Position numbers and translations under genes: made by a program
The notes under the pieces: generated by a model
The model's input: only the letters and a program-made list of their open reading frames with translations
Database searches by the model: none
Told to the model about the DNA's origin: nothing
Source: Chloroflexota bacterium
Lineage (GTDB): Bacteria; Chloroflexota; Anaerolineae; Anaerolineales; Villigracilaceae
NCBI GenBank assembly: GCA_024434165.1
Contig: QMIW01000047.1
Coordinates: 1-33,167 of the forward strand
Direction: 5' to 3'
Length of the DNA: 33,167 nucleotides
Shown: piece by piece, positions 1-33,167 of the stretch
Numbering within the stretch: position 1 is the first letter of the stretch
Layout of the letters: each line of letters starts with the position of its first letter

Positions 1-94
1 GGCGTTTGCTGTCCGCCTCGTACCAGCCCTTCGACTTCACCAGCGCGTGCATTTGTTCCGTCAAATCAGCAATCGTCAATCTCTTCTCGTCCAT
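1..94 (-). CDS. MazG-like nucleotide pyrophosphohydrolase, N-terminal fragment
   Basis: Partial gene running off the left edge; only 31 codons are present, from an ATG at 94. The peptide begins MDEKRLTIADLTEQMHALVK and continues with SKGWYEADSKR. From memory of the family, this resembles the N-terminal helix of short MazG-like (all-alpha NTP pyrophosphatase) proteins, which start with a DLTxxMxxFVxxKGWYxxDSPR-type segment before the metal-binding EAAE motif. That motif lies outside the window, so the assignment rests on the first helix only. No good Shine-Dalgarno sequence precedes the ATG. A factor-independent terminator sits about 20-50 nt upstream on the same strand, so expression would need its own promoter or readthrough of the upstream RNA. 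Confidence 0.55.
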   Translation of the reverse strand, partial: MDEKRLTIADLTEQMHALVKSKGWYEADSKR

Positions 95-110
95 TGTCTA
101 TGGTCCATCG

Positions 111-149
111 TCAAACAAACAAAAACGGCTCGCCAAGTCTGGGAGCCGT
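111..149 (-). terminator. Intrinsic terminator on the minus strand
   Basis: Read on the minus strand, arms acggctc and gagccgt (positions 149-143 and 131-125, one unpaired base inside) enclose a short cca/tgg extension. They are followed immediately by a T-rich run, TTTTTGTTTGTTT. This is a textbook factor-independent terminator for the RNA that begins near 234. Confidence 0.75.
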
Positions 150-234
150 GTGGGCGCACTCAAGCGAACCTAACCAGACCTGGAGGATGTACAGCTTCGA
201 GGGGACGGGTTCGGTCGCTTTGCGGTCAACATGC
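115..234 (-). ncRNA. Candidate structured small RNA (or leader of the MazG-like gene)
   Basis: The interval is bounded by a near-consensus promoter and an intrinsic terminator, both on the minus strand, giving a transcript of about 120 nt. The RNA can fold on itself: the segment around GGCGCA (237-232) can pair with TGCGCC (158-153), and CGAACC further in can pair with GGTTCG, leaving a loop of about 35 nt. I do not recognise the family. It lacks the GGAAGCAGC core of SRP RNA and is short for 6S RNA. Because the MazG-like gene starts about 20 nt beyond the terminator, it could also be a transcription attenuator for that gene. Confidence 0.5.
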
Positions 235-239
235 GCCGA

Positions 240-268
240 ATTATAAGGGTAAAATTGATTTTATGCAA
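240..268 (-). promoter_or_regulatory. Sigma-70-type promoter for the minus-strand small RNA
   Basis: On the minus strand TTGCAT (268-263) is followed after exactly 17 nt by TATAAT (245-240). A start is expected near 234. The box overlaps the start codon of the plus-strand CCA-adding enzyme gene, so the two genes diverge from the same DNA. Confidence 0.65.
250..255 (+). promoter_or_regulatory. -10 box 7 nt before the CCA-adding enzyme start codon
   Basis: TAAAAT lies at 250-255 and the ATG at 263. With usual spacing, transcription would start at or next to the A of the ATG, giving a leaderless mRNA. No -35 box is convincing. The same arrangement recurs at 4812, 19571 (minus) and 19682. Confidence 0.35.
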
Positions 269-1516
269 AAGGATGACGCGCTCCGCCTCCTGCGTGACCC
301 GGACTTGATCCCGCCCATCAAGCAGACTCTCCTCTCGAACATCGCCGCGCAAGCCCAAGCCCTGCACATGCCTTGCTACCTCGTCGGGGGCGTCGTCCGC
401 GACCTGCTGCTGGGAAAACCGGCAAATGATTTGGATGTGATCGTCGAAGGCGATGCGATCAAACTCGGCAAGAAACTTGTCGAAATCCACGGTGGCAAGT
501 TGACGCCGCACTTCAAATTCTACACCGCCATCTGGCATTTACCAGAATCAACCGACTTTGTTGACCTCATCACTGCTCGTAAAGAAATATACGAGAAGCC
601 CGGTGCGTTGCCAACCGTTACGCCGTCCCGCATCGAAGATGACTTGCGCCGGCGCGACTTCACCATCAACGCCATGGCGATCCGGTTGGATGGGGAAGCC
701 TTCGGCGAAATCCTCGACCCATTGGAAGGGCAAACAGACCTCGGGCGGGGAGCGATCCGTGTTCTTCATCCCAAATCGTTTCTCGACGACCCGACCCGCA
801 TCCTCCGCGCCCTGCGTTACGAAGCGCGGTATTCCTTCCAAGTTGAGCCCGCCACCCTGGACCTGATCAACCCCGAAGCGCTGGTGGTCCTCTCCGCGTT
901 GAGCGGCGAACGCCTGCGCCACGAATTGGACTTGATCCTGGAGGAGGAAAGGGCGGCGGCAATTCTTTTGCGCATAGCCAATTTGGGAATAGTGAACTTC
1001 ATCCACCCGAAAATTCCCGAATTCAATCAACGTCATGCCAGCCTCCTTGAAATGGATGCGAGTCTCGACGTTCCAGCCGACCGCCGGGCGTTGGGGTACA
1101 TGCTCTGGTTCATGGATTTATCCGAAGATGAGGTCTTTTCCATTGCCAGCCGCCTGGATTTCACCAACGAGTTGACTTTATCCGTTTGGGCGGCGGCACA
1201 GTTGAAACGCAGCCTTCCGCACCTGATAGGAGCAAGACCAAGCGAGTGGACGTATGCGCTGGAAAAACTGCCGCTGCTTTCGATCTATGCGGTTTATCTC
1301 GTTACGCGCGTAAACGCCCTGCTCGATTACATTTCGTTGTGGCGGCACGTCAAACCGCAGACAACCGGCGACGACCTGAAGGCGAGGGGACTCCCGCCCG
1401 GTCCGCGGTATGGCGAGATTTTGACGGCTTTGCGCTCCGCGTGGCTCGACGGCGGGTTATCAAACAAGGCGGAGGAGGAAGAACTCCTCCGTAAACTGCT
1501 GTCGGACCACCCGTAG
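263..1516 (+). CDS. CCA tRNA nucleotidyltransferase / poly(A) polymerase family protein
   Basis: 417 aa. Class II tRNA nucleotidyltransferase family: template-independent addition or repair of the 3' CCA of tRNA, or addition of poly(A) tails in some members. The nucleotidyltransferase head has LVGGVVRDLLLG at residues 40-51, with the metal-binding Asp pair D56/D58 (NDLDVIVEG). RRDFTINAMA at 130-139 and the DPTRILRALRYEARY motif of the neck domain near 177-190 follow. The rest is helical body and tail. The reading frame is open upstream to position 47, but nothing there resembles the family. The ATG at 263 places the first helix correctly and has a -10 box 7 nt upstream. No HD phosphohydrolase domain is evident. 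Sequence alone does not separate CCA-adding from poly(A)-adding activity. The window's single tRNA has no encoded CCA, consistent with a need for the enzyme. Confidence 0.88.
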   Translation: MQKDDALRLLRDPDLIPPIKQTLLSNIAAQAQALHMPCYLVGGVVRDLLLGKPANDLDVIVEGDAIKLGKKLVEIHGGKLTPHFKFYTAIWHLPESTDFVDLITARKEIYEKPGALPTVTPSRIEDDLRRRDFTINAMAIRLDGEAFGEILDPLEGQTDLGRGAIRVLHPKSFLDDPTRILRALRYEARYSFQVEPATLDLINPEALVVLSALSGERLRHELDLILEEERAAAILLRIANLGIVNFIHPKIPEFNQRHASLLEMDASLDVPADRRALGYMLWFMDLSEDEVFSIASRLDFTNELTLSVWAAAQLKRSLPHLIGARPSEWTYALEKLPLLSIYAVYLVTRVNALLDYISLWRHVKPQTTGDDLKARGLPPGPRYGEILTALRSAWLDGGLSNKAEEEELLRKLLSDHP

Positions 1517-1537
1517 CGCATTCGAGAGGATATTGCC

Positions 1538-3865
1538 ATGTCTATGCCTCAAAATATTGAAGCGAATGTGAGGGGAAATTTCAGCGGGAATTTGGTCGCC
1601 GGGAATTACAACATCGTCGTCAACAACCCGAATGGCGGGGTCGTGAACGTGGCGCCGCCTTCGGCGGTGCCGTCTGCGGAGCCTCGCACAAGACCGGTCA
1701 ACCTTCGCCCCCGTGATTTTCCCGGTTTATTGGACCGCGCCGCGGAAATGGAGGCGCTTGCCGCTGCCATTCAGTCCTCGATGCCTGCTGCGGTATCCGG
1801 CGAAAGCGGTATCGGAAAAACCGCGCTGTTGCGCAGGGCGGCGCATCTTGCCGGGACGAAAAACTTCCGCGATGGGGTTGTTTATCTGGCGGCGCGTGAG
1901 ACCGCCCGCGACGACCTGTTGCAGGATATTTACGATTCGTTCTTTGCAGCAGGCGCGGGATACAAACCCCCCGACGGCGAACTCCGCGCAAAATTGAAGG
2001 ACATTCACAGCTTGATCATTCTGGATGACCTTGCCTTGAATCGTGAAGAGGTCTCTTTTATTCTGGACGCCATGCCTCGCAGCATGTTCATCCTTGCGTC
2101 TGCCGAACGTGTGCTGTGGGGTGAAGGTCAGGCGGTCTCGTTGGATGGTCTGCCCGAAGCAGAAGCCGTCCAACTCTTTGAGAGGGAATTGGGACGCCCG
2201 CTCGCCGAAGATGAAAGACCGGTTGCGCTTCAAATTTGCCGGATGCTCTTAACGCACCCCCTTCGGATTTTACAAACCGCCTCGATGCTTCGGGAGGACG
2301 GACTCTCGCTCCCGCAGGCATTGCAAAGGCTGACGGCGACCCGCACCCAATCGCCGGCGGTGGAGATGGCGATTCAAAATTCCAGCGACACGCAGAAGAA
2401 GGTTTTCAGCCTGCTGGCGGCGGCTGGCGGGTTTGCCCTGACCCGCGACCATCTGCTGGCGATGATTCCCGCCGCGAACTTCAATGATGAGGTGAAATCC
2501 CTGATTCGGCGTGGATTCATTTTGGAGGAAGGATCAAGCCTGAGTCTAAGCAGCGATGCGGCGTCTTCCCTTGCGCGGCTGTGGAATTTGACCGATTGGG
2601 AGGATGCGCTAATCGGTCACTTCACGAACTGGCTGAAGACGGGTCCGCAGGATATGCTGGTGGACCAGGCGTCGGACCTGCTGTTCCACCTGCTCAAGCG
2701 GACGGGCGAGAAAAAGCAGTGGCCCCAGTTGGTGATTTTGGGGAGAACCCTGGAGCGTATTTCCATCCTGCAAAAAAAGTGGCAGAGATGGACGCAGATT
2801 CTGGATCTGCTGAAAATGGCGGCACGCGCCCTGATGGACAAACAACTCGAAGGCTGGGTGCTGCACCAGTTGGGCGTCCGCTCGATGGGCCTCGGCGCGA
2901 AATTGGAGGCGCAGGAATTTTTCAAACAGGCGCTGAATGTGCGCCGCGCAATTGGCGACAAGGGCGGTATTCAGGTCACACAGCATAACCTGAACGTTCT
3001 GGCAAGCCCGCCGGTTCCCCCAAAGGTTGGGAAGTCCTCGCCGGCGGGATCGAGCAGCTTCGTGCGATGGCTTTTGATTGGCTCGGTGGGCGGAGGGGCA
3101 TTGGCGCTGGCGGCGCTGGCGTTGGTCTTCCTTGCTGTCATCAATTCCGGGAATGACCCCACCCCCGTTCCTCCTCCACCGCCGACCCTGACAGATTTCC
3201 CAACCCCGCCGCCAACATTGACATTCACGCCGTTCGTTCCCACCGAACGCCCCACACAAACACCGACACCCACGCCCGCTTCGGTAGTGGTTTTTGATTT
3301 TGTCAAACAAGCCAATGAAGCCGTATGGGAAACCAGGTTTGACTCCATTGACGGGCAGCCGTTTGAAGCGTTGAAGTTCCTGACCGATTTGCCGCGGCCT
3401 TCGCCGGAGGAATTTGCCTCTTCGAATGAAACGCCATACGCCGGATGGCAGCCGTTCCCTTTGATGGAAGATGCGTCGAAAGACGACGAAGTGGCGCTGC
3501 TTACGTATCCGTTTTTCAACGCGCGTTGGGTGCGGGGAACCTACGACCTGACTTCGTTCAGGCTTCAACCCGGGGACGTGTTCAAGGCGCGCATCGGTTA
3601 TAAACTTTTACCCGGCGAATTTAAATTGAATTCCAGATACGTGACGTTTGCCGTTTACTTTTACGAGCCGAACGCACCCGATCCCCGCATGATCGGTGAG
3701 TTTGTCGAGTTTTATGACGGCGCGGTCAGCGAATGGGAGTTTCCGATTCCGGGCGAGCTCACCGGAAGCCGGGGATTTTTCGTGCTCGAAGTGCATTCGG
3801 GCAACGACCTCCCCGCGGAGTGGCTCGTCTGGCTCGACGCCCAACTCATCGGTCTTCCGCGCTAA
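1538..3865 (+). CDS. Membrane-anchored NB-ARC/STAND ATPase with exported C-terminal domain
   Basis: 775 aa; the start has GAGAGGA 8 nt upstream. Residues 8-38 are a Gly/Asn/Val-rich segment (NVRGNFSGNLVAGNYNIVV) resembling the beta-arch amyloid motifs found at the N-termini of some bacterial NLR-like proteins. A STAND ATPase core follows, with Walker A GESGIGKT at 88-95 and Walker B LIILDDL at 159-165. A winged-helix-like region lies near 285-345. A helical, weakly TPR-like stretch spans about 370-480, including QEFFKQALNVRRAIGDKGG. A single membrane helix at about 509-536 leads to a Pro/Thr-rich spacer (540-580) and a predicted beta-rich domain of about 195 residues. The topology would put the ATPase in the cytoplasm and the C-terminal domain outside. 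STAND proteins act as nucleotide-switched oligomerising sensors; what this one senses or triggers is not visible. No effector domain such as a nuclease, TIR or protease is fused to it. Confidence 0.75.
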   Translation: MSMPQNIEANVRGNFSGNLVAGNYNIVVNNPNGGVVNVAPPSAVPSAEPRTRPVNLRPRDFPGLLDRAAEMEALAAAIQSSMPAAVSGESGIGKTALLRRAAHLAGTKNFRDGVVYLAARETARDDLLQDIYDSFFAAGAGYKPPDGELRAKLKDIHSLIILDDLALNREEVSFILDAMPRSMFILASAERVLWGEGQAVSLDGLPEAEAVQLFERELGRPLAEDERPVALQICRMLLTHPLRILQTASMLREDGLSLPQALQRLTATRTQSPAVEMAIQNSSDTQKKVFSLLAAAGGFALTRDHLLAMIPAANFNDEVKSLIRRGFILEEGSSLSLSSDAASSLARLWNLTDWEDALIGHFTNWLKTGPQDMLVDQASDLLFHLLKRTGEKKQWPQLVILGRTLERISILQKKWQRWTQILDLLKMAARALMDKQLEGWVLHQLGVRSMGLGAKLEAQEFFKQALNVRRAIGDKGGIQVTQHNLNVLASPPVPPKVGKSSPAGSSSFVRWLLIGSVGGGALALAALALVFLAVINSGNDPTPVPPPPPTLTDFPTPPPTLTFTPFVPTERPTQTPTPTPASVVVFDFVKQANEAVWETRFDSIDGQPFEALKFLTDLPRPSPEEFASSNETPYAGWQPFPLMEDASKDDEVALLTYPFFNARWVRGTYDLTSFRLQPGDVFKARIGYKLLPGEFKLNSRYVTFAVYFYEPNAPDPRMIGEFVEFYDGAVSEWEFPIPGELTGSRGFFVLEVHSGNDLPAEWLVWLDAQLIGLPR

Positions 3866-3895
3866 ATCTTCAAAGGCAGGCACAATCCCGAATCC

Positions 3896-4687
3896 ATGAC
3901 ATCGCTAAACCTTCAACCCTATCTTGAGTTTGCCGCTTCCCTTGCGTATCACGCGGGGAAGATCACTTTAAGATATTTCAACACGGGCGTCAAACCGGAC
4001 CGCAAAGCGAACAACGACCCGGTCACCATCGCCGACCGCGAAGCGGAAGCCTACGTCCGCGCGGAGGTGGAGAAGAATTATCCGGGTCACGCCATTGTCG
4101 GGGAGGAATACGGCGAAAATCCCCCTCCCTCCGGGGGAAGCGCCGGGGGTGAGAATGGCTTTCGCTGGATCGTGGACCCGATTGACGGGACGATTTCATT
4201 TATCCGCGGCGTGCCGTTGTACGGCGTGTTGATCGCGCTGGAAATCGAAGGCGTGGTGAAAGTGGGGGCGGCGTACTTCCCGCCGTTGGATGAAATGCTG
4301 ACCGCCGCCGATGGACTGGGTTGTTGGTGCAACGGCCGCCGGGCGCGGGTGTCGAAGGTGAGTAAACTCTCCGAGGCTTGTGTGGTCACATCGGATTTTC
4401 AACACCTGACTGCAAGGATGAACGACATCGTCCATCGTTTTGAGCAGTCGAACGCCCTCTTGCGGACGTGGGGCGACGCCTACGGTTATTTGCTGGTTGC
4501 CACCGGGCGCGCGGAGGTGGCGCTCGACCCGCGCATGGACGTGTACGATTGCGGACCGTATCCCGTCATCATGAAAGAGGCGGGTGGATACTTCGGCTCG
4601 TGGGGCGGGGAGGAGGGGCACACTCACGGGGAGGGGATCGCCTGTAATGCGGCGCTCAAGCCCGAGGTCCTGAAACTGATGCGTTAA
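3896..4687 (+). CDS. Inositol monophosphatase-family phosphatase, probably histidinol-phosphatase (HisN type)
   Basis: 263 aa, about the usual length for the family. Mg-dependent phosphatase fold. The GEE motif is at residues 69-71, DPIDGT (normally the metal-binding core) at 94-99, and VYDCGPYPVIMKEAGG at 216-231 supplies the late Asp. The WGDAYGYLLVATGRAEVALD segment resembles HisN-type histidinol-phosphate phosphatases, the last-but-one step of histidine synthesis. Inositol-1-phosphatase or a nucleotide phosphatase role cannot be excluded. No his genes lie nearby. The gene begins 30 nt after the STAND gene and may be co-transcribed with it; a CACAAT sequence 9 nt before the ATG could be a weak promoter of its own. 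A long inverted repeat follows the stop codon. Confidence 0.8.
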   Translation: MTSLNLQPYLEFAASLAYHAGKITLRYFNTGVKPDRKANNDPVTIADREAEAYVRAEVEKNYPGHAIVGEEYGENPPPSGGSAGGENGFRWIVDPIDGTISFIRGVPLYGVLIALEIEGVVKVGAAYFPPLDEMLTAADGLGCWCNGRRARVSKVSKLSEACVVTSDFQHLTARMNDIVHRFEQSNALLRTWGDAYGYLLVATGRAEVALDPRMDVYDCGPYPVIMKEAGGYFGSWGGEEGHTHGEGIACNAALKPEVLKLMR

Positions 4688-4694
4688 CTTTGGG

Positions 4695-4743
4695 GCGGCG
4701 ATTGCCTCCCATGCCGAATCCGCTTCGGGAGGCGCATCGCCGC
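4695..4743. repeat. Long imperfect inverted repeat, possible terminator
   Basis: Arms gcggcgattgcctccc (4695-4710) and gggaggcgcatcgccgc (4727-4743) pair over about 16 bp with one mismatch/bulge, around a 16-nt loop that itself contains ccgaa/ttcgg. It begins 8 nt after the phosphatase stop codon. There is no T-run, so it may be a stable mRNA 3' end or an interspersed palindromic element rather than a classic terminator. Confidence 0.6.
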
Positions 4744-4811
4744 GCTCACTTCAATCACTCACCTGGCGAGTTAATCCTCTTTTAATGCTGTACGGCTGGA
4801 CAAACCTAACG

Positions 4812-4817
4812 TATAAT
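4812..4817 (+). promoter_or_regulatory. -10 box giving a probable leaderless transcript
   Basis: A perfect TATAAT at 4812-4817 lies 7 nt before the ATG at 4825. The expected start is at the ATG itself, and no ribosome binding site is present. The -35 region is not consensus. Confidence 0.5.
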
Positions 4818-4824
4818 CGAAGCC

Positions 4825-5412
4825 ATGATCGAGGAGAAAAACACCCGCCTGCCGTATCGTCTGCGAGAGCCCTTCCTAAGCAAAACGGAAGCGGCTCTTT
4901 TTCGTTTGCTGACCGAAATGATGGGCATGCGATATGTGATCTGCCCAAAGGTGGCATTGAGCGATTTGTTCATCATCCTGCGCCCGAACGAGAACGTGCA
5001 TTTCTTCAATAAAATCTTTCGCAAGCATGTGGACTTTTTGTTATGCGACCCGGTCACATACGCGCCTTCGTTCGGTGTGGAAATCGTCAAACCGATCGCC
5101 AGGGATGGCGTCCGCGAAGCGGATAAATTCATGGAGGAACTGTTCACCGACGCCGGGGTTCCGCTTGTTCACATTCCTTCGCACGAACAGTACGACCCGG
5201 CGGATATCATTGCGCTTTTTCAACTGGCGGTGGTGAAGGTGGGAAAAACTTCATCGGTGCGGGTCGAGAACCCGGTGGATACGGTTCCGAACTGCCCGGT
5301 GTGCGGGAAGATGATGGTGCTGCGCATCCACCGCGGCGGCGCGGACAAGGGCAGGAAATATTACGGGTGCATTGACAGCCCGCGCTGCAGCGGTACGGTC
5401 TCCATCGAATAA
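4825..5412 (+). CDS. DUF2726-like protein with C-terminal topoisomerase-type C4 zinc finger
   Basis: 195 aa. Residues 15-135 resemble DUF2726, a domain with a predicted restriction-endonuclease-like fold. It opens with FLSKTEAALFRLL, has KHVDFLLCDP at 67-76 and GVEIVKP at 84-90, followed by a long helix (ADKFMEELFTDAGVPLVHIP). In the better-known members the strand reads AIELDG; here the acidic position after the Glu is replaced (EIV), so catalytic ability is doubtful. Residues 157-188 form a zinc ribbon of the topoisomerase I C-terminal type, with CPVC (C157, C160) and later C182 and C188 (CIDSPRC). The combination suggests a nucleic-acid-binding protein. Function is unknown. It converges with the following minus-strand gene, with a 2-nt gap. 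Confidence 0.65.
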   Translation: MIEEKNTRLPYRLREPFLSKTEAALFRLLTEMMGMRYVICPKVALSDLFIILRPNENVHFFNKIFRKHVDFLLCDPVTYAPSFGVEIVKPIARDGVREADKFMEELFTDAGVPLVHIPSHEQYDPADIIALFQLAVVKVGKTSSVRVENPVDTVPNCPVCGKMMVLRIHRGGADKGRKYYGCIDSPRCSGTVSIE

Positions 5413-5414
5413 AA

Positions 5415-6338
5415 TCAACCCGGCGGCATGGCGGGGATGAAGTGCCTTTCGAGTTCAGAGGCGTAATTCGCCCCGGCTGTTTCCCGATGTTCCTTCAACC
5501 AATCGCGCAGGCTGGTCTTGCAGCGCGGCGGTTCTTTTGAGACGAGCAGGTTTGCCATCAAGCCGTCCACTTCTTCGGGGGTCAGCATCACATCGCGGAC
5601 GAAAAGGCTGATGAATTGCGCCGCCAGCAATGCGAGACGGGGCGGGAAGGGGATGAGCGGGCGTTTCTTTCCAATCGTTTCACCGATCAATTCCACCATT
5701 TCCTTGAACGTGAATTCATCGGGACCGACCGCGTCCCAGGTGTAATTTTCGGTTTTATAAACGGCTTCCACTGCAAGTTCGGCGAGATCATCCACGTAGA
5801 CGGGCGAGAGGCGGTATGCGCCACTGCCCGGCAAACCAAAGATGGGGAACCGCCGCAGCAGCCAGGCGATATTGTTGATGAGGATATCCTCTTTGCCGAA
5901 CAGCACCGTTGGGCGCAGGATGGCGTAGCCCATTCCTGATTCCATCACCGCTTTTTCGTTGGCGGCTTTGCCCCAGAAATACGGCAGATGCGAATCGGCA
6001 GACGGGTTTGTGATGCTGATGTGAACCACGCGCTTCACGCCCGACCGGGCAGCTGCGTTGACCAGCGCGCGGGTGTTTTCCACCGCTTTGGGCTGGGTGT
6101 TCGCGCCTTTATCGAAACGCACCCAATACGTGTTGACCAGCACATCCACGCCGCGCAGGGATTGGATCATTTCATCCTGGTTCGAGAAATCCAACGGAAA
6201 GACCTTCACTTTTCCATTGAACGGGTCGGGACGATTGGGGTGTCCCGTCAAATTGATTACCTCCTCGCCGCGCGCGAGCAGGCGTTTGGTGATGTACTTT
6301 CCCGAATAGGAAAACGCCCCAGTAACTGCAATCTTCAT
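5415..6338 (-). CDS. NAD(P)-binding atypical SDR / NmrA-like epimerase family protein
   Basis: 307 aa. The N-terminal Rossmann motif is MKIAVTGAFSYSGKYI, a GxxxxxG nucleotide-binding loop of atypical short-chain dehydrogenases related to NDUFA9 and NmrA. HISITNPS, the ALRPTVLFG-like segment (AILRPTVLFGKED) and VYVDDLAELAVEAV further along are typical of this subgroup. The classical YxxxK pair is not obvious; a FWGKAANEKAV segment occupies the region. The substrate is unknown, and some relatives are redox-sensing or quinone-linked proteins. The start codon overlaps the stop of the upstream GbsR/MarR-type regulator (ATGA), so both are translated from one mRNA and probably controlled by that regulator. 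Confidence 0.75.
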   Translation of the reverse strand: MKIAVTGAFSYSGKYITKRLLARGEEVINLTGHPNRPDPFNGKVKVFPLDFSNQDEMIQSLRGVDVLVNTYWVRFDKGANTQPKAVENTRALVNAAARSGVKRVVHISITNPSADSHLPYFWGKAANEKAVMESGMGYAILRPTVLFGKEDILINNIAWLLRRFPIFGLPGSGAYRLSPVYVDDLAELAVEAVYKTENYTWDAVGPDEFTFKEMVELIGETIGKKRPLIPFPPRLALLAAQFISLFVRDVMLTPEEVDGLMANLLVSKEPPRCKTSLRDWLKEHRETAGANYASELERHFIPAMPPG

Positions 6339-6868
6339 TTCAAAACTCCTAGAATGGATTTGACGTTCGTAATGCCCAGCTTTTCCAGTTTGATGACTGC
6401 GCTGGCGAGACTATCTATCGCGTTGAAGAATTCCCGGAGGGCTTTCACTCTCTCGCGGATGAAATTCACTTCCGCTTCATCGCCGGACACCGCGCCTGAT
6501 TCAAGTTGAGCGAGCGTTTCTCCCACCGAGCGGACCGCGCGGTCGAACTCGCTGTTCTGTCGTTCCTTCAAAATCGAGCGGATCGCTGCATAGAAATCGG
6601 TCTCGGCTTCGTAGTAATCCTTGCGGTCGCCGAGTTTGGTGGAGCGGTGCACCAAGCCCATGCGCGCCAGCGTCCGCACCTCGGTGCTGACCGCGCCCTT
6701 GGTCAAGCCGGTCTGCGCCGCGATCTCATCCAGCGGGAGCGGAACAGGGGAGAGATACAACACGCCAAAGATCGCGCCCATGCCTTTGGGGAACCCCCAA
6801 AACCGGCTGATCTGGCTCAGGCTTTCGGTGAAGTCCTTTTTCAATTGCGGGAGTTTGACGGTTGCCAT
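6335..6868 (-). CDS. GbsR/MarR-family transcriptional regulator
   Basis: 177 aa. Opens with a helix and the characteristic FWGFPKGMGAIFGVLYLSP segment of GbsR-type regulators. The winged helix follows at about residues 45-85 (LPLDEIAAQTGLTKGAVSTEVRTLARMGLV), then a wing with RSTKLGDRKDYYEAE. The C-terminal half is helical and probably dimerises. Family members repress nearby genes and respond to small ligands. The start is supported by AAAGGCGAG upstream. The promoter immediately upstream overlaps an 18-bp palindrome, so autorepression together with the downstream SDR gene is the likely mode of regulation. The ligand is not deducible. Confidence 0.8.
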   Translation of the reverse strand: MATVKLPQLKKDFTESLSQISRFWGFPKGMGAIFGVLYLSPVPLPLDEIAAQTGLTKGAVSTEVRTLARMGLVHRSTKLGDRKDYYEAETDFYAAIRSILKERQNSEFDRAVRSVGETLAQLESGAVSGDEAEVNFIRERVKALREFFNAIDSLASAVIKLEKLGITNVKSILGVLK

Positions 6869-6890
6869 GCGCTCGCCTTTTCTTTAGAAC

Positions 6891-6908
6891 GTTTAGTATT
6901 TACTAAAC
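6891..6908. promoter_or_regulatory. 18-bp palindromic operator candidate
   Basis: GTTTAGTATTTACTAAAC has perfect 8-bp arms around a 2-bp centre. It covers the predicted transcription start of the GbsR/MarR regulator gene, 22 bp before its start codon, as expected for an autorepressor operator. Confidence 0.65.
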
Positions 6909-6910
6909 GA

Positions 6911-6939
6911 AGTATACAATTGAATGCGGGACTTGTCAA
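6911..6939 (-). promoter_or_regulatory. Near-consensus promoter of the regulator-SDR operon
   Basis: On the minus strand TTGACA (6939-6934) and TATACT (6916-6911) are separated by exactly 17 nt. The expected start falls inside the adjacent palindrome. Confidence 0.75.
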
Positions 6940-6940
6940 G

Positions 6941-6968
6941 GAACAAAAAGCCGCCGGTAAAGGCGGCT
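6941..6968 (-). terminator. Intrinsic terminator after the exported unknown protein gene
   Basis: On the minus strand AGCCGCC, loop TTTACC, GGCGGCT, then TTTTTGTTC. It lies 42 nt beyond the stop codon at 7011 and ends the M20/exported-protein transcript. Its T-run abuts the -35 box of the next promoter. Confidence 0.75.
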
Positions 6969-7010
6969 GTACGGTATGGCAAAATGCCGGATACATCCTG
7001 CGGTTGGAGG

Positions 7011-7604
7011 TTAAGGCTGTTGGTGGAACATCCTGAATAATTCCGCGCCGGTCCTGCCTTGGGCTTCGGTCAGGTATTGCTGAATGGGCACGCGCACGAT
7101 AAGGCGTTCGTTTTCGCTTCTTTCAAACAGAAACTCTACAAAGCCGTAATTCGGACCCGGAATCTGCTCGCGCGGGATTTGCGTCACAACCCGCATCACC
7201 TCTGAAATCCAGACGCCGAACGCTTCCTCGTTCGTCAGGTCATTTACCGGCAGGCGGACGTAGAAATCCGTCTGCATGACGCCAAAAACGGAGGACCCAT
7301 CCGCGGCGATGCAGTCTTCGCCGAATTGAGTGGCATGGGCGCCGGCATCCGCGTTCAATTCTTTGACCGCGGCATCGAACATCCCAGTCAGTTCGGGCGC
7401 GTCGTGATATGCCCATGTGTAGGCGCAGTTTGGGACGCTGGATTGCGGCGTCTCTGTTTCGGTGGGCGGGGTGGTGACCGTCACCGTGATGGTGGGCGCG
7501 GTCCCGGCGGCTTCATCCGGCGGCGCGGAGACGTTCTGCAAAGCGACAAGCGCCGCAGCTGCCGTGAGTAAAACCCCGGCAGCCCATTTTGCAGAGCGTT
7601 TCAT
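7011..7604 (-). CDS. Exported protein of unknown function with Thr/Pro linker
   Basis: 197 aa. The N-terminus has two Lys/Arg residues and a hydrophobic stretch (AAGVLLTAAAALVAL), acting as a signal peptide or membrane anchor. A low-complexity linker rich in Thr/Pro/Val follows (residues ~35-58, TITVTVTTPPTETETP). A compact alpha/beta domain of about 140 residues then carries two cysteines (in PNCAYTW and EDCIAAD) that could form a disulfide outside the cell. I do not recognise the domain. The start is supported by GGAGA 8 nt upstream. It follows the M20 amidohydrolase gene by about 120 nt on the same strand and shares its terminator, so co-transcription is possible. Confidence 0.65.
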   Translation of the reverse strand: MKRSAKWAAGVLLTAAAALVALQNVSAPPDEAAGTAPTITVTVTTPPTETETPQSSVPNCAYTWAYHDAPELTGMFDAAVKELNADAGAHATQFGEDCIAADGSSVFGVMQTDFYVRLPVNDLTNEEAFGVWISEVMRVVTQIPREQIPGPNYGFVEFLFERSENERLIVRVPIQQYLTEAQGRTGAELFRMFHQQP

Positions 7605-7724
7605 CGGCTTGTCTCCGCCATCGCGGCAAGCGAGGGTGCATTCTCAGCGGGGGCAGAGGCTTGGGTGCAGGCAGGCAGCCCCAACGTCGAAGAAAGAGGC
7701 GGAACGATCAACTTTCGCATGGGG

Positions 7725-8918
7725 CTATTCTTTCAGCAAATCCGCCGCCGCGCCTGCCATCAAAGCGACGCCGGCGATCAGCGCCCGTTCGTCGAAATCG
7801 AATTTCGGATGATGGTGGTTGTAGTTGAGGTTCTTTTCTGCGTTGGCAGAGCCGATGAAGAAATAACAGCCGTCGGCTTTTTCCTGCATGTAGCCCATAT
7901 CCTCCGCGCCCATGGTGAGGTATTGGCTGCTGGCGATTTCTGTGTCGGGGAAGAGCGCCTGCGCCGATTGCAAGACGCTTGCGGCGACATCTTCGTTGTT
8001 GATGACGGGAGCCGTAACCTGCTTGATGGTGATCTCCGCTTCGCAGCCCATTGCCTGGGCGGTGCCGCGCACAATGCTCTCGAAGCGTTCATGCACCAGT
8101 TTGCGAACCTGCGGGTCGAAGGTGCGGATGGTGCCGTTGAGTTCGGCGGTCTGCGGGATGATGTTGAATGCCGTGCCCGAATGGACGGAGGTGACGCTGA
8201 CCACGGCGGGTTTGAGCGGTTCGATGTTGCGCGAGACGATGGTCTGCAATGCTGTGACGATCTGCGCGGCGCACACGACCGGGTCAATGGTGGTATCCGG
8301 CGACGCGCCGTGACCGCCCTTGCCGGTGAGTTTGACGATGAACAAATCCGCGCCCGCCATGACGGGACCCCCGGCAACGTGCAGCCAGCCGAGCGGCTTG
8401 TCGTTCCACAGGTGCAGGGAGAGGGTCTTTTCCACTTTGGGATTTTCCAGCACGCCGTCGCGCATCATCATCAGCGCGCCGCCGATCTCCTCGCCGTTGG
8501 TGCCTTCTTCGGAGGGCTGGAAGCAGAACTTGATGCTGCCTTTCAGTTCGTGCCTGTGTTCGTTCAATATCTTCGCCACCGTGAGCCCAATGGCGGTGTG
8601 ACCGTCATGACCGCAGGCGTGCATCACGCCGGGATTTTGCGAGGCGTACTCCGCGCCGGTATCTTCGGTGATGGGCAGGGCGTCCATGTCGAAGCGCAGC
8701 AAAATGGTGGGACCCGGCTTCGCGCCTTCCAGAAAACCGACCACGCCGGTCTTGCCGACACCCTTGGTCACTTCGATGCCGAGGCTTTCGAGTTCCTTCG
8801 CCACAATGCCGCCCGTGCGGATTTCGTTGAAACCGAGTTCGGGGTGCATGTGAAAATCGCGCCGCATGGCTTGGGTGTAGGGAAAGAGTTCCTGGGCTTT
8901 TTCGAGAAAGTTGGACAT
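7725..8918 (-). CDS. M20-family amidohydrolase (N-acyl amino acid / hippurate hydrolase type)
   Basis: 397 aa. Zinc-dependent amidohydrolase that releases amino acids from N-acyl conjugates. The metal-binding segments are FHMHPELGF (22-30), FDMDALPI (76-83), MHACGHDGH (99-107) and QPSEEG (about 138-143), with a late GAEDMGYM and HHHPKFDF. This is the standard order for the hippurate hydrolase/IAA-amino acid hydrolase group. The frame is open 28 codons further upstream, but those codons have no family resemblance. ATG 8918 has AAAGG 8 nt before it and gives the normal length. Substrate specificity cannot be read. A second, different M20 enzyme is encoded at 21103. Confidence 0.88.
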   Translation of the reverse strand: MSNFLEKAQELFPYTQAMRRDFHMHPELGFNEIRTGGIVAKELESLGIEVTKGVGKTGVVGFLEGAKPGPTILLRFDMDALPITEDTGAEYASQNPGVMHACGHDGHTAIGLTVAKILNEHRHELKGSIKFCFQPSEEGTNGEEIGGALMMMRDGVLENPKVEKTLSLHLWNDKPLGWLHVAGGPVMAGADLFIVKLTGKGGHGASPDTTIDPVVCAAQIVTALQTIVSRNIEPLKPAVVSVTSVHSGTAFNIIPQTAELNGTIRTFDPQVRKLVHERFESIVRGTAQAMGCEAEITIKQVTAPVINNEDVAASVLQSAQALFPDTEIASSQYLTMGAEDMGYMQEKADGCYFFIGSANAEKNLNYNHHHPKFDFDERALIAGVALMAGAAADLLKE

Positions 8919-9037
8919 GGGAAATACCTTTGGTGTGGGAATTTGGGAAGTGAAGAATTGATAAATGGAGAGTTGGGGGATTGCCAGAGTTTTGAATTCC
9001 ACCAGCCATTTTACCCAATGCCAGCCCCGCCGCGAAG

Positions 9038-9109
9038 GGAGGATTCTTGTATGCAGGGGCGGTCCTCCCAGGGAGAGTAAAACACCTTACCGATCCCGAC
9101 GGACCGCCC
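9038..9109. repeat. Nested inverted repeats after the radical SAM operon
   Basis: GGGCGGTCC (9057-9065) pairs perfectly with GGACCGCCC (9101-9109), which directly follows the last stop codon of the minus-strand operon. A second pair, GGGAGGA (9038-9044) and TCCTCCC (9063-9069), overlaps it. There is no T-run. It may be an interspersed palindromic element that also caps the operon mRNA. The rest of 8919-9037 shows nothing recognisable apart from the leader of the M20 gene. Confidence 0.55.
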
Positions 9110-10450
9110 TTACGGTGTGGATGAAATTTCGCCAATCATGTTCCCTGCAAGCCACGCCCCATTGTTGGTCAACTGATAGCCGCCGCCGCTGGATTCGATC
9201 AGGGCATGGGCAAGCCAGCGTTCCAGGAGCGAACTGCCGTCCATTTTCCGCGCGTTCAGTTCGGCGGCAAGGCTGGGCGCGATGCGATTCGATAGAACCG
9301 CAGTGACCAGGGGTTTATTCTTTTGCTCCAGCGGGTTTTCGAACAAACCGCCCTCCAGTCCGGGCAGACCGCCGCCAGTCGAGCGGAGGTAGGCGGCGTA
9401 GCGCGGATGCCGGTAGTGATAATTGCCGAACACACCGTCTGCGATCGTGCCGACGGCGAGCAGGTCTTCACCGCGTATGGGATGGGTGAAGTAGATGTTT
9501 TTATCCCGATCGTTTGCCCAGTGGTTGAATAGATTTTTCCGGCAGCCCAGCGCGGAGAGCATGTTTCCGCCCGCCTGGAAAAGGAAATAATTTGCCAGAT
9601 GACTTCGCTCCAAAAGGTGATGCCTTTTTGCCCACTCACGGTTTTGGGGATAGATCAACAATTCGTAGAGAGAAAACCCGTCTGTGCCGCACTCTGCCAA
9701 TGCCTGAATACCAGCAAGCCAGCCGGTCATGGTTTGCTCTGGAAGCCCGCAAACCAAATCCACGCTGACGACCCATCCCATCACCTTATGCCGTACGATG
9801 CACTCCAGCGCCTCCGCCGGGCTTTGCCGCCTGCCGATCGCTGCCCGCGTCACCGCTTCAAGGCTTTGAACGCCGACATGCAGCCGCCGGAAGCCCAGAT
9901 CGTGCAGGCAGGCAGTCATGGACGGTGTGAGCGACTGCACCGTGGATTCGAGCGCCCATTCGGTTTCGTTCGTGATATTGAAAGCGTTTCTGATGCAAGC
10001 CGCCAGCCGTTCCAGTGATTTTGTGTCGAGAAAAGTTGGTGTGCCTCCGCCCAGATGCACCGATGTGACGGGTCTTTCGGTCAGCCCTCCCTGCGCGCTC
10101 CATAAACGCAGTTCCTTGCAAATCCTTTCCGCATAGTCCTTCACCCGGCTATCGGTGTGGTTTCCCAGTTTGAACGAATAACTGTCGCAGAAGCCGCATT
10201 TGCTCGTGCAAAACGGGATGTGAATGTAGATGCACATGGGCTGATCGGACCGGCTGTCTGCTGCCGCCTGCCGCGCCGCCTTCCAGGCATCAAGTCCGTT
10301 ATGTTCGTAAGGACGCTTCGCCCAGACCGGCAGCGGAAGTTGCCATCGTTCAATGTCATAGACGGGGGCAAGGGACGTCCACTCTTTGCGGATCTTGTCC
10401 GCGTGGATGGCTTCGGGGAGATGAGAGAAGAAATCGTCGAACGGGTTCAT
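9110..10450 (-). CDS. HemN/HemW-like radical SAM enzyme (possible class C methyltransferase-like)
   Basis: 446 aa. After an N-terminal extension of about 70 residues comes the HemN-type cluster motif IYIHIPFCTSKCGFCDSY, with Cys 81, 85 and 88 and the Tyr before the first Cys typical of coproporphyrinogen oxidase-like proteins. LGGGTPTFL near 135 (SAM contact) and HVGVQSLE follow, and the C-terminal ~110 residues look like the HemN_C region. Relatives include HemW (haem chaperone), ChuW/HutW and class C radical SAM methyltransferases of natural-product pathways. It is the last gene of an operon full of peptide-maturation-type radical SAM genes and its ATG overlaps the upstream stop (ATGA), so a tailoring role fits better than haem synthesis. 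That is inference. ATG 10450 was chosen over an upstream in-frame ATG for this coupling. Confidence 0.78.
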   Translation of the reverse strand: MNPFDDFFSHLPEAIHADKIRKEWTSLAPVYDIERWQLPLPVWAKRPYEHNGLDAWKAARQAAADSRSDQPMCIYIHIPFCTSKCGFCDSYSFKLGNHTDSRVKDYAERICKELRLWSAQGGLTERPVTSVHLGGGTPTFLDTKSLERLAACIRNAFNITNETEWALESTVQSLTPSMTACLHDLGFRRLHVGVQSLEAVTRAAIGRRQSPAEALECIVRHKVMGWVVSVDLVCGLPEQTMTGWLAGIQALAECGTDGFSLYELLIYPQNREWAKRHHLLERSHLANYFLFQAGGNMLSALGCRKNLFNHWANDRDKNIYFTHPIRGEDLLAVGTIADGVFGNYHYRHPRYAAYLRSTGGGLPGLEGGLFENPLEQKNKPLVTAVLSNRIAPSLAAELNARKMDGSSLLERWLAHALIESSGGGYQLTNNGAWLAGNMIGEISSTP

Positions 10451-11794
10451 AGGCGGTGCAGCCAAACCTCGCTGTTTTTCTTCTGGGAAGCCCGTTCGAG
10501 CAGCAGCCCCTCTGCGATTTGCAGATTGACCAGGCATCGAAAACTTCCCTTTGGCGAGCCGCCCGTCAACGCGCAATGATCCGGGCAGGCGCGGTTACAG
10601 TGGAAGCGATTGAAGCAGGCAGCGCAGGAAACCGGCATGACGGCGAGCCGCTCCTGCAAAAAACGAATGTATTCGGAATCCAGTTGAAATACATTTCGAG
10701 AGTGATCGCCTTTTCCGACGATGAATCCGCTTTGACGCGCCTGGCTCTCGTCGCACGCTTCATAACAGACGGCGGCGCAGCCGCCCGGTATCAATTGCAG
10801 GACGGAGCGGTGAATTTGACAGTACGAATCGTGCAGTTCGTTCAGCCTCACGCCAGACGTTTGCCAGGGAATATGATACGACCGGCATACCTGCCGCGCC
10901 CTGAAAAATTCTTCGACAAACTCATTTGCGTCGTCCGGTTGAAAGCGGTACCCCTGATTTCCGTTTCCCCGGTACACCGGTTCAACGTCTATCTCCTGCG
11001 GCTGGATTTCTTCGCACAAATACTGCGCGATCTCCGTCTGGCGGCGCAGCGCGGCTGGCGTAACCGTGACGCGCACATGCAGGGGCTTCCCGCTCTGGCG
11101 GACCATCCGCGCCGTTCGCTCGACGAACATGGAACTGGATCGTCCATTGCGAAGGGGGCGCTGAATGGATTGAATCTCCTCCGGTCCATCGCACGACAGC
11201 CCGATCAAATCAAAGTGCTCTGCCAGCCATCCCGCCCTGCGTTCCGACATCACCCCATTGGTGGCGATATATTTGAAGAGACTCACCCCAAGGTTGGCTG
11301 CCGCGGCTTCGACGATTTCCAGCGCCTGCGACACCCACGCCAAATCGAGAGCCGGTTCCCCGCCTCCGTGAAAGACGACCGTCATCGGCTGGTTTTGAAG
11401 GAGGCAATTCCTTGCCGCCGTCTGCGCCGCGGCGCAGACGGCGTTCAACGATAACGATTCCTTTTGCCAGGCTGCACCGGTTGTGCGGATACAACGTGAG
11501 CCTCATCGGCATGAACGGTTTCGAGAGATGCGCTTCCCATGCCTGTTCCACTGCCGACGCTGTCTGCACGAGGGTTTGAGCCGCTTCGGTCAGTGTCACC
11601 CCGCTGCCGCCGGGAAGGAAGCGCGGTTTGCGTCCATGTTCGGATGCCAGCGCCAAATGCCTGTCCATCTCATCGGCTGAATCGGATGGGACTCCCGCCA
11701 GGCAGCCCGGGGTGTAATAGAGCGTTTGCCCATCGAGGGAAGCCTTGAAAATGGGCAGCGATGAATTGGGCAGGGGCGCAAATTTCGAATCCAG
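10447..11794 (-). pseudogene. Broken radical SAM/SPASM enzyme: start codon lost, cluster motif deleted, frameshift
   Basis: The N-terminal part (11794 to about 11465) reads as a normal relative of the SPASM enzyme at 12262: DGQTLYYTPGCLAGV, then RLTLYPHNRCSLA. The first codon in frame after the upstream stop and a GGAAGGG ribosome site is CTG; the next ATG is 42 codons in. Right after RCSLA, where the second and third cysteines of CX3CX2C should follow, the coding match jumps frame and continues as KESLSLNAVCAAAQTAARN, then VVFHGGGEPALDL and an intact SPASM tail (CAACFNRFHCNRACPDHC). Aligned by eye to the neighbour, about 35-40 nt carrying the remaining cluster cysteines are missing at about 11461-11470. 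The downstream 333-codon frame has only a TTG start at 11448. As written it cannot bind the usual 4Fe-4S cluster. Confidence 0.75.
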
Positions 11795-11803
11795 ATGCCC
11801 TTC

Positions 11804-12265
11804 CTATTTTGGGAGCAAAGGCTCGCAGATCAGGCAAAGGACCAGCCAGAGAAACAGACCGCGAACGTAATCGAAGCTGTGTTCAAAACTCCAGTGGTTT
11901 TCCTCCGCCATCGAATTGGCAATTTCACGCAGGGAATTGAAGCCGTTCATTTGATTGAAGGCATGCAGGGCGGGCGAGTTGGTGCCGAACAAACGCAGCG
12001 GTTTCTCGAACGATTTCGGCTGTCCGTACACCTGCCCATCCTTCACGCTGACCTTCACCCCCGGGTTGATTTTCGGAATGACGCCGCCGAGTTTCTCGTC
12101 GTCCCACGTTCCCAGTTCGTCCAACCCGTGTGCGGGAGCGTCTGCGCAGCAGGCATGGAGGTTATCCAGCAGGCTTGGGAGAAATTGCCGGCGGGTGATG
12201 CGAAACGCCAGCCAGCCGCGCGGGAAGGCTTCGAATGCAAAGGGGTCGGTTTTCGCTTCACTCAT
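11804..12265 (-). CDS. PqqD/RRE-like protein of the radical SAM operon
   Basis: 153 aa, starting at an ATG that overlaps the stop of the radical SAM gene before it (ATGA). The C-terminal ~60 residues (SPALHAFNQMNGFNSLREIA, then a final hydrophobic helix) match the PqqD pattern of an aliphatic helix, an NG turn, a S/T-leading helix (normally TVEEIA) and a last helix. PqqD-like domains (RiPP recognition elements) hand precursor peptides to radical SAM enzymes. The N-terminal ~70 residues are unfamiliar: WLAFRITRRQFLPSLLDNL, then CC and a KINPGVKVSVKDGQVYG strand pair. A much longer in-frame ORF extends upstream, but it lies inside the neighbouring gene. Assignment to PqqD is by pattern only. 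Confidence 0.55.
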   Translation of the reverse strand: MSEAKTDPFAFEAFPRGWLAFRITRRQFLPSLLDNLHACCADAPAHGLDELGTWDDEKLGGVIPKINPGVKVSVKDGQVYGQPKSFEKPLRLFGTNSPALHAFNQMNGFNSLREIANSMAEENHWSFEHSFDYVRGLFLWLVLCLICEPLLPK

Positions 12266-13626
12266 GGATGCGCCCCCGGATGGAACTCCTGAATCGTGCC
12301 GCTGTGTGCGCCTGCGCGGGTGAATCCGCACACGCCGCTGCCCTCCGCAATTTTTTTCAGGATGAGCGCCTCGGTCAACTTGCGGTTGATCTGGCAGCGT
12401 TCGCCGCGCTTTGCGGGGTCGTCGCTTTCGGAAGAAAAACTGCGGATGTAACAATCTCCCGCGCACGACCAGTAACAGAAGCAGTCCCTGCACGCCTCCC
12501 GCCTCGCCCCGAGCAGGGTATGCAGCCGGCGCCTTGCTCTCTCGTCCAGATGGATGCGCCCGTCTTTTAAATACCCGATGGTGGAAACATCGTTCATCGC
12601 ATGACTTTGCCCAGCCAGTTCATAGCAGGCAACCAGTTGACCGAGGGGGTTGATAATCAACGCCTGGAAAGGCGCGGTGCAAAAAGTATCCAGAAGCAAG
12701 CCGATCCGCGCGCCGGAATATTCCAAACGCCTCCCTGCCTTTGCGGCGATCTCCTCCGCTTCGAGAAAGGCATCCACGAACGCCTGCCCTTCGCCGGGGA
12801 GCGCATCCCCATGTGTGCCGCGTTGGATGTGGAAGGTTGGCTCCACGTGGAAACTTTTGCAGCCCGTCTCCCGGCAAAGGAACTCGATTTCCTTCGGAAA
12901 GCCCTCCCAGGGTGCCGCTGCCGTCAGGCGGATCGAATACTCAAAACCGCGCCGGTCCATCTCGTTGAGGTTCCGCCAGACAGCCTCAAAGGATTCCTTC
13001 CCTGAGGCAAACGGGCGGCGCTCGTTCTGCGTTTCAGGGCGTCCATCCATCGAAAGACTCACGCCGTCGAGGTTGGAGACGATCCATTCGCATTGGCGCT
13101 TCGACCATACGCCGTTCGATGTCAGCGTGATTCTGGCGGGTAACGGTTTCTGCCGCGCATGGGCGGTGCAGGTCTGCACGGTCTGCCATGCCAGCGACGG
13201 TTCCCCTCCTCCATGAAACGACACTTCAAAGGCGCGCGCTTTCTGCTCCTGTGCGTTTGCGCAGACCAGGTCAATGGCTTGTTTGCCCAGTTCTTCCGGC
13301 AGGTCCATCCCCGGCATGGAGCCCGCCGCGGCGTAACAATAGACACACCGCAGTTGACAGCGATTCGTCATGAGGAGCACAGCCAGAATGGGGCGGAACA
13401 GCCTGCCCGTCTGGGGTGGAGGCGATGGGTCGGCGCGGAGGAATCCGACCGAGGATAGAAACCGCATCGCCTCGCCCTCGACGTTGAGCGGGGCGCTGGT
13501 TCCCCCAGCCGTCACCCGCTGACAGAGTTCCGCCATTGCCGCATTCCCCACAAAAGCCAGCCCCAACAGCGGGCGGTAGATCAGGACTTGCCCGGTTCCA
13601 TCCAGGCGGTGTGTGTAGAGCTGCAT
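12262..13626 (-). CDS. Radical SAM/SPASM peptide-maturase-like enzyme
   Basis: 454 aa. An N-terminal ~80-residue domain with DGTGQVLIYRPLLGLAFVGN is shared by the two other SPASM genes of the operon and may be a recognition domain. The cluster motif is TNRCQLRCVYCYAAAG (Cys 90, 94, 97), followed by VSFHGGGEPSLAW (~135-147, SAM contact), TLTSNG, and VSLSMDGRPETQNERRP. The SPASM region with auxiliary-cluster cysteines spans about 330-430 (CTAPFQALIINPLGQLVACYE, then CRDCFCYWSCAGDC and a final CQINRKL). Family members install thioether, C-C or other crosslinks in peptides or activate enzymes. It starts 3 nt after the stop of the Cys-tailed WD40 lipoprotein gene, which makes that protein the natural candidate substrate. 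Confidence 0.85.
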   Translation of the reverse strand: MQLYTHRLDGTGQVLIYRPLLGLAFVGNAAMAELCQRVTAGGTSAPLNVEGEAMRFLSSVGFLRADPSPPPQTGRLFRPILAVLLMTNRCQLRCVYCYAAAGSMPGMDLPEELGKQAIDLVCANAQEQKARAFEVSFHGGGEPSLAWQTVQTCTAHARQKPLPARITLTSNGVWSKRQCEWIVSNLDGVSLSMDGRPETQNERRPFASGKESFEAVWRNLNEMDRRGFEYSIRLTAAAPWEGFPKEIEFLCRETGCKSFHVEPTFHIQRGTHGDALPGEGQAFVDAFLEAEEIAAKAGRRLEYSGARIGLLLDTFCTAPFQALIINPLGQLVACYELAGQSHAMNDVSTIGYLKDGRIHLDERARRRLHTLLGARREACRDCFCYWSCAGDCYIRSFSSESDDPAKRGERCQINRKLTEALILKKIAEGSGVCGFTRAGAHSGTIQEFHPGAHP

Positions 13627-13629
13627 GAG

Positions 13630-15018
13630 TCAGTTTGGATACCAATAATGGTAGACAGGCGCGCTGTATCCGACACAGGAGCAGGGGTTGTAGCTGACAC
13701 AGGCGCAGCCCGAGCCTGCCACGCAATTGCAGACGCACACCGCGCCCGGCGGAATCGGCGCGCCGCAGGGCAGGGTGTATGTGATCGTCCGCCCTTCCAC
13801 TTCCACGGAGACCTCGATTCCCTCCACGGCGGGCAGGCTCACCTTCAAGTCGAACAGGCAGCTGAACTCCTCCATGTCCGGGAAGGTCCACAGTTTGATG
13901 ATGCCTTCGATATCTCCGGTAGCCATCAGGTTGCTGTACGGACTGACCGCGAAGACCGAAGCGCCCGTAGTCATGGACCGGCTTGGGTTAAGCTCGGGAA
14001 ACGGCCAAACGGTGATTTCCCCGTATTCGTTTAGCGCGATGAATTTGCCGTCTGAACTGAAGACCAGCGGGGACGATGGATATTTGCCCAGGTCGCCGAT
14101 CACCTCGCCATCCGGCAGGGAGCGGAGCGTGGCGGCGTAGAATTCATCGCCGGTTGCAAGCGTCTTCCCATCCGGGCTGACGGCGACGAACTTGGCGAAC
14201 TCTTCGATGGTCGTGATCAACTCGCCGTCCGGCAGGGACCAAACCTGAACCTGGGCGCCATCGGACGAAGCCAGCGTTTTGCCGTCGGCGCTGATCGCCA
14301 GGAAGAGCGCCGTTCCATCCAGATTCTTGATCAGTTCTCCATCCGGCAGCGACCACAACTGAATGCGCCCATTATCCGCCGCCGACACCAGCATACTGCC
14401 GTCCTTCGTGATCGCCAGCATGGTGGCGAACTCGCTGAGGGTTTTGATCAACTTTCCGTCCGCTGCGGAGAGGAAGCGGATGGTATTGGATGCGCCAGCC
14501 GCAACAACATAGGTGCCGTCGGGGCTGAGCGCCGCCGCCGTTGTGCCGGTTGTGATGGAATTCAGCAAAGCGGCGTTCGGCATGGACCAGATTTTCAACT
14601 TCCCTTCCAGTTCGCTGATCGAAATCAGCGTAAGGCCGTCGGAGCCGATTTGCATCATGGAAACCTGTTCCTTGTGCGCCTTGGCTCCCGCCTGGCATTC
14701 TCCCGGCAGGAAGGTTGGGGTGGGCGTGGGCGTGTTTGTGGGGGAGGGTGTAATGGTGGGCGTCTTCGTCGGAGTGCGGGTGGGGGTGTTGGTGGGCGTG
14801 CGTGTGGGCGTGCGCGTACTGGTTGGCGTATCGGTTGGCGGAGGCGCGAGCGGGTTCGAGCAGCCTGCCAGCGCCGAGCCTGCCGCGAGCATCCCCGCCG
14901 CTTTGAGGAAATCGCGGCGGGTCAATTTCAACCTGCCATCCTCCTTCCGCACGGCGTAGACTTCCGGTTCTTCCTGTTGCTGGTTTGAGTTTGTATCTGA
15001 GTGGTCCTGGGTGGTCAT
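13630..15018 (-). CDS. Tat-exported WD40 lipoprotein with octad Cys-rich C-terminal tail (candidate maturation substrate)
   Basis: 462 aa. The N-terminus has a twin-arginine motif (TRRDFLKAAG, R34-R35) and lipobox LAGC (Cys 53). A Thr/Pro stalk runs over about 58-105, made of repeated TPT units. A beta-propeller of WD40-like blades spans about 112-400, with repeated SPDGK/SADGK and SLPDGELI units. The C-terminus is extraordinary: eight Cys between 418 and 448, including three successive octads CNCVAGSG, CACVSYNP and CSCVGYSA, and the protein ends PVYHYWYPN. AAGGA lies 8 nt before the ATG. It sits in the middle of an operon of radical SAM and PqqD-like genes. I infer that the tail is enzymatically modified before or after export. 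Alternatives are metal binding by the CxC motifs or a disulfide-rich knot. Confidence 0.85.
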   Translation of the reverse strand: MTTQDHSDTNSNQQQEEPEVYAVRKEDGRLKLTRRDFLKAAGMLAAGSALAGCSNPLAPPPTDTPTSTRTPTRTPTNTPTRTPTKTPTITPSPTNTPTPTPTFLPGECQAGAKAHKEQVSMMQIGSDGLTLISISELEGKLKIWSMPNAALLNSITTGTTAAALSPDGTYVVAAGASNTIRFLSAADGKLIKTLSEFATMLAITKDGSMLVSAADNGRIQLWSLPDGELIKNLDGTALFLAISADGKTLASSDGAQVQVWSLPDGELITTIEEFAKFVAVSPDGKTLATGDEFYAATLRSLPDGEVIGDLGKYPSSPLVFSSDGKFIALNEYGEITVWPFPELNPSRSMTTGASVFAVSPYSNLMATGDIEGIIKLWTFPDMEEFSCLFDLKVSLPAVEGIEVSVEVEGRTITYTLPCGAPIPPGAVCVCNCVAGSGCACVSYNPCSCVGYSAPVYHYWYPN

Positions 15019-15039
15019 GGAATTTTCCTTTCTCTTCTC

Positions 15040-16047
15040 TTATGAGTTCGAAACCGGCACGAATTGCAAGTTGTGGATGTCCGCCGGTCGAAAGCGGCGC
15101 ATCGCAGCGGCAAGGCAGCCGCCAGTACATTCCCTGCGCGCTTTGAATCCGCAGGACGAACACGTGGGATAAACGCCCGCGGCGCGAGCATGCCGGGTTT
15201 GTTCGACCAGCCTATCGCGGAGTTCGGAGGCGCTCGACCCCGCCTTCATCTGGACCGAAAACCTGTCTGCCAGCGGGAAGCAGTGGCAGGCGGCGCCGTT
15301 CAGGTCAACATCCAGGATGGGCGAGCATTGATAATTTACCTCCGAGCCAGCCTGCCTGAGCGCGCCAAGTTCTTCTTCGGAAAACATACAGCGGACAAAC
15401 CCGCAGTCGAACTCGAAGCGGATGCCATGCGCCCCGGCGGTCTTCGCAAAGCCCGCGATTCTTCCCGCCACGTGCGGGTAGCGCTTGGGGTGCAGATGAA
15501 TGTTTCCACCGGCGAGGCTTGGGTGAGCCAGTCCCAGCCGGATGATTCGCCGGGAACCGGCTTTTATGATGGACTCCATGATTGGCAGAAGGTCGAAGTT
15601 TGGGGTATGGATGTTGAAACTGACCGCCGCGAGATGTCCAAGCCTTTTCAAGGTCCTGTTGCGCGCCGCGTCCAATTCTTCGCTGCGGGAAACATCCCCT
15701 CCGCCGGCGTTCATGTTTACAAGCAGGGTGCAGTCTTTTTCCGGGAGACCCTCCAGATAAGCGAGCAGGGATTCTTTGAGAAACCCGTGTGTAAATATCA
15801 TCACTTGCATTCCAGCCCGGCGCGCCTCCTCGATCAACTCACGGATTTGCGGGTGAAGGGTTGGTTCCCCTCCGATCATGCGCACGGAGTTGATCCCGGA
15901 ACGTTTCAGATAACCCAGCCTTGCGGAAAAATCCGCGCGGGAGATGAAGCGCTGGTCGTCCGACTGCCTGCCGGACTGCATGAGCCCCGCCGCAAAGCAG
16001 AAGGGGCAGTTCATATTGCAGACCCGGGAAATCACCAGGTTGCTCAT
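15040..16047 (-). CDS. Radical SAM enzyme with SPASM-like C-terminus
   Basis: 335 aa. The cluster motif is at the very N-terminus, ISRVCNMNCPFCFAAG (Cys 10, 14, 17), with no recognition domain in front. VRMIGGEPTLHP is the SAM-contact motif. VNMNAGGGDVSRSEELDAAR and SFNIHTPNF follow in the barrel. C-terminal cysteines (QCSPILDVDLNGAACHCFP, then CSSCGFKARRECTGGC) suggest auxiliary clusters. This is a different subfamily from the two large SPASM proteins beside it. Its ATG overlaps the stop of the PqqD-like gene upstream (ATGA), a typical PqqD-PqqE-like pairing, and it lies 21 nt before the WD40 lipoprotein gene. The more upstream ATG at 16089 is inside the PqqD gene and was rejected. Confidence 0.82.
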   Translation of the reverse strand: MSNLVISRVCNMNCPFCFAAGLMQSGRQSDDQRFISRADFSARLGYLKRSGINSVRMIGGEPTLHPQIRELIEEARRAGMQVMIFTHGFLKESLLAYLEGLPEKDCTLLVNMNAGGGDVSRSEELDAARNRTLKRLGHLAAVSFNIHTPNFDLLPIMESIIKAGSRRIIRLGLAHPSLAGGNIHLHPKRYPHVAGRIAGFAKTAGAHGIRFEFDCGFVRCMFSEEELGALRQAGSEVNYQCSPILDVDLNGAACHCFPLADRFSVQMKAGSSASELRDRLVEQTRHARAAGVYPTCSSCGFKARRECTGGCLAAAMRRFRPADIHNLQFVPVSNS

Positions 16048-16355
16048 GGCGCTGAACCGCCGTCTTCCAGCAAGCCTGCTTCCTGCCATGCGCGCAGGTG
16101 TTGGTTGATTTCCGATGCGGCTTCAATGGGGGCGATGTTGTTCATTGCGCCCAGCAGCCGGGCGCATTGTGACAGCGAAACGCCCATGCACAGCCAGCCC
16201 CAAAGCGCGGCGGCATCCCCCTCCAGCTGCTTTGTGACGCCTTTCTCTTCATCAATAAGCAGCGTGAAATTCGCATCCCGAACCCAGTACAGGTTTCGGG
16301 GTGCGCGTAATCGTATGGAGGGCGTCGTCTGCCCGGGTTGGGATATGTCGCTCAC
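16044..16355 (-). CDS. PqqD-family peptide chaperone (RiPP recognition element)
   Basis: 103 aa, the size of a stand-alone PqqD. Three N-terminal strands (RLRAPRNLYWVRDANFTLLI) carry a DEEKG hairpin. Helices follow: QLEGDAAALWGWLCMGVSLS is the usual aliphatic-Trp helix and turn, then EINQHLRAWQEAGLLED closes the winged fold. PqqD-like proteins bind the leader of a precursor and dock it on a radical SAM enzyme. The gene overlaps both neighbours by 4 nt (ATGA at each end), so it is translated in step with the two radical SAM genes around it. Confidence 0.72.
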   Translation of the reverse strand: MSDISQPGQTTPSIRLRAPRNLYWVRDANFTLLIDEEKGVTKQLEGDAAALWGWLCMGVSLSQCARLLGAMNNIAPIEAASEINQHLRAWQEAGLLEDGGSAP

Positions 16356-17725
16356 GCCATTTCACTTATGTGGTCGGATGACTGGCACGCAAACCGCGTC
16401 ATGGCGGCTTCATCAGCCAGCCATTCGGTTGCCAGGTCGTTTTCGTTCAATCGCCGTAATAGATTGGCGGTCGTCACCAGCCTCGTCTGCATACAGGTAT
16501 CGTCATACCTGCCGTTGGAATGGTTTCCGTTCCGCCGGACGTGACACCCGCCCGCACAGTGGCAGCGGCACAGGCAGTTGATACAGCCCGGTTTATCCCC
16601 GTTGGCAAATGCAAGGATTCCCTGCAAAACGTTTTCGTTAAGGTCGAACTTCCCGGCGCGGACATTTCCCAACCGGAAATCCAGACCCGCCTCCCTCCAC
16701 GTTTTCTCTGGAAGGTAGCAGGCGTCCACCGCACCGTCCGGCGAGACGATGAGCGCATTCCTGCCCACCGGGCAGAGCGTGGTGCGGCATACGGAAACAT
16801 CCGTGGTGGAATGGACCGCCGCAATGCCGTGCGCCTCCAGGATTTGCGCTGAAGCATGAAACTGGCGGGCAAATTCGAGGAGGTCGGGCGGGAGTAAACC
16901 CGTATTGGCGGATTGCGCGGTGGGATGTACGCTCTCGAAGCAGACCGCTTTTGCGAGGAACTCTTCGACGATCCAGCCCGCTATTTCCGTCATGCGGTGC
17001 GCGGTCCTCTGGCTGATGCAGGAACGGATGATCAAATCCGCCGAGCCGGATGAAATGATCTTTGCGTTCCTATAAACGATTGGAAATACGGGCTTGCCGT
17101 TTCTGGCGGGACGCTGGCTTTCCTGAATGTCCGGCGGACCATCCAAGGACAGGATGACGGCGTCGAAGTGGTCCGCCGCCCAGGCGGCGGTCTCTGCATC
17201 GAAGATGCCATTCGTTGTGACTTCAAAATGAACGTCCATTGCCCGTTCTTCCGCTTTCCGCCGGGCATACGCAACTGAAAAATAAACGACCTCGGGTGAA
17301 TGGAACGGTTCGCCCCCAAAGAACTGAACGTCGGCGCGCCCGCCTTTCTCTTCGTCCAGGATGTCGAAATAAGCGTCTATGACCTGTTTCGCCATCGGCA
17401 GGGACATGGCGCTTCCCGCGGACTGACCGGCGATGAAGTCGCAGTATACGCATTGCAGGCTGCACGAACGGGTTGGGATGATTCCCAGAAAAAGCGGGGC
17501 GATTCCACGAACCTGCCGGGCGGCTGGAGGCGCGAACGGAGTTTCCTTCAAGGATTTGTAGAGGGGTTGAATTTGGCGCGGAACGGTTCCCCCGTTTTCC
17601 AGACATCTGCGAAGCGTTTGAGCGGCGCTCTCATTGGTTAATGCGGTTATTCCCTGTAGTGGCGAATAGATCAACACCCTGTCCAATACGGGAATCGCAT
17701 AATACCTGGAGAATGCGGCGTCCAT
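16352..17725 (-). CDS. Radical SAM/SPASM enzyme, first gene of the maturation operon
   Basis: 457 aa. The N-terminal domain has LDRVLIYSPLQGITALTNESA, related to the same region of the gene at 12262. The cluster motif is PTRSCSLQCVYCDFIAG (Cys 88, 92, 95), followed by VQFFGGEPFHS (133-143), TTNGIFDAETA and LSLDGPPDIQESQRPARNG. SPASM-type cysteines cluster near the C-terminus (CPVGRNALIVSPDGAVDACY, then CINCLCRCHCAGGCHVRRNG and a late Cys). It resembles His-Xaa-Ser and anaerobic-sulfatase-type maturases in layout. The ATG lies just downstream of a plausible promoter, with little or no untranslated leader. It is co-directional with seven downstream genes and linked to the next by a 4-nt overlap. 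Confidence 0.85.
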   Translation of the reverse strand: MDAAFSRYYAIPVLDRVLIYSPLQGITALTNESAAQTLRRCLENGGTVPRQIQPLYKSLKETPFAPPAARQVRGIAPLFLGIIPTRSCSLQCVYCDFIAGQSAGSAMSLPMAKQVIDAYFDILDEEKGGRADVQFFGGEPFHSPEVVYFSVAYARRKAEERAMDVHFEVTTNGIFDAETAAWAADHFDAVILSLDGPPDIQESQRPARNGKPVFPIVYRNAKIISSGSADLIIRSCISQRTAHRMTEIAGWIVEEFLAKAVCFESVHPTAQSANTGLLPPDLLEFARQFHASAQILEAHGIAAVHSTTDVSVCRTTLCPVGRNALIVSPDGAVDACYLPEKTWREAGLDFRLGNVRAGKFDLNENVLQGILAFANGDKPGCINCLCRCHCAGGCHVRRNGNHSNGRYDDTCMQTRLVTTANLLRRLNENDLATEWLADEAAMTRFACQSSDHISEMA

Positions 17726-17735
17726 GTCCTTTTAT

Positions 17736-17764
17736 ACGATACCCCCCGGCATTTTCAAAGTCAA
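17736..17764 (-). promoter_or_regulatory. Putative promoter of the radical SAM operon
   Basis: On the minus strand TTGACT (17764-17759) and TATCGT (17741-17736) are 17 nt apart. Transcription would begin within a few nt of the ATG at 17725. An alternative -10, TATAAA, overlaps downstream. The remaining DNA to 17828 shows nothing else. Confidence 0.4.
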
Positions 17765-17828
17765 TCATGATGTTTGTCACTATTCCCCCTTTGCGGCTGA
17801 ATTGCCGTTCCTTCGATGTCCTCGATGT

Positions 17829-18557
17829 TTACGAATATTTCACGACCCTGAACTTCTCTTCGTAACGCGGATTTTCGTCCGTGCTGTCTTCGGTGCGGCG
17901 GGATTTCATCCGTTCGATCAATTTGTTCACGTCCTGCACCTGCGATTTGTGCTGGAGGATGGCTTGCAGTTTGATGTCCCAGTATTCGGTCACGTCAATG
18001 GCGGTATTGGGCTGGCTGGTGAGCGCGCACCAGACTTCGCCCGGCATGTGGGGTTCAAAGCCTTGCGCGATCAGGTCGGGGAAGTAGGCGGGATTGCCCG
18101 CGGCGGGAAAGACCGCATCCAGTACAACCTGACCGCAGGCGCGATGATCGGGGTGGTTGATGCCATAAGCGGCGAAAAGATTCTGCGGGTCGCAGGTGAC
18201 GAGGATATCCGGTTTGTGGCGGCGAATCTCGCGCACAACCTCACGGCGGAGATTCAGATCTGGAATCAGGTAGCCGTCCGGGAGGTCCAGAAAGAGAGGC
18301 GGCTCGGCTCCGATGATTCTGGCGGCTTCGGCTTGTTCGCGGTGGCGGATTCCACACAACGCTTCCGGCGTCATATCTGGATGCGTGCTGGGATTGAACC
18401 CCTTGTCGCCGCAGGTGAGCAATAGGCAGGTGGCTTTGTGCCCGGCGCGAGTCCAGCGGGCGAGCGTTGCGCCGCAGAAGAACTCCGGGTCGTCAGGGTG
18501 CGCGAGAATGACGAGGATGTGTTTGGGGGTTTCCCAGTTTTCAGGCTGCAGGGTCAT
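17829..18557 (-). CDS. PIG-L family deacetylase (LmbE-like)
   Basis: 242 aa. Zinc-dependent N-deacetylase fold. The metal motif AHPDDPEF is near residues 19-26 after the first strand (HILVILAHPDD), with the matching NHPDHRACG further on. LLTCGDKGFNPS and EQAEAARIIGAEPPLFLDLPDG are typical of the LmbE group. Relatives deacetylate GlcNAc-type substrates, including thiol-cofactor precursors and lipid-linked sugars; the substrate here is unknown. The open frame continues upstream to 18686, but that stretch lies in a palindromic repeat and the tail of the neighbouring gene, so ATG 18557 is preferred. It follows the PSP1 gene by 76 nt on the same strand. Confidence 0.82.
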   Translation of the reverse strand: MTLQPENWETPKHILVILAHPDDPEFFCGATLARWTRAGHKATCLLLTCGDKGFNPSTHPDMTPEALCGIRHREQAEAARIIGAEPPLFLDLPDGYLIPDLNLRREVVREIRRHKPDILVTCDPQNLFAAYGINHPDHRACGQVVLDAVFPAAGNPAYFPDLIAQGFEPHMPGEVWCALTSQPNTAIDVTEYWDIKLQAILQHKSQVQDVNKLIERMKSRRTEDSTDENPRYEEKFRVVKYS

Positions 18558-18567
18558 GGCAATGAGA

Positions 18568-18628
18568 TGACATTGCGAACGGGGTGAAGCAATCTCCTTC
18601 TGCGTTTGGGGATCGCTTCGCAATGACA
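18568..18628. repeat. 61-bp imperfect palindrome of interspersed-repeat type
   Basis: TGACATTGCGAA (18568-18579) faces TTCGCAATGACA (18617-18628), 11 of 12 paired. Inside it GAAGCAATCTCC faces GGGGATCGCTTC. Sequences of this TTCGCAATGACA type recur between genes in many bacterial genomes as short mobile palindromes. It fills the gap between the PSP1 and PIG-L genes. Confidence 0.6.
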
Positions 18629-18633
18629 GGATG

Positions 18634-19563
18634 TCAATTCTTCTTCGCCTTGCCGCAGGTACAGCCGCCGTTTTCGTGACGGTCACACGGGGCTTCGGAT
18701 TTGCGGCGCAGGGCTTCGAGTTCGTCCCAGGGTTGGATTTCTTCGCGCAGGAAGGTGTATTGCTGGGGGCGCTCGCCTTCCACTTCGATCAACACCGTGA
18801 CCTTGTCGCTCATCGGCAGGACGTCCACCACCTTGCCTTCGCCCTTGGGCGTGACCACACGCTTGTTGCGTTTGGGCAGGGTCTTGCGGGCTTCCACGTA
18901 CTGCTCGTATTCGTAAATGAGGCAGCAGCGCAGGCGTCCGCACATGCCGGTGATCTCTTCGGGCGTGAGGGAGATGCCTTGTTCCTTCGCCATCTTGATC
19001 GAGATGGGCGAGAACTCGGTCAGGAATTTGGAGCAGCAGCGGGTTTCGATTCCGCAGGCGCCCATGCCGCCAAGGATCTTCGCCACGTCGCGCGGACCGA
19101 TCTGGCGCAGTTCGATGTGTGTGTTGGGATAAATCTCCGCCATGTCCTTGCGCAGGGATTTGAGGTCCACTTTCTCTTCGATATCCGTGCTGAAAAGGAA
19201 GGCGAGGCGCGAGCCGTCGTAGTTGTATTCGGCGGCGACGATCTTGATGGTGTCGAGCAGTCCGAGTTCGGCGGCGCGCGCGCGGCAGGTAATCATGGCT
19301 TCGGTTTGCTTCTGCCGCCAGGATTGTTGGAGCAGTAAATCGCGCGGGGTGGCGCGTCGTTCCACGGACTTCCAGCCGCCGTCGGGCTGGGGCGGGGTCT
19401 CCGCGAGGATTTCCACGACTTCGCCGAGATGACGTCCGCGTGAGGTATCCACGATGACGTGTTCGCCGAGCCGCAGGTCCGGCACGGAGGAGGAGTCGAA
19501 GTGATAGACCTTGCCTACCTTGCTAAAGCGCACACCGATAATGTTCTTGATGTCTGTTTGCAT
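18634..19563 (-). CDS. PSP1 domain protein, RicT/YaaT-like
   Basis: 309 aa. The PSP1 C-terminal domain spans about residues 60-200 (LDTIKIVAAEYNYDGSRLAF, then LRKDMAEIYPNTHIELRQIG, GPRDVAKILGGMGACG). Conserved cysteines follow: CGIETRCCSKFL and GMCGRLRCCLIYE. In Bacillus, RicT (YaaT) forms an iron-sulfur complex with RicA and RicF that affects RNA maturation and development; the Ric partners are not in this window. Unusually the tail adds CDRHENGGCTCGK, three more cysteines. A perfect TATAAT ends 7 nt before the ATG, so the message is probably leaderless. The PIG-L gene follows in the same direction. Confidence 0.85.
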   Translation of the reverse strand: MQTDIKNIIGVRFSKVGKVYHFDSSSVPDLRLGEHVIVDTSRGRHLGEVVEILAETPPQPDGGWKSVERRATPRDLLLQQSWRQKQTEAMITCRARAAELGLLDTIKIVAAEYNYDGSRLAFLFSTDIEEKVDLKSLRKDMAEIYPNTHIELRQIGPRDVAKILGGMGACGIETRCCSKFLTEFSPISIKMAKEQGISLTPEEITGMCGRLRCCLIYEYEQYVEARKTLPKRNKRVVTPKGEGKVVDVLPMSDKVTVLIEVEGERPQQYTFLREEIQPWDELEALRRKSEAPCDRHENGGCTCGKAKKN

Positions 19564-19570
19564 GGGGCGA

Positions 19571-19576
19571 ATTATA
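19571..19576 (-). promoter_or_regulatory. -10 box of the PSP1 gene, leaderless type
   Basis: TATAAT on the minus strand, 7 nt before the ATG at 19563. No -35 resemblance was found. Confidence 0.5.
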
Positions 19577-19593
19577 CCTGATTGGGGGTTGGG

Positions 19594-19632
19594 AGGTTTT
19601 AGGTTGCAGGTTGAAGGTTACAGGTTGCAGGC
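19594..19632. repeat. Degenerate AGGTTGC-type short tandem repeat
   Basis: About five degenerate copies of a 7-9 bp unit built on AGGTT (ggttttaggttgcaggttgaaggttacaggttgcagg read in pieces) lie between two divergent genes. Probably slippage-derived; no function is evident. Confidence 0.55.
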
Positions 19633-19681
19633 GGCGGGAAAATTATCATTGAAGAGCAATTTTTATCCTGGGATGGGTTGT

Positions 19682-19687
19682 TATACT
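19682..19687 (+). promoter_or_regulatory. -10 box of the histidine kinase gene, leaderless type
   Basis: TATACT lies at 19682-19687 with six bases before the ATG at 19694. No ribosome binding site is present, and the -35 region is A/T-rich but not consensus. Confidence 0.45.
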
Positions 19688-19693
19688 TTCTGT

Positions 19694-20905
19694 ATGACCG
19701 ATACTCAAACCCTCGACAAGGTTTCGTTACTGCGCCTGGCATTCAACGGGCTGGCAGACAGCGAACTGGCGGAGATGGCGGAATTGACCGACCTGCGCAC
19801 CTATCCGCCAAACCATGTGCTGTGCCGCGAAGGCGCTTACGAAGAAATCTTTTACATCCTTGCCGAGGGCAGCGCCCAGATCAGCAAAAAGATCGGCGAA
19901 GGGGAAGGCGAACTGATTCTGCGTACGGTCGGCAAGGGCGACCTAATCGGCGAGATGGCGCTCATCCAAAACGCGCCGCGCGCCGCCACTGTGCGTACGC
20001 TCACAGAATGCCGCGTGCTGGAAATGGAGAAACAGGATTTCGAAGCCACCCTCCAGCGCAGTCCGCGCATTGCGCTCGACATCATCCGCATCACGCTCGA
20101 CCGCCTGCGCGCCAACGACCGGGCGATGATCGCCGAACTGCAAAAGTCCAACCGGGTTTTGCGCCAGCTCGACCGCAACAAGATGGAGTTCATTCAAGTC
20201 GCCGCGCACGAACTCCGCACCCCGCTGACCGTGCTGAAGGGCTACGCCAACCTGCTCTGCGCCTCCAACGAAGTGAAGGCAAACCCCGCCCTGGTCGAGG
20301 TTCTGGACGGCATCCTCAAACGCACGGAACGCATGCACGGCGTGGTCAACACCATGCTGGATGTGAGCCGCATTGACAACGAAACCCTGAAGTTGACTCC
20401 CGCGCCGGTGCTCCTCAAACAACTGATTGCGGATACGCTCAACGAGTTTGCCAAAGCCGCCTCAAAACGGACCCTGCAGCTGGTCTACGTGCCCGAAGCG
20501 GATCAATCCATCATCCAGGGCGATCCGACCCTCATCCACAAGGCATTGCAGCAGTTGATCGTCAACGCGATCAAATACACGCCCGACGGCGGGACCGTGA
20601 CCGTCTCCACGCATACGGTGAAGATGGAAGACGGCAGACCCGCGGTCGAGGTGCGTGTGACCGATACGGGCATCGGCTTGGATAAAGAACATCACGAGCT
20701 GGTTTTCGAGAAGTTCTACCAGGCGGGGTCGGTGAGCATCCACTCCTCCGGCGCCACCACGTTCAAAGGCGGCGGACCGGGTTTGGGGCTGGCGATTGTG
20801 CGCGGTGTGGCGCAGGCGCATGGGGGCAAAGCCTGGGTGGAAAGCAGGGGACACGATGAAGTGAACCTCCCCGGCTGTACGTTTTATTTGCAGCTGCCCA
20901 TTTAA
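19694..20905 (+). CDS. Soluble histidine kinase with N-terminal cyclic-nucleotide-binding-like domain
   Basis: 403 aa. Residues ~15-135 form a CNMP-binding fold: LAEGSAQISKK, GEMALIQNAPRAATVRTLTE (phosphate-binding cassette region with an Arg) and the exit helix. A short coiled-coil leads to the HisKA domain with FIQVAAHELRTPLTV (phospho-acceptor His 172). The ATPase domain has the N-box QQLIVNAIKYTPDGG, G1 VTDTGIGLD, an F-box and G2 KGGGPGLGLAIVRG. There is no membrane segment, so it senses inside the cell, perhaps cAMP or a similar ligand. No response regulator gene is adjacent; a lone receiver protein at 28177 is a conceivable but unproven partner. The frame is open upstream to 19511, but ATG 19694 is placed correctly after the -10 box. 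Confidence 0.87.
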   Translation: MTDTQTLDKVSLLRLAFNGLADSELAEMAELTDLRTYPPNHVLCREGAYEEIFYILAEGSAQISKKIGEGEGELILRTVGKGDLIGEMALIQNAPRAATVRTLTECRVLEMEKQDFEATLQRSPRIALDIIRITLDRLRANDRAMIAELQKSNRVLRQLDRNKMEFIQVAAHELRTPLTVLKGYANLLCASNEVKANPALVEVLDGILKRTERMHGVVNTMLDVSRIDNETLKLTPAPVLLKQLIADTLNEFAKAASKRTLQLVYVPEADQSIIQGDPTLIHKALQQLIVNAIKYTPDGGTVTVSTHTVKMEDGRPAVEVRVTDTGIGLDKEHHELVFEKFYQAGSVSIHSSGATTFKGGGPGLGLAIVRGVAQAHGGKAWVESRGHDEVNLPGCTFYLQLPI

Positions 20906-20977
20906 CGCACCCGAAAAATAATGCTCCAGCCGCCGGGGGTAACTAACCCACATTGCCGTCTTGATTTCAAAAGCGTT

Positions 20978-21056
20978 CCCTCACCCCAATCGCGGCGATT
21001 TTTTTACCGGGACGGCTTCCCTCTCTCCCGTTGGGAGAGGGCAGGGCGAGGGTTTT
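20978..21056. repeat. Palindromic interspersed repeat (CCCTCACCCC ... GGGCGAGGG type)
   Basis: An outer CCCTCACCCC (20978-20987) and inner CTCTCCC/GGGAGAG hairpin (21023-21029 and 21033-21039) are followed by GGGCGAGGGTTTTT. It sits between convergent genes (20905 and 21103) and may double as a terminator for the histidine kinase message. Such elements are common between genes in many bacterial genomes. The flanks show nothing else. Confidence 0.6.
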
Positions 21057-21102
21057 TGACGGAAAACTACAGGTACTGTTTGAAGGCAGCAACTTGAGTT
21101 AA

Positions 21103-22515
21103 CTACGTGTTCAGCGGCGGCTTCGTCCCATCGGGAATCGGCGAGACGTAATTGACAGCGGCGCGCCTTCGTTCAAATTCCTCCCTGGCTCGGGTGCGCA
21201 ATTCCGTGTTTTTCATAAATTCGAGCGCGCTGAGCGCCATGACCTTCCCGGCGTACAACATTCCGCGCTGACCGATGCCCATTTTGCCCTGCGCCACGAT
21301 CTGCCAGGAGTGACCGGGCGAGCCAAGCGCCCAACAGGCGGTGAAGATCTGACCGGTTGGCGCAGCCCAGGATACGTCGCCGACATCGGTGGAGCCGGGT
21401 TGAACGACCTCGGATTTGAAGGGCGGAAGAATCTCTTCGAACAGGACTTGTTTTTTCAATTCGGCAACGGCTTTCGAATCCAGCCCGTAAACGGGCGCGC
21501 TGGTTTCGAGGCTCTCCGCCGGAATGGATTTGGAAAGTTCGCGCGCGAAGGCATGCTCCTCCCCGCTGAATTTGGGCGCGCCGACTTCCTCCAGTTTGGC
21601 TTGCAGGACTTCGTTGATGGTCTCGTTGAGGAGCATGTTGGACATGCCCGAGATGACCTGAATTTCCACCTCGGTGCCGGTCATCAAGGCGGCGCCTTTG
21701 GCGATGTCTTTGACGCGTTCGAAGAGGGCATTCAACTGGTCGGTGCGCGGGGCGCGCACGCTGTAAAGCGACTCGGCAAAATCGGGGACGACGTTCGGGG
21801 CGACTCCGCCTTTGGTGATGACGTAATGGACGCGCGCATCGGGGATCATGTGCTCGCGCAGATAGTTGACGCCCACGTTCATCAACTCGACCGCATCGAG
21901 CGCGCTGCGACCGTTGAACGGGTCCATCGCGGCGTGAGCGCTCCTGCCCCGAAAGCGGAAGACGACGCGGTAATTGGCAAGGAAGTTGGTGTAAAGCGTG
22001 CCGTTGAACGTATCGGGATGCCAGGTGAGACAGATGTCCACATCGTTGAAGAGCCCGGCTTTCGCCATGAATGCCTTGCCTGCGCCGCCTTCCTCGGCGG
22101 GACAACCGTAATAGCGGATCGTGCCCTTGACTTCGCCCGCATCCATCGCCTGCTTGACCGCCATCACCGACGCCAGCCCGGCGACCCCCAGCAGGTTGTG
22201 ACCGCAGCCATGACCCGGCGCGCCGTTCTCCAGCGGTTTGCGGTATGGCACACAATCCTGGCTGAGACCGGGCAATGCGTCGAATTCGCCGAGGATGCCG
22301 ATGACGGGTCCCGCGCCGTTGCTGTAACTGGCAACGAATGCGGTGGGAATCTCCGCCGCGCCGCGTTCGAGCGTAAACCCGGCTTCCTCCAGCGCATCTT
22401 CCAATGCCTTGCTGGAATTGAACTCCTTGTACCCCAGTTCGGCATACCCCCAGATCTCATTGCTCAACTCGACGAACAACGAACGGTTGGACTCGATCCA
22501 TTGTGTGAGGTCCAT
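21103..22515 (-). CDS. M20-family amidohydrolase, AbgB-like
   Basis: 470 aa. Resembles subunit B of p-aminobenzoyl-glutamate hydrolase: NEIWGYAELGYKEF near the start, then ILGEFDALPGLS, GHGCGHNLLGVA, YYGCPAEEGGAGKAFM and a late GSTDVGDVSWAAPTGQ. The order matches zinc-dependent M20 peptidases that cleave p-aminobenzoyl-glutamate or related amides. No AbgA-like partner is next to it. GGAGGA lies directly against the ATG at 22521 and 6 nt before the ATG at 22515, so the latter is the better start. The upstream small gene ends 27 nt earlier, so the two are likely one operon. Confidence 0.86.
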   Translation of the reverse strand: MDLTQWIESNRSLFVELSNEIWGYAELGYKEFNSSKALEDALEEAGFTLERGAAEIPTAFVASYSNGAGPVIGILGEFDALPGLSQDCVPYRKPLENGAPGHGCGHNLLGVAGLASVMAVKQAMDAGEVKGTIRYYGCPAEEGGAGKAFMAKAGLFNDVDICLTWHPDTFNGTLYTNFLANYRVVFRFRGRSAHAAMDPFNGRSALDAVELMNVGVNYLREHMIPDARVHYVITKGGVAPNVVPDFAESLYSVRAPRTDQLNALFERVKDIAKGAALMTGTEVEIQVISGMSNMLLNETINEVLQAKLEEVGAPKFSGEEHAFARELSKSIPAESLETSAPVYGLDSKAVAELKKQVLFEEILPPFKSEVVQPGSTDVGDVSWAAPTGQIFTACWALGSPGHSWQIVAQGKMGIGQRGMLYAGKVMALSALEFMKNTELRTRAREEFERRRAAVNYVSPIPDGTKPPLNT

Positions 22516-22542
22516 GTTCATTCCTCCAGCCGGGAGCCGGTC

Positions 22543-22770
22543 TCAATTCCAGCCGCCGGTGCGGGTGCGGTTTCGAATCTCGTCCTGCAGGGCGGCGAGC
22601 ATTTCCATATAAGAGTCACGGCTGGCGGTGCTTGCCTTGTCCGCCTGGTCTTCGAGCCGCGCCAGCAGGTACACGATCCACGAAAGCCAGGTGCGCGGAG
22701 CGCTTTGCGCCTTTGCGATCTCCTGCGCCGCTTCATCGAGAATTTCACGGAGGGCATCTTCTTTACTCAT
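22543..22770 (-). CDS. Small helical protein of unknown function
   Basis: 75 aa. Starts MSKEDALREILDEAAQEIAK, with AGGAG 7 nt before the ATG. Predicted to be nearly all helix, with an amphipathic central stretch (TWLSWIVYLLARLEDQADKA) containing two Trp. It has no signal peptide and no cysteine. The family is not recognised. The frame is open further upstream (to 22842), but the strong ribosome site selects 22770. It precedes the AbgB-like gene in the same direction and is probably co-transcribed with it. Confidence 0.6.
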   Translation of the reverse strand: MSKEDALREILDEAAQEIAKAQSAPRTWLSWIVYLLARLEDQADKASTASRDSYMEMLAALQDEIRNRTRTGGWN

Positions 22771-23059
22771 GGGGATTCTCCTGGGTCTGAAATGTCGTTG
22801 CATTTTTATTGTACTCCCGCCCGCCTCTCTGCGTGAGCGCATTCAGCGCCGCTCTTGATGTAATGTCATTCTCACCTCTCCATACCTTTGATTTCCCCGC
22901 CCGCCAAGACTTCATCCTTATCGAAGAGACAGCCGCCCCGTCCCGCCCGAAGCGCCTGGCATCCATTCACCCAACTACTCAACTGCTAACTATCTCCATG
23001 CAAGGTAAGGTATAATCAACGCGCCTCTTGACAGGCGCAAATTCATTACAAGGCTGAGT
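22771..23059. other. Intergenic region between divergent genes
   Basis: No convincing gene. The right end holds the promoter and leader of the plus-strand gene at 23060: TATAAT at 23011-23016 and a perfect hairpin GCGCCT/AGGCGC at 23021-23038 in or just after the start of the transcript. The left end holds the ribosome site of the small minus-strand gene. The middle shows nothing recognisable. Confidence 0.5.
23011..23038 (+). promoter_or_regulatory. -10 box and leader hairpin of the 23060 operon
   Basis: TATAAT at 23011-23016 (no clear -35) is followed by the hairpin GCGCCT-CTTGAC-AGGCGC at 23021-23038. AAGGCTGAG then precedes the ATG at 23060, so unlike several other genes here this one has a leader of about 35 nt. 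Confidence 0.45.
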
Positions 23060-24631
23060 ATGGCTGGCGCATTTTCATTACCAAACGATTACTGGCTTTC
23101 CCTCCAAGTCACCCCGCAAGATGTCGAAAACCTGCATACTTATCTCTTCGAACGCGAGATGCCGCTGACCACGCGTGAACTCGTTTCGGAGTTTATCGAA
23201 ATGCGGGTCCGCACGGAGCGGCAAGCCGCAGAGAGCAAACAAAAATCCATGGGACGGAATTTTATTCCAAGAGAGACCTACCTGGTTGGGGATGAACTCA
23301 TCTTTCCTGCGTTGAACTGGCGGCAGGGACGGGTAAAGGCTGTGCGAAGCGGCGTCAACCCGGCGGTGAACGACTTCGATGTCATCACCGTCGAAATGGA
23401 CGATGCCTCCGAGCGCATGTTTGCGGCGCGGCTGGAGACGCATTTGTTGAACGACGCTTCCTTTGAAAAAGAGGAGGACGCCGACGTGAAGCCCGCCGCG
23501 ATCATGGCGGAGCACGGCGCGGAGATCGAAAAAAAACTCGAAGCCGCACTGGGCGCGGATGGCGGACTGGTCAAGATCGCCGGGCGCTGGTTCCCCCGCG
23601 CGCTGTTGATTGATATCAACCAGGGACAGTTGAATCTCGCCGAGGCAGTGCTCGATATGTCCGGCGGCGAGCCGCTTCCCACCGAAGCGCTGATGAAGGA
23701 CATCGAACTGCCCGCCGGAGTCAACCCCAAACTGGCGGAGTTTTCATTGAACTACGCCCTGCAGGACGACAACCGCTTCGACGAAGTGGGACCTGCCGGT
23801 CAGGTGCTCTGGTGCCTGCGCCGCCTCGAACCGGACTTTGTGCGCGAAGTGCCCCCGCCTCTGCGCTACGTGGAGGTGCCGCACGACCGAAACCAGTTGA
23901 CGCCACCCATGAAAGCCCTCGAAGCGCAGCTGGATGATGAACTGACCCCGCCGGGCGAACTTGACCCGCGCGAGGAAATTTCCTCCGTCACCATCACGTT
24001 GATCTACCCGCATCTGCGCGCCGGCACACTGCCCATGTCTGCCCGGACGCGCAAACTCTTCCCAACGGCGTACGAATCGCCGCGCGTGCGGTTTACGCTG
24101 GTGGACGGCAAGACCAGGCAGCGCATCCCCGCCTGGGTGGTGCGCGAACACGGCTATGTGTTCGGCTTGCGCGAATGGTACAAGGCGCATCAATTGATTC
24201 CCGGCTCGCTGGTGCAGGTCCGCAGGGGCGAGAACCCCGGCGAAGTGATCGTCGAAGCGAAGACCCAGCGCGCTTCCAAGGATTGGGTGCGCACCGTCAT
24301 GGTCGGCACCGATGGCGGGCTGGTCTTTGCCATGCTCAAACAGCCCATCACCGCCGAGTTCAACGACCGCATGGTGATTCACGTGCCCGATTTCAAGGCG
24401 CTCGACCCGGTCTGGGAAAAGAAACGTCCTTTCGAGGAACTCGTCCTCCAGGTCATGCGCGAACTGTCGAAATCCAACCCGCAGGGTCACGTCCACGCCC
24501 AGGAATTGTACGCAGCAGTGAACCTTGTCCGCCGCATTCCGCCCGCGCCGCTCTTTGCCCTGCTGGCGGCAAACCCCGTCTTCAAGCACGTAGGCGACCT
24601 GCACTTCCGCCTTGAGGAGGAGGTTGAATGA
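23060..24631 (+). CDS. Protein of unknown function, possible DNA-binding segments
   Basis: 523 aa, cytoplasmic by appearance (no signal or membrane helix). I do not recognise the family. Visible parts: an N-terminal helical segment (VTPQDVENLHTYLFEREMPL) that may be a small helix-turn-helix; a beta-rich region near 70-130 (GDELIFPALNWRQGRVKAVR); an acidic middle; a second beta-rich segment around 340-410 (WVVREHGYVFGLREWYKAHQ); and a C-terminal winged-helix-like end (LVLQVMRELSKSNPQGHVHA, then ELYAAVNLVRR). The ATG has AAGG upstream. Its stop overlaps the start of the next gene (ATGA), so the two proteins are made together. Confidence 0.7.
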   Translation: MAGAFSLPNDYWLSLQVTPQDVENLHTYLFEREMPLTTRELVSEFIEMRVRTERQAAESKQKSMGRNFIPRETYLVGDELIFPALNWRQGRVKAVRSGVNPAVNDFDVITVEMDDASERMFAARLETHLLNDASFEKEEDADVKPAAIMAEHGAEIEKKLEAALGADGGLVKIAGRWFPRALLIDINQGQLNLAEAVLDMSGGEPLPTEALMKDIELPAGVNPKLAEFSLNYALQDDNRFDEVGPAGQVLWCLRRLEPDFVREVPPPLRYVEVPHDRNQLTPPMKALEAQLDDELTPPGELDPREEISSVTITLIYPHLRAGTLPMSARTRKLFPTAYESPRVRFTLVDGKTRQRIPAWVVREHGYVFGLREWYKAHQLIPGSLVQVRRGENPGEVIVEAKTQRASKDWVRTVMVGTDGGLVFAMLKQPITAEFNDRMVIHVPDFKALDPVWEKKRPFEELVLQVMRELSKSNPQGHVHAQELYAAVNLVRRIPPAPLFALLAANPVFKHVGDLHFRLEEEVE

Positions 24632-25071
24632 GCCTGCTGAAACCCAACGCAAAGACCCCCTTCCACATTGATTTCGATTGGTGGAAGCAAAACGAACGCG
24701 ACTGGCACGTGTTCCTGCGCACCCTGTTGTGCGCCGAGCACCAGGAGGCATTTGCCGACATCGAGGAAGGCGAATTGATTGACTGGATTGACCCTGAAAC
24801 CGCCGAAGTCAAGCCGGTGGACGGCGTCCAGCACGCGCTGATGAGTCACTGCGCCCTGCTCCCCGAATTCGTCGGCGAGCGCACGGCAATCGTCGAGGCG
24901 GTCTTCCGCACCTTCCTTGCCAACGGCAATACCCCCATGTCTGCCGAGGAGCTTGGCAGGCGGCTGGGCAGGTCGGCGGATGTCATCCTGAAGACCATTG
25001 CCGGTCCGCGGGTGTATCGAGGGCTGCGTCCGATTGAAAGTCAACCCGCGCATTTACCCGTCGTCGAGTAA
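24628..25071 (+). CDS. Protein of unknown function paired with the 523-aa protein
   Basis: 147 aa. The N-terminal half is helical and Trp-rich (FHIDFDWWKQNERDWHVFLR) with an acidic EEGELIDWIDPETAEV stretch. The C-terminal ~60 residues look like a helix-turn-helix (IVEAVFRTFLANGNTPMSAE, then ELGRRLGRSADVILKTI) ending in a small wing (GPRVYRGLRPI). Translationally coupled to the preceding gene by a 4-nt overlap. The tRNA-Arg gene begins 12 nt after the stop codon. Family not recognised; a regulatory or DNA-associated role together with its partner is a guess. Confidence 0.7.
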   Translation: MSLLKPNAKTPFHIDFDWWKQNERDWHVFLRTLLCAEHQEAFADIEEGELIDWIDPETAEVKPVDGVQHALMSHCALLPEFVGERTAIVEAVFRTFLANGNTPMSAEELGRRLGRSADVILKTIAGPRVYRGLRPIESQPAHLPVVE

Positions 25072-25083
25072 AATGCAGCCATC

Positions 25084-25156
25084 GCCCCCGTAGCTCAATG
25101 GACAGAGCAGCTGCCTTCTAAGCAGGAGGTTGTGGGTTCGAATCCCGCCGGGGGCG
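25084..25156 (+). tRNA. tRNA-Arg (anticodon TCT)
   Basis: 73 nt. Acceptor GCCCCCG pairs with CGGGGGC (25149-25155), discriminator G. D arm GCTC/GAGC. The anticodon stem GCTGC/GCAGG has one terminal G-G mismatch; loop CTTCTAA puts the anticodon TCT at 25117-25119. The T arm GTGGG-TTCGAAT-CCCGC is standard. CCA is not encoded. Confidence 0.93.
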
Positions 25157-25178
25157 CACGCCAGTAAGGAGTAAGTCC

Positions 25179-25577
25179 ATGCCAACCGTTGTTCGCAAAA
25201 CCAGAGAGCCGCTTCTGGAGGTTCGCCGTGATATTCTCCACGCAGTCAGTTGGCAGGTGCGGTCCAACGTCTGGAGTCCTCCAACCGATGTGTACGAGAC
25301 CGCGGAAGCCTTTGTCGTGCGGATGGAAATAGCGGGGATGCGCGACGAAGATTTCGACATTTCGGTCGAAAACGACACGCTCTTTATCTCAGGTTCGCGC
25401 TCCGATTCCCCCGAAAAACGCGCCTATCACCAAATGGAGATTCGCTTCGGCAAATTCGCTGCGGCGGTCGGCTTGCCGGCGCCGGTCAATGTGGACCAGG
25501 CGCGCGCGGAATATCAGGACGGCTTCCTGATCGTCACTCTCCCCAAGGCGAGACCAAACCCAGTGAAAGTTGAATGA
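25179..25577 (+). CDS. Hsp20/alpha-crystallin family small heat-shock protein
   Basis: 132 aa. The alpha-crystallin domain covers about residues 40-130: VYETAEAFVVRMEIAGMRDE is the first strand pair, DEDFDISVENDTLFISGSR the middle, and ARAEYQDGFLIVTLPKA the signature end of the domain. The N-terminal arm is short and the usual C-terminal IxI motif is absent; the protein stops at NPVKVE. It is an ATP-independent holdase that binds unfolding proteins. AAGGAG lies 8 nt before the ATG. The lon gene follows after 3 nt, so chaperone and protease are made from one message. Confidence 0.9.
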   Translation: MPTVVRKTREPLLEVRRDILHAVSWQVRSNVWSPPTDVYETAEAFVVRMEIAGMRDEDFDISVENDTLFISGSRSDSPEKRAYHQMEIRFGKFAAAVGLPAPVNVDQARAEYQDGFLIVTLPKARPNPVKVE

Positions 25578-25580
25578 TCA

Positions 25581-28176
<2,596 letters not shown>

Positions 28177-28205
<29 letters not shown>

Positions 28206-28539
28206 GGACGACATCACCATGGTCTCCCTGCTGAAGACCCTTTTAAAAATGGAGGGATACGATGTGGTCGCGCTGCAGGCGGATGAAGACATTGTTTCCG
28301 CGGTCAAAAAAGAAAAACCGGACGTATTGCTGATGGATGTTTTCCTGAACCATCAAAGCGGGCTGGATGTTTTGGAGGAACTGCGCAGTTCCGCAGAAAC
28401 CAGCCGCCTTCGAGTTGTGATGTCCTCCGGCGCGAGCGTCAGGGACGAGTGCATCCGCCGCGGCGCCGACGGCTTTTTGGCGAAACCCTACATGCCGGAC
28501 GATCTCATTGACATCCTGAAACAGACCATCAACGTATGA
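28177..28539 (+). CDS. Single-domain response regulator (receiver only)
   Basis: 120 aa. CheY-like fold: KVLLAEDD with the acidic pair D11/D12, phospho-acceptor D54 in DVLLMDVF, the VVMSSGA switch Ser near 83, and FLAKPY with the conserved Lys near 104. There is no output domain, so it works by protein contact or as a phosphorelay intermediate. Its start lies inside the end of lon (29-nt overlap) with AGGA just before it. The partner kinase is unknown; the nearest is the CNMP-binding kinase at 19694. Confidence 0.87.
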
Positions 28540-28976
28540 TGGATGAGTCAATCCGCCTGCGGGAATTTTCATTTGAAGAAGATTACGAGCGCGTTTTATC
28601 GCTGTGGCGGGGGATCGAAGCGGGCGTGAACGTGGGACGTTCCGATACGCCGGGCGAGATTCAAAAGAAGATACAGCGCGACCCCGACCTGTTCCTCGTG
28701 GCGGAGGCGCATGGGCAGATCGTCGGCGCCATCATCGGCGGGTTCGACGGCAGGCGTGGGATGATCTACCATCTCGCCGTCGCAAAAAATTTCCGCGGGC
28801 GGGGCATCGGCGGAAGGCTGCTTTCCGAAGTTGAAAAACGGCTGCAAGCCAGGGGCTGTCTCAAGTGCATCCTGCACGTCCTCGACGACAACGAGGAGGC
28901 GATGCAATTTTACAAAAACAAGGGCTGGCGTCATGCAGTCGAGGATGTGGTCTTCGTGAAGGAATTTTATCCATGA
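28536..28976 (+). CDS. GNAT-family N-acetyltransferase
   Basis: 146 aa. Acetyl-CoA-dependent acyltransferase fold: LFLVAEAHGQIVGAIIGGFD (strands 2-4), IYHLAVAKNFRGRGIGGRLL with the pyrophosphate-binding RGRGIGG at 87-93, and LHVLDDNEEAMQFYKNKGW at the end, a pattern seen in RimI-like and small-molecule acetyltransferases. The acceptor is unknown. It overlaps the receiver gene by 4 nt at the start and the MogA/MoaB gene by 4 nt at the end. The start could be the first or second of two closely spaced ATGs (28536 or 28539 region); the first is coupled to the upstream stop. Confidence 0.87.
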   Translation: MMDESIRLREFSFEEDYERVLSLWRGIEAGVNVGRSDTPGEIQKKIQRDPDLFLVAEAHGQIVGAIIGGFDGRRGMIYHLAVAKNFRGRGIGGRLLSEVEKRLQARGCLKCILHVLDDNEEAMQFYKNKGWRHAVEDVVFVKEFYP

Positions 28977-29464
28977 TTCGATTTGGGATTCTGACCCTCT
29001 CCGACCGTTCCTCGCGCGGCGAGCGGGAGGACGCCTCTGGACCGGCGCTCGCGCATCTGATTCGCGCCGAAAACTGCTCGGTCGTCCGGCAGCAAATCCT
29101 GCCCGACGACGAACCCGTCATCCGCGCCGTCCTGAGCGAATGGGCAGACAGCGGCGAAGTGGACGTGATCTTGACCACGGGCGGCACCGGTTTCGCCCTG
29201 CGCGATGTCGCCCCCGAAGCCACACGCGCCGTGATTCAGCGCGAAGCCCCCGGCTTGGCAGAGGCGATGCGGGCGGAAAGCCTGGCGAAGACCAAACATG
29301 CCATGCTCTCCCGCGCCACGGCCGGCATCCGCGGGCGGACGCTCATCGTCAACCTGCCGGGAAGCCCAAAAGGCGCCGTGGAAAATTTGCAGACGATTTT
29401 CCCCGTGCTTCCCCACGCCGTTCAACTGCTCCGCGACGATCCCGATTCAGAGGCGTCGCACTGA
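28973..29464 (+). CDS. MogA/MoaB-family molybdenum cofactor biosynthesis protein
   Basis: 163 aa. Starts with IRFGILTLSDRSSRGEREDASG, then has the nucleotide-binding signature LTTGGTGFALRDVAPEATRA and LIVNLPGSPKGAVENL. This family adenylylates molybdopterin before metal insertion. It is translationally coupled to the GNAT gene (ATGA overlap), and ATG 28973 places the first strand correctly; the longer upstream frame lies in the GNAT gene. No other moa/moe gene is in the window. It is the last gene before a strong bidirectional terminator. Confidence 0.88.
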   Translation: MIRFGILTLSDRSSRGEREDASGPALAHLIRAENCSVVRQQILPDDEPVIRAVLSEWADSGEVDVILTTGGTGFALRDVAPEATRAVIQREAPGLAEAMRAESLAKTKHAMLSRATAGIRGRTLIVNLPGSPKGAVENLQTIFPVLPHAVQLLRDDPDSEASH

Positions 29465-29471
29465 CAGAAAC

Positions 29472-29508
29472 AAAAAGCAGAGCGATACGGTCTCTCGCTC
29501 TGCTTTTT
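29472..29508. terminator. Bidirectional intrinsic terminator
   Basis: AAAAAGCAGAGCGA (29472-29485) and TCGCTCTGCTTTTT (29495-29508) are perfectly complementary around a 9-nt loop, with A/T runs on both sides. It lies between convergent genes and can stop both the lon-mog message and the message of the solute-binding protein. Confidence 0.9.
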
Positions 29509-29521
29509 GTTTGAAACGCCG

Positions 29522-30310
29522 TTACTTCCACACAAAATTCAAATCGCCTTCCACCGGGTTCCAGTAATTTGGATTGGGGCTGAGGGTCATCCCGGTATCC
29601 GTCCATGCCGAGATTACATACGGTCCGCTGGAGGTCACGGTGGCGGCGGTGCTTCCGTAGCTGCCGCCTGCGAGTGCGGCTGGGTTGAGGATGGCAAAAG
29701 CGGGTTCGGCAAGATACGTCAGCAGGTTCGGCTCGGGGCGGTTGAGATGGATGATGACTGTGTTGACGTCCACTTTCTGAATCCCATCCACCTGGGAGAT
29801 GGCGCGGTTCTCTGCGTCGCGTTCCCCGTTGAACGCCAGGAACAAACGCTGCCAGGTGGGGTAATTCCCTCCGCCGTGCAGGGGATGAGCCGGGTCGAAC
29901 CAGCGGTTGAAGTTATCCACGATAACGTCGGTGGTGATGGGGGAGCCGTCGCTGAAACGCGCATTCGGGCGGATCTCGAAGATGTAATCCAGCTGATCGT
30001 CCGAAACGATCCATGATTCGGCAATGCCGGGCTGGACGTTCCCCGCTTCGTCAAGGCGCACCAGCCCTTCGTAGAGATAACCGCTCACCAGCAGAGAATC
30101 CGCATCTTCGGTGACAGCCGGGTCGAGGACGAGTTCCGAACTGACCGCCATTGGCTCGCCCGGCTGGGGCGGCAAAACGGATTCCCCTGTGGGGCTTTCG
30201 CCGGCTTGCGGCTCGGCGGTTTCCCCGTCCTTTGGCTGGCAGCCCGCCAATGCAAATGTGAAAATCAAAATACCGGTAATCGTGATCTTTGAAAGGCTCT
30301 GTGTTTTCAT
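29522..30310 (-). CDS. Half-length family 5 extracellular solute-binding lipoprotein
   Basis: 262 aa. Lipoprotein signal ending FALAGC (Cys 24), followed by an acidic Gly/Glu/Pro spacer. The rest matches the start of oligopeptide-binding (SBP_bac_5, OppA/DppA-type) proteins: LVSGYLYEGLVRLDEAGNVQ, PGIAESW, FEIRPNARFSDGSPITTDVI, IHLNRPEPNLLTYLAEPAFA, and GPYVISAWTDTGMTLSPNPN then YWNP. It then ends, DLNFVWK stop, where normal members continue for about 250-300 residues. No continuation is seen in other frames downstream, because the terminator lies 14 nt beyond the stop. It is either a natural short form or a truncated gene. No permease or ATPase gene adjoins it. Confidence 0.8.
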   Translation of the reverse strand: MKTQSLSKITITGILIFTFALAGCQPKDGETAEPQAGESPTGESVLPPQPGEPMAVSSELVLDPAVTEDADSLLVSGYLYEGLVRLDEAGNVQPGIAESWIVSDDQLDYIFEIRPNARFSDGSPITTDVIVDNFNRWFDPAHPLHGGGNYPTWQRLFLAFNGERDAENRAISQVDGIQKVDVNTVIIHLNRPEPNLLTYLAEPAFAILNPAALAGGSYGSTAATVTSSGPYVISAWTDTGMTLSPNPNYWNPVEGDLNFVWK

Positions 30311-30598
30311 TGTAACAATACCTCTTTTTGATTTGCCTGACATAACGACATAAGGTCATTTATTTAGTCGCCGTTTGGGACGGTTTGGGTCTGCGGGTGG
30401 GGATGCCGGCTGCGCTGCGGCGTATGTATTCTAGCGCACAATTATCGTTATGGGAATATAATCGGACATTAGCGCAGGAATTGTCGTAATTCCCCAACCC
30501 TTTTGCGTCATATTTACCCACTAACACTATGAAATGATCATAACTTGTTGTGACCGGTCCGGCGGATGGATGCGCCGGCAGCAAAACTCAGAGGTCCC
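30311..30598. other. Intergenic regulatory region between divergent lipoprotein genes
   Basis: No gene seen. A near-direct repeat of about 20 bp, starting TAGCGCA, occurs at 30432-30451 and 30470-30490 and flanks a perfect TATAAT at 30457-30462. Copy one covers the position of a -35 box and copy two the region just after the start. This would suit a repressor or activator of the plus-strand surface protein, whose ATG is about 130 nt downstream. Confidence 0.4.
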
Positions 30599-31582
30599 AT
30601 GGAACGAAAATATTCGAATCTTTTAAAGTTCCTCTCGCTCATCGTCATTTTGTCCCTTCTGGTTGCTTCGTGTGCCCCTTCGGATTTCCTTTCCGGCGCA
30701 GGCGGCGAGGAGGGACAGACCGAGGAAGCGCCGACGGAAGAACCTCCAACGGAAGAACCCCCGACGGAAGAGCCTCCAACCGAAGAGCCTCCAACCGAAG
30801 AACCCCCAACTGAGGAACCTCCGACCGATGCGCCGCCTCCCACCGATACGCCCGCTCCGGCGGTTGTTCCAACAGATACGCCGGCTCCCCTGGCGACCGA
30901 TACGCTTCCGCCTGCAGGCGATTCTTCCAACCAGGCGGCAACCGCCACCCCAACCTTTACTCCCACTCCCACTGCATCGTTCACGCCAGCGGCAACCGCC
31001 ACCGAGGGCAGGGGAGCCGCCCCGTTTGCGGCAAACCCCCCAACGTCAACCAGCACTTCCACGCCCGCCCCGACCGATACGCCCGTCAACGTACCGGACC
31101 CGTATGTTGGGTTAAGCGTGGCGTGCAATAACGACCTCTCTGCGACATTCACCATCACGAACATCGGCGGTCCGTTGAGCGGAGGGAGTTACACTGTTTC
31201 CGAACCGGGAAAATCGCCGGCGACCAACTCTCTGAGCCTGGGATCGAACCAGAGCATCTCCTTCAATGCCGCCGGCAACGCGACCGTGACGGTGAATTAT
31301 TCGACCTCCGAATTGGATAATGTAAACTTGTCCGCCATCGGCACCTGTCTGCCGCTTCCTTCCAGTACGCCTTCGCCCACGCCCACGAACACGAGGACCC
31401 CAAAACCGACCAATACCGCCACTCCGACCGCCACACCCGGTCCTTCGCCCACGCCCACGAACACAAAGACCCCAAGACCGACCAATACCGCCACTTCGAC
31501 CGCCACGCCCGGCCCTTCACCCCCACACGCGAGATCGTGGACGGTCAACTGGATTTGCAGGTCTTCTGCAACACCGACCTGA
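30599..31582 (+). CDS. Repeat-rich surface lipoprotein, N-terminal part before an apparent frameshift
   Basis: Lipoprotein signal peptide ending LLVASC (Cys 25). Then six-plus PTEEP units, a Thr/Pro spacer (ATPTFTPTPTASFTPAATAT), one Cys-bounded beta-sandwich-like domain (VACNNDLSATFTITNIGG ... AIGTC) and two 24-residue copies of a Ser/Pro/Thr spacer (PTPTNTRTPKPTNTATPTAT type). After the start of a third copy the frame leaves the pattern and ends in unrelated residues (PPHARSWTVNW) at 31582. The natural continuation is in another frame from about 31525, and one added C in the five-C run at 31520-31524 restores it. AGAGG precedes the ATG. A surface-exposed stalk protein is likely. Confidence 0.75.
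   Translation: MERKYSNLLKFLSLIVILSLLVASCAPSDFLSGAGGEEGQTEEAPTEEPPTEEPPTEEPPTEEPPTEEPPTEEPPTDAPPPTDTPAPAVVPTDTPAPLATDTLPPAGDSSNQAATATPTFTPTPTASFTPAATATEGRGAAPFAANPPTSTSTSTPAPTDTPVNVPDPYVGLSVACNNDLSATFTITNIGGPLSGGSYTVSEPGKSPATNSLSLGSNQSISFNAAGNATVTVNYSTSELDNVNLSAIGTCLPLPSSTPSPTPTNTRTPKPTNTATPTATPGPSPTPTNTKTPRPTNTATSTATPGPSPPHARSWTVNWICRSSATPT
30731..30835 (+). repeat. 15-bp tandem repeat encoding PTEEP
   Basis: Six complete 15-bp units (30731-30820, type ccaaccgaagagcct) plus a diverged seventh. It is in frame and encodes an acidic, Pro-rich stalk. Copy number can be expected to vary between strains. Confidence 0.85.
31371..31524 (+). repeat. 72-bp tandem repeat with truncated third copy
   Basis: Copies begin at 31371 and 31443 (cttcgcccacgcccacgaac) and differ at only a few bases. 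A third begins at 31515 (cttcaccccc) and breaks down within 15 nt, at the point of the frameshift. Confidence 0.85.
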
Positions 31583-33167
31583 CGGCGACCTTCGTCATCC
31601 GCAATATCTCCGGCGCGGTCAGCGACGGCACGTATGTCCTCTCCGACCCGGCGCAAAGCGGAGCAATCAACCTGCAGCCCGGTCAATCCACTTCGATCAT
31701 CGGGGCGGGATACGCCACCATGACGGTCACATACAAGACCTCGTTCCTCTCTTCGGTGACGTTGAGCGTGGTGGGCTCCTGCTCACGGCGTCCCACTGCC
31801 ACACCGACCAATACGGCTGAACCGACCAGCACACCGACCAACACGCCCGTGACTCCGCCTTCGCTTTCCGCTACGGGCTCGTGCAGCGGCGTGAATACAG
31901 ACACCGCCACCTTCGTTATCACCAACAACGGCGGCGATATGACCAAGCCCTACACCTACAACATCACGGATGCCAGCGGCAATATCGTTCAGACCGGCAC
32001 GTTCCAATTGGGAGCCGGCGGGAGTACGGCAGCCACCATCACGGGTTCGTCCACAAGTTATACGCTGACCAGCCCGGACGACGGTTCGCTCACCGCCACA
32101 GCCGATATGACGGTCTGCGCTCCGCCTCCACCGCAGCCGTCCCTGAGCGCAACCGGTGCATGTTCTTCCAATGGCGTGGCGAAATTCATCATCACCAACA
32201 ATGGCGGCGATATGCCCAAGCCATACACTTACGTGATCACCGACGCCGGCGGCGCCACGGTGCAGACCTCCACATTCCAGTTGAACGCCGGGCAAAGCGC
32301 CACCATCACGATAAGCGGCACGTCGAATCTGTATACCCTCACCAGTCCTGATGACAGCAATCTGTCCGCGCAGGCAGATTTGACAACCTGCGTCCCCCCG
32401 CCGTCTGCGCCGGACCTCTCGGCAACGGGAGCCTGCACCTCCAACGCGGGCGAAGCGACGTTCGTCATCACCAACAACGGCGGCGATATGACCACGCCCT
32501 ACACGTACAACATCGCGGATGCGAACGGGAATATCGTCTCCACCGCCACGTTCCAACTCTCTGCCGGGCAGAGCATCGCGGTCTCGGTCTCCGGCTCGTC
32601 TTCGACTTATACCCTGACCAGCCCGAACGACAGCGGACTGACCGCCCAGGCGGATATGTCTGCCTGTGTGGAGCCGCCCCCGCCTCCCGCTTTGACGGCG
32701 ACCGGCGTCTGCACGTCGAATGAAGGCGTGGCGACCTTCATCATCACCAACAACGGCGGCGATATGACGGTTGCTTATCTCTACACGATCACCGACGCGA
32801 ACGGCAGCGTGGTTCAAACGGCGCCCTTCCAACTCGATGCAGGCGAGAGTTTGAGCATCGTCGTCGGCAGCAGCGCAGACGAATTGATCCTCACGATTAC
32901 CAACGCCAACAACTTCACGGTCCGCGCGGCGATGACCGAATGCCGGGAATCCGACCTGTCCGTATCGCCCGCCGAACCGGAGCCCTGCATCCAATGTCTG
33001 GTCTTCCACACCTTCCGCGACGACAATCTCGAAGTCTACCGCCTGGACGGGATCGAAGGTCAGCCCGATGCGAAACTGTACAATCTGTCCAAAGATGAAG
33101 CGGTGGACAGCCGCCCCAGCCGCTCGCCAAACGACTCGTGGGTCGTCTTCCAGAGCAACCGCAACCG
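31525..33167 (+). CDS. Repeat-rich surface lipoprotein, C-terminal part (partial, runs off the window)
   Basis: Open without a stop from about 31525 to the window end (547 codons), continuing the lipoprotein begun at 30599. A second Cys-bounded domain (LDLQVFCNTDLTATFVIRNI ... VVGSC) and a short Thr/Pro spacer come first. Four closely similar domains of 91-92 residues follow, each opening LSATGxC and containing ITNNGGDM, TYxITDAxG and LTSPDD, and closing with a Cys. The end (LVFHTFRDDNLEVYRLDGIE, then SRPSRSPNDSWVVFQSNRN) looks like the first blades of a TolB-like beta-propeller. If translated independently, the first ATG would be 31720, but the lack of any signal or ribosome site argues for one frameshifted gene. 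Probable adhesion or binding role at the surface; ligand unknown. Confidence 0.72.
31861..32943 (+). repeat. Four tandem 273-276 bp coding repeats
   Basis: The segment aacaacggcggcgatatg recurs at 31924, 32197 (one change), 32473 and 32749, giving spacings of 273, 276 and 276. Each unit encodes one Cys-bounded beta domain. Confidence 0.88.

What the first reader, a model, noticed from the sequence alone, without database searches (positions are those of the whole stretch)
9110..17725. Eight-gene operon: several radical SAM enzymes and PqqD-like proteins around one exported Cys-tailed WD40 lipoprotein
The order is SPASM enzyme, PqqD, radical SAM, WD40 lipoprotein, SPASM enzyme, PqqD-like, broken SPASM enzyme, HemN-like enzyme, linked by ATGA overlaps or short gaps. 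No short precursor peptide is present; the only plausible substrate is a 462-aa folded lipoprotein with a repeat-rich Cys tail. RiPP-type modification of the tail of a large surface protein would be an unusual system. I know of no described family with this gene set, but could not search.
Basis: partly seen in the sequence, partly recalled or inferred. Interest (0 to 1): 0.88.

Follow-up and report, generated by a model that had tools for sequence, protein, structure and literature searches.

The report
Enzyme cassette modifying exported protein tail
A block of eight neighbouring genes, found in scattered Chloroflexota bacteria, appears to chemically modify the cysteine-rich end of a protein that is then exported to the cell surface; that end stays recognisable while the surface domain it is attached to is swapped, and no description of such a system turned up.

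Summary
On the minus strand, 17725-9110, lie eight tightly packed genes A-H: SPASM enzyme, PqqD-like protein, radical SAM enzyme, Tat-exported WD40 lipoprotein with a Cys tail (D), SPASM enzyme, second PqqD-like protein, a SPASM enzyme broken by one 38-nt deletion, and a HutW/HemN-like enzyme. The cassette recurs, order mostly kept, in 17 Chloroflexota genomes of two classes. What is conserved in D is not WD40. The display domain is swapped (WD40, bacterial SH3, NBR1-type Ig, none recognised), while two parts stay: an N-terminal motif P-x-V-[FY]-[ATD]-[VL] just before the Tat signal, and the Cys tail ending in YW[YH]P[NC]. In these 17 genomes strong matches to the N-terminal profile occur only in D proteins. 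B and the C-terminal part of F are predicted to have the leader-binding (RRE/PqqD) fold. Best reading: a RiPP-like system whose leader is the n-region of a Tat signal and whose "core" is a permanently attached C-terminal tail, modified in the cytosol before export. That D is the substrate is strongly supported by sequence. That the modification is thioether cross-linking is inferred; this window's tail has no Asp/Glu. Function outside the cell is unknown. Ten paper searches found no description.

The parts
16352..17725 (-). Gene A: radical SAM/SPASM enzyme, 457 aa
   Evidence: best NCBIfam PapB 2.4e-31, below cut-off; CteB 5wgg, 2.4e-20; 13 Cys conserved in 14/14 rows
16044..16355 (-). Gene B: stand-alone PqqD/RRE-fold protein, 103 aa (GTG start)
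   Evidence: pLDDT 86; TbiB1-leader complex 5v1v 2.3e-5
15040..16089 (-). Gene C: radical SAM enzyme with further conserved C-terminal cysteines (probable start 16047)
   Evidence: 12 Cys conserved in 14/14 rows
13630..15018 (-). Gene D: Tat-exported lipoprotein, 462 aa: leader-like N-terminus, Tat signal with lipobox Cys53, Thr/Pro linker, WD40 domain, Cys tail; the proposed substrate
14950..14967 (-). Codons for P-E-V-Y-A-V (residues 18-23) of the N-terminal motif before the Tat RR
   Evidence: (P18, V20, R34, R35, F37 invariant in 15/15 rows)
14860..14925 (-). Twin-arginine signal and lipobox (residues 32-53)
   Evidence: TIGR01409; PF10518; lipobox LAGC by eye
13633..13767 (-). Cys tail, residues 418-462 (45 aa, 8 Cys, four CxC)
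12262..13626 (-). Gene E: radical SAM/SPASM enzyme, 454 aa; found in all 17 genomes
   Evidence: SCIFF maturase 7.8e-32, below cut-off; CteB 5wgg 8.3e-20
11804..12265 (-). Gene F: 153 aa, N-terminal part without known relatives plus PqqD/RRE-fold C-terminal part
   Evidence: pLDDT 78; PqqD 5sxy, lasso B1 6jx3, PbtF RRE 8t19; weak E-values
10447..11760 (-). Gene G: radical SAM/SPASM enzyme, broken here by one 38-nt deletion near 11472 that removes part of the CxxxCxxC motif; N-terminal limit approximate
9110..10450 (-). Gene H: HutW/HemN-like radical SAM enzyme
   Evidence: HutW 3.2e-58, 197.6 bits, cut-off 400; HemN 1olt, NocN 9p2u

Best explanation
This is a RiPP-like maturation cassette whose substrate is a large exported protein. 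Steps: (1) D is made with an acidic N-terminus carrying P-x-V-[FY]-[ATD]-[VL], which acts as leader; the RRE-fold proteins B and/or F bind it [inferred from motif, exclusivity and fold]. (2) In the cytosol the SPASM enzymes A, E and G, the enzyme C and the HutW-like enzyme H act on the C-terminal Cys tail [substrate supported by linkage and constraint; order and division of labour inferred]. The most likely chemistry for A and E is thioether (ranthipeptide-type) cross-linking of the CxC units; G, C and H may add other changes, for example at the terminal HYWYPN [weakly inferred]. (3) The finished protein leaves by Tat, which exports folded, matured proteins; signal peptidase then removes leader and Tat signal together, and in most D proteins the lipobox Cys is lipidated [from the signal type]. 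(4) The modified tail stays attached, held out on a linker with a swappable domain. Its job outside (metal or redox group, or a chemically tough binding group) is unknown; I favour a redox or metal site, at low confidence.
For: Same cassette in 17 genomes, order mostly kept. In one sample of 396 class genomes the tail profile hit 9 and the F profile hit 9, with 8 shared (Fisher p 6e-15; related genomes, so p is only a guide). All 19 D proteins end in YW[YH]P[NC]. The carrier domain is swapped while tail and leader stay. In the genus the tail has dN/dS 0.02-0.06 against 0.18-0.22 for WD40. The leader profile gives 18 strong hits in 16 of 17 genomes (E at most 1.1e-12), all in D reading frames, then a gap to E 0.006. 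B and F match RRE folds. A and E are nearest to thioether-forming maturases. The relatives examined keep the radical SAM cysteines.
Against: No biochemistry. This window's tail and those of the two same-genus relatives have no Asp or Glu, so Cys-to-Asp linkage cannot be general. Two tails (G420 second, G773 first) lack the added CxC units, and one (G162) lacks the CGxxxPxGxxCxCNCV part. The enzyme set is not constant: H was not found in G107 and G113 and only a weak match exists in G351, which also lacks F and G; A was not found in G027. G is broken in this genome, so it is dispensable, or the system here is decaying, or the assembly is wrong. Two D proteins have no obvious lipobox. The constraint contrast is weaker for signal plus linker (dN/dS 0.07-0.23), and tail values rest on 51 codons. 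F matches RRE structures only weakly, and its top two rows are a methyltransferase.
Confidence: 0.72

Rival explanations
1. D is a giant carrier-leader: the modified tail is cut off outside and released as a peptide product or signal.
For: RiPP logic; between C and D, G351 has a U32-peptidase-like gene (PF01136, 19.0 of 22.4 bits) and G162 a gene that resembles it by eye but has no Pfam hit itself.
Against: No peptidase or transporter was seen in the cassette shared by the genomes. The tail follows a linker and a surface domain of the kind kept on cells, 16 of the 18 D proteins whose N-terminus was seen have a lipobox by eye, and no common cleavage motif is evident before the tail.
Confidence: 0.12
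2. The tail is an unmodified metal-binding (metallothionein-like) or Fe-S tail, and the enzymes make something else, such as a cofactor that D carries.
For: CxC repeats suit metal binding; non-RiPP roles of SPASM enzymes are known (recalled).
Against: RRE-type proteins point to peptide substrates; the N-terminal motif is confined to D; tails with only 4 Cys still occur with the cassette; carriers are unrelated, so there is no common enzyme to receive a cofactor.
Confidence: 0.1
3. A and E make C-C cross-links (cyclophanes) at the aromatic C-terminus rather than thioethers; the Cys serve as metal ligands or disulfides.
For: The C-terminal [HT]YW[YH]P[NC] is the most constant part of the tail (19 of 19); some SPASM enzymes join aromatic residues to nearby residues (family names; details recalled).
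Against: Nearest families and nearest solved structure of A and E are thioether formers; 16 of 19 tails have four or more CxC.
Confidence: 0.15
4. Ordinary neighbourhood: unrelated radical SAM genes beside a WD40 lipoprotein by chance.
For: WD40 and Tat proteins are common in this genome.
Against: Order kept across genomes of two classes; co-occurrence of tail and F.
Confidence: 0.01

Closest known systems
Ranthipeptide systems (SCIFF with CteB/ScfB-type maturase; freyrasin with PapB)
   Same: SPASM enzymes nearest to A and E by profile and by solved sequence; Cys-rich core. The review PMC8326336 (passages read) reports Cys-Thr links in SCIFF and six Cys-Asp links in freyrasin; that PapB is the freyrasin enzyme is recalled.
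   Different: There the precursor is a short peptide. Here it is an exported protein of about 240-460 aa, with up to three SPASM enzymes plus two more radical SAM enzymes and two RRE-like proteins. All scores are far under the NCBIfam cut-offs.
QhpD / quinohemoprotein amine dehydrogenase
   Same: [quoted passage not shown] A and E hit its model weakly.
   Different: Hits far below cut-off (86.7 and 70.1 of 453 bits); the substrate there is one enzyme, here a tail on interchangeable carriers.
SynChlorMet (Scm) and GeoRSP multi-radical-SAM cassettes of NCBIfam
   Same: Several radical SAM genes with a PqqD-like gene (names; cassette make-up recalled).
   Different: ScmF 34.2 of 400 bits and GeoRSP 29.2 of 400 bits for C; ScmD weak match to 1 of 12 B proteins (0.012). 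Not members.
HutW/ChuW and class C radical SAM methyltransferases (NocN)
   Same: H matches HutW (197.6 bits) and NocN (1.1e-19).
   Different: Below the HutW cut-off of 400; no heme-uptake gene among the eight.
PQQ and lasso-peptide PqqD/RRE proteins
   Same: Fold of B and of the C-terminal part of F.
   Different: No Pfam hit; F has an N-terminal part without known relatives.

Membership tests
RiPP (ribosomally made, post-translationally modified peptide) system | Gene-encoded substrate with a conserved recognition (leader) part and a modified core part | tested here: inconclusive
   Conserved N-terminal motif confined to D and conserved Cys tail; recognition and modification themselves not shown
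RiPP system | Leader-binding RRE/PqqD component | tested here: met
   B model matches RRE structures clearly, F model weakly; by fold only, binding not tested
RiPP system | Chemical modification of the core shown | not testable with these tools
   needs mass spectrometry
RiPP system | Short precursor whose leader is cut to release a peptide | tested here: not met
   Precursors of about 240-460 aa; no shared peptidase or transporter seen
Ranthipeptide (SCIFF/PapB) family | Maturase above the NCBIfam cut-off for SCIFF or PapB | tested here: not met
   A: PapB 109.2 of 340; E: SCIFF 110.7 of 425
Ranthipeptide family | SPASM-type enzyme with CxxxCxxC and C-terminal auxiliary cysteines | tested here: met
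   conserved Cys in 14/14 rows of A and 16-17 of 17 rows of E; Pfam SPASM itself below cut-off for A (17.1 of 21.5)
Ranthipeptide family | Non-alpha thioether links in the product | not testable with these tools
   needs MS/NMR; the window tail has no Asp/Glu
SynChlorMet cassette | Scm proteins above model cut-offs | tested here: not met
   ScmF 34.2 of 400; ScmD only 1 of 12 B proteins, E 0.012
GeoRSP system | GeoRSP radical SAM/SPASM above cut-off | tested here: not met
   29.2 of 400
Tat-exported lipoprotein (D) | Twin-arginine signal followed by lipobox Cys | tested here: met
   TIGR01409 23.2 of 16.7 and PF10518 22.7 of 22.7 bits; LAGC at residues 50-53 by eye; two relatives lack a clear lipobox
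HutW equivalog (H) | Score above the curated cut-off | tested here: not met
   197.6 of 400

The most novel reading that the evidence does not exclude
A new class of protein maturation in which a RiPP-type leader is built into the n-region of a Tat signal. RRE proteins bind it, serving both to present the C-terminal tail to up to five radical SAM enzymes and to hold back export until the tail is finished; signal peptidase then does the leader cleavage. The result is a standard, radical-SAM-made chemical head group that can be mounted on any surface domain (WD40, SH3, Ig-like) of Chloroflexota.
Probability: 0.45. Interest if true: 0.9.

Novelty: new variant of a known kind. Interest (0 to 1): 0.82.

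Why it matters
Radical SAM/RRE systems are mostly thought of as makers of small peptides. Here five radical SAM genes and two RRE-like proteins serve a tail that is fixed to the end of unrelated exported proteins. If true, it links RiPP chemistry to Tat export, predicts a new use of RRE proteins (recognising, and perhaps proofreading, Tat substrates), and gives a defined, testable substrate module for finding new cross-links. It also suggests that genome mining limited to short precursor genes overlooks such systems.

Tried and rejected
Reading the WD40 domain as the substrate or as a cofactor enzyme: rejected, because carriers are unrelated. A hidden short precursor gene: rejected inside the operon, as gaps are about 43 nt at most. 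Membership in SCIFF, PapB, QhpD, SynChlorMet, GeoRSP, HutW: all under cut-offs. An Asp-acceptor thioether as the general chemistry: rejected for this window, no Asp/Glu in its tail. The phylum-wide hit in G688 (E 7e-4) was dropped: its match holds two TGA stops and no cassette gene was matched in the 12 kb fetched. The second hit in G351 lies in the same D protein and was not counted apart. The single genome-contig scan used one protein and found only two close relatives, so distribution outside Chloroflexota was not measured. In one search the first motif match in one C protein (L038) was a false one; the alignment replaces it. No extra gene was shared by the loci: an unknown 260-aa gene between E and F in G505 and G162, U32-like genes in G351 and G162, a kinase in G162, a membrane protein in G107 and G113. 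Trees of A, C and E share the main groups but have open forks and, for E, long branches, and were not used to argue transfer.

Literature: ten searches. Searches returned no paper; one irrelevant listing; one, checked by passages and irrelevant; some searches were seen as listings with starts of abstracts (one search listed 20 of 458, 15 of 34). Passages were read in PMC8326336 and PMC11748557, which reports RiPP and RRE clusters in Anaerolineae; the passages seen do not describe this one.

Full report
Setting. The window is a contig of a Chloroflexota genome assembly (G000:C122; 4.4 Mb, 173 contigs).

What is there. Eight genes on the minus strand, A to H, occupy 17725-9110. A, E and G are SPASM-type radical SAM enzymes of about 450 aa. 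C is a radical SAM enzyme with extra conserved cysteines. H is HutW/HemN-like. B and F are small. D is a Tat-exported lipoprotein with a Thr/Pro linker, WD40 repeats and a 45-residue tail with 8 Cys. Genes overlap by GTGA/ATGA or lie about 3-43 nt apart (sequence). G carries a single 38-nt deletion at about 11472 and is otherwise open and 80-82% identical in DNA to intact copies in G131 and G137. The ends of the lost stretch look alike by eye in the G131 copy, which suits slippage in the cell; an assembly error is not excluded.

It is a conserved cassette. Searching 150 family genomes with A, 396 class genomes with the tail and with F, 400 phylum genomes with the tail, 158 genomes of the class of G773 and 56 of the order of G505 with F gave 17 genomes in all, this one included; the samples overlap, and several genomes are close kin (11 genera). 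Ten of the 17 were found by the tail itself, and in all ten the enzymes lie beside it. The order is A-B-C-D-E-F-G-H where contigs allow. Exceptions: in G107 and G113 A lies after G; G420 has a second D between G and H; G773 has two D side by side, and its G and H lie about 70 kb away, with genes that look like transposase genes beyond F. D and E were seen in 17 of 17; A, B and C in 16 (not G027, whose contig starts inside D and where one search found no A at E 1e-30); F and G in 16 (not G351; G broken here); H in 14 (not G107, G113; only a weak match in G351). In the 396-genome class sample 9 genomes have the tail and 9 have F, 8 shared. Tail only is G351, which has A, B, C and E. F only is G162, which does have a D protein, with a tail too divergent for the first profile.

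What is conserved in D. Nineteen D proteins were read, some cut by contig ends. Carriers: WD40 in 5 (this genus x3, of which only the window's was run against Pfam; G420 second; G773 first), SH3_3 in 10 (below cut-off in G107; G113 by near-identity to it), NBR1-type Ig in 2 (G420 first, G162), none recognised in 2 (G773 second; G027, where the contig starts inside the linker). All 19 end in [HT]YW[YH]P[NC]. Eighteen carry CG[SA]xxPxGxxCxCNCV; G162 does not. Most add CxC units, often as the hexapeptide CTCDTV: 16 of 19 tails have four or more CxC, and Cys counts run from 4 to 16. The second D of G420 and the first of G773 have no added units. Within the genus the tail changes less than the propeller: dN/dS 0.057, 0.018, 0.048 against 0.221, 0.179, 0.176 for the three pairs; signal plus linker lies between or overlaps (0.232, 0.119, 0.073) (51 tail codons and high dS, so single values are rough). 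The other matches to D in this genome do not reach the tail.

A leader-like motif. In all 15 D N-termini aligned, a mostly acidic stretch is followed by P-x-V-[FY]-[ATD]-[VL]-x-[KR] and then the Tat motif RRxF. A profile of this stretch, searched in all 17 genomes, gave 18 hits with E from 5e-19 to 1e-12, all in D frames; two of them, in G371 and G972, are the contig-end starts of D behind A-B-C. The next best, E 0.006, covers only profile positions 22-41, the Tat end. The only genome without a strong hit is G027, whose D starts off the contig. The profile was built from these proteins, so the point is the absence of others, not the scores.

Leader readers. B is predicted as three strands and three helices (pLDDT 86), best matched by TbiB1 bound to its leader peptide (2.3e-5, TM 0.73/0.84), then lasso B1 and PqqD. 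F (pLDDT 78, low over much of its first 50 residues) matches PqqD, lasso B1, TbiB1 and the PbtF RRE over its C-terminal part, with weak E-values (6.6e-3 to 0.12) but high probabilities; its two top rows are a methyltransferase, Rv2067c. A few B proteins also hit PqqD families weakly.

Chemistry. A and E are closest to thioether-forming maturases by profile (PapB, SCIFF, nif11-type, QhpD; G also to sulfatase maturases) and by solved sequence (CteB, 5wgg), none near a cut-off. The relatives examined keep the radical SAM cysteines (A, C, E; G and H). The review PMC8326336 (passages) states that such enzymes link Cys to Thr, Asn, Asp or Glu. The CTCDTV repeats of other genomes would offer Thr and Asp, but this genus has no Asp or Glu in the tail; the Asn of CxCNCV is present in 18 of 19 and is a candidate acceptor. 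So thioether formation is my first guess, not a finding. H resembles the methyltransferase NocN as well as HemN, so methylation is possible.

Mechanism. Modification in the cytosol followed by Tat export of the finished protein fits the signal type, and signal peptidase II would remove leader and signal together (established knowledge of Tat lipoproteins). That the same RRE proteins hold back export is a bold extension with no direct evidence. What the tail does outside is open.

Novelty. Elements are known (RRE, SPASM enzymes, Tat lipoproteins). The combination - a swappable, radical-SAM-served C-terminal tail with its leader in a Tat n-region - was not found in ten literature searches of an open-access library (listed under Tried and rejected). 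No NCBIfam family matched 11 tails, and no Pfam family matched 9 F proteins. I rate it a new variant of a known kind, with a fair chance of being more.

Noticed in passing
window 11472 (gene G): The 38-nt deletion lies between two stretches that look alike in a relative, as expected from replication slippage; G is otherwise intact, so the loss is recent or an assembly error.
   Followed up: partly
L059 9807-10634 and L038 7255-8052: A similar unknown gene of about 260 aa sits between E and F in two genomes (G162, G505); the G505 copy has no Pfam hit. A possible extra cassette member.
   Followed up: partly
L059 5178-6125 and L043 3315-4268: Genes alike by eye between C and D in G162 and G351; the G351 one hits Peptidase_U32 below cut-off, the G162 one nothing. 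G162 also has a protein kinase gene there.
   Followed up: partly
L060 13034-15372 (G773:C4): Gene pair that looks like an IS21-type transposase pair (by eye) beyond F; G and H of this genome lie about 70 kb away, so the cassette was split.
   Followed up: partly
L045 1621-2979 and L060 8361-9551: Second D proteins with WD40 carriers whose tails keep the CGSxIPAGAVCTCNCV part and HYW[YH]PN but have no added CxC units; both genomes also have a D with such units.
   Followed up: partly
L025 10914-13100: In genus g17 a 728-aa open frame that looks like a membrane protein, no Pfam hit, lies between G and A.
   Followed up: partly
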